Assembly (NCBI GenBank): GCA_033391075.1
Contig: JAWPMV010000001.1
Coordinates: forward strand, 4,154,001 to 4,218,000
Source of the DNA: Bacteroidia bacterium
GTDB lineage: Bacteria > Bacteroidota > Bacteroidia > J057
Direction of reading: 5' to 3'
Length of the DNA: 64,000 nucleotides
Shown here: positions 1 through 64,000 of the stretch, piece after piece
Layout: each line of letters starts with the position of its first letter
Numbering within the stretch: position 1 is the stretch's first letter
Notes under the pieces: model-generated
Database searches by the model: none
What the model was told of the DNA's origin: nothing
What the model saw: the letters and a program-made list of their open reading frames with translations, nothing else
Program-made: the position numbers and the translations under genes

Positions 1-915
1 ACAGGTCTTCCTATCATCAGTCTTTACGGTAAAAATAAAAAGCCGAGTAAAGAACAGATGGAAGGGCTGGATATGGTCATCTTTGATATTCAGGATGTGG
101 GTTCTAGACATTATACCTATATCGGTACCATGACTTATGTGATGGAAGCCTGTGCAGAGAAAGGCATTCCTATCATGGTTCTCGACCGTCCCAATCCCAA
201 TGGCTGGTATGTAGATGGTCCGGTCTTGAAAGCCGGAAACAATTCCTTTATCGGCATGCACGAAATTCCCATTGTCCATGGAATGAGCATCGCGGAATAT
301 GCTAACATGGTCAATGGAGAAAACTGGCTAGCAGATGGCCTAAAGGTAGAACTCGAAGTGGTTCCCTGTGAAGGCTACGTACATAGCATGCGCTGGGAAG
401 ATACCGGTCTGGACTGGATTCCCCCCTCTCCTAATCTCGGTACTGAATACAGCGCATATTTATATCCGGCCATTTGTTGGCTGGAACCAACTCCAGCCAG
501 TGTAGGAAGAGGAACACATGATGCCTTTACTATTGTAGGTGCCCCCTGGTATACACCCGCAGCTGGCAGCTACAAAGGCCTGGAAACTGAAGCCTATAGT
601 TTTACCCCTGTTTCTTTAGCAGGCAAATCAAAATACCCCAAGTTTCAGGATGAAACCTGTAAGGGGATAAAATTCTCGAACCGAGTTTCAGGCAAAGCCC
701 TCCTGATTGCAGGTATAGAAATTATAAAAGAACTATACGCACAGGCACCCGATAAAAAAGCCTTCTTCAAAAAAGGGTTTAACAAATGGCCGGGAAGCGG
801 TGAATTTCAACAACAACTGGAATCTGGAGTACCAACAGAAGAAATTTATACTTCCTGGCAGGAAGAGATTAGGGCATTTCAGCAGATTAGAAACAAATAT
901 TTGCTTTATCCTTGA
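1..915 (+). CDS. namZ: NamZ-type exo-beta-N-acetylmuramidase (DUF1343), 5'-truncated by window edge
   Basis: The reading frame is open from base 1, so this is the C-terminal ~304 residues of a protein that starts outside the window; family members are usually about 400 residues. The motifs DIQDVGSRHYTYI, DRPNPNG and GMHEIPIVHGMS are characteristic of the DUF1343/NamZ family. Known members remove terminal N-acetylmuramic acid from peptidoglycan fragments during cell-wall turnover or scavenging. The first in-frame ATG (base 58) lies inside the conserved core and is not the real start. The substrate is inferred from the family. The next gene is 99 bp downstream with its own promoter-like element. 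Confidence 0.85.
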   Translation, partial: TGLPIISLYGKNKKPSKEQMEGLDMVIFDIQDVGSRHYTYIGTMTYVMEACAEKGIPIMVLDRPNPNGWYVDGPVLKAGNNSFIGMHEIPIVHGMSIAEYANMVNGENWLADGLKVELEVVPCEGYVHSMRWEDTGLDWIPPSPNLGTEYSAYLYPAICWLEPTPASVGRGTHDAFTIVGAPWYTPAAGSYKGLETEAYSFTPVSLAGKSKYPKFQDETCKGIKFSNRVSGKALLIAGIEIIKELYAQAPDKKAFFKKGFNKWPGSGEFQQQLESGVPTEEIYTSWQEEIRAFQQIRNKYLLYP

Positions 916-984
916 TCCTGAGGCAAGTTTTCGGCAATAAAGGACATTTTCTAAGCTTGATCTTAGGCTATCCCTAATATTTCC

Positions 985-992
985 TAAATTTG
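985..992 (+). promoter_or_regulatory. -7 promoter element for the glycosyltransferase gene
   Basis: TAAATTTG matches the Bacteroidota -7 consensus TAnnTTTG exactly and lies 22 bp before the ATG at 1015. The nearest TTG (957-959) is 25 bp upstream, slightly longer than the usual 17-23 bp, so the -33 assignment is weak. Confidence 0.45.
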
Positions 993-1014
993 CCGACCAA
1001 TATCACCGAATGCT

Positions 1015-1971
1015 ATGGATATTTCTGTTGTAGTGCCTTTATATAATGAAGATGAATCAATTCCAGAATTGATGGAATGGATTGATCGTATCATGAAGGA
1101 GAATAACTTCAGCTATGAAGTTTTGATGGTTGATGATGGGAGCAAGGATAAATCCTGGGAAGTTGTGCAGGGCATGACAGAGAAGTATCCACAATTGAAG
1201 GGGATTCGGTTTGGGCGAAATTATGGAAAGTCTGCGGCCCTTCATGTAGGCTTTCAGGCGACTCAGGGAGATGTGGTCATTACTATGGATGCAGATCTGC
1301 AGGATAGTCCAGATGAAATCCCGGGATTATATAAAATGATTGCTGAAGATGGTTTTGATCTGGTGTCCGGCTGGAAGAAGAAACGCTACGACCCTATTTC
1401 CAAAACCATTCCTTCCAAATTCTTCAACTTCATCACCCGCAAAGTTTCGGGCATCCATAATCTTCACGATTTCAATTGTGGTTTGAAGGCCTATCGCAGT
1501 GAGGTAGTAAAAGCCATAGAAATCTATGGAGAAATGCATCGGCAAATCCCACTCATTGCAAAATGGGCCGGATTTGAGAAGATAGGGGAAAAGGTAGTTG
1601 AGCACAGAGCCCGTAAATATGGAGTCTCTAAATTTGGCTTAAACCGATTTATCAACGGTTTCCTCGATCTTTTTACCATCGTATTTACGCAGAAGTACTT
1701 AAAAAAGCCCATGCACTTTTTCGGTACATGGGGCGTATTATTTGCTGTAATCGGAGGCTCTACCCTGGCCTATCTGGCTTTTATCAAATTGGCTCTGGGC
1801 GAAGGACTCGGGCATAGAATTCCCGCCCTTATGTTCGGCTCTGTTACAGTACTTCTAGGATTTATCCTGTTTAGTACGGGTCTCCTGGGCGAAATGATCA
1901 GTAGAACTGACCCCAATCGAAATTCCTATCGCATAGCTGAGACGGTAGGAGATATGGTCAAGGTTGAGTAG
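1015..1971 (+). CDS. Family 2 glycosyltransferase, GtrB/DPM1-like, membrane anchored
   Basis: 318 residues. The N-terminal GT-A domain (about 1-220) shows VVPLYNEDESI at the start, VDDGSKDKSW and a metal-binding MDADLQD motif. Two hydrophobic segments follow at about 235-258 and 272-293, the usual layout of polyprenyl-phosphate glycosyltransferases (GtrB, dolichyl-phosphate mannosyltransferase). Such enzymes move a sugar from a nucleotide donor to undecaprenyl phosphate on the cytoplasmic face. The sugar cannot be read from sequence. The neighbours do not form an obvious glycan cluster, so it is probably expressed alone. The ATG at 1015 is the first start and precedes the conserved MDISVVVPLYNE motif. 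Confidence 0.87.
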   Translation: MDISVVVPLYNEDESIPELMEWIDRIMKENNFSYEVLMVDDGSKDKSWEVVQGMTEKYPQLKGIRFGRNYGKSAALHVGFQATQGDVVITMDADLQDSPDEIPGLYKMIAEDGFDLVSGWKKKRYDPISKTIPSKFFNFITRKVSGIHNLHDFNCGLKAYRSEVVKAIEIYGEMHRQIPLIAKWAGFEKIGEKVVEHRARKYGVSKFGLNRFINGFLDLFTIVFTQKYLKKPMHFFGTWGVLFAVIGGSTLAYLAFIKLALGEGLGHRIPALMFGSVTVLLGFILFSTGLLGEMISRTDPNRNSYRIAETVGDMVKVE

Positions 1972-2144
1972 CCTCTCTAAACCCTTCCTGACCCCTTCCG
2001 CGCTATCCCCCTTTCCCTTTTTCATGAAAAGGGGAAACGACCCGCATGGCCAGAATTCTCAATGGCCTTGTGCGCATTTCCCTAAATCGCGCAATAAGGG
2101 AAATGGGGCCTGTCGCGAAAGGGTTCATCACAATCAAACCAAAG

Positions 2145-2264
2145 GTCATCTCGAAGCTTGACCTGCGCCATGATTGGAGGGCTGATAGATCATGTACATC
2201 AATTCTCTCAAAATACATGATTTCTCGGTACGCATTCCCTCACACCTCCAAGCCTCGAAATGAC
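2145..2264. repeat. 120-bp intergenic inverted-repeat element
   Basis: The outer arms GTCATCTCGAAGCTTG (2145-2160) and CAAGCCTCGAAATGAC (2249-2264) are complementary at 14 of 16 positions. Nested inside are GGAGG (2176-2180) with CCTCC (2245-2249) and ATCATGTA (2189-2196) with TACATGAT (2214-2221), so the element could fold into one long stem. GTCATTTCGAG-type ends are, in my memory, frequent in dispersed intergenic repeats of Bacteroidota; only one copy is seen here, so the repeat status is inferred. Confidence 0.5.
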
Positions 2265-2388
2265 TTTTGTGGATTTCTGAACCCTTCCGCACTACCCCAT
2301 ATTCTTTACTACATTTAGGAATTCGAAAGGTCTTACTTTCAACAATTATATCAAGGACATTTACTTAAAAAAAGGCGTGCGGGAGTTG

Positions 2389-2469
2389 GAACGGCTGTGG
2401 GCGGACGGATATGCGAAGTGGCCTTGGTTTAGCCGTTCCGATTTTGCGCAACTTTTCTAAAAAGTTGCA
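2389..2469 (-). terminator. Double hairpin downstream of the sortilin-like gene
   Basis: GGAACGGCT (2389-2397) pairs perfectly with AGCCGTTCC (2432-2440), and GCAACTTTT (2449-2457) with AAAAGTTGC (2461-2469). Read on the minus strand the order is small hairpin, large hairpin, then a T-run (complement of the A-run at 2368-2375). It may end the minus-strand transcript, but the T-run is about 14 nt past the second stem, so termination is not certain. Confidence 0.4.
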
Positions 2470-2533
2470 AGAAAACCCATACTAATCATCAAAAATCATC
2501 CTTTTTAATTGTATTCGCCTAATGGGCATAATT

Positions 2534-5500
2534 TTATTCCCCTAACCAATCCAGCTCAATATCATCTACTTTCTTCTTGAAAACTTTCCAATCTACTTCA
2601 AAGAATTCCTTGATGGCTGCCATATGCGGCTCCATCTGCTTCTCCGCCTGATCAACAGCAGAAACTTGTGCAGGCGTTGAGGGGAAAAGCGTACTCTGAA
2701 GATTACGGATTACCCCCAACATGCCGTATTCCAGAATTTCTGGATTGCGGCTAAAGCCCTGAATATCTCTGGGGGGTAAAATCCCTTTCAGGATGGTTTT
2801 GATCTTCTTTTTGAGTTCCTGAGCCTCATCGTACAAGATTTCATGGGCATCATTGTCAACTTCTTTAAGTTTGGCGCTTACTTGATCCAGGCTTTTTTCA
2901 GCTGCCCGCAGGTGATCAACTTCAGCCGTAACAAAAGCGATATTTCCCAAATGCCTGTCCAGCAATTCGGCCTTCTCCACAAAATCATCCTGACTCATCG
3001 GCAATTTAGGATCGGCTTTTACCTGTACATCAATCGATTCGGATTGATCTCCTACGGTTATTGAAACCTTATAAGTACCGGGCACCACCTGTCTTCCGCT
3101 AGGGGGATCACTTCCTGCTTTGGCTTTTGGAGCAGATGGGAAGCGGATGCCATTGTTTTGTAAGTTCCAGGAAATGCGATTGAAACCTTTATGGATTTTT
3201 CGGCTGAAATTCCTAACCAGATTTCCCGCTTCATCAACTATTTCGATTTGGGCTTTGGCCTCTTTATTCTCCAACTCATTTATATAAAAACTCAGTAAGG
3301 CCCCCTGCACTCGATTTTCCGCTGCAAATACCGTCGCACCCGTACTTCGGTACCCATTCGGTTCTCCCATATGAGCCAGATAAGCATCCGGTGCCTGAAA
3401 TACATGAAGCTTTTTATCCAGGATTTTTTTGGAGGCACTGATTTCGCGGAAAGGTCGAATATCATCCATAATAAAGGCAGAGCGTCCGAAGGTTCCGATG
3501 ATCCAATCCCCTTCTCTGGGATGAATTTTCATATCCATCATAGAAGTAGTTGGCAATCCAGCTTCCCATTTTTGCCAGTTCTTTCCTTTATCCAAACTCA
3601 CATAAGCGCCAAACTCAGTCCCGAGGAATAGCAAATCTTCCTCAACCGGATCAGGCGCAATAGAAAGGGCATAGCCCCAAACTTTATCTGTATCTACCAG
3701 ATTGGTAAAGCTGTTTCCATAATTTTTGCTGTGAAAAACATAGGGATCCCAATCTCCTCTGCGATAATTATTGGCTACAACAAAGACTTCACCGGCGTTG
3801 TGAGGAGAGGCGACAATTTGACAAATCCAGGAACCCTCAGGCAAGCCCGGCAATTCCCCTGTCATATCTTCCCAGTTCTTTCCACCATTACGCGTTACAT
3901 GCAATTTACCATCGTCACTACCTACCCAAATCAAGCCTTGCTGCAAGGGGCTAGGTTCAACCGTGATAATAGTTGTGAAGTTTTCCGCACCACTATTATC
4001 GAGAGAAAGACCACCAGTAGTCAATTGTTGTTGTTTTTCAGGATCATTGGTGGTGAGGTCAGGTGAAATGCTTTCCCAAGAAGCACCTCTATCCATGGTT
4101 TTTAGCAAATATTGGCTACCATAATAAATTGTATTTTCTTCGAAAGGATCCAGAGCTATAGCAGCATTCCAATTAAAGCGGAGTTTGCGGCCATCAGCAA
4201 GGACAGGTTTGAGACTCCTCAAAGCCCCTGTCTCCAAATCATATTGCAGCAAGCTCCCTCCCTGCAACATAGAATAGCCATAACGAGCATCCTGCGGATC
4301 AGGAATGGCATCAAAGCCATCTCCATAACCTATGCGATTCCAATATAAATTTCGAATGCCTTTCCTGCGCCAAACCTGAGAAGGACCTCGCCAGGTTCCA
4401 TTGTCCTGCATGCCTCCATATACATGATAGGGAGTCTCCATATCATAATTAATATGATAAAACTGCCCGAGGGGCAGGGTTTCCGGGAACATCCAGGTCT
4501 TTCCTCTATCCCGTGAAACAGCCATTCCTCCATCATTTCCTAATAAGAGAAATGAAGGATCATCCGGATGACTCCACCAGGCGTGATTATCTCCATGTAG
4601 TTCATTGGGATTCACAAACTGACGAAAAGTTTTTCCTCCATCCTCACTTACCGACACCCGACTATATAAATTGTAGATGCGGTTTTCATTTTTGGTATCA
4701 ACAAAGATATCGGCATAATAAAAAGGTCTGCCTCCTACATTCTTATCTGTTTGTTTTTTAAAGGTATGCCCTCCATCCTCGGAGCGATAGAAGGCAGTCT
4801 TTTTCGCTTCGATCAAAGCATATACGATATTGGGATTACTCGGGGCGATAGCCAATCCCATACGACCCAACTCACCTTCCGGAAGACCATCAGCAGGCGT
4901 TCTTTGGGTCCAGTTTTCCCCTCCATCATAAGAAATATACATTCCTGAGCCTTCTCCTCCTGATTTGAAATACCAGGGCCAGCGTCTATGCTCCCACATG
5001 CCTACGATAAGCTTATTGGGGTTTTGCGGATCGACTACCATATCTCCTACGCCCGTCCTTTCATTTACATAAAGTACCTTTCTCCAGTTCTTTCCTCCAT
5101 CCGTACTCTTAAAAACTCCTCTTTCTTCATGATCGTCCCAGGGATTTCCGATAGCACCGACCCAAATGGTATTGGGATCATCTCTGTGCAAAATGACTCG
5201 ATGAATATTACGGGTTTCTCCTAATCCCATATGTTCCCAGCTCTTTCCACCATCAATGCTTCGAAAAACCCCATATCCATGAGAAAGACTATTTCTGGGA
5301 TTTCCTTCTCCAGTTCCCACCCAGATTTCATTGGGATTGTTCTGATTCAGGGCAATGGCACCTATGGATGCTGCTTTCTCCTGTTCGAAAATGGGAGTGT
5401 AACTGATGCCACCATTATCCGAGCGCCAAACACCTCCCGTAGCTGTCCCAACAAAAATAATATCGGGATCACTTATTACGACATCAAATGCCGTAACCCT

Positions 5501-5626
5501 GCCACTCATTCCGGCGGGGCCTATATTTCGGGCTCTAAGGTCTTTGAATAATTCAGGATCTAATTCCTGAGCGGAAAGGGGAAAAAGCATCCCCAGCATG
5601 CTGAGTAGTATTAATAGTTTCTTCAC
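2534..5626 (-). CDS. Secreted sortilin/VPS10-like Asp-box beta-propeller protein
   Basis: From the GTG at 5626 the product is 1030 residues and begins with a signal peptide ending in LSAQ. The open frame runs on to an ATG at 5752, but those residues look unnatural, put the signal peptide inside the protein, and a promoter-like element lies within them. At least ten Asp-box turns (for example SIDGGKSWEH, STDGGKNWRK, SYDGGENWTQ, SEDGGKTFRQ, TRNGGKNWED, SLDKGKNWQK) point to one or two propellers in the first ~750 residues. The last ~280 residues look beta-rich and then helical. Family members are annotated as sortilin-N or BNR glycosyl-hydrolase-like, but many have no shown enzyme activity. No T9SS sorting domain is visible. 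Likely periplasmic or cell surface; ligand unknown. Confidence 0.8.
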   Translation of the reverse strand: MKKLLILLSMLGMLFPLSAQELDPELFKDLRARNIGPAGMSGRVTAFDVVISDPDIIFVGTATGGVWRSDNGGISYTPIFEQEKAASIGAIALNQNNPNEIWVGTGEGNPRNSLSHGYGVFRSIDGGKSWEHMGLGETRNIHRVILHRDDPNTIWVGAIGNPWDDHEERGVFKSTDGGKNWRKVLYVNERTGVGDMVVDPQNPNKLIVGMWEHRRWPWYFKSGGEGSGMYISYDGGENWTQRTPADGLPEGELGRMGLAIAPSNPNIVYALIEAKKTAFYRSEDGGHTFKKQTDKNVGGRPFYYADIFVDTKNENRIYNLYSRVSVSEDGGKTFRQFVNPNELHGDNHAWWSHPDDPSFLLLGNDGGMAVSRDRGKTWMFPETLPLGQFYHINYDMETPYHVYGGMQDNGTWRGPSQVWRRKGIRNLYWNRIGYGDGFDAIPDPQDARYGYSMLQGGSLLQYDLETGALRSLKPVLADGRKLRFNWNAAIALDPFEENTIYYGSQYLLKTMDRGASWESISPDLTTNDPEKQQQLTTGGLSLDNSGAENFTTIITVEPSPLQQGLIWVGSDDGKLHVTRNGGKNWEDMTGELPGLPEGSWICQIVASPHNAGEVFVVANNYRRGDWDPYVFHSKNYGNSFTNLVDTDKVWGYALSIAPDPVEEDLLFLGTEFGAYVSLDKGKNWQKWEAGLPTTSMMDMKIHPREGDWIIGTFGRSAFIMDDIRPFREISASKKILDKKLHVFQAPDAYLAHMGEPNGYRSTGATVFAAENRVQGALLSFYINELENKEAKAQIEIVDEAGNLVRNFSRKIHKGFNRISWNLQNNGIRFPSAPKAKAGSDPPSGRQVVPGTYKVSITVGDQSESIDVQVKADPKLPMSQDDFVEKAELLDRHLGNIAFVTAEVDHLRAAEKSLDQVSAKLKEVDNDAHEILYDEAQELKKKIKTILKGILPPRDIQGFSRNPEILEYGMLGVIRNLQSTLFPSTPAQVSAVDQAEKQMEPHMAAIKEFFEVDWKVFKKKVDDIELDWLGE

Positions 5627-5652
5627 GTGTTTTAGCGTTAAGGTCAGGAATT

Positions 5653-5682
5653 CAAATTCCGGAGAAATAGTGAAAGCTACAA
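5653..5682 (-). promoter_or_regulatory. Candidate promoter of the sortilin-like gene
   Basis: On the minus strand TTG (5680-5682) is followed after exactly 19 nt by GGAATTTG (5653-5660). Spacing and the TTTG half of the -7 box fit the Bacteroidota pattern, but the TA half is missing. Its position supports the GTG start at 5626 rather than the upstream ATG. Confidence 0.35.
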
Positions 5683-5779
5683 GTAGCTGGAAGATAATAG
5701 GCCATTGTTTATGGAATATTGAATAGGCTCTGCTCTTTGAGGTATACAACACATATTAAACAAGCATAAAATCAGCTTC

Positions 5780-6595
5780 ATGAAAATCACCACCTATTTG
5801 TCCCTGATCCTTCTTTTGCTTTTCTCTTGTCAGGAATATTCAAATGAACAGTTGGAATCCTATACTGCTTTTGAGCAATACGATCAAAATGACCGTTCCG
5901 ATTTACGAGAAAAGGCTGGAGATGAAGCCCCCGAAGAAATGCCGAGAAAGTTGATCCGCAAAGGTGAAGTCAGTTTTACGGTAAATCACCTTGATAGTGC
6001 TTATGTCCGAATTGCCCATTTGATCAGGGAGCAAGGAGCTATCATTTCTAATGAGACCTTGAGATCACATAACAACTATAGAGCTTATGAAATTACGGTC
6101 AGGGTAAAGCCAGAAAATTTTGACCTCCTGCTTGATAAAATTCTGGATGGAAGTGAAGAAGTAACAAATAGATCTGTCAATACGAAAGACGTAAGCCAGC
6201 GCTACTATGATCTGGAAAGCCGACTAAAGAGTAAGAGAGCTATGGAAAGCAGGTATCTACAATTGCTTACAAAGGCAGATAAAATTGAGGACATGCTAAA
6301 AATTGAGGCACAAGCGGCTCAACTTCGGGAAGATATCGAGGCTATGGAAACCCGCTTTCGTTTACTCAAAAACCAGATCGGATTAAGTAGCCTTCAGCTT
6401 TATTTTACTGAAACGGAGGCCATGCAAAAACCAAGTCTACTTCAAAAAGCAGGCTCCAACTTTGGTCAGGGCTGGAATGGCTTTATGAATAGCTTGATTG
6501 CCCTAATCAATATCTGGCCTTTGCTTCTCTTACTTGGAGCCTTATTTATTAGCCTAAAACGATATAGAAGCCGTAGGAGAAATGAAGAAATTTAA
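5780..6595 (+). CDS. DUF4349-domain lipoprotein with C-terminal membrane helix
   Basis: 271 residues. The N-terminus is a lipoprotein signal (LLLLFSC, lipidated Cys about residue 17). The DUF4349 domain spans about 55-245: a beta-rich start (KLIRKGEVSFTV), a coiled coil with YYDLESRLKSKRAMESRY, and the closing IGLSSLQLYFTE. A hydrophobic helix near 240-258 and a basic tail follow. The family is of unknown function; the combination of lipid anchor and terminal helix suggests an envelope protein tied to a membrane at both ends. It is divergent from the sortilin-like gene and followed after 24 bp by the VLRF1 gene, possibly cotranscribed. Confidence 0.8.
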   Translation: MKITTYLSLILLLLFSCQEYSNEQLESYTAFEQYDQNDRSDLREKAGDEAPEEMPRKLIRKGEVSFTVNHLDSAYVRIAHLIREQGAIISNETLRSHNNYRAYEITVRVKPENFDLLLDKILDGSEEVTNRSVNTKDVSQRYYDLESRLKSKRAMESRYLQLLTKADKIEDMLKIEAQAAQLREDIEAMETRFRLLKNQIGLSSLQLYFTETEAMQKPSLLQKAGSNFGQGWNGFMNSLIALINIWPLLLLLGALFISLKRYRSRRRNEEI

Positions 6596-6619
6596 GCGAT
6601 CTATTTGTAATTTTAGGGG

Positions 6620-7321
6620 GTGAGCGAAAATCCCCATATAGAAGAACTTAGTTTTGAAGAAAGTATAGAATTCCTCTTCTCTTTACGGGAAGGGGAATTC
6701 CCGTATAGGATAGAAGCAGAAAGAGATCGACATCGTCTGTATGCGATAGATGAAGCGCGCAATACCTTATGGGAATTTCGTTTACCGCTTCCTCTGGCCG
6801 CCCTCCCGACCGAAAGAACAGAATGGAGAAGCTACCTTCATGAATTAGAAGAGGAGATTCCTAACTATGTGTTGGTCCTCGTGCAGTTGGGGGCTGCTGC
6901 TTTGGGTTATTTTGAAGATGGAGAAGTTTACATTCACAAAACCATCAAGAAATATATGAAGCGGCATAAGCGAGGAAAGGCCCAAATCAGTTACCTCAAT
7001 ACCCGGGGCAAATCCAAAGCAGGTTCCCGTATCCGTCTGGCGAATACGATCCGCTTTTTCGAGGAGATCAATGAGAAGTTGGTAGAATGGTCCGAAGACT
7101 TCGAACTGGAAAGAATCTGCTTTAGTGGGACAGCACAAGTCTGGGGGCTATTGTTCCAAAGCAGCCCACTTCCTCCTTTTGAGAAGAAAGATGAGCGTTT
7201 GGTAAAAGTTCCTATGGATGTGAAGGTTCCTTCCTTTGAGGAGATGATGAGAGTCTCTGACTTTATAAAAAAGGGAAGACTCTCCGTTCATCAACTTAAT
7301 TATCATCCTCTTGAGCATTAG
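6620..7321 (+). CDS. VLRF1-domain protein (Bacteroidota Vms1/ANKZF1-like release factor)
   Basis: 233 residues, GTG start. Residues about 83-165 match the VLRF1 core of eukaryotic Vms1/ANKZF1: VLVQLGAAALGYFEDGEVY, then HKTIKKYMKRHKRGKAQ, and the GKSKAGSRIRLANTIRFFEE helix. The RGKAQ motif (Gln about 122) sits where Vms1-type proteins carry the glutamine needed to release peptidyl-tRNA. A Bacteroidota branch of this family (BVLRF1) was proposed from sequence analysis. By analogy it would free nascent chains on stalled ribosomes in the cytoplasm. It lacks the zinc-finger and ankyrin parts of the eukaryotic proteins and has its own N-terminal (1-80) and C-terminal (185-233) flanks. It lies 24 bp after the DUF4349 gene. 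Role inferred. Confidence 0.75.
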   Translation: MSENPHIEELSFEESIEFLFSLREGEFPYRIEAERDRHRLYAIDEARNTLWEFRLPLPLAALPTERTEWRSYLHELEEEIPNYVLVLVQLGAAALGYFEDGEVYIHKTIKKYMKRHKRGKAQISYLNTRGKSKAGSRIRLANTIRFFEEINEKLVEWSEDFELERICFSGTAQVWGLLFQSSPLPPFEKKDERLVKVPMDVKVPSFEEMMRVSDFIKKGRLSVHQLNYHPLEH

Positions 7322-7803
7322 GGAATCAAATAGGGTAGGCTTTGTGTAAATCAATGGTTGTTACTGTAGGAACATTCAGACGTAATAAAAATTAAAATCC
7401 CCGGCACCTAAGGCCGCTTTTCCCTAACAAAAAGCCATGGTACCGGAGATAACAGTCGTCTACATAAAAGAAATAGTGCATGTGCAATATATTTTTCTCT
7501 TGGGCCCAAGTACTAACACAAATGTTTCTAAGTATTAAATAAGGACAAAAGTCATCCTCACCTCTTGGATACCCAGGTTGTTTTCATAGTATAGATTCAA
7601 GACTGAGCTTTAATTTTCGTCAATGTGTTTCGATGCTCGTTTGAATGTTTAGAGAGTTAATATGCACAACATACACTATCCCTTCAGAATCAATTCAAAC
7701 TTATTACATTTTAGGAAAATGTGGGGAGTTGAAATGGGACAAGAATGGTATCTTTTGGGACATTTTGCGAAAAAAGCGCCCAAACTAAGCTTTTTAGGTC
7801 TAT
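7322..7803. other. 482-bp non-coding gap
   Basis: No supported gene. Visible structure: CCGGCACC near 7403 can pair with GGTACCGG near 7439 (7 of 8), enclosing a TTTT/AAAA stem, and there is a 12-bp palindrome CTTGGGCCCAAG at 7499-7510. The rest is AT-rich and featureless. It separates the ends of two convergent genes. Confidence 0.5.
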
Positions 7804-10641
7804 TTATTCCGCGGACCCATTTTTACGAAATTGTGTAGGACTTTTCCCAACCAGGTCCTTAAAGGCCTTTCGAAAGCTGGCGACCTCTTTATATCCAACT
7901 TCCAAAGCGATCTCTATTACCTGCATATTGGTATTCATTAAGAGGTCCTTTGCTATGTTGATTTTATTATTTCGAATAAGTTCGCCTGGGGCGACCTCAA
8001 AGATCTCCTTGATCTTCCGGGTCAGTTGTCGTCTCTCATAATTGGCATCCTCAGCCAATACAGAAACCCCATAGTCTGTATTCTTGAGATTGAGATCAAG
8101 ACTTTCTCGAACTTTATTTATGAACTCCTGGTCATGTGCAGAGAAGACTTTATCAGCTTCAACTTGTTTCTTAGTTTCTCCATTTGATGAAGAAGTATTT
8201 GTAAGGAATTCCTTCAAATATTTTTCCTTCAGCTCTCTCCGCTGGTGAATCATTTGGTGTATGCGCGTTTTGAGAAAGTCTGGATGGAAGGGTTTCAGCA
8301 AGAAGGCATCTGCACCCATCTGATATCCATTCAACTGCACTTCGTCTTCGGGTTCTCCTGAAAGAAGCAAAACTGGAATATGCCCCATTGTTGGAGATTT
8401 TTTTATACGAGTGGAGAGATCAAAACCTGTTAAACCGGGCATCTTGATATCTGAAACAATCAAATCCGGAAGGTGCTCTTCCGCCAATGCAAGGGCCTGC
8501 TCCCCATTTTCGGCCAGATACAGCTGGAAGTCCTTTTGTAATTCAAATGCGATAAAGTTTCTCAATTCCCGATCATTATCAACGATCAGGACAGAAGCCT
8601 TAGTTCCATCCTCACTTTTGGTCTGTTGAATAGGGGGTGCAGTCAGGGTCGTTTCAATAAATGACTTTTCTCCCTCTTCTTCATCAGACTCCTGCATCCA
8701 CTCATGTGCTTTGATATGAGCCGTTCCCAGGGGCAAGCTTAGGGTAAAACTTGTAAATTCCCCTTGTTTTCCATCAATTTCCAATTTACCTCCCAGAATC
8801 TTAGATAATTCATAGGATACTGCCAGCCGTATACCTGTAAGGTTGCGATTTTCGACTTCTTCTGTCTGAAATTGATGAAAGCGGTTGAATACTTTTTTCA
8901 AGAGCTTTTCTGAAACTCCCTGGCCCGTATTCCAGACATTAATATGGAAATGTTGCTTATCTGTACTAATCCCGAGCCTGAGTTTGCCTTTATCATTTAG
9001 ATCAATAAAGGCTCTTTTAATCAGGTTATCGAGAATCATAAATAGTTTTTCCCGATCTGTTGCAACTTCCAGTCCATCAGCCTCATTAAAGATTTCCAGC
9101 TCGAAACCTCTGTCTTTTGCCAGGGGTTGTACAAAGCGGAGAATTTCATCCAACAAATCTTTAAGTAGAAAGCGGCTGGCATTGACCTTCATCCGACCTT
9201 CATCTATTTTGGTCAGTTCCAGTAATTGATCTGTACTATCCTGCAGTCTTCCTGCATGGATCTGTATATTTTTCAGATAATAGGAATAGGCATCCCTATC
9301 TATGGGTGTTTTTTCTTTCAGGCTTTTCAGCATGGATTGGGTAGGTCCCAAAATGAGGGTAAGAGGAGCTCTACTTTGCAAGAAAAGGTATCTGAACAAA
9401 CGAGATTTAATCTGGTCAGCTGCCTTGATTCGACTCTGCTCGAGATCATTCTTTCTTGTTCTCATAGCCAAAGCAAAAGAGAAACAAGCCAATTCGATCA
9501 AGGTAGATAACTGAAAAAAGTTGATCCGATCAAAATAACCTAGCAGGTGTGTTCCTTCAAAGCCAAGCAAAAAGAGGACGGCATTGAGCAAATTGCCAAA
9601 GGCAAGGAAGATCGAACCACAAATAAAATATCGGGCTGCTCTGTCTCCTTTTTTCATCACCAAAGGAGCTATCAGGAAGACAAAAAGAACACCAGGAGCT
9701 GTGATTAGGAAATTAAATCCAAGCACTCCGAAGATCTCATAGCTTACTCCTAAAATGAAGGTGCCTATAATCAGGTTGATAAATTGAATCCAAATCAAGG
9801 CTTGCACCCATTTGTCATATGCAGGTTTAAGCTTCTTGAGATTGGTCATTTCCTTAAGGAGCAACAAATAGAATATGACAATTCCATTGTCAGCAAGGTT
9901 TCTGATATTCGGACGGTAATTGGGTATCTCATCCAGAATAAACTCAGAGATCAAGCCATTATAATCCAGGCTATGCAGGATCAGGCAGACCATATACAGG
10001 GAATAGTAAAGGTAAATGGGTTCTTTACTGCCCAAAAATATGATCAAATGGTAAATAAAGAGAACCAGGATGATGCCCAAAAAGAGAGAATGAAAAATAA
10101 CCCGAATAGGACCATGCAGATCCAGGTCCATGGACAGGGGCCTCACGATCAGGCTTGAACGAACATCCAAATCGGTAAATTGCAGAGCTGTGATTTCCAG
10201 GTAGGTCTCTTCATTGGGGGGAAGTTTGACCCTCAATTGGTTTTGCAAGCCCATTCGCTGGTCTATGCAATTATCATAGAAGATAATAGCTTTGGGAGCT
10301 TTCCAGGAGTCAGGAATAAAATGGCCAGACAACAGCTTTTCTTTTTTCCCCTCACTAATTTGATAGTAGCCCCAGATTTTATCCCAATTACCGGGAAGGA
10401 TAATAAAACTGGCAGAATCTGAGTATTCGCTTTTAAGATTTAAGATTAGCTTTACTTCTTTTCCTCTCTGCGGTTTGAACCATTGATCATTTAACTGGCT
10501 CTGGAGGTCAATTACTTGATTTGCAGGGCTTAAAACTACCGATACGTGTATAGGGTCCCCTTTTGCAGTATTGGTAATGCACATGCACAGCAAAAAGGCA
10601 CAAACGTTTAGCAAGACACTTATTTGTAGCCGTATCCTCAC
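7804..10641 (-). CDS. Hybrid 7TM sensor-receiver-AraC regulator with degenerate (pseudo)kinase core
   Basis: 945 residues, GTG start. Order: signal segment (1-28), periplasmic 7TMR-DISM-type sensor (~30-175), seven hydrophobic helices (~180-390), HisKA/HATPase-like region (~405-640), receiver (~684-800) and AraC-type HTH (~840-940). The kinase half looks inactive: the H-box reads FLQSRAPLTLILGP, with Leu (~421) in place of the phospho-accepting His; the N-box Asn is Arg (NLIKRAF); the G1 Asp is Asn (NTGQGV); and the G2 box reads LTGIRL. The receiver keeps its acidic pair (VDND), phospho-Asp (VSDIKMPG), Ser (LLLSGE) and Lys (LLKPF). It probably transmits a signal without autophosphorylation or is phosphorylated by another kinase. 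Targets unknown. Confidence 0.85.
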   Translation of the reverse strand: MRIRLQISVLLNVCAFLLCMCITNTAKGDPIHVSVVLSPANQVIDLQSQLNDQWFKPQRGKEVKLILNLKSEYSDSASFIILPGNWDKIWGYYQISEGKKEKLLSGHFIPDSWKAPKAIIFYDNCIDQRMGLQNQLRVKLPPNEETYLEITALQFTDLDVRSSLIVRPLSMDLDLHGPIRVIFHSLFLGIILVLFIYHLIIFLGSKEPIYLYYSLYMVCLILHSLDYNGLISEFILDEIPNYRPNIRNLADNGIVIFYLLLLKEMTNLKKLKPAYDKWVQALIWIQFINLIIGTFILGVSYEIFGVLGFNFLITAPGVLFVFLIAPLVMKKGDRAARYFICGSIFLAFGNLLNAVLFLLGFEGTHLLGYFDRINFFQLSTLIELACFSFALAMRTRKNDLEQSRIKAADQIKSRLFRYLFLQSRAPLTLILGPTQSMLKSLKEKTPIDRDAYSYYLKNIQIHAGRLQDSTDQLLELTKIDEGRMKVNASRFLLKDLLDEILRFVQPLAKDRGFELEIFNEADGLEVATDREKLFMILDNLIKRAFIDLNDKGKLRLGISTDKQHFHINVWNTGQGVSEKLLKKVFNRFHQFQTEEVENRNLTGIRLAVSYELSKILGGKLEIDGKQGEFTSFTLSLPLGTAHIKAHEWMQESDEEEGEKSFIETTLTAPPIQQTKSEDGTKASVLIVDNDRELRNFIAFELQKDFQLYLAENGEQALALAEEHLPDLIVSDIKMPGLTGFDLSTRIKKSPTMGHIPVLLLSGEPEDEVQLNGYQMGADAFLLKPFHPDFLKTRIHQMIHQRRELKEKYLKEFLTNTSSSNGETKKQVEADKVFSAHDQEFINKVRESLDLNLKNTDYGVSVLAEDANYERRQLTRKIKEIFEVAPGELIRNNKINIAKDLLMNTNMQVIEIALEVGYKEVASFRKAFKDLVGKSPTQFRKNGSAE

Positions 10642-11028
10642 GTAGACAGACCTAAGTTGAATTACGAGTTAAGAAAATTTAAACAGAAATTGAAATAATG
10701 ATGAGGTAAGGGCAAAAAAACAACCGGCATCCGCTACGATGCCGGTCTATTCCTTTGTTAACTTATATTCTGATCTGCCGAGGCAGCTCCACCTAGCCAA
10801 CGAAGGTAAAAAAGCTAAAAAATGTCTCCCTACCTTCGGGGAGCATTAATGGTGAAGAATTTTGTTAAACTACAATTGGAACAAAGCATTTTCTACCTCC
10901 TTTCTTTAAGTGAAACAAAACAGCAAGCTTCGTCTTTGGTCGATTCCTCCGACTACTTTCATGCTGGCGGTGAAGATTATCACCTCGCTGTATTAAAGAT
11001 AAGTATCTCCCCTCGACTTGCCAAACAA
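10642..11028. other. 387-bp non-coding region between trhA and the hybrid regulator
   Basis: It holds the terminator at 10714-10746 and, on the minus strand, several small hairpins. A 19-codon minus-strand frame (10830-10889) sits 5 nt after a consensus AGGAGGT (10895-10901), and its stop overlaps a CTCCC/GGGAG hairpin followed by a T-run (complement of A-run near 10815-10820). A plus-strand frame at 10822-11043 shows no protein features. The leader-peptide idea is speculative. Confidence 0.4.
10714..10746 (-). terminator. Intrinsic terminator, end of the queD-cmk-ispH-trhA operon
   Basis: ACCGGCATC (10723-10731) pairs perfectly with GATGCCGGT (10738-10746); on the minus strand the stem is followed by TG and seven Ts (complement of 10714-10720). 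Confidence 0.8.
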
Positions 11029-11676
11029 TCAGGCAGTTTTTGACAAGAAATCCATGGAGTATAAAATGGCGATGTAGTGGCTGACTGTTCCTGTCAGGAC
11101 GAAGAGGTGCCAGATGGCGTGGCTAAAGCGTAAATTCTTCCAAAGGTAGAAGATGACTCCCAGGGTATAGGCCCCTCCCCCAATAGCTACCCAGAGGATT
11201 CCTTCAAAGGACATCGCAGAGAATATGGGCTTCGCAATGAAGACTATGGTCCAGCCCATCATGAGGTAAATGATCGTAGAAAGAATATTGAACCTACCCG
11301 TAAAGAAGATTTTAAGTATGCTTCCCAGCAGGGCACAAGTCCATAGAAGAATCAGGAATAAATAGCCGCTTTCCCCATTCATAAAAAAGAAGATAAAGGG
11401 CGTATAACTTCCTGCGATCAGAAAATATATGGCGATGTGATCCAGAATTCTCAAAACGGGCTTCACTTCCGGATGCTGTATGCTATGGTAAAGAGTGGAA
11501 AAAAGATAAAGCATTAATAAACTCACGCTAAATATGCTTACCCCCCACAAATGAAGGACATTGTCGTGGTTGATCGCATAGCTGATCAGGACGGGTACAC
11601 CGATAATTCCCAATATCACTCCCAATCCATGGGTAAGGCTATTGGCCAGCTCTTCTTTGAGATTAAAACTTTGCAT
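11029..11676 (-). CDS. trhA: Hemolysin III family membrane protein (PAQR/TrhA)
   Basis: 215 residues with seven predicted hydrophobic helices. The motifs EELANSLTHGLG at the N-terminus, STLYHSIQHPEVKPVLRILDHIAIYFLIAGSY (read in two parts) and HAIWHLFVLTGTVSHYIA carry the conserved His and Ser/Asp residues of the PAQR family, thought to bind a metal within the membrane. Known bacterial TrhA/YqfA proteins affect membrane-energy or fatty-acid homeostasis; haemolysis is not a general property. It is the last gene of a four-gene minus-strand operon, 22 bp after ispH, ending in a strong terminator. Confidence 0.88.
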   Translation of the reverse strand: MQSFNLKEELANSLTHGLGVILGIIGVPVLISYAINHDNVLHLWGVSIFSVSLLMLYLFSTLYHSIQHPEVKPVLRILDHIAIYFLIAGSYTPFIFFFMNGESGYLFLILLWTCALLGSILKIFFTGRFNILSTIIYLMMGWTIVFIAKPIFSAMSFEGILWVAIGGGAYTLGVIFYLWKNLRFSHAIWHLFVLTGTVSHYIAILYSMDFLSKTA

Positions 11677-11698
11677 GAGTTATAGGATAAGCCTCCAA

Positions 11699-12559
11699 TC
11701 AGGCAGGCAAACTTTCTGTTTGCTGTTTGTTGATAAAATCAGCCACTTCTTCCATAAGCCACATGGGAGTTGAGGTAGCTCCACAAATGCCTATGCTCTT
11801 CTTTCCCCTGATCCAGTCCAGGTCCAGTTCTTCTACTCCGGAAATGAAGTAGCTCTCAGGATTAACGGATTTACAGGTTTGGTAAAGGGCTTTCCCATTG
11901 GAGCTCTTTTTTCCAGAAACAAAAATGATGACTTCATGCTTATCTGAAAACTTCTGCAATTCAGGTTCGCGATTGCTCACCTGCCGACAAATGGTATCGT
12001 TGAATTTGAAGTCCTCAAATTTGTCGTTCATTTTCTCCCGAATATTATAGAGAAGCTTGGTTCCCTTGGTAGTTTGAGAGAAAAGAGAAACAGGTTTATC
12101 TATTTGCAGTTTTTCTGCTTCTTCTTCAGATGAAATTACGATGGCTTCTTGCTGGGTTTGTCCTACCAAACCATTTACCTCTGCATGTCCTTTTTTACCC
12201 AGAATCACGATTTGCCGATCTTCATCATATGCATTACGGATACGATTCTGCAACTTTAACACTACTGGACAGGAAGCATCTATCAATTCAAGATTGTTTT
12301 CGAGGGCAGTGAGGTAGGTTTCGGGAGGCTCCCCATGCGCCCTGATCAATATCGTCGCATTTTTGAGTTCTTTCAATTCATCATGACTGATGATCTCAAG
12401 TCCCAACTCCTGCAAACGTTCTACTTCTTTGTCATTATGCACGATATCCCCCAGGCAATACAATTGCCCATGTTCTTTCAGGTGATCTTCAGCCATTTCG
12501 ATGGCATAAACTACGCCAAAACAGAAACCAGAATTCGAATCGATTTCAACTTGAAGCAT
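11699..12559 (-). CDS. ispH: 4-hydroxy-3-methylbut-2-enyl diphosphate reductase
   Basis: 286 residues, the normal length. It catalyses the last step of the MEP isoprenoid pathway, reducing HMBPP to IPP and DMAPP with a [4Fe-4S] cluster. The three cluster cysteines are present: Cys13 (GFCFGV), Cys97 (DASCPVV) and Cys191 (DTICRQVSNRE). The substrate-binding RAHGEPPE, KKGHAEVNGL and ATSTP motifs are also visible. It lies 12 bp after cmk and 22 bp before trhA, consistent with one transcript. Cytoplasmic. Confidence 0.96.
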   Translation of the reverse strand: MLQVEIDSNSGFCFGVVYAIEMAEDHLKEHGQLYCLGDIVHNDKEVERLQELGLEIISHDELKELKNATILIRAHGEPPETYLTALENNLELIDASCPVVLKLQNRIRNAYDEDRQIVILGKKGHAEVNGLVGQTQQEAIVISSEEEAEKLQIDKPVSLFSQTTKGTKLLYNIREKMNDKFEDFKFNDTICRQVSNREPELQKFSDKHEVIIFVSGKKSSNGKALYQTCKSVNPESYFISGVEELDLDWIRGKKSIGICGATSTPMWLMEEVADFINKQQTESLPA

Positions 12560-12571
12560 ATTATTGGGGTT

Positions 12572-13273
12572 TCAATTCTCGACCTTATTTATTTCTATCA
12601 TTCTCCCTTTCGCAAGTTTACATACTTTTTCTACTTGCTCAGGAATACTCATATCGGTAGTATCTATTACGATAGCATCCGCAGCCTGTTTCAAAGGACT
12701 TTGTTCGCGGGTAGTATCAATTCTGTCTCTTTCCTTGAGATTTTCAACGACCTCCTCCAGACTGATTTCAATTCCTCTTTCTTCCAACTCCTGTAAGCGC
12801 CTTTGGGCTCGCACCTCAACATCAGCTTTCATAAAGATTTTTAGCTCTGCCTGAGGAAAGACAACCGTCCCGATATCTCTTCCATCCATCACAATTCCTC
12901 CTTGAGAACCAATCATTCTTTGTTGGCGGACCATCTCTTTACGGACCAATGGATGAACACTCACCTGACTCACATTGTCATTTACTTCCGGAGTCCTGAG
13001 TACATCTTCTACATGAACACCATTTAAATACGTTTGAGCTACTTTATGTTCTCCTTCTACTCTCAATTCTATTCTCATTTGCTCCAGGGCCTTCTCCAAT
13101 TTCTCATTCTCTGAATCAAAAGGAATATCATTTCGGAGGAAATACAAGGTCGTAGCCCTATACATAGCTCCCGTCGTGATGTAGATGTAGTCCAGCTTTT
13201 CAGCTACCAGTTGTGCAGTTGTACTCTTCCCACATCCTGCATAACCGTCAATCGCAATGATAATTTTTTTCAC
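12572..13273 (-). CDS. cmk: Cytidylate (CMP/dCMP) kinase
   Basis: 233 residues, GTG start. It phosphorylates CMP and dCMP with ATP. The P-loop is GYAGCGKST (residues 10-18); further family signatures are TGAMYRA, DGRDIGTVVFP and the lid region RAQRRLQELEERG, followed by RDRIDTTREQSPLK. It begins 9 bp after the end of queD and ends 12 bp before ispH. The cmk-ispH neighbourhood is common in this phylum, as I recall. Confidence 0.96.
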   Translation of the reverse strand: MKKIIIAIDGYAGCGKSTTAQLVAEKLDYIYITTGAMYRATTLYFLRNDIPFDSENEKLEKALEQMRIELRVEGEHKVAQTYLNGVHVEDVLRTPEVNDNVSQVSVHPLVRKEMVRQQRMIGSQGGIVMDGRDIGTVVFPQAELKIFMKADVEVRAQRRLQELEERGIEISLEEVVENLKERDRIDTTREQSPLKQAADAIVIDTTDMSIPEQVEKVCKLAKGRMIEINKVEN

Positions 13274-13282
13274 GCAGACAAG

Positions 13283-13669
13283 TTAATCAATTTTTTCCCT
13301 GAACTCACATTTGGCAGTACAGGTTTCATGGACAATTATACTATACAAACCCGCCAACTTTGGCTTTAGGGTAAAGTACAGCCATTTGGCGAGATTTTCT
13401 GAGGTAGGATTTTTAAGTAGATCAATGCCTTCCCTTTCTCCTACCTCATTGAGGCACCAGTGATCCAACATTTCGATATAAGGCTTGACAAGCTTCTTTA
13501 TATCCCCAAAATCAATCAAAATCCCTGTATCAGGATCAATTTCCCCTGCCACATTTACCACTACCACAAAGCTGTGACCATGCAGTCTTCTGCATTTATG
13601 CCCTTCTGGCATTTTGGGTAAATAATGAGCGGCTTCAAATCTGAACTTTTTGCTTATTACTACTGGCAT
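13283..13669 (-). CDS. queD: 6-carboxy-5,6,7,8-tetrahydropterin synthase / PTPS family
   Basis: 128 residues, usual length. Zinc ligands are His15 (FEAAHYL), His30 and His32 (RRLHGHSF); the catalytic Cys26 lies four residues before His30, the C-x3-HGH spacing typical of QueD. The C-terminal VHETCTA motif carries the pterin-binding Glu. QueD converts dihydroneopterin triphosphate to 6-carboxytetrahydropterin in queuosine synthesis; a 6-pyruvoyl-tetrahydropterin synthase role cannot be excluded. First gene of the operon with cmk, ispH and trhA. Confidence 0.88.
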   Translation of the reverse strand: MPVVISKKFRFEAAHYLPKMPEGHKCRRLHGHSFVVVVNVAGEIDPDTGILIDFGDIKKLVKPYIEMLDHWCLNEVGEREGIDLLKNPTSENLAKWLYFTLKPKLAGLYSIIVHETCTAKCEFREKID

Positions 13670-13725
13670 ATAATTCGCCTTTCCTGCAAAACAACTGCGA
13701 ATTATTTAGATAAGCAAGGGGGGAG

Positions 13726-13880
13726 AGGTGTTCTGGTGTTCTGGTGTTATTGTTGGGGGAAGGGTGCGGGTATTAGGGTATTAGGGTATTAGGGTATTCT
13801 CCTCTTAGGCTAATAAAATCCAAAGAGTATCAGTGCTAATCCTATAAGACTAACACTTGAACACAAGAACACCTGAACAC
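13726..13880. repeat. GTGTT-type inverted repeat enclosing an octamer tandem repeat
   Basis: The left arm (13726-13749) has three GTGTT units; the right arm (13851-13880) has AACAC units in the opposite orientation, so a long imperfect hairpin is possible. Between them GGGTATTA is repeated head to tail four times (13768-13798, last unit one base off). The segment fills the gap between the 320-aa protein gene and queD; it may act as a terminator or as a simple-sequence region. Confidence 0.5.
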
Positions 13881-13893
13881 GAGCACACTATCC

Positions 13894-14856
13894 TTACCTC
13901 CTCCTAAAGCTTTTACAAACTTCCCGAAAGGCACTGAGGTGATAGATTTCATCATCTGGGGCGTAGGCACGAATTTCGAAATGAGACTCTTTATCGAAAA
14001 GTACTACATGATAGGCGAGTTTTTGCTGATCTTCAATTTGCCGATTTCTTTCTATGGCCCAGGTTTCCAGGCCTTGCATTCCATCGATAAAAACCTCTTG
14101 CACTTCAATCGCTTCATAGGTACTGAAAAAGGTGTCAGGAAATACGGCTCGTTCTGGCCAGGATTTGGGATCGGAATTCCAATGGTTTTCTGAAACCAGT
14201 AATCTGTGTTGGTTTCCTTTACCGCTTAGGGCCTCCCCTCCTTTGGTAAAAATCAGGCTGATACTATTTCCTTCTTCTTTGACCAGGGTTTTGGTTTGGG
14301 CCAATTCCAGCTCCATAGGTTGGCAATTGATCTCAAAGGAAGCCAGGGTATGTTTACTCATTTTCAGGCGATCACTCGGATCATAAGTAAGGCCCAACAT
14401 GCATTCCTCAATCTCTTTGCCCAATTCTTTTTCTCGGAAAGAAGGATAACTGGCAATTACCAACACCAAATAACGCTCATCTCCCAAAGCAAGGAGGTTA
14501 CTGATCATTTGCTCATTCTGATCCGGAACAAGACTGGGTACGCTATAAGAAAATTTCAATATGCGTGCCTGGAAGCCGGAAACTTCTACTTCTTTAGAGG
14601 AAATCAGCTTTTGACCGGGCGCCAGCATGCCTTCACTAAATTGGGCTCCATTCTGCTTGAATGATTGCCCTCTTAGCTCTTTTACCCGTATTTGACTTTG
14701 CTTGCGAATGGCCTCTATACCAGGATAGCCCATGGCCAGTTGAAAGTCCACAGGAATTTTCAGGTACATGTGTGTACCCGGTATATGAGTATATGCCCGA
14801 TGGGTGGATGAACGAAGGGGTAAATGCGGTTTTTGAGTTGGCACTAGTACCTGCAT
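13894..14856 (-). CDS. Uncharacterised cytoplasmic protein, two tandem DcrB/PsbP-like halves
   Basis: 320 residues, no signal peptide or membrane helix. The two halves look like one domain twice: ~25-165 (TYIPGTHMYLKIP-like opening, LLALGDERYLVLVIASYP, EIEECMLGLTY) and ~170-320 (ASFEIN opening, LAYHVVLFDKESHFEIRAY, EVCKSFRR). The pattern of an opening strand, a self-describing central strand and a closing helix resembles the PsbP/DcrB fold; this is an inference from pattern only. It is divergent from thpR across a palindrome-rich promoter region. Confidence 0.55.
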   Translation of the reverse strand: MQVLVPTQKPHLPLRSSTHRAYTHIPGTHMYLKIPVDFQLAMGYPGIEAIRKQSQIRVKELRGQSFKQNGAQFSEGMLAPGQKLISSKEVEVSGFQARILKFSYSVPSLVPDQNEQMISNLLALGDERYLVLVIASYPSFREKELGKEIEECMLGLTYDPSDRLKMSKHTLASFEINCQPMELELAQTKTLVKEEGNSISLIFTKGGEALSGKGNQHRLLVSENHWNSDPKSWPERAVFPDTFFSTYEAIEVQEVFIDGMQGLETWAIERNRQIEDQQKLAYHVVLFDKESHFEIRAYAPDDEIYHLSAFREVCKSFRRR

Positions 14857-14896
14857 GTTGAATAACTTAAAGGTAACGATTGCTAATGAAAAAATA

Positions 14897-14953
14897 TTAT
14901 TTGCAAATAAATTTAGTTAAAATATTCCATTATGCAAATAATTATTGCAATAA
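14897..14953. promoter_or_regulatory. Cluster of TTGCAA-centred palindromes in a divergent promoter region
   Basis: TTATTTGCAAATAA (14897-14910) and TTATTGCAATAA (14942-14953) are perfect palindromes; a related half-site GCAAATAA lies at 14934-14941. The right-hand two sit just upstream of the -7 element at 14960, where a repressor would block polymerase. The regulator is unknown. Confidence 0.5.
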
Positions 14954-14959
14954 TGTTAA

Positions 14960-14967
14960 TATTTTTG
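14960..14967 (+). promoter_or_regulatory. -7 element for thpR
   Basis: TATTTTTG matches TAnnTTTG exactly, 69 bp before the chosen ATG at 15036. No TTG at the ideal -33 distance; the palindromes overlap that zone. Confidence 0.45.
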
Positions 14968-15035
14968 GCAATAGACTTCGTGTTTAGGTGAGTATTCCCG
15001 TGAAAGGGCGTATATTGATTCTCTTTCAGATATAT

Positions 15036-15581
15036 ATGACAAGATTGTTTTTAGGGATACCGATAAGTCCTTCCATAAAAGAGGAGCTTTTGCATTTTAA
15101 AGAAGCTCAAACTGCCTATACGGGAGTAAAATGGACAGCGGAAGAAAAGCTCCACATTACGGCATATTTTTTTGCAGAAGTGGCGGAAGAAATGTTAGAA
15201 AATCTAAAGTCGCTCCTTTACATTGCCCTAAAGGATCAATCTTCCTTTGACCTTGAATTTGAAAAATATGAGCTTGCTCCTCCCCGCCAAGCCGCACGCA
15301 TGATCTGGGCTCGTTTCAAAAAGTCTGAGCGCTTCATTTCCCTCCATGAAGAGGTACATGCCCTGTACAGCCAAATTGAAAAACCCATTCAAAGAAGGAA
15401 GAAACCGATTCCCCATATTACCCTTGCCCGTCTAAAGGATCAGGCTCCCAGAGAAAGGGAGGATTATACTTGGAAATATAGCTGTAAAGATTTGAGCGTA
15501 GATAAGCTTATTTTATGGCAAAGCAGTTTGCAGCCAGAAGGAAGTATATACGAAGCTTTAGAAGAATATACCCTCAGCTAA
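15036..15581 (+). CDS. thpR: RNA 2',3'-cyclic phosphodiesterase (2'-5' RNA ligase family)
   Basis: 181 residues from the ATG at 15036 (MTRLFLGIPISPSI), chosen over the ATG at 14988 because family members begin directly with the R-x-F-hydrophobic strand. The two HxTx motifs that define the 2H phosphoesterases are present: HITAYFF near residue 42 and HITLARL near 127. The enzyme opens 2',3'-cyclic phosphates at RNA ends; the in vivo role is unclear. It is convergent with the two-component genes. Confidence 0.85.
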   Translation: MTRLFLGIPISPSIKEELLHFKEAQTAYTGVKWTAEEKLHITAYFFAEVAEEMLENLKSLLYIALKDQSSFDLEFEKYELAPPRQAARMIWARFKKSERFISLHEEVHALYSQIEKPIQRRKKPIPHITLARLKDQAPREREDYTWKYSCKDLSVDKLILWQSSLQPEGSIYEALEEYTLS

Positions 15582-15597
15582 AGAGAAAATGCTCGCA

Positions 15598-16281
15598 TCA
15601 AGGGCATTTAAAACGAAATCCAATGCCATGCACATTTTCAATGGATAGTCGTTCATCAGCTTTCAGGTATTTTCTCAGTTTGGAGATAAATACATCCATA
15701 CTGCGCCCCAGAAAATAATCATCTTCTCCCCAAACTCCTTCCAGTATCTCCGCTCGCTTCAGGACTTGATTTTTTCTATTGTACAGAAACTTTAATACTT
15801 CTGCCTCTCTTTGGGTCAATCGCTGCTGTTCTCCCGCATGGCTCAGGTGCAGATTATCAAAATCGAAATCATAAGCACCTAATTTCAAGGAGCCAGGTCT
15901 GGGTAGGACTTGATGTTTGCTACGCCTCAAAAAAACCCGTATCCGCAGGATCAACTCTTCAATGCTGTAAGGCTTGGTTATATAATCATCTCCTCCCGTT
16001 TCAAAGCCCTTGATTCGATCCTCCTTTAATGATTTTGCTGTTAAAAAGATGATGGGTATTTGCTGGTCCATCTTCCTGATTTCTTCTGCTATGCTAAACC
16101 CATCCAATTCGGAAAGCATGACATCCAGCAGACAAAGATCAAAACTTTCTGCTTGAAAGCTTTCCAGTCCCATTTTCCCATTTTCACAATGACAAATCTC
16201 AAAGCCTGCCTGCTCAAGATTGTCTCGGGTTACAAAGGCCAGGCTTCGATCATCTTCCACATAGAGAATTTTTGCAGACAT
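15598..16281 (-). CDS. OmpR/PhoB-family response regulator
   Basis: 227 residues. Receiver domain 1-120 with the acidic pair ED (10-11), phospho-accepting Asp53 (LCLLDVMLSELDG), a conserved Thr (IFLTAKS) and Lys (ITKPYS). The winged-helix DNA-binding domain (~130-225) shows LTQREAEVLKFLYNRK and RSMDVFISKLRKYL. It follows its kinase gene after 3 bp. The TTAACA repeats upstream of the operon are a plausible binding site. Confidence 0.93.
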   Translation of the reverse strand: MSAKILYVEDDRSLAFVTRDNLEQAGFEICHCENGKMGLESFQAESFDLCLLDVMLSELDGFSIAEEIRKMDQQIPIIFLTAKSLKEDRIKGFETGGDDYITKPYSIEELILRIRVFLRRSKHQVLPRPGSLKLGAYDFDFDNLHLSHAGEQQRLTQREAEVLKFLYNRKNQVLKRAEILEGVWGEDDYFLGRSMDVFISKLRKYLKADERLSIENVHGIGFRFKCP

Positions 16282-16284
16282 AGG

Positions 16285-17544
16285 TTAGCTGAATTGAATA
16301 TTGATTCGGGTGCCTTTTCCTTCTTCACTTCCCAACTGGATTTTCCATCCATGAGCATCACAGATTTGTTTCACATAATATAAGCCCAGCCCAAATCCTT
16401 TTACATTATGTACATCACCAGTTGGAATACGGAAGAAGCGATCGAATACATGTTTTTGATATTCTTTGGGAATGCCCACTCCCTGATCACGTATTTCCAA
16501 GACTGGCCCTTTTGACTCATCTCGACTGCTTATTTCTATGTGGGGAGCCTTTGAACTATACTTTATGGAATTGTCAATGAGGTTGAAGAGGATGTTTTGC
16601 AGGTGTAATTGATCTGCTTGAACCTTGTCCTCAGTAGCCTGTAAATCGAGCATGATTTTTCCCGATTTATCTTCCACTTTAGCACTAAAACTATCTTTGA
16701 GGGTATGGATTAACTGATGCAGGGGCACCCTTTCCAGATTTAGTTGAAGATTATTCTTTCCAACTTCAGCGATCTGTAAAAGTTTTTCGACCTGTTGATT
16801 GAGTCTTTCGTTCTGGTCTTGAATAATCGAAGCATAATTGAGCAGACGAGGATCTTGCTGGACCTGAGCATCATCCAGAAAGACCTGGTTGCTGATTTTT
16901 ATCGTGGAAATAGGCGTTTTAAACTCATGGGTCATATTATTGATAAAATCTGTCTGAAAGCGAGCAAGACGATTTTGCCTTCGAATAATAAAGATGGCCA
17001 GGATAAAGAATACGATTGTCATGAGCAGAAGCAGGGTAAAAAGAATGCTCATATCCATAGAACTCAAGATAAAGCCTCCTCTACTCGGAAATCTCACGCC
17101 AAAATAATAGATCATATCTCCCTGAGCAGCTGTGAGATTCAGGATATCACTTTCCAGTCCGTCATAGCTGATGGAATTGCAATACAGCATCTCATCGCTG
17201 GAGCAGTCATATACATAGTAATCAAAGTTTTCCTGCAATAAAGCGGATTCGAGGTGATAGCGCAGCGCCACCTCCAGATCACTGGCATCAAAAGCATGAT
17301 CGATATTGACGAGGTAGTAGTCTGTAGAGATTTGTTGTACCAAATTCTGTCTTGTTGGCAGGGGAATGTTGGCAAGGCCTGCCAGATTATTGGCCACGCG
17401 AAAAAGCGAGGCTCGCACTTTCTGATCAAATTCAGCTTCTCGCAAAGACCATGTTCTATATAGCCAATAGGTTTGTATGCTCAGGATGCCGAGAATAGCA
17501 ACCGAGCCCAGTACAATTAACCATTTGATTAAGCTTCCTTTCAA
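16285..17544 (-). CDS. Sensor histidine kinase of the OmpR-type pair
   Basis: 419 residues. Two membrane helices (~8-30 and ~166-188) flank a periplasmic sensor of about 135 residues. The H-box NNMTHEFKTPIST holds the phospho-accepting His206. The ATPase part has the N-box NILFNLIDNSIKYS, G1 DQGVGIPKEYQ, F-box FDRFFRI and G2 KGFGLGLYYV, all intact. Transcribed before the response regulator. The sensor matches no family I recognise, so the stimulus is unknown. Confidence 0.92.
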   Translation of the reverse strand: MKGSLIKWLIVLGSVAILGILSIQTYWLYRTWSLREAEFDQKVRASLFRVANNLAGLANIPLPTRQNLVQQISTDYYLVNIDHAFDASDLEVALRYHLESALLQENFDYYVYDCSSDEMLYCNSISYDGLESDILNLTAAQGDMIYYFGVRFPSRGGFILSSMDMSILFTLLLLMTIVFFILAIFIIRRQNRLARFQTDFINNMTHEFKTPISTIKISNQVFLDDAQVQQDPRLLNYASIIQDQNERLNQQVEKLLQIAEVGKNNLQLNLERVPLHQLIHTLKDSFSAKVEDKSGKIMLDLQATEDKVQADQLHLQNILFNLIDNSIKYSSKAPHIEISSRDESKGPVLEIRDQGVGIPKEYQKHVFDRFFRIPTGDVHNVKGFGLGLYYVKQICDAHGWKIQLGSEEGKGTRINIQFS

Positions 17545-17595
17545 GCTGATTTCTTTCCCCTAAGATAGTACAGAATCTGATTGAGAATCGAGACA

Positions 17596-17662
17596 TTAAC
17601 AACTCATTAACAAACAATAGGAACTGCTTAACAAGCTCGTATTGTCTTCTGAATTAGTTTTG
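17596..17662 (+). promoter_or_regulatory. Phased TTAACA repeats followed by a -7 element
   Basis: TTAACA occurs at 17596-17601, 17607-17612 and 17628-17633, starts 11 and 21 bp apart, so all lie on one helical face. TAGTTTTG (17655-17662) is a perfect -7 box reading toward the DUF1573 gene, and the third repeat lies where a -33 element would be. This layout is typical of activation by an OmpR/PhoB-type regulator; TTAACA with 11-bp spacing resembles the Bacillus PhoP box. The kinase operon diverges from the same region. Confidence 0.55.
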
Positions 17663-17713
17663 AGGAAATGATGATCATCAATTCATTCAACTAAAAAATC
17701 ATAAAAAGAAATC

Positions 17714-18160
17714 ATGAGAAATCTAATCTTTGGAAGCATTTTACTTCTATCCCTTGTTTGCCTTGCATGGATTCCCCGCAATACTGAGTTCACAGCAGAA
17801 GTTGAAAACAAAAAAGTACTCAAAGCCTCTTTGGTAATTGGAGAGGATGCTGCGATCAGCTGGAACAAAATGGAACATGACTTTGGGGCAATTCCTCAAA
17901 ACGTACCCGTATCTTATGAATTTGAGATTACCAATACCGGGGATCAGGCAGTAAAAATCCTGGATGTAAAAACTTCTTGTGGATGTACAGCAGCCGGATA
18001 CAGCAAAGACGCTATCGAAGCTGGAAGCTCCACCTATCTTACTGCTAACTACAATGCAAAAAGCGCAGGCCTATTCAGCAAGTACATCAAAGTTTATACA
18101 GATGTTCAGGAAGAGCCTTTCAAGCTTCAAATCAAAGGAGAAGTAGAAGTAGCTAAGTAA
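17714..18160 (+). CDS. DUF1573-domain exported protein
   Basis: 148 residues with an N-terminal signal or anchor (MRNLIFGSILLLSLVCLAW). The DUF1573 core shows EHDFGAIPQNVPVSYEFEITNTG, quoted here only to mark residues ~57-79, and the cysteine motif KTSCGCTAAGY (~90-100). The fold is Ig-like (ASH/MSP-like) and the function is unknown, although the family is very common in Bacteroidota envelopes. The gene has its own promoter downstream of phased TTAACA sites and may be a target of the adjacent two-component system. Confidence 0.85.
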   Translation: MRNLIFGSILLLSLVCLAWIPRNTEFTAEVENKKVLKASLVIGEDAAISWNKMEHDFGAIPQNVPVSYEFEITNTGDQAVKILDVKTSCGCTAAGYSKDAIEAGSSTYLTANYNAKSAGLFSKYIKVYTDVQEEPFKLQIKGEVEVAK

Positions 18161-18172
18161 TGCCTGACGGGA

Positions 18173-21100
18173 TCATTGTTTGATCCAGGTCCTGCTTACA
18201 GAGGCTCCGCCTTCTCTTAATCGCACAACATAGAAACCCAAGGGCCAGTTTGTGGTGGATACTTGTATCTCCTGCAAGCTGGCATAACTTTTCACCTCCT
18301 GTTCATAAATTTTTCGTCCCTGGAAATCATAGACTTCCAAGAGCAAATGAGCAGCTTTCGCAGTCTCCAATTCAATATTTAGTTGTTCATTGCCGGGATT
18401 GGGGAAAAGCTTCCAGCCCAGGAGTTCTGAAGGCAAGTCCTCTACTGAGATGGTCATATCATCAGCAATCGACAGGCTAAAAAGGTCTCCATCATTGAAT
18501 TGCACCCCTTTAAACTGAATTTTACTCCCTAGCAGCACACCATTATTTCTGACAATTGCATCAGAAAAGTCTTTGTCATTATCGATCAATAGTGAAAATT
18601 CGGATTCATCTGTCAAATCCAACCCTAGACCTGCCAGTTCAAATTCCACCCAAACCAATCCAGGATTACCCGTTCGGCTTACTCGCCAACTTCGGTTAAA
18701 TCGCATGTTCTCTCCGCTTGGCACATTGGGATTTCGCTCGAGGGTCCCTCCATCATGCCCCCATACCAGGTACTCCTGTTCTCCCAGACCTGACGGATTG
18801 CTGATTCGCAAAATGGCAGAAGTATCTATGCTCATGCTATTATCCTGCAGTAGATGTTGCTGACTATCCTTTCCTATACCTGCAAGGGCTTTATCATGAC
18901 TACTCTGAGTATAATAAAGGTGAGAGCTCACCGGAATTGTCAGTCCATATTTAACAGAGAGATAAGTTTCGATAGCATTACGGCTTTGCAAGTCCTGATC
19001 TTTGCCATAAACGATCAGTTCGGCAATCTGCCCGGTATACCAGGCCGAATAGCGGCGATTTCTTGCTCCCACAAAATAAGGCCCCTCTCCCTGCAAGCCA
19101 TCTCTTAGGGTGCGAGAGCTGTTTTCGATCCCATTCTCAAAAATCTGATATCCATCGGGAGAAGAAGAGACACTCATCATATTCCAATCGCTCGAAGGGG
19201 AAGTAGTATTGATCGATCCCGGTTCGAGTCCATAGACAGAGTAGTCTCGGCTATTGCCATTCACTTCCAATCTATAGCCAGATTCTTTGACGGTAAAAGG
19301 ATTTCTCCAGTTAAGGCTATTGGCTGAGTTTAGAACGATATAATAATTGTGCTTGTCTGGTTTGAGGTATAATTCAGAAGAACCAATCATGAGGTTTCTG
19401 AAAATGGTGAAGTCAATGGCGGGATTTCCATTTATTTGATCCCATTCTCTGCGGGGTCCTTCATCAAAGGCCGTTGCAGAATTTCCATGCGGACTCAAAT
19501 CTTCCCATATACTCAAGGAATTACTATTGGGTCCCAGTTCTGCCTGCAACCATAAGCTCAAGCCATCGTCAAGCCTTCCCGGAGCTTTAGGAATTGCTCC
19601 TTGTGGGACCTGCCCCAAAGTGAAATATTCACCATCTTCTAACCTCACTCCAGGAAATCCAATTTCATTTTCATTCAAATAAGATTGAGCATAAACCCTC
19701 GAATTTGAGAAGTTCCCATCCTCATCTACCAAAATCGCATAGGTATAGCCGGGATTGAGGCCCAATTCTTCCAGATCAAAACTTACAGCAACTTTCCCCA
19801 AATCTCCCGCATGACTCACTCGCCAGCTTCTTTGGATTCGACTGTTGACTCCCGGAGGAACACTCCCGCCAATGCCTAAGTCTCCATTATCATGTCCCCA
19901 AACCAGGTAATCTCCATCATCCAATCTACTAGGTCTGGAGATAGATACGATACTGCCGGAGCTAACATTTCGACTTTTGGTTTGGCTAAAGCCCATCAAG
20001 GCTCGTTCCTGACCAATTCCGGCCAATTGATTCGGGTGACTTGTATGATTATAAAAGCGATGTTGATTTACGGAAATATCGATTCCGAATTTCAAGGATA
20101 AATAAGTGAGAATGCTATTTCTTTCTGCATTATTCAGGTTGTTTTCGTATACCAAAACCTCTGCGATTTCCCCATTAAACCAGTCGCTATTATCAACTGA
20201 TCTGGCGCCCATGAGTGTGCTATCTCCCGGATCAAGCCCGGTCAGGGGATTGAGGATAGCAACATTGGCACCATTTAAGAAAAGGCGATAATCTGTAGCA
20301 TTAGAATTTGCACTCAGTATGCTCCATTGATTGACATCGACAGGAATTTGAGCTGTTTGTGATGGTTGGATTCCCGCTACCTGCCACATGCTTGACGAAG
20401 CCACTTCCAGTCTATATCCGTTTTCAGTGAAAGCAAAGGGGGTTGCAGCATCTGCAGGACTATTTCCTTTCAATACGATAAACCAGGCATGTCGATTTGC
20501 CCGCCCTGCAAGATCAAGGGCTTCTCCCACCAATCTTTCATTTGCAGCATTGAAATTGACGGATTCATTGAGGTTGATCTCTTCCAATTTTCGAGTAGGG
20601 CTTGTTCCGGATTTTGACAAATGATTTTGGCCTCCAGAGATATCAAACCAGTTTTCTACGGCTCTTGCATTGGGGCCAAAGTTTGCATTTGCCCAATAAA
20701 TAAGTCCCCGTTCAACTCTTCCCGGTGCTACGCGAGGAGGTTCGTCTGTTCCACATAAGCGAATATCATCTATAAATATGCTATATGGATTTGTCAGATA
20801 TGCATTTTTGGCAATAAAGCGGATATAGGCCTCTGTTGCACTCACATTGGCCCGGAAAGTCATGCTGTACTTTCGCCAGACAGTATCTAAAATAAAAAAT
20901 TGAGTACCTAATTCCTCGTAGGGAGTTCGCCGATTGACCAGAGCCTCTATCCTTGCACTATCGACATCACTCTTCATCCAGCAAGTCAGGGTATAGTAGG
21001 AAGCACTATCAACAGGAAACATAGCCCGAGTAGCAGTAGTCATAAATGCGCCTGCCCCTCCAAAGTAATTGACCTTCAATTCCGCACAAAAACGCCTGTC

Positions 21101-21778
21101 GTATACATTTTCATTCTCTAGAAAAAGAAAGGATGAACCGGGATCTCCGCCATCATAATGCGACCATACAGAAGAGAAGGCCAGACTTTCAAAGCTTCCC
21201 AAAATTGCCAGATTGCAACTATCAGAAACTTCTTTTTCACAGAGGGTAACAAAGTCCACAAAAAAGTCATAAGGTCCTCTTTGAGGAAAAAAACTGGGAG
21301 AAAACACGAGTACCGCATTAGGCCAATTTTCAGGTGCCTGAAATTCTACATTCACCTCCTGCCAAAAAGGAAGGGTAAAAACGGAATCCAATAAAACCGG
21401 GATAAAGCTAGAGTCTCTCAATATGCCGAAATAGACCCTACTGGTATCAGAAGATCGGGCAAAAAAGGAAAGTTCATAAAATTTGCCAGCGGTCAGGGAA
21501 AAAGTCTGGGGGCGATTGTTCATACTGGCCCCATTCCCATTTACTTCCAGTTTAGCAGCAAAGTTGCCAGAAATTACTGAACTATCTGTCTGGCTCAGGC
21601 CAGAAGGATTTCCATTTACCCCATCCGTAGAATTCCAGCCCAATTGGATATTGGCTTCTTCAAAGTCATGAAATTCAATTCGATTGCAAAGCTGAGCCTG
21701 CAAGGGAAGCTGAAAAATAGAAATCAGGATAATGGGGAGAAAAAATGTTTTCAGGAAATCTGTAGTTGTCCTATACAT
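18173..21778 (-). CDS. Large secreted T9SS cargo protein with tandem LamG-like modules
   Basis: 1201 residues with a signal peptide ending LQAQ. Two carbohydrate-binding-like jelly-roll regions (~30-185, ~190-345) are followed by two copies of a module made of a concanavalin/LamG-like part and a part carrying YLSLKFGI / YLSVKYGL, LAGIGQE / LAGIGKD, YLVWGHDNG / YLVWGHDGG and RSWRVSHAG / RSWRVSRTG (about 355-720 and 735-1095). I believe the second part corresponds to a DUF found in T9SS cargo. The last ~80 residues (LFPNPGNEQLNIELE to RTWIKQ) form a type A T9SS sorting domain, so the protein should reach the cell surface or medium. Function unknown; adhesion or polysaccharide binding is possible. 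Confidence 0.8.
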   Translation of the reverse strand: MYRTTTDFLKTFFLPIILISIFQLPLQAQLCNRIEFHDFEEANIQLGWNSTDGVNGNPSGLSQTDSSVISGNFAAKLEVNGNGASMNNRPQTFSLTAGKFYELSFFARSSDTSRVYFGILRDSSFIPVLLDSVFTLPFWQEVNVEFQAPENWPNAVLVFSPSFFPQRGPYDFFVDFVTLCEKEVSDSCNLAILGSFESLAFSSVWSHYDGGDPGSSFLFLENENVYDRRFCAELKVNYFGGAGAFMTTATRAMFPVDSASYYTLTCWMKSDVDSARIEALVNRRTPYEELGTQFFILDTVWRKYSMTFRANVSATEAYIRFIAKNAYLTNPYSIFIDDIRLCGTDEPPRVAPGRVERGLIYWANANFGPNARAVENWFDISGGQNHLSKSGTSPTRKLEEINLNESVNFNAANERLVGEALDLAGRANRHAWFIVLKGNSPADAATPFAFTENGYRLEVASSSMWQVAGIQPSQTAQIPVDVNQWSILSANSNATDYRLFLNGANVAILNPLTGLDPGDSTLMGARSVDNSDWFNGEIAEVLVYENNLNNAERNSILTYLSLKFGIDISVNQHRFYNHTSHPNQLAGIGQERALMGFSQTKSRNVSSGSIVSISRPSRLDDGDYLVWGHDNGDLGIGGSVPPGVNSRIQRSWRVSHAGDLGKVAVSFDLEELGLNPGYTYAILVDEDGNFSNSRVYAQSYLNENEIGFPGVRLEDGEYFTLGQVPQGAIPKAPGRLDDGLSLWLQAELGPNSNSLSIWEDLSPHGNSATAFDEGPRREWDQINGNPAIDFTIFRNLMIGSSELYLKPDKHNYYIVLNSANSLNWRNPFTVKESGYRLEVNGNSRDYSVYGLEPGSINTTSPSSDWNMMSVSSSPDGYQIFENGIENSSRTLRDGLQGEGPYFVGARNRRYSAWYTGQIAELIVYGKDQDLQSRNAIETYLSVKYGLTIPVSSHLYYTQSSHDKALAGIGKDSQQHLLQDNSMSIDTSAILRISNPSGLGEQEYLVWGHDGGTLERNPNVPSGENMRFNRSWRVSRTGNPGLVWVEFELAGLGLDLTDESEFSLLIDNDKDFSDAIVRNNGVLLGSKIQFKGVQFNDGDLFSLSIADDMTISVEDLPSELLGWKLFPNPGNEQLNIELETAKAAHLLLEVYDFQGRKIYEQEVKSYASLQEIQVSTTNWPLGFYVVRLREGGASVSRTWIKQ

Positions 21779-21881
21779 AGGCAGGATAAAGTGAAAAAAT
21801 GATTGTATCAGTTACCCCCTCAAACCTAAGTAAGCCAATCTCTTTACAAGTGTCAAGTTCTTGTATGTTCGTTCAAAAAGT

Positions 21882-21912
21882 AACCCGCAAGGCAAAATCT
21901 GCCTTGCGGGTT
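21882..21912 (-). terminator. Terminator downstream of the TonB-dependent receptor gene
   Basis: AACCCGCAAGGCA (21882-21894) pairs perfectly with TGCCTTGCGGGTT (21900-21912). On the minus strand the 13-bp stem is followed by AC and five Ts. Confidence 0.8.
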
Positions 21913-21937
21913 TCATTATTTAGGTAGAATAATTCTA

Positions 21938-24796
21938 TTATTCTTCTCCAAATGTATATCTCAGGGTAAGCAATGTTCTTCTACCCAACATTGGGAAGTT
22001 AGGGAAGGCACGGTAATTAGAATCAAAAAGGTTGGTAGCATTTACACTAACGAATAGTCCATTATCGAAAGCATATCCTACAGAAGCGTCAACCAGATTT
22101 CTCACATCCGTTTCTCCGGAGAACTGTCCAAAGTTGGCAAAGAAAGAATCATCATGCTGAAAAGCGAATGAACCATTGACGCCACTTCTTGGCGTGTAGT
22201 TCATACCAAAACGATATTTGTTTTTAGGCGTGTTGAGGTAAGCAGGGAACTGCAGACCATCATCATTATCGTTTCCAGGAATCCACTCATTTTGACTCAA
22301 CCAGGAATAGTTGGCAAAAAAGCTCAGGTCATTGTTTACAAAATACTGTATTCCAATATCAGATCCCCAGTGGTCTCTCTTAGCGTCCGCAAATGAACGA
22401 TAACCAGCTGTAACGTGGGTAATTCCATCTCCCTGAGGGATATTGTCAGATTCAACAGCACCGAAGATGCTCAATAAAGGTGCTATCGCAGTCTGGAATC
22501 CAGCACCCCCTTGTCCATAAGCACCGCCAATAATCGGAGCAAGTCCTGCTGCGGTAGCTGCGGCTTGCTCTGGAGTCTGTCCAGCATTTGTAAACAAGTC
22601 CACGAGGAAAGGAGTAATGCCTGTTGCAACTGCATTTGCAAGCGCATCCTGGATCTCTGTATCGCCTAAAACAAGGGCATAAGTAGGAGCTACTGCTGTA
22701 AATTGAGTAAATCCTTTCACACTCATGTTGTAAACGTCTACCGTTACAGCCAGCTTATCACCAAAGAATCCTTTGTATCCAAATTCAATCGCATCGATGA
22801 TATTCAGACGTGCAGGTGCTGTAGGCACCAGTTCTGTCAGCGGCTGCTGCGTAAAGATATTATATCCAGCGAGTACACCCGTAACTCCTCCTGGAGCATT
22901 TGCGGGGTTTGACAAATAAGCAAGAATTTGATCGGTAAGAGGTTGACCAATTTGTGCCGCTAAACCAGGTCCAAGCGCAGCAAGGACATCTGCACTAACA
23001 GCTCCATAAGGAATCGCCAAAGGAAGTCCTGGGGTACCGAAAGGCAGGTCAGGAATACCTGGAACAGTAATGTCAATAACCGGATCGGTATAGGTATGAG
23101 GAGTTTTCTGTCCGTAGAGCCAGATGTCAAACAAACCAGGAACTGGTGAAGCAACCGGGAAGTCAATGTTTACCTGAAGACCAGAAGGCGGTCCGGTAGC
23201 GCGGTTGTAGGTCGCGCGGAAGGTATGCGTAGGAGCCGCTTTATACACCAAAGCAGCACGAGGCGCCCATGCACCATCGTCCAGGAAGTTGAAACGGTCA
23301 TAACGACCTGCAAGTGTCAAATCAAGCTTATCACCCAAAGCGAATTTACCTTGTAGATATGCTCCATAAATCTGATAATCATCATCTTCCTCATTTCTTC
23401 CATATACCAGGTTTTCAGTACCATTGATCGCTTGACGATAATCCGCACCAGCAGTCCAGAATGCATTCAGGAATCCCGGAGTTTCAAAATTATACTGAAC
23501 CTGAGCCTCTACTTGTTTACGGGCTACAGGAGTTCTTAAACCAGTTTGGTAAAGGAAAGTAGGATTCTCCTGACTTCCTCCATCATTGTCTACATAGAAA
23601 AACTGTCCAAAGAAACCTCCTTTTTGAACACGAGCCTGTCCCCAGAATTCAGTTGCCTGAGCAAGGCCTTCTCCTTGATTATTGTAGAATACAGAAGATG
23701 ACTGATTATATCCACCAGAAGTGAAAATACTTAGATCTTCAGTAGGTCGAAATTCTAAAGTTGCATTTACGGCTGTATTGAACCAGTCATTTTGCATAGG
23801 ATTGCCGTCTCCATCATCATCCAGTTCGGCCTCTGTCAATAAGGTGGTTAGTGGTTTTGTAACATCAACTACACCATTGGTGATTTGAGGCTGGGAAATG
23901 GTCGTCTGGAATTTGGCAATCTGATCGGCGTCTATTGTAGGATCCAGAATAAATTCATTTCCTCTCTTATAGTGCGCATTGATTTTGTATCCAAACTTCT
24001 TGCTGGCATTTCTACCTGCATGACGGATGGTACCTCCAAAGGTATTCAATTCCCCACCTATCAATTCGATGGTAGTTCCGGGAAAATCAATAGGGTTCTT
24101 GGTAATGAAGTGGATTACCCCTGTTACTACCCCAGGTCCATATAGGGCTGATCCAGGTCCTCTTACCACTTCTATTCTTTGAAGGTCAATATTGTTTATA
24201 CCTTGAGCATCTGTCTGAAAGGTACCAATACCTGGCCCGATCAAACTTCTATAGTCCATAATTGGGAATGCCCCGGTACCGAAAAGACCCGCAGCACCAC
24301 GCATCTCAATATTGATACGGTTGGCAGATTGTTGCTGAATCTGTACCCCTGGTACATTGACAAGGTTACGTGTTGCATCAATCTGTGGCGAAATCTTTAG
24401 ATTCTCAGTATTAATCACCGAAATAGAAGCTGGAGCATCCTGTATTTTTTCAGGACGTCGAGATGCGGAAATAACCACCTCTTCACTAGAAGTAATGTCC
24501 TCAACCATCACGATGTTGAGCGTAGTAGAACTTTGTGTAATCTCAATACTCTGCGCCTTATACCCTATATAGGTAATATTGAGGGTAAGGGGAGGGCTAT
24601 TATCGACACTCAAAGAAAAATTTCCCTGATCATCGGAATAGACACCTGAGGTAGTACCTTCGATTTGTAGCGAAGCACCAACCAATGGAGTACCATCTTC
24701 CGCAGTTGTCTTACCGGTAATTTTGGTCTGAGCCGAAAGATAGGAACATAGGGAGGTGAGGATGACAAGTAATAAAACGTGTCTGAGTTTCTGCAT
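21938..24796 (-). CDS. TonB-dependent outer-membrane receptor
   Basis: 952 residues from the ATG at 24796, chosen because MQKLRHVLLLVILTSL starts a good signal peptide ending LSAQ; an ATG at 24907 would add 37 residues with no signal features. Order: carboxypeptidase-regulatory-like domain (~22-105), plug with RRPEKIQDAPASISVI and VRGPGSALYGPGV (~115-240), then a 22-strand-type barrel ending in LTLRYTFGEE with an aromatic near the end. Two Ala/Gly/Pro/Leu-rich insertions (~600-660 and ~715-795) are probably large external loops. No SusD partner is adjacent, so it is not a SusCD pair. Substrate unknown; iron chelates or small ligands are possible. Confidence 0.92.
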   Translation of the reverse strand: MQKLRHVLLLVILTSLCSYLSAQTKITGKTTAEDGTPLVGASLQIEGTTSGVYSDDQGNFSLSVDNSPPLTLNITYIGYKAQSIEITQSSTTLNIVMVEDITSSEEVVISASRRPEKIQDAPASISVINTENLKISPQIDATRNLVNVPGVQIQQQSANRINIEMRGAAGLFGTGAFPIMDYRSLIGPGIGTFQTDAQGINNIDLQRIEVVRGPGSALYGPGVVTGVIHFITKNPIDFPGTTIELIGGELNTFGGTIRHAGRNASKKFGYKINAHYKRGNEFILDPTIDADQIAKFQTTISQPQITNGVVDVTKPLTTLLTEAELDDDGDGNPMQNDWFNTAVNATLEFRPTEDLSIFTSGGYNQSSSVFYNNQGEGLAQATEFWGQARVQKGGFFGQFFYVDNDGGSQENPTFLYQTGLRTPVARKQVEAQVQYNFETPGFLNAFWTAGADYRQAINGTENLVYGRNEEDDDYQIYGAYLQGKFALGDKLDLTLAGRYDRFNFLDDGAWAPRAALVYKAAPTHTFRATYNRATGPPSGLQVNIDFPVASPVPGLFDIWLYGQKTPHTYTDPVIDITVPGIPDLPFGTPGLPLAIPYGAVSADVLAALGPGLAAQIGQPLTDQILAYLSNPANAPGGVTGVLAGYNIFTQQPLTELVPTAPARLNIIDAIEFGYKGFFGDKLAVTVDVYNMSVKGFTQFTAVAPTYALVLGDTEIQDALANAVATGITPFLVDLFTNAGQTPEQAAATAAGLAPIIGGAYGQGGAGFQTAIAPLLSIFGAVESDNIPQGDGITHVTAGYRSFADAKRDHWGSDIGIQYFVNNDLSFFANYSWLSQNEWIPGNDNDDGLQFPAYLNTPKNKYRFGMNYTPRSGVNGSFAFQHDDSFFANFGQFSGETDVRNLVDASVGYAFDNGLFVSVNATNLFDSNYRAFPNFPMLGRRTLLTLRYTFGEE

Positions 24797-25228
24797 AATA
24801 GTAGTAGTAAAAAGTGATTTATTTAAATGTCTTCCCAGAAGGGAATATTTGATAGTTGCCTTAGGTAAATTTAGATTTCGAGTAGTATTTAGAGTATAAG
24901 TCATCACGTTAATCAGATTAACGTGTATTGATGTTAGTAGATATGTTAGCTAAAAGACCGATAAATTCCTGTGGCATTTACCAGAACGAGGATAGGGTAT
25001 GTAATTTTTAAATGTAACCAAAGTTTCCAATATTTCAAATATAAGGAACTTAGGCCAATTAGCCTAAATGATTTCCTGAAGCATTTTCACGGCCTGTTTC
25101 ATGCTCCTATTAAGATAATGATTTTTCCCATTATATCGAATCTTCATTTATTCCCTTAAACAAATGTTTTATAAAAAATAAATATATTGAGATTCATATT
25201 TATGGGAACTCATTAAAACCTAACGGTT
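24797..25228. other. Divergent intergenic region between receptor and DUF1800 genes
   Basis: It holds a 21-bp palindrome at 24905-24925, about 109 bp from the receptor start. The remainder is AT-rich with no gene and no clear -33/-7 pair on either strand. Confidence 0.5.
24905..24925. promoter_or_regulatory. Perfect 21-bp palindrome upstream of the TonB receptor
   Basis: CACGTTAATC (24905-24914) and GATTAACGTG (24916-24925) are exact reverse complements around a single central A. It could be an operator for a dimeric regulator or a leader-RNA hairpin of the receptor mRNA. Confidence 0.55.
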
Positions 25229-26905
25229 ATGGATAGAAGATCTTTCCTGGGTTTAAGACAGGAAAAAGATGTGTCTAAAGCTCTCTTGCCCAAACAGATA
25301 CATTCCGGACTTTCTCCTTATGCGGGTCCATGGACTAAGGTTCAGGCCTCTCACCTTCTCCGAAGAAGTTTATTTGGTCCGAAAGCAAGTGAAATCAACT
25401 GGTCCGTCAGCGCGGGATTAGAGGCTAGCCTGGATGCACTTTTTGCAGATCAAGCGCCGCCAGAACCTCCACTCAATTTTTATGATACCGCAGATCCGGT
25501 GGTTCCCCTTGGAAACACCTGGATAGATGCCCCTTATGTGGACGGTAGCCGAAATAGCAGGAGGAGAATATCCCTCTTAGCCTGGAGCATGGGACTGAGA
25601 ATTCATCAAAATATTTCTATCCGGGAAAAGATGTGTCTTTTCTGGCATAACCATTTTGCTATCCAGAGTTCGGATGTAGTTGATTCCCGATTCCTGTATA
25701 AGTATTGCAATCTGATACGAGAACAGGCCCTCGGCAACTTTCAAACCCTCACAGAAAGAATCACGGTTGACCCTTCCATGCTTCATTACCTAAATGGGAA
25801 TAGCAATTTTCGACAATCAGATGATGGAGGCCAAACCTATAGAGCTTCCAATGAAAATTATGGACGGGAACTCTTGGAACTTTTTACCATTGGAAAAGGA
25901 GACGATGGAACTGAAGTTTACTATACAGAAGATGATGTCAGAGCGGCAGCTCGAGTGCTTACGGGTTGGATTCATCGGGGACGCCTTTCCAATCGCTTTC
26001 CCGTGACGGTAGAATTCCGCAGCAACCGACATGATCCGACCCCCAAACAATTCTCTTCTCATTTCAACAATCAAGTCATAAGCGATAATGGAGCCAATGA
26101 GTACAAAGATCTGATCTCGATGATATTCAATCAATTGGAGACGGCTCGATTTATTTGTAGAAAGCTTTATCGCTGGTTTGTCTATTATGAAATTGATGAA
26201 GATGTCGAAAGTCAGGTGATCAATCCTATGGCGGCTCTGCTCAGGTTCAACAATTATGATATCAAACCTTGTTTAAGAGCATTGCTTGCCAGCGAACATT
26301 TTTATGATGCGGTAAATAGAGGCTGTATTATCAAAAATCCACTCGAATTCACCGTAGGAATTCATCGGCAATTTGATATAGAGTTTCCAAAGTATCCCAA
26401 TATTCTCCCGCAATATCTGCATTGGTACCGCTTACATACGGAAACCACAAACCAATTGCTCGAATATTTAAATCCTCCGGACGTAGCGGGCTGGCCGGCT
26501 TATTATCAGTTGCCGAGATACCATGCCTACTGGATCAGCTCAGTTACCCTTCCGGCCAGGCAAAATACGGTAAGTCTCTACAATAAAGATCAGGGCTATA
26601 AAAGCAGTGGATTCCAGACCCTTATACAACCTCTCACATTACTCGATGCTGTGAGTGATCCACTGGATCCTAATACCCTGATTTCCGAATGGGCAGAATT
26701 GCTATTTCCGCAAGCCCTGGATCAAAGTCAGTTGGACTTTTTAAAGGAAGTACTCATTCCCGGTTTGCCTGATTATGAGTGGACCCTTGAATATGGATTA
26801 TTTCTCGAAGATCCTTTCGATCAGGTTCTGAAAGCATCTATTCTCAGCAAATTGCGAGCCTTATTGGATACCATGATGAGTCTGGCGGAATTCCATTTAT
26901 GCTAA
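25229..26905 (+). CDS. DUF1800-family protein
   Basis: 558 residues. The family signatures HLLRRSLFGPKASEI, REKMCLFWHNHFAI, NENYGRELLELFTIG, YTEDDVRAAARVLTGW and NPLEFTVGIHRQF are all present. The N-terminus has a Tat-like RRSFLG but no hydrophobic stretch after it, so export by this route is doubtful. DUF1800 proteins are almost always encoded next to a DUF1501 protein, as here (22 bp before it). The biochemical function of the pair is not established. Confidence 0.88.
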   Translation: MDRRSFLGLRQEKDVSKALLPKQIHSGLSPYAGPWTKVQASHLLRRSLFGPKASEINWSVSAGLEASLDALFADQAPPEPPLNFYDTADPVVPLGNTWIDAPYVDGSRNSRRRISLLAWSMGLRIHQNISIREKMCLFWHNHFAIQSSDVVDSRFLYKYCNLIREQALGNFQTLTERITVDPSMLHYLNGNSNFRQSDDGGQTYRASNENYGRELLELFTIGKGDDGTEVYYTEDDVRAAARVLTGWIHRGRLSNRFPVTVEFRSNRHDPTPKQFSSHFNNQVISDNGANEYKDLISMIFNQLETARFICRKLYRWFVYYEIDEDVESQVINPMAALLRFNNYDIKPCLRALLASEHFYDAVNRGCIIKNPLEFTVGIHRQFDIEFPKYPNILPQYLHWYRLHTETTNQLLEYLNPPDVAGWPAYYQLPRYHAYWISSVTLPARQNTVSLYNKDQGYKSSGFQTLIQPLTLLDAVSDPLDPNTLISEWAELLFPQALDQSQLDFLKEVLIPGLPDYEWTLEYGLFLEDPFDQVLKASILSKLRALLDTMMSLAEFHLC

Positions 26906-26927
26906 AGCCCTTTTAACAGAAAATCTC

Positions 26928-28511
26928 ATGAAAAGAAGAAACTTTCTGAAAAATACAGCAGCGGCTACCACCTTGCCTATTATGCTGGGAGGGCTTCCTG
27001 TACACGCGATCAATCGAAATCCTCTCCTGGATATCCTGTATAAAAATGCCATGATGACGGATCGGGTCCTGGTCCTGATTCAATTAAATGGAGGAAATGA
27101 CGGATTAAATACGGTTGTTCCTCTCAATGAATATGGCAATTTGAGTCTGGTCAGGCCTCAGGTAATTCTGCCCGAATTAAGTATTCTGAGATTGAATACA
27201 GATACGGGATTACACCCTGCGCTGACTGGCTTCAAACAACTTTATGATAGCAGCAAATTGACGGTTTTGCAGAATGTAGGATATGATAATCCTAATTTTT
27301 CTCACTTCCGATCAACAGATATATGGCTTACTGGCTCTCCTTCTAATGAAGTTTATTCCACTGGATGGTTGGGACGATATCTCGATATGGACCATGGAGG
27401 ATATCCCGCAAATTATCCCAATGATGATTTTCCCGATCCATTGGCCATAACCGTGGGGTCTATTGTTTCCAATACCTGTCAGGGACTGGGCAGCAATTTC
27501 GGAATGGCTATTCGCAGCCTGGATGAATTTAACCAGTTGCAGACGGGAGGAACAGGGGGAACACCCAATAATCGATATGGTATTGAACTGGATTTCATCC
27601 GACAAAGCATGCTGCAAACCAATCAATATCTGGGAAGTATACAGGATGCAGCAAGTGCCGGTAATAATCTCTCCCAACTTTATCCCCAAAGTGGCAATCG
27701 CCTGGCTGATCAACTCCGCATAGTCGCTCAGTTGATTTCGGGAGGCCTACGCACTCCTTTCTATGTTGTAAATCTGGGAGGTTTTGATACGCATATCCAA
27801 CAGGTAAACTCCAGTGATCATCTTGCTGGTCGACATGCAGATTTGATGTTTGATTTGAATGAGGCAGTTACAGCATTTCAGGATGATTTGGAGCTGATGG
27901 GGATACAGGATAGAGTTCTCGGGATGACTTTCTCAGAGTTTGGAAGAAGGATCAGAGGAAATGACAGTTATGGAACAGATCACGGTGCGGCTGCGCCTAT
28001 GATGCTTTTTGGAAGTCAGGTAAATGGTCAGATTATTGGCCAAAACCCTATCATCGACCCGGCGGTAGATGAGACCGCCAGTATTCCGGCTGATATTGAT
28101 TTCCGATCTGTATATGGTTCCGTTCTGATGGATTGGTTTTGTGTGGATGAAAATGACATAAAAACCCTGCTATACAATGATTTCCAACGCATCAACATCC
28201 TTCCTCCGGACCTCAGCTGTGATTCAGCAACCAGTGTTAAGGATCTATTGAATCCGGACTTATTGAGTCAAAATTACCCCAATCCATTCCAAAGCAGTAC
28301 TCGAATTCCTTTTAGTAGTGAAGGTGGGGATTTACGGATTGATATTTTCAATACCAGTGGAGTAATGATTAAAACCCTCACGAATCGATTCTTTGCGCCC
28401 GGAGAATACCAAATCACCTTTGATGCGGAAGGCCTGGCTGCAGGCGTCTATTATTATCGTTTGAGGCATAACAATAGTTATGCTACGCGGAGTATGATCC
28501 TCACTCGATAA
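26928..28511 (+). CDS. DUF1501-family secreted protein with T9SS sorting domain
   Basis: 527 residues. The start MKRRNFLKNTAAATTLPIMLGG is a twin-arginine-type signal. The DUF1501 domain (~40-420) has LIQLNGGNDGLNTVVPL, NPNFSHFRSTDIW, NLGGFDTHIQQ, FSEFGRRIRGN and GTDHGAAAPMM, an arrangement related to the alkaline-phosphatase/sulfatase superfamily. The last ~75 residues (LSQNYPNPFQSSTRIPFS to SMILTR) form a type A T9SS sorting domain. Cotranscribed with the DUF1800 gene and ended by a perfect terminator. Likely surface exposed. Confidence 0.9.
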   Translation: MKRRNFLKNTAAATTLPIMLGGLPVHAINRNPLLDILYKNAMMTDRVLVLIQLNGGNDGLNTVVPLNEYGNLSLVRPQVILPELSILRLNTDTGLHPALTGFKQLYDSSKLTVLQNVGYDNPNFSHFRSTDIWLTGSPSNEVYSTGWLGRYLDMDHGGYPANYPNDDFPDPLAITVGSIVSNTCQGLGSNFGMAIRSLDEFNQLQTGGTGGTPNNRYGIELDFIRQSMLQTNQYLGSIQDAASAGNNLSQLYPQSGNRLADQLRIVAQLISGGLRTPFYVVNLGGFDTHIQQVNSSDHLAGRHADLMFDLNEAVTAFQDDLELMGIQDRVLGMTFSEFGRRIRGNDSYGTDHGAAAPMMLFGSQVNGQIIGQNPIIDPAVDETASIPADIDFRSVYGSVLMDWFCVDENDIKTLLYNDFQRINILPPDLSCDSATSVKDLLNPDLLSQNYPNPFQSSTRIPFSSEGGDLRIDIFNTSGVMIKTLTNRFFAPGEYQITFDAEGLAAGVYYYRLRHNNSYATRSMILTR

Positions 28512-28523
28512 AGCTGAGACTAA

Positions 28524-28565
28524 AAAAAGAGTCGGGACAGATGATCATCTGTCCCGACTCTTTTT
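28524..28565. terminator. Bidirectional intrinsic terminator
   Basis: A perfect 42-bp palindrome with A-run on the left and T-run on the right; the GC core is GAGTCGGGACAGAT on one side and its complement on the other. It separates convergent genes ending at 28511 (+) and 28578 (-). Confidence 0.92.
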
Positions 28566-28577
28566 CATAATTTTCGA

Positions 28578-28769
28578 TTATAAAATCTCTTTTACCCTTC
28601 CGACAATCCCACTGGCAAGTTTAACCTTGATTCCATGGGGGTGATTGGAGGATTTGGTCAGAATCCGCTGTACGGTCCCTTCAGTCAATTCGCCCGTACG
28701 CTGATGGTGTTTTTGTACCACGCGAACCTCGGCTCCGACCTGTAAATTTTTCCTATTCCTATATGGCAT
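28578..28769 (-). CDS. YwbE family protein (DUF2196)
   Basis: 63 residues, usual size for the family. The motifs VGAEVRVVQKHHQRTGELT, GTVQRILTKSSNHPHGIKV and LASGIVGRVKEIL match YwbE closely. The fold is a small beta-barrel (KOW/SH3-like pattern) and the function is unknown. It lies 4 bp after the repeat-protein gene, so the two are probably cotranscribed. Confidence 0.88.
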   Translation of the reverse strand: MPYRNRKNLQVGAEVRVVQKHHQRTGELTEGTVQRILTKSSNHPHGIKVKLASGIVGRVKEIL

Positions 28770-28773
28770 CTCT

Positions 28774-29625
28774 CTATGGACGTTTTCGGTTTCCTCTCAC
28801 TCGACTATTTGTCCCAACCTCTTGGGGTCTTTTGCCTCCCCAACCAACATTCAGTAAATCCATCTTCTCATCCCAGCGCTGTTTGATCTGGTATTCCATT
28901 TCTATGAGGTCAGAGGTACGATTGTAAGCACTTCCCGTTATATCTTCTCTTTTGGCAAATACCGCATACCAGTGTCCTTCGCCATATTCGATTTCCAGCA
29001 AATCATAATCATCTTTCCAACGCTGAGAGATATTGTATTCCATTTCCCATAGATCAACGATCCGGTTGTAACCAGAATTGGTGTGGCTCTTGCTTTTTGC
29101 GAATACAGCATACCACTGCTCTTCCCCATATTCTATATCCAGCAATTCGTATCCATCATCCCAGTTATTCTTGATATCTCTCTGCAGGGCATTGATATCT
29201 CTGGCCCGACTGATACGGCAGTCCTCCATTTCATCACTTTGTGCATATACTCCATACCAGAGTCCGTCCCCAAATTCAATATCCAGCATAATAAAGCCAT
29301 TTCCCAGAATTTCGCGGGACTCGGTTTCCCATTCCAGTAGATTGGTGGATCCAAAGAAAGAAGTCTTTCTCAAGTCCTGGCTTTTACCAAAAATTGCATA
29401 CCAGTGTCCTTCACCATATTCGATTTCGAGGAGATCATATCCATCTTTCCAGCGTTGCTGGATTTCAGATTCCAATTCCCATCGGCTATCAGTCCGGTTG
29501 TATCCGGTATTATCTATATCCTCACTTTCTCCAAATATGGCGAACCATTTTTTTTCTTCTTGTGCATTTCCTTCAAAGGAGATCAGCAGCATTACTGCTA
29601 GTAGAAATGAGATGAGTCTGTTCAT
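28774..29625 (-). CDS. Exported protein of five WYA(V/I)F repeats
   Basis: 283 residues from the ATG at 29625, where a signal peptide begins (MNRLISFLLAVMLLISFEG, ending GNAQ); an ATG at 29646 would add seven residues before it. The mature protein is five repeats of about 47 residues, each opening with WFAIF, WYAIF, WYGVY, WYAVF or WYAVF and closing with DLLEIEYGE, MLDIEFGD, LLDIEYGE, LLEIEYGE or DLLNVGWGG. The repeats resemble WD-like or plant DUF7477-type blades, and five could close a small propeller. A basic, Arg-rich tail ends the protein. No enzyme motif. Function unknown. Confidence 0.7.
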   Translation of the reverse strand: MNRLISFLLAVMLLISFEGNAQEEKKWFAIFGESEDIDNTGYNRTDSRWELESEIQQRWKDGYDLLEIEYGEGHWYAIFGKSQDLRKTSFFGSTNLLEWETESREILGNGFIMLDIEFGDGLWYGVYAQSDEMEDCRISRARDINALQRDIKNNWDDGYELLDIEYGEEQWYAVFAKSKSHTNSGYNRIVDLWEMEYNISQRWKDDYDLLEIEYGEGHWYAVFAKREDITGSAYNRTSDLIEMEYQIKQRWDEKMDLLNVGWGGKRPQEVGTNSRVRGNRKRP

Positions 29626-29874
29626 GTTAAAGTTTATTGTTTGCAATAAGAATTTCGCAAGTATGTGCTTTTCCGACTGTCAAATACTTAGGTCAAATAA
29701 AATTTAAGATATAAAGGCTTTTGCTAAAGCACCCAAAAATGGCACAATTTTATGTGTTTTCAAGCATTTCAGGAAAATGATAAAATAAAAGATCTTTAAA
29801 AGAAAGGCTTCCCTATTCCTTAAATCTATCACATTTGTGTCTAATATCAGACAGCCTCTATCTAATCATACAAA

Positions 29875-32800
29875 TCATTCCAGTCTTACCCTCAGCATTC
29901 CACAATTTTTCAAGTTAGAACGCAATACAAGGGTTTTCCGACTTTCTCCATCATCCACCATAACGGCAGCAGTATTGGGGGGAGTGCTACCTAAATTGTG
30001 GGCATAGAGGGTAATGAAATTATTACCTGGTCGGAATGTGAATTCAAATTCGGCTTTTTTCTTTTTCAGGCCGTATTGTTCAATGATCCATTCTCCATTC
30101 ACATTGACAGAAACGGTATCCAGGTCTTCGGCTGCGTGATCCCAAATGGTAATCGTTGCTTTTGGATTGCGGATAACAATCTCCTCCTGGGTTTTGATCC
30201 GTCTCTTCTTTATTCGGGTCGGAATACCATCTCTTCCATAAGAAATATCACTTTCTACCGGCCTTTCAGTTGAGACAGGCTGAGGTTTAGGTTCTTCCCT
30301 GGGAGGAGGCGGTGGGGGAATATTCTCGCGGGGTTTTTCAGCAGCTGTAATGGGTGGGGCCGCTTCCAGATCATCATTACAATCCCGTATCTGTTGAGGA
30401 CCGGAAATTCTTTCACAATAATCTGCATAGGCTCTCACCTGATAGGTCCCAGGCCTTTCTACTTTATAGGAAGCTTGATTGGCACCGGGAATATCTTTTC
30501 CATCTTTGATCCACTGATAACGAAGTCCGGCTCTGACTTGTGTATATAACATCAATCCTCCATCATCGCATAATGTCATCGGCTCTTTGCGATTCTTGAA
30601 ATCAGGTCTGCCATATTTCATCACAAAGCCTTGCGAATTGCTGGTCAAATCGAATTGAGCACCTGGAAAGTTTTTGCCTTTGCTGTTGCCAGCTACCCAG
30701 ATGCTTCCTTCCTGATCTCCGCTAATGGCCGGTAATTGGTTCATCACATTGCTGGCCCCTTTGTCCTGCCAAATAATGGTCTGCTTGTCCAGTCGATTGA
30801 GTTTGCTAACAAAGAAATCGGTACGGTCGCTGAATCCGGCGATATAAAGATCGCCATCAGAACTATGGATACGGGATTTTAAGGTGAGGCTGGAATTCGG
30901 CTCTAACAAATCACCCCTCCAGCGACGCTTCCCATAGGTATCATATCGATAAATCACACTGTTCATGACCAGATAAGAAGTTCCCTCACAGTCTGTATGA
31001 AAGTCAGCGGTCCGGTATTTACGTTTGCCTGTATCCATACTTTGAGCCCAGAAAAGATCTCCCTCCGGACTGAATTTCGCCAAAAAGTAATTATCACCCT
31101 GCACTGCACCTCTTAAAATCTTCTTCTCAAAATTCGCAATGATCTTGTATCCACCTGCGACATACACATTTCCATCACAGTCGGTATGCAAGCCATTGCC
31201 AAAATCATATTTATACCAGTCTATCGGAAAGGTTTTCACCCAAAGTAATTCTCCCCTTGAGGAGTGTTTGGCCAGAAATAAGGAACCTCGATTGGCAGCC
31301 TTGTAGCGCATTCCACTAATAATCATTTGATCATTGAAACGGCCACTGGTATATACAGAACCCAAATCATCTACAGCAAGACCTGTCAATCGCTGGCGAG
31401 AGACTTCTTTCTTCCAGAGCAGACGACCATCCGGACGGTATTTACTCAAATAGGTGTCATTATCGGCAACAATGAGGTTTCCATCATTATCGGTATCTAT
31501 AAATCTCTGGCTGAGATCACTTTTTCTTTCTACGGGGAAATTCAGGCGAAAGAGTCCATTAGGGAAAAATCCATCGATTCTGTCTTCAACCCGAGATCCT
31601 CTCTCTACGCTACTTAAGACATAAGTAGCACCAGTAGGAGCATTGGAAATAGCTCTTATATAGGTATCCCCTTTAGATTTTGGCAATTTATTGGTCCATA
31701 GCCAACGAGGTAAAATGGGGAGCATTCCGTTTACCGTATCTGCCTCTGTAAATATGCCCGGAGGAGTAAATCTTCTTAGATTTAGGGCCGGAGATACATT
31801 GGTACAAGCTCCTAGGGAAACTTTTACAGAATAATTGCCTGGCGTTTTTACCCAATAGTTTTTCCCATTTGCATTGGGGATTTCCAGCTTATTTTTTAAC
31901 CATTGATACTCTCCCCCTCCACGGACGACAGCACTTAGTTGAATAGAATCATCTAAACAAAGGATATCTTCATAGGATTCAACTGTAGGCTCTGGGGGAG
32001 GAACAAAAGTAATTCTCTGTTCCTGAGAGGTATTTACACAGCCGTCTTTTCTTCTCTGTAATTGATACACGCCACTTTCTCGAACGAGCAGGTCTCGTTG
32101 GGTTGCTCCTCTGATCGGGCTTCCATTTTTCAGCCACTGATAATCTATCCTTCCCATGGCAAATCCAGCCTCCAGTCTAATTTCTGCCCCTTGACACAAA
32201 GTCTGATCACCTCCCGGATATACGTCCAACTCACAGCTATTGAGATCCATCTCAAAAATATCATTACTCCCCAAACTTCCCTGATCCGAACACCAGAACA
32301 GTCGCTTTCCATTATCGGTAACAAAAAAATCGAAATCATATCCTGGTGTATTAATGGGCGCACCGATGTTTACCGGTTTCGACCAGTTTCTCCAGGTATT
32401 GTCAAGGCGTTTGGTCATGAAAATATCATGGTCTCCCAGGCCTTCATGTCCATTGCTATTGAAATAGAGGGTAACTCCATCTTCAGCCAGGAAAGGCGCA
32501 TCTTCATCACCAACCGTATTGATGGTGGGTCCCAGATTGACGGGTTCACTCCAGGCAGTATCATTTATAGGAAAAGAAATGTATATGTCCGTTCCTCCAT
32601 AGGTATTTTCTCCTTCATTGGGCAAAAGCATGATCCTTTCCGGAGTCATGTAATAGTCTTTGTATTGCCCCTGATAATTGAAATTGCGGATATGAGCATC
32701 GATAGGAACGGACCAATAGCCTTGTCTGGTCCGCACACTATAGGCAATTCCACCTTCTCTCACACCAGGAGGCACCTGCATGACCCATAAGGTGTCTTCA

Positions 32801-33108
32801 TCCGGGGAAACCTGCCAAACAAAATCATGCCCTTTCCCATTCAGAGGCTTTCCGATATTTCTGGCGGGATTCCAGCTTCCATCTCTTCGACGGGTACTGA
32901 ACCAAATATCGCCAGGATCGGCTTGTCCACCTGTGTTCGAAGGCATTTCTCTACGCCAAAAGTATAGAACACTCCCATCTGAATTGGGAATGGGCTCTCT
33001 TTCTTCATAGGCTGAATTAATCTCAAATTCCGGATGAATGACCTTCTGACCCCAGAGAGGAAGCACCGAAAAGATGGAAATTAGCAAGACTAGGAAATTC
33101 GGTCTCAT
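29875..33108 (-). CDS. Secreted PD40/Ig-like/SBBP multi-propeller protein
   Basis: 1077 residues with a signal peptide ending LWGQ. Residues ~25-290 carry PD40-type blades (VTLYFNSNGHEGLGDHDIF, KRLFWCSDQGSLGSNDIFE). Ig-like segments with the YQWLKNG/YQWIKDG signature and paired Cys follow (~300-450 and ~865-940). The region ~470-860 is a second propeller with SBBP-like turns (DVYVAGGYK-type repeats, DCDGNVY, DLYIAGF). A Pro-rich linker (~960-985) leads to a C-terminal beta domain that opens with TRIKKRRIKTQEEIVI. No T9SS domain is evident. Probably an envelope scaffold or adhesin; function unknown. It is divergent from the subtilase gene. Confidence 0.72.
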   Translation of the reverse strand: MRPNFLVLLISIFSVLPLWGQKVIHPEFEINSAYEEREPIPNSDGSVLYFWRREMPSNTGGQADPGDIWFSTRRRDGSWNPARNIGKPLNGKGHDFVWQVSPDEDTLWVMQVPPGVREGGIAYSVRTRQGYWSVPIDAHIRNFNYQGQYKDYYMTPERIMLLPNEGENTYGGTDIYISFPINDTAWSEPVNLGPTINTVGDEDAPFLAEDGVTLYFNSNGHEGLGDHDIFMTKRLDNTWRNWSKPVNIGAPINTPGYDFDFFVTDNGKRLFWCSDQGSLGSNDIFEMDLNSCELDVYPGGDQTLCQGAEIRLEAGFAMGRIDYQWLKNGSPIRGATQRDLLVRESGVYQLQRRKDGCVNTSQEQRITFVPPPEPTVESYEDILCLDDSIQLSAVVRGGGEYQWLKNKLEIPNANGKNYWVKTPGNYSVKVSLGACTNVSPALNLRRFTPPGIFTEADTVNGMLPILPRWLWTNKLPKSKGDTYIRAISNAPTGATYVLSSVERGSRVEDRIDGFFPNGLFRLNFPVERKSDLSQRFIDTDNDGNLIVADNDTYLSKYRPDGRLLWKKEVSRQRLTGLAVDDLGSVYTSGRFNDQMIISGMRYKAANRGSLFLAKHSSRGELLWVKTFPIDWYKYDFGNGLHTDCDGNVYVAGGYKIIANFEKKILRGAVQGDNYFLAKFSPEGDLFWAQSMDTGKRKYRTADFHTDCEGTSYLVMNSVIYRYDTYGKRRWRGDLLEPNSSLTLKSRIHSSDGDLYIAGFSDRTDFFVSKLNRLDKQTIIWQDKGASNVMNQLPAISGDQEGSIWVAGNSKGKNFPGAQFDLTSNSQGFVMKYGRPDFKNRKEPMTLCDDGGLMLYTQVRAGLRYQWIKDGKDIPGANQASYKVERPGTYQVRAYADYCERISGPQQIRDCNDDLEAAPPITAAEKPRENIPPPPPPREEPKPQPVSTERPVESDISYGRDGIPTRIKKRRIKTQEEIVIRNPKATITIWDHAAEDLDTVSVNVNGEWIIEQYGLKKKKAEFEFTFRPGNNFITLYAHNLGSTPPNTAAVMVDDGESRKTLVLRSNLKNCGMLRVRLE

Positions 33109-33292
33109 GTTTACTTAGGTTCTGAATTGTCTGGATGATTATCCTTAATATAGTCAACGCAAAGATTTGCGATGGATTTTATGAGGATAATAATTTCTTT
33201 AATACACTAAATAAATGGGGTAAACGTGCAAGAAACGCCTCCTGCAATAAAGGGAAATTCAAGCAATTTCCGTGTATATTCGTTTTACTATT

Positions 33293-35959
33293 ATGCGAAA
33301 GCACCTATTCCTTTGGCTTTTACTTGCTGTGCTATCGACAAGCTATGCGCAGGATAGCCCCTGCGTGAGTGGTGAGTTGCTGGTTATGCTGGAGTCGACT
33401 GCTCCGGAAAAAGTCCTCGCCCGTCCCTTCCAGGGAGCAAATTCTCTGACCTACCCTCAAGTCAAAAAATGCATTTCCCCTGCCCTCTCTATTTTCCTTC
33501 TGAGCTTTGATCAGTCGGAGTTGGATGAAACAGAAGCCCTCTCGCAACTCAGGCAATGGGAAGGAGTCAGGTATGCTCAGCTAAATCACAAGCTCGAACA
33601 TAGAGCTTTGAATACGACCATACCAAATGATCCTAATTTTCTTGGTCAATGGCCTCTGGAAAATATCGGGCAGAACAATGGGACTGTAGATGCTGATATT
33701 GCGGCTACAGAAGCCTGGGATATTACCACCGGTGGATTGACGGTTCAGGGAGATACGATTGTTGTGGCAGTCATTGATCAGGGCATGGATTTGAATCATG
33801 AGGACCTAAACTTATGGAGGAATCATGCAGAAATCCCCGACAATGGGATAGATGATGATGGGAATGGGTTTACGGACGATTATTTGGGTTGGAATGCTAA
33901 TCAGGATAATGATGAAATCCCTCTGGATATACACGGTACACCCGTAGCAGGCATCATTGCTGCCCAGGGAGATAATGGAAAAGGAATTGCCGGAGTAAGT
34001 TGGAATACCCAGATCATGACGCTGGTAAATATTCTGGCGGTAGAGGCAGAGGTTGTTGAAGCTTATAGTTATGTATTGGAAATGCGGCGAAGATATAATC
34101 AAAGCGGAGGGGCAGAAGGGGCTTTTGTAGTGGCAACCAATTCCTCTTTTGGGGTTGATTTTGGGAATCCGGCCAATTTTCCCATTTGGTGTGCCATTTA
34201 TGATTCTTTGGGAGCACAGGGAGTAATCAATGTAGCAGCTACTACCAATGCAGCTCGGAATGTAGATGTGCAAAACGATATGCCCAGCGGATGCATCAGT
34301 GATTTCCTCATTACCGTAACCAATACCAATAATCAGGATGTCCTGAATACAGGAGCGGGTTTTGGAGCCAATAATGTCGATTTGGGAGCTCCGGGCACCC
34401 AGGTACCGAGTACTCGGGAGAATGATACTTATGGGAGCTACAGCGGAACTTCTTTCTCTACGCCTTATGTAAGTGGTACTGTGGCCCTGCTTTTCTCTGC
34501 TGCCTGCCCGGAAATTTTAACCCAATACAAACTCACACCAGAAAATATGGCCCTGGAATTTAAATCCTGGATTCTGGATGGGGTAGATCTTTTACCTTCT
34601 CTCAATGGAAAAACCCTATCGGGGGGAAGGTTGAATGCTTATAATAGCCTCTTACTTCAACAAGGAGATTGTAGCAATTTTAATTTGGATTGTCTGGCGC
34701 CCGATATGCTTGAAGTGAGTAATCTGACAGATGTTTCAGCCCTGCTTAGCTGGGCGAATATTGATTCTGCGGAGAATTATTCTTTTCGATATCGGGAAAG
34801 TAGTGCGAGTATCTGGACCGATAGCGTGCTCAGCGATACCTTTCTCCAACTTGACATACTGACCCCCTGCACCGATTATATTTTTCAGGTATCAGCCAAT
34901 TGTACTGACGATAGTTCCGGTTTTTTGGCTAGCCAGAGATTCCGAACCGAGGGTTGTTGCGAAGCGGCTCCAGGATTTGGCGTAACTGAGCTTGATTCTA
35001 CTGAGATTTCTCTGGTCTGGCAGAATGTTTTTGGTGCCAATGCCTATATTCTTCAGTTTAGAGAAGAAGGTCAACAAAGCTGGAATGAGGAAATAATCAA
35101 CGATACAAATTTTCTCCTGGGCAACTTAAATCCCTGCACGCTATATGAATTGAGGTTGGGAACAGATTGCGGGAATCCCGATACCAATTTCACCCAAATC
35201 CTTCAAATACAAAGTCCGGGCTGTGGATTTTGTCTCGATACAGAATACTGCACCTCTCGCGCCAATGTCACACAATTCGAATGGATAGAAGCGGTTAAGA
35301 TCGGCCCTATTCAAAATGTCTCTGGTTCAAATGGAGGTTATGCAGAATTTTCTGAGCCCTCCTACATACTGGCTGAAGATTCTACGTATGAAATCACCCT
35401 CGAACATGGATTTGTAGGATTGGCTGGCAGACAACATTGGCGAATTTGGATTGATGCAAATCAAGATGGACAATTTGCAAGTAATGATAGTGAATTATTC
35501 TTTGCCACGGATTTGCCGATTGATGGAGAATTTAGCGATAGCCTGAAAACTCCAGCAGCCATTCTCAGTGGAAATACCCGTATGCGAATCAGCATGAAAT
35601 TTGAAGGCACATTGAATCCTGAACTTCCTCCCAGTGAATGCGAGACCTTTGAATTTGGAGAGGTAGAGGATTATTGTATCCAAATTTTACCTAAAGGAAG
35701 TGTCAGCCGAACTCCCCTATTTAATCCCCCTTTCCTAAAAGTTTATCCAAACCCTTTCCAAAATCAATTAGTTATAGAAAGTGAGGAGGCGGTTCTGGAC
35801 TGGCAACTATTTGATGTTCAGGGACGATTAGTAAGAGAGGAAGGTAATTTAAGGAACTACGAACGTTTGTTGAATTTAGGAGATCTCCCAAGCGGCATAT
35901 ACTATCTGAAAATACACACAGAAAACGGCACAAGCAGTAAGAAAATACTCAAGTATTGA
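33293..35959 (+). CDS. Secreted subtilisin-like serine protease with FN3, GEVED and T9SS domains
   Basis: 888 residues from the ATG at 33293 (MRKHLFLWLLLAVLS, signal ending SYAQ). Peptidase S8 domain ~110-455: catalytic Asp in VAVIDQGMD, His in DIHGTPVAGI and Ser in GTSFSTPYVSG. It is followed by two FN3-like domains (~480-645), a GEVED domain (~680-800; WRIWIDANQDGQF and FEFGEVEDYCI) and a type A T9SS sorting domain (~815-888; VYPNPFQNQLVIES to SSKKILKY). A surface or released protease, probably used for nutrient breakdown. Confidence 0.92.
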   Translation: MRKHLFLWLLLAVLSTSYAQDSPCVSGELLVMLESTAPEKVLARPFQGANSLTYPQVKKCISPALSIFLLSFDQSELDETEALSQLRQWEGVRYAQLNHKLEHRALNTTIPNDPNFLGQWPLENIGQNNGTVDADIAATEAWDITTGGLTVQGDTIVVAVIDQGMDLNHEDLNLWRNHAEIPDNGIDDDGNGFTDDYLGWNANQDNDEIPLDIHGTPVAGIIAAQGDNGKGIAGVSWNTQIMTLVNILAVEAEVVEAYSYVLEMRRRYNQSGGAEGAFVVATNSSFGVDFGNPANFPIWCAIYDSLGAQGVINVAATTNAARNVDVQNDMPSGCISDFLITVTNTNNQDVLNTGAGFGANNVDLGAPGTQVPSTRENDTYGSYSGTSFSTPYVSGTVALLFSAACPEILTQYKLTPENMALEFKSWILDGVDLLPSLNGKTLSGGRLNAYNSLLLQQGDCSNFNLDCLAPDMLEVSNLTDVSALLSWANIDSAENYSFRYRESSASIWTDSVLSDTFLQLDILTPCTDYIFQVSANCTDDSSGFLASQRFRTEGCCEAAPGFGVTELDSTEISLVWQNVFGANAYILQFREEGQQSWNEEIINDTNFLLGNLNPCTLYELRLGTDCGNPDTNFTQILQIQSPGCGFCLDTEYCTSRANVTQFEWIEAVKIGPIQNVSGSNGGYAEFSEPSYILAEDSTYEITLEHGFVGLAGRQHWRIWIDANQDGQFASNDSELFFATDLPIDGEFSDSLKTPAAILSGNTRMRISMKFEGTLNPELPPSECETFEFGEVEDYCIQILPKGSVSRTPLFNPPFLKVYPNPFQNQLVIESEEAVLDWQLFDVQGRLVREEGNLRNYERLLNLGDLPSGIYYLKIHTENGTSSKKILKY

Positions 35960-36010
35960 GTTACATCCTTGTCTCGATTACTCTAAGCAACACCTCTAAG
36001 CTAAACTGCG

Positions 36011-37069
36011 ATGAAATCTATTTGGTCAACGTCATGTGCATTCATTCTCTTTTTTCTACTACTGCATTCATCTTCTTTCAGTCAAATTCAAACTACCTTA
36101 TCTCTAGGAGATCGAGAATCTGGCGATGATCTAACCAGCCTTTGTGAGCGACCTATTTCTTTTTGTCTGAAGGCCAATTGGGGCAGCAACATTGAAATGG
36201 AAATTAAAGGTCCTCCCGTTAAGATTCTGAGTGTAAATGCAAAAGTTTCTCAAGGAAGAAAAACCATCTGGGAATCGGAAGGATTTGAAATTGATAGTCT
36301 TTTCTTTCAAAACGATCGTCATTACTATCGTGTCATGGCTGATCTCACCAAAAGTAAATTTGTAGGAAGAGCATTTCTGGAAATCCGAATAGATTATTTG
36401 GACCAAAGTGATGGAAATCAGGAAATCCAAACGGCTATCCGTAAATATGCTGTTTGTATAAATTGGGAAATAGGAACCATAGAAGATTGTCAGAAAGTAT
36501 GTAATTGCTCTGAAGATTGGAAAATAGGCATCATGGCAGGAACTATTTGGGGACTATATGGAGGCGGACCTGATATCTTTCAAGACAATACTTTCAGACC
36601 CAATATCAGAGACAAATTTATCGGGGCAAGTTATAGTTCTCCCGGATATCGATATAGCTATTCAGCAGAAATTGGCCTTCAATCCAATGATTTTGTCTGG
36701 CAGGAAGTTATTTACTTTGTCAATCAACCCGTAATCGTTGCTACAGATACAATCTCTCGTCTTCAACTCTTCGTAACCCCCGGCCTTTGGCGAGCTCACT
36801 TAAGGGGGCTAAAAAGTATTGCTTTAGGCAACAGCTATTATTATCTTATAAATGCTAAGGTAGATGGTGAAAATGCCGCCAACCTCGGTGAGATCAAAGA
36901 CCAGCGATTCAAACGTTTCCAGCCCGAATTTTTCTGGGAATTTCGCTATGGTCATCCCCTCGAAGGTCTAAGTGTAAGTGCACGTGTGAGCATTCGAAGG
37001 GGAGGAATTCAAGGTGTCACGGATAACTGGCATCCCTTTGGCAGGCTATATTTAAATTATGGATTTTGA
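36011..37069 (+). CDS. Exported protein of unknown function
   Basis: 352 residues with an N-terminal signal peptide (ending SFSQ). An N-terminal Ig-like beta region (~30-155) is followed by Cys-rich QKVCNCSEDW and a C-terminal beta-rich part (~175-352) that ends in LYLNYGF, suggesting an outer-membrane strand pattern. I do not recognise a family. It sits 51 bp after the subtilase and 81 bp before the TPR-CHAT gene, all in the same direction. Confidence 0.6.
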   Translation: MKSIWSTSCAFILFFLLLHSSSFSQIQTTLSLGDRESGDDLTSLCERPISFCLKANWGSNIEMEIKGPPVKILSVNAKVSQGRKTIWESEGFEIDSLFFQNDRHYYRVMADLTKSKFVGRAFLEIRIDYLDQSDGNQEIQTAIRKYAVCINWEIGTIEDCQKVCNCSEDWKIGIMAGTIWGLYGGGPDIFQDNTFRPNIRDKFIGASYSSPGYRYSYSAEIGLQSNDFVWQEVIYFVNQPVIVATDTISRLQLFVTPGLWRAHLRGLKSIALGNSYYYLINAKVDGENAANLGEIKDQRFKRFQPEFFWEFRYGHPLEGLSVSARVSIRRGGIQGVTDNWHPFGRLYLNYGF

Positions 37070-37150
37070 GTTATTACGAATAATTGCTCAAAATCAGAAT
37101 ATTAGCTAGCCTAAAGCCAACACAGCCTTTGGCCAATACGTATTTATAGC

Positions 37151-40039
37151 ATGATCCACGCCTTCAAATATTTAGGTCTGGCTATTGTATTCTTTTCCTT
37201 ACTCAGTGGTAAATCTCTGGCGCAGGATCAGTCTGACGATAGTTATCAAGCTGATGAGCTTGCAAAACAACAATTTGAGCTTGCCCTGACAAATCTTAAC
37301 CAGGATCGTAATGATACTGCGATTATACTTTTCGAGGAAGCACTCTCGCATTATAATGATGCGGAAAATAGTGAAGGGGTTTATACCAGTGGTATCTATC
37401 TGGCCATCGCACTCAAGAAAGCAGGACGACTGGAAGACTTCCTCGCCCATAGCCATATCTTTCGTTCTCATTTGGTGGATTCAGACTCTCTTAGTGCGCA
37501 GCTTAAACTCTCTCTGGGAGCATCTTTTTTCAAAAAAGGCGACTATCAGGAAGCCCTGGACAATCTAGAATCTGCCCAGGATCGCGTGGAGAACATGAAT
37601 AACAATGATTTGCTCCACTACCGTATCCTTGAAAACAAAGCCCGGATTTATAGAAAAATAGAGGATGCTGGGGGAGAATTGAAAACCCATGAGGAAATCG
37701 AGAAACTCCTAGGAACCCATGAAGTATTTCTTCTGGAAGAAGATCTGCTTGAATTATCTATATATAAATGGGCAGCCCTTGTTCGGGCAAAAAAAACAAA
37801 AGAAGCTGAGAATTATCATTTAAGGTCCGAAAAAATATACCGGGCCTATGAAGACAGCTTTAGCCCGGATCGGAAGGAATTTGCGTTGAGAGAAATGGGG
37901 CATACGGCTTATGAGATGGGAAAACACCAAACAGCAAAGAACTATCTCAATGAATACCTCAACCTGGCTTCAAAGCAGGAAACAGAAATTGATGAAGCGA
38001 AGTATTTATTAGTTCAGATCGCTTTTCGTTCAGGCGAAGAGACCTCTGCACAAAAGTTACTTACAGCACTATTGGCAAAAGGAAAAGAGCTAAGCCTAAG
38101 TAAAGACAAAATTGCAGAGCTCCATTTTATAGCAGGTGAATTGAAAAAAGCAGAGGGATTGTATGAAGAAGCCATCCGTCAGTATCAGGAGGTTTTCAAA
38201 ATTTGGAAACCGGATCAAAGAAGCCTTTCCATTCACCAAATCCCTGAAGTAGAAAATCTTCCGGCTAAAGTCCTCAATCATCGTGTTCTCTGGTCCTATG
38301 CTGAAACACTCAATGATATGGGATTGATTGATGAAAAAGCCTCAAAGGCATTATTCGAATCCTCTCTTGCTGCTTATCAAAAAGCCATGGAATTCGGAGA
38401 AAAATTGAGAAATGATGTCCTGTTTGAAGAAGAAGAAATCATCCCTTTAGCCCAGGTCAGACAAAAATATGAAGAGGCAATACAACTGGCAGTACATCTG
38501 GGACGCATCAATAAAGATGATCGTTTTATAGGTATAGCTTTTCAATTTCAACAAGCCGCAAAAGCAGAAGAAAGAAGAGAAGTTTTTTTCCAGTATTACC
38601 GCAATCAGGGCGTCCCTTGGGATTCGAAGGAGGAAAGCAGAAGAAAAATCTTTATTCAACGCCTCAAGGATTTTGAGAAAGAAATTGCAGAAATCCCTTT
38701 CAAAGAAGAGCGCGAAGTTTTGCAATCTATCCGAGACAATGTTGAGGATGAATATGGACGTTTCCGCCAGTCTTTACGCTATGGAGATGCTGCCTATTTT
38801 AAACTCAAGGAACAAAGCGCTCAGAGCTCCATCGCTGAGCTTAGGGCACAATTGGGCAATTATGAATTGCTGCTTTGTATGTTCCAGGGGAAAGAGAAAC
38901 TCTACCTCTTCGAACTGAGAAAAGAAATCATAGACCTTCGCATTGTTGAACTCAGCGAAGAAGGGAATAAACCTTATCTGGACTTTATAGCTATGGTTCA
39001 GGATAAATATTCTTCAGCTCATGGTTTTGGTGAACGAGCCTATTCTTTTTACCAGGAATTACTGGAGAAACCATTGACTGACAGTACTTCATCTATTGTT
39101 CTGGTTCCTGACGGTTTGTTTCATTTTTTCCCATTTGAAGTTTTGCTAAGCGAAAAAAGCGAATCTATTGATTTTAAAGACCAGCCCTATTTAATCCGAA
39201 AATATCCGATCCGCTATCTTCTCCATAGTACTGATATCCTGCCCACCAAAGAATATTTTTATCGGGATTATCAGCATAAGTATGCCATGTTTATGCCCAG
39301 ACCTAAAGAGGGTAAGAGCCTGAGTTTTATTGATTCCCTCCAACTAAATGATGAGGAAAGAACCAATATTTCCAATAGCGATTTTCCGCTGCTCGATAAA
39401 CAGGAGAAGTACATGGAAAAAAGACGCAAACAAATGGGTGCAGAAATCTTTGCGGGTTGGAGAGCTAGCGAAAGAAGCTTCAGAGGCTATGGGGAAGATT
39501 ACCACAGCGTTGAAATGGCAGGCTATGTGGTGAGCTCAGATTACCAGCCCTTATACTCAGGCCTTCAATTTAGTCCGCAGGATGATGGAGGGCATTTCCT
39601 GGCCGTTCATGAGATTCTTGGCAATGATTTGAATAATGATCTCCTGATCCTGCCCAATCATGCTGCAGTAGGAAGTCTCCAGAATGGACAAGGTTTTCGA
39701 AGCCTTGTATATGCATTAGAAATCTCCAAGGTGCAAAATCTCATTATCAGCCAATGGATGATGGAGGAAAACGGAAATCAAATCATACTCGAAGATTTGA
39801 TCAAAAGACTTTATGTCGGAACCGGTAAAGCACGTGCCCTTCAGGAAGCCAAATTGAACTACTTGAAAACAGAGGAAGAAACCCATCCTTATTATTGGTC
39901 AGGCCTCGTTTTATATGGAGATAATATAGAACTGGAAGGGGAAGAAAGACCCTGGTGGAGCTATGGTGCTTTGATATTTGCCCTCTTTATGCTCCTCCTG
40001 ATAATCTTCGGTTTTAGGCGAAAAAGAAGACGGAGATAG
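37151..40039 (+). CDS. Periplasmic TPR protein with inactive-looking CHAT domain and C-terminal anchor
   Basis: 962 residues. A signal peptide (1-25, ending LAQ) precedes TPR-type helices (~30-420), a coiled-coil linker (~430-560), a CHAT domain (~575-925) and a membrane helix (~933-952) with a basic tail KRRRR. The domain therefore lies outside the cytoplasm. CHAT framework is clear (VPDGLFHFFPFEVLL, YLIRKYPIRYLLHS, SQWMMEENGNQ, YYWSGLVLYGD), but the catalytic sites are altered: where the family has H-x-A-x-H there is EMAGYV, and where it has LSAC there is LPNHAAVG. It is probably a non-proteolytic scaffold. ExbB and ExbD genes follow. Confidence 0.78.
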   Translation: MIHAFKYLGLAIVFFSLLSGKSLAQDQSDDSYQADELAKQQFELALTNLNQDRNDTAIILFEEALSHYNDAENSEGVYTSGIYLAIALKKAGRLEDFLAHSHIFRSHLVDSDSLSAQLKLSLGASFFKKGDYQEALDNLESAQDRVENMNNNDLLHYRILENKARIYRKIEDAGGELKTHEEIEKLLGTHEVFLLEEDLLELSIYKWAALVRAKKTKEAENYHLRSEKIYRAYEDSFSPDRKEFALREMGHTAYEMGKHQTAKNYLNEYLNLASKQETEIDEAKYLLVQIAFRSGEETSAQKLLTALLAKGKELSLSKDKIAELHFIAGELKKAEGLYEEAIRQYQEVFKIWKPDQRSLSIHQIPEVENLPAKVLNHRVLWSYAETLNDMGLIDEKASKALFESSLAAYQKAMEFGEKLRNDVLFEEEEIIPLAQVRQKYEEAIQLAVHLGRINKDDRFIGIAFQFQQAAKAEERREVFFQYYRNQGVPWDSKEESRRKIFIQRLKDFEKEIAEIPFKEEREVLQSIRDNVEDEYGRFRQSLRYGDAAYFKLKEQSAQSSIAELRAQLGNYELLLCMFQGKEKLYLFELRKEIIDLRIVELSEEGNKPYLDFIAMVQDKYSSAHGFGERAYSFYQELLEKPLTDSTSSIVLVPDGLFHFFPFEVLLSEKSESIDFKDQPYLIRKYPIRYLLHSTDILPTKEYFYRDYQHKYAMFMPRPKEGKSLSFIDSLQLNDEERTNISNSDFPLLDKQEKYMEKRRKQMGAEIFAGWRASERSFRGYGEDYHSVEMAGYVVSSDYQPLYSGLQFSPQDDGGHFLAVHEILGNDLNNDLLILPNHAAVGSLQNGQGFRSLVYALEISKVQNLIISQWMMEENGNQIILEDLIKRLYVGTGKARALQEAKLNYLKTEEETHPYYWSGLVLYGDNIELEGEERPWWSYGALIFALFMLLLIIFGFRRKRRRR

Positions 40040-40227
40040 TTCAGTACAGAAAAAATCCATAGGCTTTGTGCAACACTCAGCAATCCTCTTTGTCATTAAT
40101 GCAGTTTGGAAATGTGGAGAATATTCGAGAAAAGCCAATAAATCTCTCGCAAAAAAGTATCAGGTTTTGAATAAACCCCTGAAAATTCCGTAATTCCGAC
40201 CTAAAATACGATCCAAAATATTCATTT

Positions 40228-40914
40228 ATGCTGTACCTACTTCAAACCCCCGCTGTCGCAGACTCTACGGGACTGGCAACTGAAGCTGCTGCGAGTAAAT
40301 CTCTTTGGGAAGTCCTATATGCGGGTGGCTGGCCAATGATCCCCCTGGTTATCCTTTTAGCACTGGCAATTTTCATCTACATTGAAAGATGGCGGACGAT
40401 CAGTCAGGCCGATGGTGATTCTAATGAGATTATGCAAAGAGTACGGGATTATGTACTGAATGGCAATATAGAAGGAGCGAAAGCCCTCTGCGATACACAA
40501 GGATCTCCTTTTGCACGAATGATCCGAAAAGGATTGGGACGTTTGGGTTCTCCCCTGAAAGATATCCAGGCATCTATTGAAAATGTAGGGGAACTGGAAG
40601 TTTATAGAATGGAACGAAGACTTTCTATTCTGGCTACTATCGCAGGTGCTGCTCCCATGATTGGTTTCTTTGGAACCGTACTGGGGATGATTAAGGCTTT
40701 CAACGCCATTGTTACTGCTGGTGGTCAAACAGATGCTATTCAGTTGGCAGACGGTATTTCCGAAGCCCTGGTAACTACGGCCTCTGGATTGGTAGTAGGT
40801 ATCATTGCTTATCTGGCTTACAATTCTCTGGTAGCCATGAAAGACAAGGTAGTTTACAAACTGGAATTGACCTCTGCTGGATTCGTTGACCTCTTGCAAG
40901 AGCCTGCCGGATAA
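40228..40914 (+). CDS. exbB: ExbB/TolQ/MotA-family proton-channel subunit
   Basis: 228 residues. Three hydrophobic segments (~33-52, ~128-150, ~178-198). The family core LSILATIAGAAPMIGFFGTVLGMIKAF (read over ~130-157) and DGISEALVTTASGLVVGIIAYLAYN are present. With ExbD it forms an inner-membrane, proton-driven motor that energises a partner in the envelope. The gene precedes exbD by 41 bp. No TonB is next to it. Confidence 0.92.
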   Translation: MLYLLQTPAVADSTGLATEAAASKSLWEVLYAGGWPMIPLVILLALAIFIYIERWRTISQADGDSNEIMQRVRDYVLNGNIEGAKALCDTQGSPFARMIRKGLGRLGSPLKDIQASIENVGELEVYRMERRLSILATIAGAAPMIGFFGTVLGMIKAFNAIVTAGGQTDAIQLADGISEALVTTASGLVVGIIAYLAYNSLVAMKDKVVYKLELTSAGFVDLLQEPAG

Positions 40915-40955
40915 AGGCAACATCTTTCTTTTTCACCTTAAAAAGACCTTAATCC

Positions 40956-41363
40956 ATGGCACTCAGATCAAGAAATAAACCGTCCCCGGAATTTAACTCC
41001 GCCTCTATATCGGACATCGTGTTCCTCTTGCTGATCTATTTCATGCTGGCTTCAACTTTTGTTACCCAGTCATCGATCCGCATCCAATTGCCAAGTAGTA
41101 CATCCGATCGTCCTGCCTCTGGTGGACATAATATTACTGTTGGACAAGGCGGACAAATTGCCTTTGATAACCAAATCGTGCAGGAGAAAGAGGATCTCAG
41201 ACCTTTCCTCGAAGGTTTCCTGAATGATGAAAACAAACAAAATGATATCGTAAACCTGCGCATCGACAAGGAGGTAACCTTCCAGGAAGCTGCAGGAGTA
41301 ATGGGAATCATTTCTGAATACGAGAACGCTAAGCTGGTGATCCTTACTGAAAGGGAAAACTAG
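40956..41363 (+). CDS. exbD: ExbD/TolR-family motor subunit
   Basis: 135 residues. One membrane helix (~20-40) holds the proton-carrying Asp in ISDIVFLLLIYFML. The rest is the periplasmic ExbD domain (VNLRIDKEVTFQEAAGVM). Only one exbD is present, whereas many Bacteroidota have two or three. It ends with a terminator 18 bp downstream of the stop, so exbBD may be a closed unit. Confidence 0.92.
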   Translation: MALRSRNKPSPEFNSASISDIVFLLLIYFMLASTFVTQSSIRIQLPSSTSDRPASGGHNITVGQGGQIAFDNQIVQEKEDLRPFLEGFLNDENKQNDIVNLRIDKEVTFQEAAGVMGIISEYENAKLVILTEREN

Positions 41364-41380
41364 CGAATACATATAAAGAG

Positions 41381-41415
41381 AAAAGGGCGGGTCTTTTACA
41401 GGCCTGCCCTTTTTT
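41381..41415 (+). terminator. Intrinsic terminator of exbBD
   Basis: AAAAGGGCGGG (41381-41391) pairs with CCTGCCCTTTT (41403-41413) with one G.U pair, followed by more Ts. Confidence 0.85.
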
Positions 41416-41523
41416 GTTACAATATGTTAGACTTTTGTGAGGAATAAGGAAGTTGAACTTCTGAACTTGCTTACCTAACAACAATCCGGGCCTTTCCCGG
41501 CAAACACTTAAGCCAAAAATGAA

Positions 41524-42402
41524 ATGAAGTATCTCAGCATTTTTTTCGGCCTTTTACTAGCCTTCTCATTAGTAGCCTGCGGACAATCTGAAAAGATGTC
41601 CAAGTCCAAAGGGGAAATGAAGGCGATGGAGATGAAAGACAAGGATAAAATGTCGATGACAAAAGACGAAATGGAGTCTATTGAAATGAAAAAGATGGAT
41701 AAAATGGAGATGAAAGGATTTGCTGTGCTTGAACTCTTTACTTCAGAAGGTTGCAGTAGCTGTCCTCCTGCAGATCGACTTCTGAGTGATGTAATCACAG
41801 ATGCCGAAGAGAAAGGTCTTCAGGTCTATGCACTTTCTTTTCATGTCGATTACTGGAATCGTCTGGGATGGAAGGATCCCTATAGTTCTGCTGTTTTTTC
41901 TGAAAGGCAACGCAATTATGCCCGCACCCTTCAGAGCAATGTATATACCCCGCAATTGGTCGTAAATGGAAAGGATGAATTTGTAGGATCCAATCGTACC
42001 AAAGCTGCTATGTCTATCAAAAAAGCCCTCGATGCACCCGTAAAAAATCTGAGCATTGATTTTGAATCAAAACTTATGGGAGATCAACTTTCATTCACTT
42101 ATAAGAGTGGGGACAAAATGGAAGGCAAAGTGCTGAATGTGGCTTTGGTTGAGTCTGATCTTTCCCAGAACGTAAGTCGGGGAGAAAACAGAGGCAGATT
42201 ACTCAAACATGACAATGTGGTCAGGGCTTTTGAAAGCCTGGAATTGGATGCATTGATGGGAAGAGGAAGTTTACAACTACCTGAAGATTTCAATCTAGCG
42301 AAGGCCAAACTGATTGTCTATGCCCAGGACAAATTGACGCGAGAAGTCGTTCTGGCTCAGGCAATCGAGCTGTCGGAGAAAGCCGCAATGATGGAAAAGT
42401 AG
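41524..42402 (+). CDS. DUF1223 thioredoxin-fold lipoprotein with Met/Lys-rich linker
   Basis: 292 residues. Lipoprotein signal (lipobox LVAC, Cys ~20). Residues ~25-66 form an unusual Met-, Lys- and Glu-rich segment with about a dozen Met (MKAMEMKDKDKMSM, MESIEMKKMDKMEMK). The DUF1223 domain follows: FAVLELFTSEGCSSCPPAD contains a CxxC-type redox motif, then FHVDYWNRLGWKDP and TPQLVVNGKDEFVGS. The family is thioredoxin-like and of uncertain role. The linker may bind copper; this is inference. Followed by a terminator. Confidence 0.85.
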   Translation: MKYLSIFFGLLLAFSLVACGQSEKMSKSKGEMKAMEMKDKDKMSMTKDEMESIEMKKMDKMEMKGFAVLELFTSEGCSSCPPADRLLSDVITDAEEKGLQVYALSFHVDYWNRLGWKDPYSSAVFSERQRNYARTLQSNVYTPQLVVNGKDEFVGSNRTKAAMSIKKALDAPVKNLSIDFESKLMGDQLSFTYKSGDKMEGKVLNVALVESDLSQNVSRGENRGRLLKHDNVVRAFESLELDALMGRGSLQLPEDFNLAKAKLIVYAQDKLTREVVLAQAIELSEKAAMMEK

Positions 42403-42795
42403 GCCTTCCTATACCGAACCCAAACAGATAGGAGCAAACGAATCCTTTCCAGTCATCCCGCATTTATCTTGAGTAAGGGATAAATTGCGGGATATTTCTT
42501 TGTTAGGTTTTGAGATTATTACCCCACCGGAAAGCTTATTATATACTTTCAGGAAAAAAACTTAAGCGTAAAAATTCTCAGAGGCAGTTGTAAGATATAA
42601 GATTTTTCCTCTCCAATTTATTTGGCAATACGCTTTGAAAGAGGGGAAAAAACCAGAAATAGGGAAATTATCATGATTTGTTCAAAACGAGTAAGTAAAA
42701 TAGTAGGCTCAAATCCAATGTAAGCGAATAGGAATATTTCGTTTAAATGAAACACTCGTATAATTTAGTTTGCCTTTTCATTACCTAAGTTATAC
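42403..42795. other. 393-bp intergenic region with terminator and inverted repeat
   Basis: It holds a terminator-like hairpin (42455-42493) and an 11-bp inverted repeat, TTTTTCCTCTC (42603-42613) with GAGGGGAAAAA (42641-42651; one G.U), 145 bp before the hybrid kinase gene. The second has no T-run after it and may be a regulatory site. No clear -33/-7 pair found. Confidence 0.5.
42455..42493 (+). terminator. Terminator downstream of the DUF1223 gene
   Basis: ATCCCGCATTTATC (42455-42468) pairs with GATAAATTGCGGGAT (42479-42493) with one extra T, followed by ATTTCTTTG. Confidence 0.7.
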
Positions 42796-45700
42796 GTGAG
42801 AAAGTATTTATTACTCCTAGCATTTACCTGCTGCCTCATTCCTTACCTGTTTTCTCAATTGCCGCCTATTAATTTTGAGCAAATCCATTTAAATAAGGAT
42901 TTCACCTCGCCTCACATTTATGGGATCGATCAAGATGAGGACGGATTTTTGTGGCTTGGAACTTCCAAAGGAGTTTATCGATACGACGGATCTCTTTTTC
43001 ATTCGATTCAGGCAGAAGCTGACAGCAGCTCAGCCTTGTCTGGAATGAAAATCCGAGCTATCATCAGCGATCAGAAAGGTAGTCTTTGGTTTGGAACCCA
43101 GGGAGAAGGTTTGTTCCGTTACGAAATTTCAACAAATCGACTGTCTGCATTTTCTCCTGACTCCAGTGAACATACCCCCTTGAATAATCAGGAGATATTG
43201 AGCCTGGAGCGAGGAGGTGAAGACATTTTATGGGTAGGCTCAGAAGGAGGCCTTAATTCAGTAAATGAAAAAACACTACTCGTTCAAAGCATTCCTCTAA
43301 AGGCCAGGGGAAAAAAGATAGATGAGCCTTTTTCAGTCCTGGGAATCGAGAAAGATAGCCAGGGAAATATATGGGTTGGTAGTTGGCAATACGGTTTATG
43401 TAGGCTTGTTTGGGATCAAACAAAAGAAGGCCTGAAGCAAGCGTACCTGGAGAAAATTGAGTTCTCTAACAAAATCATGGCGAAAGCTCCGCTGAGGCAA
43501 GTAACCAGCCTGCATATTGATTCGCAGGATCGAATCGTTTTTGGGAGCCTGGGAAGAGGACTGTACATTACCAATCCCGTTACTGAACAGGAAATCCACT
43601 TTTTCAAAATCAAGGAATTATCCAGCCTAAGGGAGCAGAAAACGGGTCTGGCGATTCTAAGCTCTTTTATTGACTCAAAAGGAAACATATGGGGAGGGAG
43701 TACGAGAGACCTGCAGATTGTGAGTCCTATTAAATCTCTACCGAGGGAAGGCGAGGACAAACTGAGAATCGTAGAGGGGAGATCGATTAGCCACCAAAGT
43801 ATAGGAACTTTGGGCCTTCCCAAGGGAGGAATCAGGTGTATTTTCGAAAGTAAAGAAGGCATTATATGGATTGGTGCAGAGGGTGGATTAGCTAAATATT
43901 CCTCCCAATTGTCTCTGTTTAAATTTTACCCAACAAATACCGAGTTACATCACCTTAGCAACGTAGATCATACACTACAGGGAATCCTGAGAGGAGCGTG
44001 GATGACAAATCATGACGAAGACCTTTTGTACTATGATGTTTACGGAAATCTTAAGAGATCCTACAATACCCAGGCCGCGCCTGATTTTCGACTGGAATCG
44101 AACCGAGTATTGGGAGTATACGATGATGTCAGGCATAAGGCTATTTGGATTTTTGGCCCCAGCGGGATAACAAAACTCAACGCAGAGGGTAAGAAAGTTC
44201 ATTACCTTCGTCTTGCGCCACCAGGCCAAAGCAAAATCGACTACATCAAAGCTTTTCATATTGATCCTGAGGGGTTTATCTGGATCATCTCCAAACAAGC
44301 GATCTACGCCCTTGACAGAGACCTATCTATTCTTAAAAAATATAATTCTTTATCAGATATAGATCCGAGGCTAAGCTATGGAAAAATCAATGATGCCATC
44401 CAAAGCAAAGGAAATACCTTTTGGGTTGCATCGGAATTATCAGGTCTGTTAAGCATCCAATTTAAGGGAAGGGAGGCGAAGCTTATGAAAAGATTTATCC
44501 CTTTCCCCGACAATCCCGAAAGCCTGAAAAACAAATATTTCTTTTCTTTACTCAAGCATAAAAACTCCATTTGGATAGGTTCTCATCAGGGACTCCTTAC
44601 TTTTGATCCGGCAAAGGGTGAATTTGAGTTTTACGGGGAAAAAGAAGGACTCCAAAACCCGATTATGGCCCATTTGCAGGTAGACGAGCTGGGAACGATT
44701 TGGGGAGTTTCTAATGATTATATCCTTCGCTTTGATCCTCGCTCCAAACGTTTTACTCACTTTGGAACAAAGCATGGAGTTAGAGGAGGAAGTTTTACCA
44801 ATTACTATTCCCACAAAAGCAATGATGGCACATTGCTATTCCGATCCAATGAGGGATACCTGAAGCTTGATCCAAAACAACTTTCAGATGAAGTGGAAAC
44901 TGCACGCTGCCATTTCACCGAATTATATTTGAATGGAAACCTCATTCAACCTCTAAAAACCCTTCAGGAAGAAAGCATAAGCATTCTGGATCAAAACCTG
45001 GCTAGTACCCGCGAATTAAACATCCCACCTAGTCAGAAGCGTCTGGAGATTCGGGTATCCTGTATTCAATACAATTTCCCCAATGAGCAAAACAACTACT
45101 ATAAATTGGAGGGATACGATCAGAAATGGAGGCCATTAGAAATGGGAGAAAACATTTCCTACATGAATCTGGAAGCTGCAAGTTATACCTTGCGGATCAG
45201 AAGTGGGGACCTTGAACTAGACGATCAGATTAGCCTAAAAATCAATATCCTGCCCCTTTTCTGGGAAACCCCTTTAGCAAAACTATTGGTCGGAATTCTT
45301 CTGACAATGTTAATAATTGGCTTATTCTACCTCCGAAGCTGGCAAGTCCTGAATCAAAATCGCCAGCTACAGAAAAAAGTAGAGGAACGGACGCGAGAGC
45401 TAAAGGTTGCAAACCAAAAGGAGAAAGAAGCCCGTCAAAAAGCTGAACAGGCAACTCTAACCAAGTCCCAATTTCTTGCAAATATGTCTCATGAAATCCG
45501 AACGCCTATGAATGGTATTCTGGGAATGGCAGAATTATTATCCATCGAAAACCTGAGTAATGAGCAGGCAGAGTATGTCCGCCTGATTCGGAAAAGTGGG
45601 GAAAATCTCCTGACCATCATAAATGACATACTCGACTTCTCCAAAATAGATTCTGGCAAATTTATCCTGGAGCGCGAGCCAATAACTTTGGAGGATTGCA

Positions 45701-46977
45701 TGGATGATATCCTGGGACTTCTGAGCAGCAAAACAGGAGATCAAGCCCTGGAATTGCTCTCCAGGCTTGATTCGAATCTTCCTGCTGTTGTTTGGGGAGA
45801 TGAGTTGCGCCTAAAACAAATACTGATCAATTTATTGGGGAATTCACTTAAGTTTACCCATAAAGGGGAAGTTGTCCTCGAGGTGCAGGAGAAAAAACGA
45901 TTCCTTCAGGGAGATCAGCCTTTCGCCCGATTGGAATTCAAGGTGCGAGATACTGGCATAGGTATCCCTCCGGAGAAACTAAAATATCTGTTTAAGGCTT
46001 TTACCCAAGTTGATGCTTCCACCACGCGAAAATATGGCGGTACCGGATTAGGCTTGAGTATTTCTTCCCATTTATGTCGCCTTATGGGAGGAGAACTTAA
46101 GGTTTGGAGCGAGGAAGGCCAGGGAAGTGAATTTTCCTTTGAATTAGATATGGAGATTAAGGAAGAAGAGTCAGTATTTTCAGAAACATATCGTTCACTA
46201 TCGGGAAAAAAGGTTTTGATCATAGATTCGGAAATCCACAGGAGTCGCTTCTTGATTTCGATTCTGGAGCATTACCATATGATCGTGATCCATGCATCCG
46301 ATCTGGAAAAAGCTCAAAGTTTGGTAGCCTCTGAAAGCGGAATTCAAGCCCTCATTTGCAATGGCTTAAATGATGCCAAAATCTCTCCGTATAAAGACTG
46401 GATCAAGCGAAACCCAGATATAAAATTTATCCAATTGCTACCCTTCTCAGATTTACGAGAAAACAAGCAGCAAGGAGAGCTTTGGGAAATCATCAAAAAA
46501 CCGGTCAGAAAGAGTCTGCTACTTACAAGCCTATGCGAACTAAGCGAACTTGCAAAGCAAAATAATCATCCACCCAAACCGATACCTCAAGGCGTATTCC
46601 CGTCTCAAGAGATTTTATTGGTTGAGGACAATCCTATCAACCAAAAACTGGCCCTGAAAATCATTCAAAAGCTAGGCTTAAAGGCACAATTGGCCAATAA
46701 TGGAAAAGAAGCTATTGAATGCTTGCGCAAGAGGAGTTTCAAAATTGTCTTAATGGATGTTCAAATGCCTGTCATGGACGGACTGGAGGCAACTCGCTTC
46801 ATAAGGTCCAACTTCTCATCCGAGCATCAGCCCATGATTCTGGCTATGACGGCCAATGCCATGAAAGGAGATAAAGAAATGTGTTTGGAGGCAGGAATGA
46901 ATGATTACATCAGCAAGCCTTTTAAAATGGCTGAAATCAAAGATTTGCTAAGCAAATTTCTGCTGGATTTAGCCTAA
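42796..46977 (+). CDS. Giant hybrid histidine kinase, Reg_prop/Y_Y_Y sensor, two receivers
   Basis: 1393 residues, GTG start, signal peptide ending FSQ. The periplasmic part has two Reg_prop propellers (~25-720; IWIGAEGGLAKYSS, IWIGSHQGLLTF) and a Y_Y_Y domain (~740-815). One helix (~828-850) and a coiled coil lead to the H-box NMSHEIRTPMNG with His899. The ATPase motifs are intact (NLLGNSLKFTHKGEV, DTGIGIPPEKL, GGTGLGLSIS). A first receiver (~1138-1250) is degenerate: the phospho-accepting Asp position is Asn1189 (LICNGLND). A second (~1268-1390) is intact with EDN, Asp1321 (VLMDVQMPVMDG) and SKPF. Unlike many members it has no AraC domain, so it must signal to another partner. Polysaccharide breakdown products are typical ligands. 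Confidence 0.9.
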   Translation: MRKYLLLLAFTCCLIPYLFSQLPPINFEQIHLNKDFTSPHIYGIDQDEDGFLWLGTSKGVYRYDGSLFHSIQAEADSSSALSGMKIRAIISDQKGSLWFGTQGEGLFRYEISTNRLSAFSPDSSEHTPLNNQEILSLERGGEDILWVGSEGGLNSVNEKTLLVQSIPLKARGKKIDEPFSVLGIEKDSQGNIWVGSWQYGLCRLVWDQTKEGLKQAYLEKIEFSNKIMAKAPLRQVTSLHIDSQDRIVFGSLGRGLYITNPVTEQEIHFFKIKELSSLREQKTGLAILSSFIDSKGNIWGGSTRDLQIVSPIKSLPREGEDKLRIVEGRSISHQSIGTLGLPKGGIRCIFESKEGIIWIGAEGGLAKYSSQLSLFKFYPTNTELHHLSNVDHTLQGILRGAWMTNHDEDLLYYDVYGNLKRSYNTQAAPDFRLESNRVLGVYDDVRHKAIWIFGPSGITKLNAEGKKVHYLRLAPPGQSKIDYIKAFHIDPEGFIWIISKQAIYALDRDLSILKKYNSLSDIDPRLSYGKINDAIQSKGNTFWVASELSGLLSIQFKGREAKLMKRFIPFPDNPESLKNKYFFSLLKHKNSIWIGSHQGLLTFDPAKGEFEFYGEKEGLQNPIMAHLQVDELGTIWGVSNDYILRFDPRSKRFTHFGTKHGVRGGSFTNYYSHKSNDGTLLFRSNEGYLKLDPKQLSDEVETARCHFTELYLNGNLIQPLKTLQEESISILDQNLASTRELNIPPSQKRLEIRVSCIQYNFPNEQNNYYKLEGYDQKWRPLEMGENISYMNLEAASYTLRIRSGDLELDDQISLKINILPLFWETPLAKLLVGILLTMLIIGLFYLRSWQVLNQNRQLQKKVEERTRELKVANQKEKEARQKAEQATLTKSQFLANMSHEIRTPMNGILGMAELLSIENLSNEQAEYVRLIRKSGENLLTIINDILDFSKIDSGKFILEREPITLEDCMDDILGLLSSKTGDQALELLSRLDSNLPAVVWGDELRLKQILINLLGNSLKFTHKGEVVLEVQEKKRFLQGDQPFARLEFKVRDTGIGIPPEKLKYLFKAFTQVDASTTRKYGGTGLGLSISSHLCRLMGGELKVWSEEGQGSEFSFELDMEIKEEESVFSETYRSLSGKKVLIIDSEIHRSRFLISILEHYHMIVIHASDLEKAQSLVASESGIQALICNGLNDAKISPYKDWIKRNPDIKFIQLLPFSDLRENKQQGELWEIIKKPVRKSLLLTSLCELSELAKQNNHPPKPIPQGVFPSQEILLVEDNPINQKLALKIIQKLGLKAQLANNGKEAIECLRKRSFKIVLMDVQMPVMDGLEATRFIRSNFSSEHQPMILAMTANAMKGDKEMCLEAGMNDYISKPFKMAEIKDLLSKFLLDLA

Positions 46978-47029
46978 ATGGATCAATAATCAGTGCCTTG
47001 CTTTTTCAAGCCGTTCAGCTTAGCGGGAA

Positions 47030-47932
47030 TTAGTTCACGCTCCTATACTCACGAGGACTCATTCCGGTTTTGGCCTTAAACATTTTGCTAAAATGCTGGG
47101 AATACTCAAAGCCCAAACCAAAAGCCACCTGACTCACGGGTTCATTGGAGTTAAGTAACAGAGTCTTGGCTTTGTCGATGACAAAACTATGAATATGGTC
47201 CTGGGCATTTCTGCCGGTTTCCTTTTTCAGCAGATCGCTCAGATAATTGGCGGACATATTCAGTTTTTCACTGCAAAACCGTACCGAAGGAATCCCTGTG
47301 GCCAATTGCTTTTCTGAACGAAAGTACTCTTTCAACAGATGCTCAAAGCGACTGAAAACATCCTGATTGAGATTGCTTCGGGTGTAGAATTGGCGATCAT
47401 AATATCGAGTACAATAGTCGAGCAGAAGCTGAACATTCGTAACAATCAATTTCTGGCTGTGCTTGTCGATATTTGAGGCTATTTCCTCTTGTATTTTTTC
47501 TAGGAGATCATTGAGGACTTTTTTTTCTTTGTCTGAAATATGCAGGGCTTCATTGACTTCATAATCAAAAAAACTATAGCTATCGATTGTTTTGCCCAAT
47601 TCGGATTTTCTTATCAAATCTGGATGAAAAAGTAAAGACCAACCTCTGGCATCACTTTCTTCCTCCACCTCTTTGGAACCCATGACCTGACCCGGCGCCA
47701 TAAAAATCATGCTGCCTTCTTCAAAATCATAAGAGTTTCTCCCATAAGCAAAAGACCCTCTGAATCCTTCTTTAAGCGCAATAAAATATAGAGAAGAAGT
47801 GATCCGCATATCCTCCATCCCTTGAGCATAACCCGGCTTATGTTGAAAAATGGAAATCAAAGGATGTTGAGGCTTTTCAAAACCCATCACGCGATGAACC
47901 TCAGATATGCTGTTAAAATGAATAAAATCCAT
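47030..47932 (-). CDS. AraC-family transcriptional regulator
   Basis: 300 residues. N-terminal cupin-like sensor region (~20-160) and C-terminal two-HTH domain (~200-300): SANYLSDLLKKETGRNAQ, DKAKTLLLNSNEPVSQVAFG and FEYSQHFSKMFKAKTGMSP match AraC regulators. A 21-bp-spaced direct repeat lies in the promoter region ahead of it. The divergent neighbour at 48144 may be a target. The inducer is unknown. Confidence 0.92.
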   Translation of the reverse strand: MDFIHFNSISEVHRVMGFEKPQHPLISIFQHKPGYAQGMEDMRITSSLYFIALKEGFRGSFAYGRNSYDFEEGSMIFMAPGQVMGSKEVEEESDARGWSLLFHPDLIRKSELGKTIDSYSFFDYEVNEALHISDKEKKVLNDLLEKIQEEIASNIDKHSQKLIVTNVQLLLDYCTRYYDRQFYTRSNLNQDVFSRFEHLLKEYFRSEKQLATGIPSVRFCSEKLNMSANYLSDLLKKETGRNAQDHIHSFVIDKAKTLLLNSNEPVSQVAFGLGFEYSQHFSKMFKAKTGMSPREYRSVN

Positions 47933-47981
47933 AATCCGTCCTGTTTTTTCTTCTTACAAATAAAGCTAGTAAAAAGAATCG

Positions 47982-48016
47982 CTTTGTATACATTTTCTAA
48001 ATCTTTGTATCCATTT
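47982..48016. promoter_or_regulatory. Direct repeat with 21-bp spacing, candidate AraC-family operator
   Basis: CTTTGTATACATTT (47982-47995) and CTTTGTATCCATTT (48003-48016) match at 13 of 14 positions and start 21 bp apart, two helical turns. AraC-family dimers use such paired direct sites. They sit 50-85 bp upstream of the regulator's start codon. Confidence 0.6.
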
Positions 48017-48143
48017 CCCATATCAAGAGGGATAGCAGCCTTATTAGGGAACTGATTCTCTACTCGCATCATGTTTCCAACTTGGATAAATTTCAGGCAG
48101 TCTCTATTTTAAGGAGAATTAGCAAAAAATAGTCTGTATTTAT

Positions 48144-48746
48144 ATGTCAAAAATTGATCTTTTTGGAAAACACAAACGCCAAATCTGGAAACAACTAGCA
48201 GAGCAACTGGAAGGAGAATATGTTAAAGGAAAAATGTTCAAAACCGATCGGGTTGAGGCTTATCATGGAGATTGGATGATAGTTTTGGATAGTTTTGTCA
48301 TAGATAAGATGGTTTTCACCCGAATAAGAGCTCCTTATGTGAACCGGGATGATTTTACCTTCAAGATTTTTCGGGAGCATATTGGTCATAAGGTGAGTAA
48401 AGCCTTTGGGATGAAAGATATTGAAGTAGGGCATCCGGAATTTGATAAGGATTTTGTCATTCAAGGCAGTGATAAGCGCAAATTACAGATGATGTTTGAA
48501 GATCCGAATATCCGACAACTCATCAGTTGGCAACCCAAAATATTGCTAGAGTTAAGAAGAGAAGCTCCCCTATTCAGCAAGCCTAAGTTTCCAGATGATG
48601 TAAACGAAATTTATTATCAGGTTACAGGTATTATCAAAGACCTGGAGCAACTGCATGATTTATTTGAATTATTCGGGCATACCCTCGATCACCTTTGCGC
48701 TATAGGAACGGCTTATGAAGACGATCCGAATTTCAGCTATTATTAG
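48144..48746 (+). CDS. Conserved hypothetical protein (weak DUF3137 resemblance)
   Basis: 200 residues without signal or membrane helix. GDWMIVLDSFVIDKMVFTRIRAPY and HPEFDKDFVIQGSDKRKLQMMF (each read in parts) resemble the core of DUF3137 proteins, a weak impression. The C-terminus is acidic and aromatic. The gene lies divergent to the AraC gene, so it could be under its control. No function can be assigned. Confidence 0.6.
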   Translation: MSKIDLFGKHKRQIWKQLAEQLEGEYVKGKMFKTDRVEAYHGDWMIVLDSFVIDKMVFTRIRAPYVNRDDFTFKIFREHIGHKVSKAFGMKDIEVGHPEFDKDFVIQGSDKRKLQMMFEDPNIRQLISWQPKILLELRREAPLFSKPKFPDDVNEIYYQVTGIIKDLEQLHDLFELFGHTLDHLCAIGTAYEDDPNFSYY

Positions 48747-48844
48747 GAAGTGTTGGAGATGGAGAAAACTTCTCCACTTATCATGCGTTGTAGTGTTTTA
48801 GTTGGTAGCTCTTATTTCTTCATTCCTTCTTCCTTGTTCTTCCT

Positions 48845-49834
48845 TCATTTTTTCCCAAAAGCAGGTCCCAGGAGGTCAATTCGATCTGTCCATATTCCTC
48901 CTCGATAGTTTTCTGGCAACTCTAGTGCATCTTCCCGTTTATCAAATCCCGTACTAAAGCCTTCGCCCTTATAAGGACCCACAAGCATGACGCGGGAATT
49001 GACAGACTCCATGCGATTGACAAATTTATGGGGCCAGCCCCAGAGCCAGGGGGCGAAATTTTCCGGAACCATCACCACACAATCCTGGCACTCTGCTGGG
49101 ACGATTCCAGTCCAGCCATAGGCAAAGTATTTGGTCAGACAGGATTTTAATTTAGGACGAGTGGTGTATTGTATATCAGGAAGGAACTTTATCACTTCCT
49201 CTACGGATTTTCTCCCACCATATACCATCAATTTCCCGGAGCGTCTCTGACTGAGTTCTTTCAAGCTTTCGCCCAGAACCTTCCCCTCTTCCTTCAGATT
49301 GCTTTTCACATCTATCATGAAATCCTTGTCTGGAAAGCTGGTCAGGATTTGTTCCAAAGAAGGCATCATGCCTACCCCCTTTCCCCTAAAGGGAAAAGTC
49401 TTGCCTCCATCTGCTGTGTATCCATATCCAATGTCCAGCTTTTGCAAGGAATCCAGGCTATGATCTTTGGTTCGTCCCCTTCCCTCTGTTCGGCAATCCA
49501 CTGTCCAGTCGTGAAAGACCCCAAAGCGATCATCTGTAGTCTTGTGAACATCAAATTCGACGATTTGAGCTCCTGCTGCAAAAGCTGCTTCAATAGACGG
49601 AATGGTATTCTCTAAATATTGATGCTCAACCGCTATCCATTTTTCTGCTGTACAGGTTTCATTGGTCAGGCCTTCCCGATCATAAGGCTGTCCCATGGCG
49701 CGGTGTGCCAGTAGAACGGGAGAAGCTTCTGGAACTGAGACGAAAAGATTGCTGTTGTTGAGGAATATAAAGAGGGGAAATAACAGAAGGAGCCAAAGGT
49801 ATTTCCGTTTTCGGGACTTGCTTTTCTTATTCAT
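48845..49834 (-). CDS. Glycerophosphodiester phosphodiesterase family protein
   Basis: 329 residues with an N-terminal signal anchor (~10-30). GDPD motifs: HRA near residue 45 (usually HRG), ENTIPSIEAAFAAGAQIVEFDVH with the ExD metal ligands, and VFHDWTVDCRTEGRG. The HR-to-ENT gap is about 30 residues longer than usual. FMIDVKSN and ASLEQIL-like motifs follow. The family cleaves glycerophosphodiesters to glycerol-3-phosphate, but the substrate of this branch is not certain. Probably periplasmic. Confidence 0.85.
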   Translation of the reverse strand: MNKKSKSRKRKYLWLLLLFPLFIFLNNSNLFVSVPEASPVLLAHRAMGQPYDREGLTNETCTAEKWIAVEHQYLENTIPSIEAAFAAGAQIVEFDVHKTTDDRFGVFHDWTVDCRTEGRGRTKDHSLDSLQKLDIGYGYTADGGKTFPFRGKGVGMMPSLEQILTSFPDKDFMIDVKSNLKEEGKVLGESLKELSQRRSGKLMVYGGRKSVEEVIKFLPDIQYTTRPKLKSCLTKYFAYGWTGIVPAECQDCVVMVPENFAPWLWGWPHKFVNRMESVNSRVMLVGPYKGEGFSTGFDKREDALELPENYRGGIWTDRIDLLGPAFGKK

Positions 49835-50007
49835 GGATGGATGCTATTGCTCAAGTATAAGGATTCTCAGGCATTTCGTATAGCAAGCAGGAAGAATTTA
49901 GAAAAATTTAACAGTTCAGACAGGACTTATGGTCTTTCAGACAAAAAGACAAGTTTACTAGTTGATTCAGGATTAATTTATGCTAAAGGGATCATAAAAT
50001 TTCCAAA

Positions 50008-50460
50008 ATGAGAAAACCTGCAATCTTTCAAAAAGTCTTGACGGGCTTTGGCTACTTCTTCTGGATCAATGTTGCTGTGATCCTATTGCTAAATTGGATC
50101 GCCTATGTAGAAATCGGCTATTTGCCAGAAGTTCAGGAGGATTTTCCACTAGGATTTCTCGGCGGAAAAGAAAGATATAGTTTTATTAATGCTTTTCTCG
50201 CAGAAGACCTACTATTCCCTACCTGGTTTGGTAGTTTATTTGTCTCCTTTATATTATCCCCCATCTACCTTTGTTATGTCCTCCTTTATTGGCTCTTTAA
50301 GGTAGAGCAAGATCTTAGTAAACCAAACCTATCCTTTTCCCTGTTTGGATTTATTTTATTCAATTTATTGAACTTCCAATTTCTTATTGAGCGGTATTTA
50401 TACAAATGGACCTCAATCTCTCTGGAAATTCACGACTGGACCTGGTGGTTCATAGACTAA
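50008..50460 (+). CDS. Small membrane protein of unknown function
   Basis: 150 residues with three hydrophobic stretches: ~13-30 (GYFFWINVAVILLLNWI), ~70-95 (WFGSLFVSFILSPIYLCY) and ~108-128. No recognisable family or catalytic motif. Convergent with the LOG-family gene, 22 bp between ends. Confidence 0.6.
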   Translation: MRKPAIFQKVLTGFGYFFWINVAVILLLNWIAYVEIGYLPEVQEDFPLGFLGGKERYSFINAFLAEDLLFPTWFGSLFVSFILSPIYLCYVLLYWLFKVEQDLSKPNLSFSLFGFILFNLLNFQFLIERYLYKWTSISLEIHDWTWWFID

Positions 50461-50481
50461 TTTTCCCTAAAGGAATCAGCT

Positions 50482-51633
50482 TTATTTACCCACCTTCTGT
50501 TCCGGCGGATTATTCAGGATAAAGTCCACTACTTCTTCCGGCTCATCACTCAGGTAGAGAAATTTGTAATAAGGCTGATTGTAGGCCAGTTGTTTTAGGA
50601 CAGGGAATAGAGAAGTCTCAATCTCGTATCTTTCTTTTCCCAGAAAAACCATAGGACTGTAATACCCAAAAGTAGCATAGTGGTTCTGAGCCGCATCCTG
50701 AAATATCTCCTGGGTTGTACCTGCACTACCCGGTGCAAAGACTACTCCATGATGACAGAGGGCTAAAAGGGTATCTTCCCGAATCGAGTTTGAGAAATAT
50801 TTGGCGATGTGAGAGGCAAATACATTGCTGGGTTCATGACCATAAAACCAGGTGGGAATAGCCAGATTTTCTGCCCCTTCCGGATAATATTCAAATACAT
50901 CCAGGGCACTCTGAATAAATCCTGCATCCGTATAATGAGGCGCTACTTCCATGATCTTGAAGGCTTTCTCCAGGTCCTCTGCTTCATAACTGGCGAAATA
51001 GGCGCCCAGATTGGCAGCCTCCATGATGCCGGGCCCTCCTCCTGAAATGATAAAATATCCCTCTTTTCCCAATAGTCGGGCTGTGTGTGCAGTTTTTCGG
51101 TAGAAGGGATCGGTACGCAATTTCCCATGTCCACCCATAAAACCCACACATCTCAATCTCGTCATACCCGTATCATCATAGCCTACCAACTCTCTCAAAC
51201 TGTCGTCAATGGCATGGTCGTGTATACGTTGGCTGAGGGCTTCAATGATGTGGGGATTATAGCGACTTACAGAAAAGTGTTCGTAGATTTTCAGGTCAAG
51301 GCTTTGATCGTCCAACTCATTGTAGCCATCGAGAAGTTCCCGGCAAGTATAGAGCTCTCTTCTATAGGGATTGTAAGGTAGGCCTTCGTTTGGAGGGATA
51401 ATAAGTCCTCCTTTGGAACGGATAATGGCCTGATCACTTTCTGCCAATTCACATCCGAGGAAAATCACATTTCGCAAAAAGACGGAATTCCACTGAATGT
51501 CTATACTCTTCAAATCCATCTCCAGGATCGAGCAGTTTTGCAGAACATGATAGGTGTTGATGGTTTCCAGGAGTGCTTCCTGTGTTTTGAAGAGTCTTTC
51601 GTTGAAATAACTTTGCTGGATCATATGATTCAC
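50482..51633 (-). CDS. LOG-family (lysine decarboxylase-like) protein
   Basis: 383 residues, longer than the ~190-residue LOG phosphoribohydrolases. The nucleotide-binding GFMGGHGKLR, SGGGPGIMEAANLGAYF and a PGSAGTTQEIFQDA motif (canonical PGGxGTxxE, here with Ser for the second Gly) identify the family. The N-terminal ~160 residues are an extra domain. LOG enzymes release adenine from AMP-type substrates to form cytokinin-like compounds, but longer bacterial members are not well characterised. Last gene of a cluster after a lipoprotein gene (6 bp gap). Confidence 0.82.
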   Translation of the reverse strand: MNHMIQQSYFNERLFKTQEALLETINTYHVLQNCSILEMDLKSIDIQWNSVFLRNVIFLGCELAESDQAIIRSKGGLIIPPNEGLPYNPYRRELYTCRELLDGYNELDDQSLDLKIYEHFSVSRYNPHIIEALSQRIHDHAIDDSLRELVGYDDTGMTRLRCVGFMGGHGKLRTDPFYRKTAHTARLLGKEGYFIISGGGPGIMEAANLGAYFASYEAEDLEKAFKIMEVAPHYTDAGFIQSALDVFEYYPEGAENLAIPTWFYGHEPSNVFASHIAKYFSNSIREDTLLALCHHGVVFAPGSAGTTQEIFQDAAQNHYATFGYYSPMVFLGKERYEIETSLFPVLKQLAYNQPYYKFLYLSDEPEEVVDFILNNPPEQKVGK

Positions 51634-51639
51634 TTTGGC

Positions 51640-52542
51640 TTAGGTAGACCAGGAGCCGTCTTCCAGAATTGCTTTTAGCTCCTTTCCATTGAATTCGAAT
51701 AATTGTTGGACACTTATGCCGCATTCACAACAGCGAGAGCCACTTTGTAGATAAAGTCTCTCATTGAGAAGAAATAGTTCCGGATAACTAAAAAAACTGC
51801 AAGGTCCTGTTAGCGGATATTCTGCTCCCTGACTTAAAAGAAAAGTTGCAGCCGGCCCTTGATAATCGGCAAAGGTATAGCTGAGGATAAAGTATTTCTC
51901 TTCCTTATATTCAAACTCATGGACGATTACTTCTTTATTATAGGCAACTAATTCAATTTTTAATGCACCCCCGGTATCTTCAAATTCATCCGAATAATCC
52001 CTTTTGAGATTAATTCGATTGGCAAGTTCTTGCTTTTTCACCGAATCAGTTATCTCTTTCATGCTTAGCCACTTTATCTCTACTTTATCTCCTAATAAAA
52101 TGAGATGAGGCTTGATCGAAGTATCCAGATCAGTTGTAGTCACCTCATGCTCAAACAATTCATCGACCAGGAGGAAATTTTCCAGGGCTTTTGCGGAATG
52201 AACTTTCCTGGATTCATGATCCAGAAACTGAAGCTCGCTTCCAGGAGGGATAATTGCCTGGGCATAATTAATTTCATAGGAAATGGGGAAGGCAAAGCCT
52301 TCTTCCTGAAATTCAAGCACTTTGCCTTCAGGCAAGGCCTGAAGGGAGTTAACTTCTTCTTTTATATATCCAGCTTCCTCCTCTATTTCAAATTCTGTCG
52401 CGGAATCTTCTTCTACTAGAAGAGCAGCCACCTCTTCCTCAACCTGGATAGGATCAGCCTGAGTTTTTTCCTCCTCCCCACAAGCGAAAAGAAGGAAAGC
52501 AGTAAAAAGCCATAAGATTTGATCTGTCCTAAATCTTGTCAT
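51640..52542 (-). CDS. Lipoprotein of unknown function
   Basis: 300 residues with a lipobox FLLFAC (Cys ~21), then a Glu-rich acidic linker (~24-65) and a globular part with SRCCECGIS near the C-terminus. The start overlaps the cupin gene by 14 bp, so translation is probably coupled. No family recognised. Confidence 0.6.
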   Translation of the reverse strand: MTRFRTDQILWLFTAFLLFACGEEEKTQADPIQVEEEVAALLVEEDSATEFEIEEEAGYIKEEVNSLQALPEGKVLEFQEEGFAFPISYEINYAQAIIPPGSELQFLDHESRKVHSAKALENFLLVDELFEHEVTTTDLDTSIKPHLILLGDKVEIKWLSMKEITDSVKKQELANRINLKRDYSDEFEDTGGALKIELVAYNKEVIVHEFEYKEEKYFILSYTFADYQGPAATFLLSQGAEYPLTGPCSFFSYPELFLLNERLYLQSGSRCCECGISVQQLFEFNGKELKAILEDGSWST

Positions 52543-52888
52543 AATCTTTGACTGTAAGTTCGTGATCTACCTCTCCGGTGTGCTTGATCTGAGCCGGTTC
52601 AAAAAGCATAATCCAGACTTCTTCTTTAGCTATAGGCTTATGTTCTACTCCACGGGGCACAACGATCATCTCTCCTGCTTTTATCACTTCAGTGCGGTCC
52701 CGGAATTCAATTGTCAATTCTCCTTTGACCACAAAAAAGAGTTCATCTTCATCTTCGTGATCGTGCCAGACAAATTCCCCTTGCACTTTGGCCAGTTTGA
52801 CTTCCTGCCCATTGAGTTCGGCGACGACTTTGGGAGACCATTGATCCTGAAAGAGGCTGAATTTTTGATCGAGATTTATGACCTTCAT
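52529..52888 (-). CDS. Cupin-domain protein
   Basis: 119 residues, one cupin barrel. The metal-binding motif WHDHEDEDELFFVVKGEL and the second motif VPRGVEHKPI are present (HxH...E ... H). Members are small metal-dependent enzymes or ligand sensors; substrate unknown. It heads the cluster with the lipoprotein and LOG genes. Confidence 0.85.
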   Translation of the reverse strand: MKVINLDQKFSLFQDQWSPKVVAELNGQEVKLAKVQGEFVWHDHEDEDELFFVVKGELTIEFRDRTEVIKAGEMIVVPRGVEHKPIAKEEVWIMLFEPAQIKHTGEVDHELTVKDYDKI

Positions 52889-53000
52889 TTGATGCGTATT
52901 AGCGTTTTATCTTCTTCTTGTATTGCTGTTTTAATAGGGGAATAAAGGTAAAACATATTATTCACTCAATCACCCACCAATACAAGCCCTCTTGCATGCT

Positions 53001-53951
53001 TTAATCTTCGATGAGGGCCCCAGCCACTGCAATATCCTGAGCTGCATTGCCCACTGATTTGAATAGGGTAATTTCTTTACTATTCCTCCGGCCTATTATC
53101 TCTTTGCTGACAATTTGCCCGATTTCTCCGATGATATGATCTTTCGTGATTAGCCCGGCTTCGAAAGGCTGCGTAATATCTCCGGCTTCTTCCCAAATTG
53201 CGGAGGCTTGGTCTACAAATACCCGGCTATTAATTACTGCTTCCGGAGGGATTTCTGCCATGTCTTTTCTATAAGCTCCAATGGCATTGATATGGGTACC
53301 CTCCCTGAGATGTGCAGCCTCAAATACGGCTTTTGAAGAAGAAGTTGCTGTACAAACGATATCGGCTTCCTTGAGCTCCTTCCCTACTGCTAAATGACAT
53401 GAGATTTCATATATTCTCTCCATCTCCTTCTTTAGTTCTAAGGCCTTTTCCTTCGTACGGTTAAAGAGGAGAATCTTTTCTATATCTCGAACAGCTAAAA
53501 CAGCTTCTATCTGGGTTCTCGCCTGGACCCCAGCTCCAAATACGGCTAATACACTAGCATCCTTCCTCGCCAAAAGCTCTGTTGCAATACCTGAAGCTGC
53601 TCCTGTCCTCAAAGCCGTCAGATAGGTACCATCCACCAATGCAAGCGGCTTCCCATTTTCTGCATTCATCACTAATACAACTGCATGTATATAGGGCAAA
53701 CCTTTTTGGGGATTTTCATCATGAATCCCTACCACCTTTACTCCAAACTGCTTATTCTCTGCCAGGTAAGCAGGCATAAAAAGGGATTGTCCCTTTTCCT
53801 CCGACATAAAAATATGTGCTCTAACAGGTACCTGAGCTTCTCCGCTGGATATCTGACGAAAAGTAGCTGCCATCAATTGGATGGCCTTTCCCATAGAAAT
53901 CTTTTCGGCTATGTCTTTTGCGGAATAATAAGGAATGGGAGAGGGAGGCAT
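53001..53951 (-). CDS. Ornithine cyclodeaminase/mu-crystallin family protein
   Basis: 316 residues. Family motifs: GFGVKVVGIHDENP-like KVVGIHDENPQKGLPY, the Rossmann GAGVQARTQIEAVL (~130-145) and INAIGAYRKDMAEIP. NAD(P)-dependent enzymes of this family include ornithine cyclodeaminase, alanine dehydrogenase and ketimine reductase; the exact activity cannot be read. A hairpin terminator precedes the gene's start, from the galU side. Confidence 0.88.
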   Translation of the reverse strand: MPPSPIPYYSAKDIAEKISMGKAIQLMAATFRQISSGEAQVPVRAHIFMSEEKGQSLFMPAYLAENKQFGVKVVGIHDENPQKGLPYIHAVVLVMNAENGKPLALVDGTYLTALRTGAASGIATELLARKDASVLAVFGAGVQARTQIEAVLAVRDIEKILLFNRTKEKALELKKEMERIYEISCHLAVGKELKEADIVCTATSSSKAVFEAAHLREGTHINAIGAYRKDMAEIPPEAVINSRVFVDQASAIWEEAGDITQPFEAGLITKDHIIGEIGQIVSKEIIGRRNSKEITLFKSVGNAAQDIAVAGALIED

Positions 53952-53960
53952 GTGAAGTTA

Positions 53961-54037
53961 AAAAGTGTTATAGTGTTTTAGTACGGTAGTTGGATCGAGA
54001 TCAAATTAACTACAACACTATAACACTACAACACTTT
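53961..54037 (-). terminator. GTGTT-type hairpin between galU and the cyclodeaminase gene
   Basis: The arms starting AAAAGTGTTATAGTGTT (53961 on) and ending AACACTACAACACTTTT (to 54037) pair at most of 30 positions around a TTGGATCGAGATCAA centre. On the minus strand it begins three bases after the galU stop codon and ends with five Ts, so it is a likely terminator of galU. Confidence 0.65.
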
Positions 54038-54039
54038 TC

Positions 54040-54948
54040 TTATATCTGTTTTATTCTTTCCATCTTCGCCGCCAACTCAATCACCCACTTTTGCAACTCC
54101 TCTCTCATATCCTCTCTCTCCAGTCCAAACAGCAAATTGGTTTTGATAAAATTGAGTTTATTACCGATATCATATCTCTTTCCATCAAACTCCAGGGCAT
54201 ACATATCATGCTCCTTAAGCATGAGTGCCATGGCATCAGTAAGCTGGATTTCATTTCCCACTCCCCGGGGAACTATCTCCAGGTAATCAAAGATTTCGGG
54301 AGTAAGGAGATAACGGGCAGCAATGACCAGATTGGAGGGAGCTTTTTCTACCGGAGGTTTTTCTACAAACTGATCTACCTTCAAGACGCTTTCGGAGACA
54401 GACTTTCCTCCAACTACGCCATATCTATAAACCAGACTGGGGTCTACCCTTTCAAGACCGATTACGGATGAGCCATGCTCCTCATAGACATCTATGAGTT
54501 GTTTACTTACTGGCTGAGAGGTATTTGATCGAAGGATGCAATCTCCAAGAAGTACCATAAAGGCTTCATCTCCCACATGATTTCTTGCATGATTTACTGC
54601 ATCTCCGAGTCCATTGAGTTCTTTCTGCCAAACGAAGTGTATCTGTGCTCCTTTACCAATAGAGCGAACCATATCCAGCAGTTCTTCTTTCTGGCTTTCC
54701 TCCAGCCTTTGCTCCAAAATAGGATGGCTATCGAAATGATCTTCTATGGCCCTCTTTCCTTTGCCTATCACCATCAGAATATCCGTCAAGCCAGATGCAA
54801 TGGCTTCCTCGACCACATATTGTATGGTCGGGATATCTACGATGGGCAACATTTCTTTAGGGATGGCTTTGGTCGCAGGTAGCATCCTGGTTCCAAATCC
54901 GGCAGCAGGGATAACGGCTTTTCTAATAGCTTTGTGAGATCTCCTCAT
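54040..54948 (-). CDS. galU: UTP-glucose-1-phosphate uridylyltransferase (GalU) type nucleotidyltransferase
   Basis: 302 residues, standard length. KAVIPAAGFGTRMLPATKA is the nucleotide-binding signature; VVEEAIASGLTDILMV, FVEKPPVEKAPSNL and RGVGNEIQLTDAM complete the family pattern. GalU makes UDP-glucose from UTP and glucose-1-phosphate. Its start overlaps the end of the glucuronokinase-like gene by 26 bp, so it may instead, or in addition, act on glucuronate-1-phosphate. Ends in a GTGTT hairpin terminator. Confidence 0.93.
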   Translation of the reverse strand: MRRSHKAIRKAVIPAAGFGTRMLPATKAIPKEMLPIVDIPTIQYVVEEAIASGLTDILMVIGKGKRAIEDHFDSHPILEQRLEESQKEELLDMVRSIGKGAQIHFVWQKELNGLGDAVNHARNHVGDEAFMVLLGDCILRSNTSQPVSKQLIDVYEEHGSSVIGLERVDPSLVYRYGVVGGKSVSESVLKVDQFVEKPPVEKAPSNLVIAARYLLTPEIFDYLEIVPRGVGNEIQLTDAMALMLKEHDMYALEFDGKRYDIGNKLNFIKTNLLFGLEREDMREELQKWVIELAAKMERIKQI

Positions 54949-55981
54949 GTTTGGAAATAATTTCCGGTTTTATCACTTCTATATCTTCCTCGCTCAGGTT
55001 CCGTTTGAGTTCCTCGAACATGGATTCATTTTTATATGTACCAATAATTGCGCCACCAGAACCCGTAAATTTTGCACTAGCCCCTGTATTTCTTGCTAAT
55101 TCGACCATCCGAAGATTTTCCTGGCTGATATTGATAATGCTCCGTCTCAGGTCAAAATTCTGGTCAATATAGGATCCCAGCTCATCATAAGCGCCATGAA
55201 TCAGCATTACGCGTACATGATCAGAAATAGCTGTGAACTGTTGAATAGCTTCATGCACTTTTTGATCCCCTGCATTGTATCGGGCACGAAGATCATTATG
55301 TACGAGCTCAGAACCACTGGAAAGGCTTCTTCTATAAGCAATGTACAAAGGAGGTAGCTTATCAACCGGGAGGACTTCATAGGCACCGTACCCTCGGCTT
55401 TCCATCAAATCTCTATTAAAGTCCATGAATACCGGTACTTCAAAGGATTGAGCCACCCGATCCTGCAAACCTCCTTCTATTCCCAATTCTTCTCTTTCTG
55501 TAGCCAAGACCAGATTTGCCTGCAGGTGAGGAGGAATATCTATCTGATAATAGGTCTTGAGGGCTTTGATACAGGCAGTGATGATCGCACTGGAACCAGC
55601 CAGTCCCAGACGAAGTGGAATGGTACTTTGATAGCTGAGGCGAAAATTCTTTTTTTCAAGCTCTATTTCGCAGGATTTACAGTATTCTGAAAATCTTTTG
55701 ATGGACGCTTTCAACAAGCGTACTCCTCCATAATATCCGAATTGATCGATATCTTCACACAACTCAGACATATTCTCAAATTTAAAGCGATCCCGGATGT
55801 GTGGAACGATTTCCAGTTTATCCGAAGGAGTAAGAACTACTTCCGCTTTAAAATTCTTAAAAACAAAGGCAATGGTTTTTCCGAAATATCCATCAGATGG
55901 ATTCCCTATCAGGGCTGCTCTGGGATAAGAAGAACTTCGAATTTGGTTTTCTCTGTGCATCATTTCGTTAACAAATTCCAA
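54923..55981 (-). CDS. GHMP-superfamily kinase, plant-type glucuronokinase homologue
   Basis: 352 residues. The GHMP ATP-binding motif is PLRLGLAGSSAIITA (~125-140). Beyond that, several segments match plant glucuronokinase closely: ALIGNPSDGYFGKTI, FGYYGGVRLLKA, ELGIEGGLQDRVAQ, NFDLRRSII, ELARNTGASAKFTGSGGA. That enzyme phosphorylates D-glucuronate to glucuronate-1-phosphate. In plants the next step is a UDP-sugar pyrophosphorylase giving UDP-glucuronate, and here a GalU-type gene overlaps downstream by 26 bp. The start could be the ATG at 55981 or a methionine 6-7 codons later. Confidence 0.82.
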   Translation of the reverse strand: MEFVNEMMHRENQIRSSSYPRAALIGNPSDGYFGKTIAFVFKNFKAEVVLTPSDKLEIVPHIRDRFKFENMSELCEDIDQFGYYGGVRLLKASIKRFSEYCKSCEIELEKKNFRLSYQSTIPLRLGLAGSSAIITACIKALKTYYQIDIPPHLQANLVLATEREELGIEGGLQDRVAQSFEVPVFMDFNRDLMESRGYGAYEVLPVDKLPPLYIAYRRSLSSGSELVHNDLRARYNAGDQKVHEAIQQFTAISDHVRVMLIHGAYDELGSYIDQNFDLRRSIINISQENLRMVELARNTGASAKFTGSGGAIIGTYKNESMFEELKRNLSEEDIEVIKPEIISKHEEISQSY

Positions 55982-56204
55982 AAATCTAAGGTAGAATTAC
56001 TTAAAATCACGCTTTCAAGGGCCTTTTGAGCTGAGGTCTCTAAGTATCAGCCTTCCAAAAAAGCGGAACATTTTTGCTTTCTGTCAATTTTATTTCGGTA
56101 CAATTTTGGTCTAATTCGGAATATACGGATGTCAAAATAATTTCAACAAGTGTTCAGTTCACAAATATGGAATCGCCTATTTTCCTCATGTCAAAAAGAT
56201 CTCA

Positions 56205-56612
56205 ATGGAAGAATCAAATAAACACTACGCGTACTTATTGATGCAAATCGAGAATTGGAAACAATTGAAAGAGGAGCTTTCCAATCATGATCGCGAAATC
56301 CTGGAATCCAGCTTATCAGATATATTCAGGCTCAAGTATGGCGATAACTTTCGATCTATTCTTCTCCATTCAGGCGAACTATTTCTTATCCTGAAAAATG
56401 AAGCCATAGAAAAAACCATCCTGAAAACTTCGGGTGAAATTAAACACCAACTGAAATCCGGATACGGATTAATTCCCCAGAAATTAGAAGTGTCAATTGT
56501 GATCGCAACCCGCCCCAAATTTATGGACTCTTATGAAGTCTTATTGTACTTGCGAAAAGTACTGAACATTTGTAAAAAAGAACAAACAAAAGATATCCTC
56601 TGTGTAGCCTAA
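56205..56612 (+). CDS. Small protein resembling a degenerate GGDEF domain
   Basis: 135 residues with no signal or membrane helix. The order of motifs follows a GGDEF domain: YAYLLMQIENWKQLKEEL, a helix, then SILLHSGELFLIL where the active site GGDEF would be (here SGELF), and a closing VSIVIATRP with a final helix. Key catalytic residues are missing, so diguanylate cyclase activity is unlikely. This assignment is a pattern reading without a search; it may be unrelated. Confidence 0.5.
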   Translation: MEESNKHYAYLLMQIENWKQLKEELSNHDREILESSLSDIFRLKYGDNFRSILLHSGELFLILKNEAIEKTILKTSGEIKHQLKSGYGLIPQKLEVSIVIATRPKFMDSYEVLLYLRKVLNICKKEQTKDILCVA

Positions 56613-56663
56613 GGCTATGCGGAAAAATATAGAAAATTCCCTTTATTTCCCACCAGAGACTTC

Positions 56664-56978
56664 TTATCGTTCGATATTGGCTTTAATCCTTTTACGAATA
56701 TCACCTGGGGCATCTGCAAAGTCCGAAAGATTGCTGGCTTTCCAGGTATTTTTATCCTGAATTACCGGATACTGAAAAGTCGTCTTAGGGACAGATTCTT
56801 TTGCGTTGGATCTTATACTTGCAGGTACAGGAACCGTTTTCACGGGTATCTCTTCTGCGGGGACGCTTAACTGCGTTCTTTCATAACCGGCCAGCAATTG
56901 GCTACGGAAAAGTATGGCCAGGCTACAAATTGCAAGCACAGCTAGAATGAGAAGTGTATGATTAAAGAACGATTTCAT
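56664..56978 (-). CDS. Short single-pass membrane protein, unknown
   Basis: 104 residues with one N-terminal hydrophobic helix (~6-24) followed by a mostly polar, Pro- and Lys-containing tail. No family recognised. It is convergent with the GGDEF-like gene, 51 bp apart. Confidence 0.55.
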   Translation of the reverse strand: MKSFFNHTLLILAVLAICSLAILFRSQLLAGYERTQLSVPAEEIPVKTVPVPASIRSNAKESVPKTTFQYPVIQDKNTWKASNLSDFADAPGDIRKRIKANIER

Positions 56979-57121
56979 ACCTAATGAGGGCTATTTTATT
57001 TACCGATCTTAGAGAACCAGAAGGTTCTTTTGATCAGTACAAAATTATTGGATTTTATGATGCTTCGTAGGACTTCTTGCATGTTTGGTACAAATTATAA
57101 CCGGAACAGGTTAAAGCCCTG

Positions 57122-57156
57122 TTTGTTTTACCCTAAATTCCTATCCACTATATTTG
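57122..57156 (+). promoter_or_regulatory. Promoter of the sodium:solute symporter gene
   Basis: TTTG (57122-57125), 23 nt, then TATATTTG (57149-57156), a perfect -7 box, 27 bp before the ATG at 57183. Confidence 0.6.
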
Positions 57157-57182
57157 CATCCGATCTTGAATAGCCCAACAAT

Positions 57183-58904
57183 ATGAGTCTTTATGACTGG
57201 TTGGTATTGCTCCTGTTTTTCGCCTATATGATTTGGGATGGGAGCAAAAGCCATAGAAAAAATAATGATCTGGAAGGGATGCTATTGGCCAAAAGGAGTA
57301 TGCCAGGCTGGGCACTTGGGCTTTCTATTATGGCAACTCAAGCTTCAGCCATCACCTTTATAGGCACAACTGGCCAGGCCTTTTTCTATGATATGCGATT
57401 TATCCAGGTCTATCTGGGTTTACCGCTGGCTATGATTGTACTTTCAGTTACCCTGGTTCCTTTATATAGAAGACTCAAACCTTTTACTGCCTATGAAGCT
57501 TTGGAGGAAAGATTTGGTCTGGAAGCCCGCCTGGCTACCAGTTTCCTTTTTCTCCTCTCAAGAGGTATTTCTTTGGGATTATCTATAGCTGCTCCAGCCT
57601 ATCTGCTCGCCTGGATTCTTCAACTTTCTTTGGGATGGACCATCCTCATCATCGGGATCAGTACTACAATTTATACCTTATATGGTGGACTGGATGGGGT
57701 TATTAGAACGGATGTAAAGCAAATGGCGCTCCTGGTATTTGGATTGATCTTTTGCTTTAGTTGGATCATTTTAAAATTGCCGGAAGAAATCAGTATAGAC
57801 AAAGCCCTTCACCTCAGTGGTGCGGCGGGTAAATTGAAAAGCATAGACTTCAGTCTTGACTCAGGAAATAAATATTCGGTGTGGAGCGGAGTTCTTGCAG
57901 GCTTCTTTCTGATGCTCTCCTACTTTGGGACAGATCAATCCCAGGTACAACGGTATCTCAGTGCAGCCAGTTTAAAAGATGCAAGAAATTCTCTCCTGAT
58001 GTCTGCAGGTTTAAAAATTCCCATGCAATTTTTCATCCTGCTTCTGGGGGCCTTTTTATACTGCTTCTACTTATTTGCTGATCGTCCCTTAATGTTCCTG
58101 CCTGACAGATTACATGCCGAGCAGCCAACAGAGATCATCACTCCCCGGGATGCAGAATTTCAGTGCATACATGATGCCCGGAGAGACGCAGCCCTGACAT
58201 ATGCATCCAATTTAGAAGATAAACATGCACGCAGCGATTTTCTCAAACTGGACAATCAGGCCAATAAGCTTCGCAAAACAGAAATGATGTATCTGGCAGA
58301 TAAGGAGCGAAACCTGAGAAATGACCTCAACTACGTCATGCCTTATTTTATCCTGCATGAACTTCCTCCCGGCATAATTGGATTGATCATAGCTGCCATA
58401 CTTGCTGCAGCTCTCTCCAGTATTGACAGTTCCCTCAATGCCCTGGCAACAGTCAGTGTAATTGATTGGTACCGGAGATTAAGAAAAAGGGAAAGAAGTG
58501 ATGCGCATGACCTCAAAATGACCCGATGGTTTACAGCTTTCTGGGGCGCTATTGCGACTTCTTTTGCCTTCCTCTTTGGGGAAACCGAGTCCATCATCGA
58601 ACTTGTCAATCAGATGGGGAGCTATTTTTATGGACCTATTCTGGGAATATTTATCCTCCTGGCCTTTAAAAATATTAAAGGCAGATCAGCAGTAATGGGA
58701 TTGGCAAGCGGTTTATTGGGGGTCTTTTTGATCGCAGGAATATTTGTAAATCGACTGGATGGAAGCCTGAGTTTCCATTTCCCCATAGGATTGATCCCTT
58801 TTAAATTCAGACCCTTGATTGAATACCTCTGGTTAAATCCCCTGGGCGTAAGTCTTACGGTTGGGACCGCCTTTTTCTACGATTTCGTCTTCCAAAAAGA
58901 CTAA
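57183..58904 (+). CDS. Sodium:solute symporter (SSS family)
   Basis: 573 residues with about 13 hydrophobic helices. SSS family features: GLSIMATQASAITFIGTTG, GGLDGVIRTDVKQ, and LSSIDSSLNALATVSVIDWY, the last close to the conserved sodium-site helix. A polar insertion of about 80 residues (~305-385) precedes the conserved helix. It uses the sodium gradient to import a small solute; sugars, amino acids or inositol are possible. It is near the glucuronate genes, but linkage to them is speculative. Confidence 0.9.
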   Translation: MSLYDWLVLLLFFAYMIWDGSKSHRKNNDLEGMLLAKRSMPGWALGLSIMATQASAITFIGTTGQAFFYDMRFIQVYLGLPLAMIVLSVTLVPLYRRLKPFTAYEALEERFGLEARLATSFLFLLSRGISLGLSIAAPAYLLAWILQLSLGWTILIIGISTTIYTLYGGLDGVIRTDVKQMALLVFGLIFCFSWIILKLPEEISIDKALHLSGAAGKLKSIDFSLDSGNKYSVWSGVLAGFFLMLSYFGTDQSQVQRYLSAASLKDARNSLLMSAGLKIPMQFFILLLGAFLYCFYLFADRPLMFLPDRLHAEQPTEIITPRDAEFQCIHDARRDAALTYASNLEDKHARSDFLKLDNQANKLRKTEMMYLADKERNLRNDLNYVMPYFILHELPPGIIGLIIAAILAAALSSIDSSLNALATVSVIDWYRRLRKRERSDAHDLKMTRWFTAFWGAIATSFAFLFGETESIIELVNQMGSYFYGPILGIFILLAFKNIKGRSAVMGLASGLLGVFLIAGIFVNRLDGSLSFHFPIGLIPFKFRPLIEYLWLNPLGVSLTVGTAFFYDFVFQKD

Positions 58905-59062
58905 AAAATCAAGGGATTCATCCTTCCCTCTTTCCGTTTTTTTCGAGCAGAGCTAATTTCCCCAATAAGACAGTTTATAAGACCGAATACGGGGAATTTC
59001 TAGCTTTTCAGAAAAAGCTCCATAAAAAAAAGGCCTGAAATTTATTTCTTAGGGATAACAAA

Positions 59063-59333
59063 GAGAATTAAGTCGTTTAGTAGGTAAAGCTTAATTCTCC
59101 GTTCTTTCCACACCTTCTGCAATTTCTATTCAACATCCGGCAATCATTTGCTGATCGTACATGATCAGATCGCCACATATATGTAGGCGTTGGATATCAT
59201 AGATACATTGAGTTTTGGGGAACGGACGGGGGAATAACGGGATAATAGAAAATTGCTTTAGGCCGGATGTCCCCTCGTCCCTTTAAAAAAGATAAAACCT
59301 CCACGTTGTTAAACGATGGAGGTTTCTTTTTTT
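59063..59333 (+). ncRNA. Structured RNA candidate with pseudoknot topology
   Basis: GAGAATTAAG (59063-59072) pairs perfectly with CTTAATTCTC (59090-59099). ACATCCGGC (59133-59141) pairs perfectly with GCCGGATGT (59262-59270). GGACGGGGG (59224-59232) pairs with CCCTCGTCC (59272-59280) with one G.U pair. The last two helices alternate in order, giving an H-type pseudoknot, or are mutually exclusive. Two local hairpins (59151-59168, 59171-59189) lie in the loop. A terminator closes the unit. No class recognised. The 5' end and promoter are not defined. Confidence 0.55.
59295..59333 (+). terminator. Strong intrinsic terminator
   Basis: AAACCTCCA (59295-59303) pairs with TGGAGGTTT (59317-59325), with an inner CGTT/AACG stem, followed by CTTTTTTT. 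It abuts the end of the first minus-strand 83-nt unit, whose T-run is the complement of 59334-59338. Confidence 0.9.
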
Positions 59334-59416
59334 AAAAACTAGGGGATTCAATCCCATTGGGAGAATCAACCCTAGCCCTTGCTCTTGTAATTCCAGGATT
59401 ACCGTCCTGTTATGAT
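59334..59416 (-). ncRNA. Small RNA candidate, copy 1
   Basis: 83 nt, identical to the unit at 59787-59869 at 81 positions. On the minus strand the 5' part can form CAGGA/TCCTG or GTAAT/ATTAC; the 3' part is a hairpin of CTAGGG/CCCTAG, GATTC/GAATC and TCCC/GGGA, followed by five Ts. The start of conservation lies 1-2 nt after a -7 box at 59418-59425. No open reading frame of note. Its function is unknown. Confidence 0.7.
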
Positions 59417-59417
59417 T

Positions 59418-59447
59418 CAAAATTAGTAGACAGACTCATGACTGCAA
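59418..59447 (-). promoter_or_regulatory. Promoter of small RNA copy 1
   Basis: On the minus strand TTG (59445-59447), 19 nt, then TAATTTTG (59418-59425), a perfect match to the Bacteroidota -33/-7 pattern. Confidence 0.7.
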
Positions 59448-59583
59448 GGCAAATTTCACTCCTTTAGTAACATACCCTCCCTCCTGGACAAAGCCTACGC
59501 ATTTAGTCAAATCCTTTCATACGAAAATTGGAAATATCTTCTTTTTGAGTGAAATACTTTCAGTTTTTCAAATTCCCAAGAGT

Positions 59584-59618
59584 CAAAAAAAATTGGGAGC
59601 AGAACTAAATCTGCTCCC
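59584..59618 (-). terminator. Isolated minus-strand intrinsic terminator
   Basis: GGGAGCAGA (59595-59603) pairs perfectly with TCTGCTCCC (59610-59618); on the minus strand AA and eight Ts follow. No annotated gene feeds into it. A possible structured transcript lies upstream (59660-59727), where GGCC/GGCC and TCTCTG/CAGAGA can pair. Confidence 0.75.
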
Positions 59619-59786
59619 TGAATACAAACCCCAATCAAAGGTTCATTTATCATTTACCAGGCCTGTATCTGCTCTCTGCTTATTTCAGTCAGCCTATCGA
59701 TGCTGCCCTATATAGCCCAGAGAGGCCTTTTTGTACTATAAATTTCTTGAATCGTGTAAAGGAAAGAATAAGAAAGGGGGTAAAGA

Positions 59787-59869
59787 AAAAACTAGGGGAT
59801 TCAATCCCTTTGGGAGAATCAACCCTAGCCCTTGCTCTTGTAATTCCAGGATTACCGTCCTGTTGTGAT
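59787..59869 (-). ncRNA. Small RNA candidate, copy 2
   Basis: Second copy of the 83-nt unit, differing at one loop base of the terminal hairpin and one base near the 5' end. The hairpin is followed by six Ts. It starts 1-2 nt after the -7 box at 59871-59878. That copies differ only in unpaired or terminal positions fits selection on structure. Confidence 0.7.
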
Positions 59870-59870
59870 A

Positions 59871-59900
59871 CAATGATAGGAAGATTCTTTGGTGCATCAA
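59871..59900 (-). promoter_or_regulatory. Promoter of small RNA copy 2
   Basis: On the minus strand TTG (59898-59900), 19 nt, then TATCATTG (59871-59878), one base off the TAnnTTTG consensus. Spacing is the same as in copy 1 although the sequence between differs. Confidence 0.6.
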
Positions 59901-60242
59901 GGTAGTTTTTACCTAAATGGTTACATAAAATACGCAGGATGTTTTTCTTCGATGTTGAACGGTTTTAGGCGGTTTTGGTCAAATTCCTACACCTGTGATG
60001 AAAAAAATACAGCAGGAATTGAGGAGTTCCCACAGGTCTTTATTTTGGGATTCCAAATTTTTATGCCGCTGAAAGGAAATACTATTGCCTTAAAGACTCA
60101 AAGATTATTCGGGACTCCAAACCCAGCTTAGATCTTTCCTTATTACTTAACCGACTTTCAGTAATATTTGCTGCTATTCTCATTATTTTTATTAATGGAA
60201 TATACACATATTGGATTAATAGGGAAATTATTCAGAAACCAA

Positions 60243-61490
60243 ATGAAAACGTCAGTTCTGATCATTCTCTTGCTCTCCACTCTCACATTCACCTTCTCTC
60301 AGGAAAGTGAAAAGAAAACATTACCGGATGTACACGATTACATAGCCGTAGATAAAGAACCACTTCCACTCAATCTTTATCTTGTTCAGGATAAAATAGG
60401 ATATCCTGTAAAAGCCTTAAAGAATCGGATCGAGGGAAAGGTATTTAGTCGAGTGCTTGTAAACACAGAAGGGGATGTCATACAATTCGTTCTCACTCGA
60501 AACGACCATCCTGTCCTGGGTGAAGCAGTAGAAGCTGAGCTCGAGTCTCTCCGCTTTCAACCTGCATATCTTGATGGGGAGCCAATAAACTATTGGACGA
60601 ATGTTCCATTCAAGTTTTACCTCAAACAGACCATAAATAGCCAGCCAAAAAAGCATAACTACCGAACGCTGGTTCAAAAAGTTTTCAAATCCAATCGCAG
60701 TAAGGCAGAACAACTGCTAACAGAAGGATTAGCCCTTTTTGAAAAGCGGGAGTACAAAATGGCTGGAAAGAACTTTAAGGAGTGTATCCAAAGAACTCCC
60801 AGGCAAAAGTCTAACAAAAGTCAGGAGATCCTGTTCCAGGCCCGATTGAACCTGGCACATGCCTATGTTCAATTGAAGAGTTGGGAATTTGCTGAAAGGC
60901 ACTATACAGAAGCCATTGGATTGGCTCGGGCGATCAAATCCTCTGAGGTCGTTGATCAACATATCTGCAGCGCTTATCTGGGACGGGCTTATAGTCTTTT
61001 AAAAGCAGAAGACTACCTACGTTCTATTACAGATTATAATCATGTGAGTCGTCATTTTGAAGATAGGCTGCTTAGTCAAAAGGAAGGACAGTGGAGTTTT
61101 CCTTTCCCCTGGAGGCAGGATTTGGATTGGGTGATGTATCAAAGAGGCCTGGTTTACTTTCAACTCAATAAAAATCAGGAAGCTATAGAAAACTTCCAGA
61201 AAGTTTGCGAGTTGGAACCAGCTTCCCGTTTACAGCTGGTGGCTTTAAGTCATATGGGATTAGCCCAAAGTAAAATGGGTGATTTTGAAGCAGCTTTCAA
61301 TAATATCCAGGCAGCCATCGAAATTGATGGGGATGATCCTCAGCCGTATTATTTCAAGGCAATGGTTTTGATGGAATTGGAAAGTCAGGACATGGCCTCT
61401 GACTTAATTCAACAAGCGCGAAAATTATTTGCAAAACTTGATGGAGACGGTAACGAAATCCCAAGCGCTTTTCCAGCCAATGAAGAATAA
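60243..61490 (+). CDS. Exported TonB-C-domain plus TPR protein
   Basis: 415 residues from the ATG at 60243, which begins a signal peptide (MKTSVLIILLLSTLTF, ending FSQ); an ATG at 60168 would bury it. A TonB C-terminal-type domain (~30-130; EGKVFSRVLVNTEGDVIQF, LESLRFQPAYLDGEPI) comes first and is followed by TPR repeats (~160-390), including ALFEKREYKMAGKNFKECI and AIENFQKVCELEPAS. This order is unlike a classic TonB, which has its domain at the C-terminus and a membrane anchor. Likely periplasmic. Function unknown. Confidence 0.75.
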   Translation: MKTSVLIILLLSTLTFTFSQESEKKTLPDVHDYIAVDKEPLPLNLYLVQDKIGYPVKALKNRIEGKVFSRVLVNTEGDVIQFVLTRNDHPVLGEAVEAELESLRFQPAYLDGEPINYWTNVPFKFYLKQTINSQPKKHNYRTLVQKVFKSNRSKAEQLLTEGLALFEKREYKMAGKNFKECIQRTPRQKSNKSQEILFQARLNLAHAYVQLKSWEFAERHYTEAIGLARAIKSSEVVDQHICSAYLGRAYSLLKAEDYLRSITDYNHVSRHFEDRLLSQKEGQWSFPFPWRQDLDWVMYQRGLVYFQLNKNQEAIENFQKVCELEPASRLQLVALSHMGLAQSKMGDFEAAFNNIQAAIEIDGDDPQPYYFKAMVLMELESQDMASDLIQQARKLFAKLDGDGNEIPSAFPANEE

Positions 61491-61491
61491 T

Positions 61492-62679
61492 TTATAGAAT
61501 TGCTTCCCACATACGGATGCGAGGAATATCTCCTTCTTCCGTGTATGCCAGATTCAGTCGGTTTCCACTTTTGATCATAATGGGAAATCCACTGGCTCTG
61601 GCACTACTCATTTCTCTCACAAGCTGAGGAGCTGTCAACGTTCCATTCTTAGTATACTTTCTTAACAGCAGCTCTCCCTGATTACTTTCATCTCTCTCCA
61701 TCCAGCTGATAAAGATTTCTCCTTTATGCCAAAGTAGATCTACCCTCCCTATCGCATTTCCGCTATCTATCTGGATGGGTTTCCCAAAATTCTCTCCCCC
61801 ATCCTCTGAAATAGCCAATTTTACCCTGGGGCTGTCATTAGCCATGGTGAACCAGCTTACGGCAACCCGATCACCTTCGGCTGCAACCGCCGGCCCATTG
61901 ACCGGACATCCATTTATTTCCCAGCCGTCCTCAGATACCGGGCTCCCTTTGGTCCATTTTCCCTCCTTATAAATACTGCGATATATATCTCTAACTTCTC
62001 CATCGGTCCGGTCTCTGTACACCACGATTGCTCCAGAAGCCGTTTGGGTGGCATCTGTCTGACAACAATCACAGGTTCGGCCATCAATCTCCTCCTCCTC
62101 ATAAAAAGAACCATCTTCCGCTATACGAGCAGTTCTCAAACTCATTTCCTTTTGCTCTGTTTTATACTTTCTGCCATCCAGCCAAACTACTGCAGGCCCG
62201 GCATTTGGAATAGAGAAAAAGCTCACAAACCCATGCTCAGTTTGAGAACTGTCTGTATAAGGCTTTCCCAAAAATTGAAAACTATCTGTTCCTGCCTTCT
62301 TTTTAGAAATGTTTACCCCATATGCATAGGTATCAGATCCTGTTTTAGCTAAATGATGGGCATAGATATCTCCATTTTCATCCATAAATATCTCTGGAAA
62401 ATCAGCCCAGTTCACAAACCAGTCCTTTCCACTTGCCAGTTCCATCGTTTCAGACCAGACCTCTCCTTCACGAATCGCCATTTTCAGACGACTGATCTCC
62501 TCCCCTTCTTCTGTCCAACTCAGATACAACTTCCCATCCTTTTCCATCATTTGAGGAAAAGCACTCCCTGCTGCCATGGGTAGGTGTACCTCCGTAAAAT
62601 TGAGTTTGCCGGGATTATCGGACTGAGAACAAGCAAATAAAAAAAGTAGGGCGATTATAGTAGCAAGTGTTCGGTGCAT
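61492..62679 (-). CDS. BNR/sialidase-like propeller lipoprotein
   Basis: 395 residues from the ATG at 62679; an upstream TTG at 62700 is less likely. Lipobox LFLFAC (Cys ~17). The rest is a beta-propeller with turns such as LYLSWTEEG, AISEDGGENF and SWMERDESN, resembling exo-alpha-sialidase and BNR proteins, with a Cys-rich CDCCQTD near the middle. Catalytic sialidase residues are not evident. Outer-membrane or periplasmic lipoprotein. Confidence 0.72.
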   Translation of the reverse strand: MHRTLATIIALLFLFACSQSDNPGKLNFTEVHLPMAAGSAFPQMMEKDGKLYLSWTEEGEEISRLKMAIREGEVWSETMELASGKDWFVNWADFPEIFMDENGDIYAHHLAKTGSDTYAYGVNISKKKAGTDSFQFLGKPYTDSSQTEHGFVSFFSIPNAGPAVVWLDGRKYKTEQKEMSLRTARIAEDGSFYEEEEIDGRTCDCCQTDATQTASGAIVVYRDRTDGEVRDIYRSIYKEGKWTKGSPVSEDGWEINGCPVNGPAVAAEGDRVAVSWFTMANDSPRVKLAISEDGGENFGKPIQIDSGNAIGRVDLLWHKGEIFISWMERDESNQGELLLRKYTKNGTLTAPQLVREMSSARASGFPIMIKSGNRLNLAYTEEGDIPRIRMWEAIL

Positions 62680-62721
62680 TTCCTTATTTTTTCGAGGCAA
62701 TTTAATGATTAATTTCGCCGC

Positions 62722-63867
62722 ATGAATAAGGAATTTTACAGTGGATTAAAATTAGGCGTTTTAGGCGGAGGTCAATTAGGACGTATGCTTATTCAGGCAG
62801 CAATTGACCTAAACGTTTATATAAAGGTGCTGGATCCTTCAGCGGAAGCCCCATGTAAAGCCTATGCGCATGAATTTGTAGAGGGCTCCTTGCAAGATTT
62901 CGATACAGTAGTTGCCTTTGGGCAGGACGTTGATATCCTGACAATCGAAATTGAAAAGGTCAATACAGAAGCATTGGCTGAACTTCAGCGTCAGGGAAAA
63001 AAGGTATATCCGGACCCTTCCATCATAAAACTCATTCAATCCAAATGTGCCCAGAAGCAGTATTATCTGGACCAAGGTCTACCGAGTTCTCCATTTCGCC
63101 TGATAGGCAATGCAGCTGAAATCAAGGATCATCTCGATATGTTGCCTGCTGTTCAGAAGCTGGATAGAGATGGATATGATGGCAGAGGGGTTCAGGTGCT
63201 AAAGACGGAAGCAGATCTTCCCAAAGCAATGGATGCTCCGGGATTGCTGGAGTCATTTGTTCCCTTTGAAAAGGAGATTGCCCTCATCATAGCCCGAAAT
63301 GCAAAAGGAGAGGTAAAAAGCTTCCCTATAGTAGAAATGGTCTTTCATCCGGTTCATAATCTGGTAGAATATCTTTTTTCGCCTGCCGAAATCAGTCCTG
63401 CGCAATTTGAAGAAGCGGAAAACATAGGCAAACGTCTGGTAGAAGGCCTGGATTTCGTAGGATTATTGGCCATTGAAATGTTTGTAGGAAAGGAGGGAGA
63501 GATTTTGATTAATGAAATTGCTCCCAGACCTCATAATTCCGGACACCAGAGCATACGAGGAAATCTGACTTCACAGTATGAGCAACACCTCCGGGCCATC
63601 CTGGGATTGCCACTTGGAGAGACGGACATTCTAAGCCCATCTGCTATGGTAAATTTATTAGGAGCAGACGGGCATAAAGGCAAAGCTGTTTACAAAGGAA
63701 TAGAAGACCTCCTGAGTATCGGAGGAGCTTATCCGCATATATATGGGAAAGCGGAAACCAAGCCTTTTCGTAAAATGGGACATGTAACTATTTTAGCGAA
63801 GGATTTGGAGCAGTTGCAAGAAAAAGTAAAGCAGGTAAAGGCGAGTTTAAGGGTAATCAGTGAGTAA
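62722..63867 (+). CDS. purK: 5-(carboxyamino)imidazole ribonucleotide synthase
   Basis: 381 residues, standard length. ATP-grasp enzyme that carboxylates AIR with bicarbonate and ATP to N5-CAIR in purine synthesis. Signatures: LGVLGGGQLGRMLIQAA, DRDGYDGRGVQVL, FEKEIALIIARN and NEIAPRPHNSGH. The next gene begins 114 bp later and is probably purE, the next enzyme. Confidence 0.96.
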   Translation: MNKEFYSGLKLGVLGGGQLGRMLIQAAIDLNVYIKVLDPSAEAPCKAYAHEFVEGSLQDFDTVVAFGQDVDILTIEIEKVNTEALAELQRQGKKVYPDPSIIKLIQSKCAQKQYYLDQGLPSSPFRLIGNAAEIKDHLDMLPAVQKLDRDGYDGRGVQVLKTEADLPKAMDAPGLLESFVPFEKEIALIIARNAKGEVKSFPIVEMVFHPVHNLVEYLFSPAEISPAQFEEAENIGKRLVEGLDFVGLLAIEMFVGKEGEILINEIAPRPHNSGHQSIRGNLTSQYEQHLRAILGLPLGETDILSPSAMVNLLGADGHKGKAVYKGIEDLLSIGGAYPHIYGKAETKPFRKMGHVTILAKDLEQLQEKVKQVKASLRVISE

Positions 63868-63981
63868 GTGGGCAAGATTTAGCTTTGATGTAAAAACAAG
63901 GAATAAGAAATGGAAAGTGGGGAAGTATAGCCTGAGAATAGCGAAATTGTGGCTACACACTCAAAACCCAAAGAAAATCAT

Positions 63982-64000
63982 ATGAAAGCAAAAGTTGGAA
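63982..64000 (+). CDS. purE: Probable start of purE, cut by window edge
   Basis: ATG followed by codons for KAKVG. PurE proteins open with a similar KVGIIMGS stretch, and purE is expected after purK. Only six codons are visible, so the call rests on context. Confidence 0.45.

Follow-up and report, generated by a model that had tools for sequence, protein, structure and literature searches.

What is encoded by two nearly identical blocks of 83 nt that lie close together on the minus strand, in a 64,000-nucleotide stretch of Bacteroidia DNA (hereafter the window)? The original prediction, made from the letters alone, held that they are a tandem pair of small RNA (sRNA) genes, each transcribed from its own promoter and ended by its own terminator. 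Here we compare the two units with each other, with the rest of the genome and with related genomes, and weigh what such an RNA might do.

Two S-type units in the window

The two blocks, 59334-59416(-) and 59787-59869(-), are referred to as copies A and B. They share 81 of 83 bases (97.6%), and an ungapped comparison of their flanks, taken over 100 nt on each side, gives identities of 36% upstream and 24% downstream, which bears out the view that these are near-identical units set in unrelated DNA. The features assigned to this region are as follows.

59334..59411, minus strand: S-type sRNA gene, copy A; ~78 nt, predicted start near 59411-59414 (from identity to copy B, promoter boxes, hairpins and U-tract)
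59787..59864, minus strand: S-type sRNA gene, copy B; ~78 nt (same basis as copy A)
59418..59425, minus strand: -7 box of copy A, TAATTTTG; 6/6 fixed bases of TAnnTTTG
59445..59447, minus strand: -33 TTG of copy A; 19 nt between TTG and -7 box
59871..59878, minus strand: -7 box of copy B, TATCATTG; 5/6 fixed bases of TAnnTTTG
59898..59900, minus strand: -33 TTG of copy B; 19 nt between TTG and -7 box
59394..59409, minus strand: 5' hairpin of copy A, CAGGA(CGGTAA)TCCTG; from folding, two pairs with compensatory change
59847..59862, minus strand: 5' hairpin of copy B; from folding and compensatory change
59376..59393, minus strand: single-stranded linker of copy A, GAATTACAAGAGCAAGGG, the presumed seed; from conservation
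59829..59846, minus strand: single-stranded linker of copy B; from conservation
59339..59375, minus strand: terminator hairpin of copy A, with two bulges; U-tract at 59338-59334
59792..59828, minus strand: terminator hairpin of copy B; U-tract directly 3'
60168..61490, plus strand: TonB_C/TPR gene, divergently oriented; in three other genera a related gene stands next to S-type copies or in their vicinity

As predicted, a -7 box and a TTG at the conserved 19-nt spacing precede both copies, and both end in a hairpin of three helical parts (CTAGGG/CCCTAG, GATTC/GAATC and TCCC/GGGA) followed by TTTTT. Each copy also contains the small additional 5' hairpin CAGGA/TCCTG, and their folding energies correspond to z values of about -2.7 to -3.1. 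No tRNA or tmRNA was found. The copies are not leaders of a gene, because the next minus-strand open reading frame of at least 60 aa lies more than 2 kb downstream, aside from an 88-aa frame that is antisense to a symporter gene.

Two further hairpins were noted nearby. Between the copies and on the same strand, a strong extra intrinsic terminator (GGGAGCAG/CTGCTCCC followed by 8 T) occupies 59595-59618 (-); it may serve as a back-up for copy B, or it may end another small transcript within 59620-59786. Just below copy A, at 59293-59322, lies a terminator-like hairpin (AAACCTCCA/TGGAGGTTT) that is readable on both strands, ~390 nt past the symporter gene, whose end is at 58904.

A lineage-limited family of structured RNAs

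The Rfam covariance models gave nothing at the gathering threshold in the window, and no match on the RNAs of eight loci at E values up to 1, so that the unit corresponds to no known family in these searches. The sole weak overlap (L001 1879-1985, E 0.43, 21 bits vs a gathering score of 86) is located upstream of, and partly between, the copies. A search of the whole genome with one unit identified five places. A covariance model (R1), constructed from an alignment of 39 distinct hairpins, raised the genome total to 27 hairpins, 25 of them outside the window, and a wider model (R2) agreed. The predicted pair is thus real as regards its two copies, but the term understates the size of the family, whose members in this genome are distributed as follows.

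S-type genes (83 nt), three: the two in the window and a third at C1:7891386
T-type genes, four: 7900210, 7904344, 7904601 and 7904973; 5' end AACAGGTTAAAGTAAAGAAT
U-type genes, two: 6369892 and 6743664; 5' end GGCATTACGCC
Tandem array, 18 units: 3469271-3470206; period exactly 52 nt

The hairpins of the four T-type genes (L180 11211 and 15345-16024) are identical; one gene lies behind a secA-like gene, and the other three stand in tandem beside a gene for a 1095-aa probable secreted protein.

The conserved core of the family has two elements: the single-stranded GAGCAAGGG, which is invariant or nearly so whether the form is S, M, T or array, and, after it, a terminator hairpin whose three helical parts are split by small bulges. 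This 3' hairpin is the only part common to all subtypes. In the 39-sequence set, 97.1% of cells are paired, both sides have changed in 9/15 pairs, and the covariation score was reached by 0/500 shuffles. A wide set of 19 sequences, to which distant members were added, is 99.3% paired with 9/16 pairs changed on both sides, and pairing falls to 27-59% in slid controls. The GAUUC:GAGUC helix is unbroken throughout, its U-G pair being usually kept, and is flanked by a 5' bulge of UU (sometimes UC or UA) and by 1-2 nt on the 3' side; as a result of these bulges, UUGA(U/G)UC tends to occur once per strand. In the tip stem the sequence varies freely but pairing is nearly always kept, and the S-type 5' hairpin covaries too. 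Judged from these alignments, the compensatory changes indicate an RNA for which structure is important. The alignments were collected by similarity, yet R1 recovered T-type, U-type and f50-type genes, none of which was used in its construction. We conclude that the units belong to a real, new and lineage-limited family of structured RNAs.

The check in other Bacteroidota genomes that the original prediction had called for yielded further members. The RNA is present in 13/13 sampled genomes of the host's family, with 1-48 hairpins each. Other families of the same order (f3, f5, f6 and f7) have 2-3 genes of the M type, a simple short form in which the promoter is followed almost immediately by GAGCAAGGG and the hairpin, and simple short versions also occur in two further families of the class. 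Family f46 has 2-4 copies and family f50 one or two; in f50 the hairpin core is retained but the linker is another one (AGCAGAGAGGCC), and 50 nt are nearly invariant between flanks that cannot be aligned. The 50-nt RNA gene of f50 often stands directly before a gene with a purD-like start (centre of L167-L177). Across the class Bacteroidia 28/395 genomes match, the RNA being absent from most, and a sample of the phylum returned this genome and three weak matches only (E 0.005-0.009; weak ones are excluded from the counts). In a scan of named genomes, true members were confined to metagenome-assembled Bacteroidota genomes, apart from one contig filed under Okeania hirsuta (L091, NZ_RCBY01000327.1). 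We read this cyanobacterial occurrence as contamination, because its array is followed by dynamin-like and SLFN_AlbA-like genes ordered as in this genome. Pattern matches in Proteobacteria and other phyla have no hairpin or U-tract and are ascribed to chance. Phage and plasmid records gave no match, and a virus or plasmid origin was rejected, the four IMG/VR pattern matches being without hairpin.

The family also permits the promoter assignment to be examined over many genomes. At least 5/6 of the TAnnTTTG bases are found at the expected distance in 56/70 single copies, as compared to 1-9% of control windows, and a perfect box in 32/70, as compared to 0-1.2%. The distance ranges were derived from the same genes as were tested; they are narrow, and the control windows were of equal width and located upstream. 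By type, boxes of at least 5/6 precede 27/37 S, 5/5 T, 2/2 U, 10/10 f50 and 12/16 M genes; the weak boxes of the remaining 10/37 S-type and 4/16 M-type copies are a point against our best explanation, given below. An intrinsic terminator, comprising the hairpin and a U-tract of at least 5 T, ends 58/59 of the single copies counted. A dispersed repeat lacking promoters does not describe these single copies, given how often the box is in place. The fixed promoter position, the compensatory changes and the lack of a close minus-strand gene downstream instead support, from sequence, the reading of the units as an independently transcribed, duplicated small RNA, which is the best available.

Tandem arrays of the 3' hairpin

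Arrays of the hairpin were found in this genome (G000) and in five relatives (units x nt):

G000: 18 x 52
G003: 40 x 56
G006: 7 x 56
G004: 3 x 53
G005: 4 x 52
G008: at least 3 and 2 units of 58, at two contig ends

The period is constant within a genome and mostly differs between genomes, a pattern expected from concerted evolution. Within arrays the tip stems vary in matched pairs (ATGC/GCAT and ACAC/GTGT in G000, three versions in G006), and the units are therefore selected as hairpins. Units abut directly, and the best box inside the G006 array reaches only 4/6. The U-tract inside arrays is 4-6 T long with a final A or CA, whereas that of single genes mostly has 5-10 T (mean T per 10 nt, 5.0 vs 8.4); single genes carry full terminators. 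Because the internal U-tracts are short and the arrays of G000, G004 and G006 each run into a separate strong terminator, the array is probably read through as one long multi-hairpin RNA. Folding the whole array gives one long duplex. We attribute this to the behavior of the energy model on repeats, given the near self-complementarity of the hairpin, and think it more likely that local hairpins form during transcription. Eighteen near-identical hairpins, and about 40 in a relative, suggest that the cell needs the hairpin in large doses.

The neighborhood suggests that single genes and arrays have a common origin. S-type pairs or triples diverge from a TPR/TonB_C gene in the window and in G003, and from a VWA gene in G004, G005 and G006, with a TPR gene behind it in G005 and G006. 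An array follows the S-type copies in G003, G005 and G006, and is itself followed by a dynamin-family gene in G005 and G006. The array and dynamin gene of G000 also lie together, but at a place other than that of the S-type pair. The gene that follows arrays in three genera encodes a LeoA/LeoBC-like dynamin-family GTPase (L007 4320-6047, L036 8820-10535 and L038 1029-2747). In G003, a 160-bp tandem repeat (4.3 copies; L039 5805-6499) lies directly beside the S-type triple.

Candidate modes of action and known systems

Our best explanation, to which we assign a probability of about 0.5, is that these are independently transcribed sibling sRNAs, which would use a conserved seed and share a 3' hairpin that binds a protein; the array would amplify their dosage or, as a multivalent RNA of the same sense, compete with them. 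Each window unit would have its own TAnnTTTG/TTG promoter, from which leftward transcription would yield an RNA of ~78 nt. This RNA is predicted to comprise a 5' hairpin, the single-stranded linker with GAGCAAGGG at its end, and the terminator hairpin with its conserved bulges and invariant GAUUC:GAGUC helix. The linker and the variable 5' parts would choose target mRNAs by pairing, and a common RNA-binding protein would hold the 3' hairpin. An RRM_1 protein is the likeliest partner, because the genome encodes five of these, no Hfq (0 found) and no CsrA (no PF02599 match); none of the genome's located RNA copies was seen beside an RRM gene. The array RNA would act as a competitor for the protein or the targets that the sRNAs use, or else serve as a precursor that is cut to give numerous short copies; being same-sense, it could not neutralise the sRNAs through linker pairing.

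The 12-nt complementary sequence CCCTTGCTCTTG has 46 genome sites with up to one mismatch, vs 29 for the reversed pattern, an enrichment that is not clear; of its five perfect sites, three are the RNA genes themselves and two lie inside open reading frames. This crude test gives no direct support to GAGCAAGGG as a seed, and for that reason an alternative stays close in which the RNAs are pure protein decoys, GAGCAAGGG being part of the binding site, the array the main sponge and the single genes weaker ones. Like CsrB and RsmZ, the array would place many hairpin modules on one RNA that could titrate a protein. The universal hairpin, with an invariant helix and bulges resembling a protein site, agrees with such a role, as do arrays that multiply exactly this module while shortening its U-tracts and a linker without target enrichment. 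The hairpins are, however, of another kind than those of CsrB and RsmZ, and the genome lacks CsrA, the one well-known protein of this sort; moreover, S-type 5' regions show more conservation between genera than a decoy would require, and the T and U subtypes have repeated 5' ends of their own. We consider a pure decoy somewhat unlikely.

A slightly less probable reading, which we regard as unlikely, is that the array is a source of monomers, its long RNA being cut in the U-rich joints into short GAGCAAGGG-hairpin RNAs equal to the M type, for pure dosage. The 52-58 nt unit does equal an M-type RNA in content and the joints are short and U/A-rich, but the units are without the S-type 5' hairpin; this reading can stand alongside what we think most likely for the single genes. 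Far less plausible is an antitoxin RNA of a type III toxin-antitoxin system, whose repeats would restrain a neighboring ribonuclease toxin. As in ToxI and CptI, directly repeated RNA modules precede a terminator and a gene, which is dynamin-like after the arrays of G000, G005 and G006. That neighbor is, however, a 575-aa dynamin-family GTPase (Dynamin_N, LeoA/LeoBC-like) rather than a ToxN-type endonuclease, of which none was seen beside the arrays; next to the G003 and G004 arrays no dynamin-like gene was found, the hairpins are not pseudoknots, and the family includes dispersed single genes, those in the window being without a toxin partner. Least credible of all is a mobile or satellite DNA repeat of the REP/BIME kind, since the imperfect palindrome, the many copies and the one Y1 transposase (Y1_Tnp) gene of the genome are outweighed by a promoter at fixed distance, compensatory changes, conserved 5' domains, and a small number of copies, none near the transposase gene.

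Multicopy sibling sRNAs are a known class. In Nostoc, the short NsiR1 (about 60 nt) occurs in 12 tandem copies, some identical and some diverged (PMC9045159), and it resembles the RNAs described here in being a short sRNA in tandem copies. NsiR1 has a promoter for each copy, a feature shared by the separated pairs and triples but not by the arrays, whose abutting 52-58 nt units have shortened U-tracts and no promoter each. In Bacteroides, the 14 paralogous FopS sRNAs consist of a single-stranded 5' seed and a terminator and are bound by the RRM protein RbpB (PMC11697453). Like FopS of Bacteroides thetaiotaomicron (PMC11697453), the family comprises multicopy paralogous Bacteroidota sRNAs with their own promoters and a single-stranded 5' part before the terminator hairpin, in a genome that encodes RRM_1 proteins. 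It differs in that a bulged terminator hairpin is the most conserved element, and in its S-type 5' hairpin, long tandem arrays and other lineage; the RNAs have no match among 4227 Rfam models, a set that may not include FopS. We therefore view FopS-RbpB as a precedent for the putative working mode and make no claim of membership.

To judge from the searches made here, hairpin arrays of the same sense, with weakened terminators, seem to be new. We tentatively propose, while doubting it more than we credit it, that they form part of a new system, in which dispersed sibling sRNAs would be balanced by a giant same-sense RNA, with 18-40 3' hairpins kept on one molecule by weakened terminators, that titrates or gathers a dedicated RNA-binding protein.

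To our knowledge, the small RNA biology of Bacteroidota has been little explored beyond gut Bacteroides. In a genome without Hfq, an RNA family whose structure is defined, and which comes in several 5' subtypes and as same-sense multi-hairpin arrays, offers a direct handle on the missing RNA chaperone; if the array is a titrator, it would be a CsrB-like device that evolved independently around another protein.
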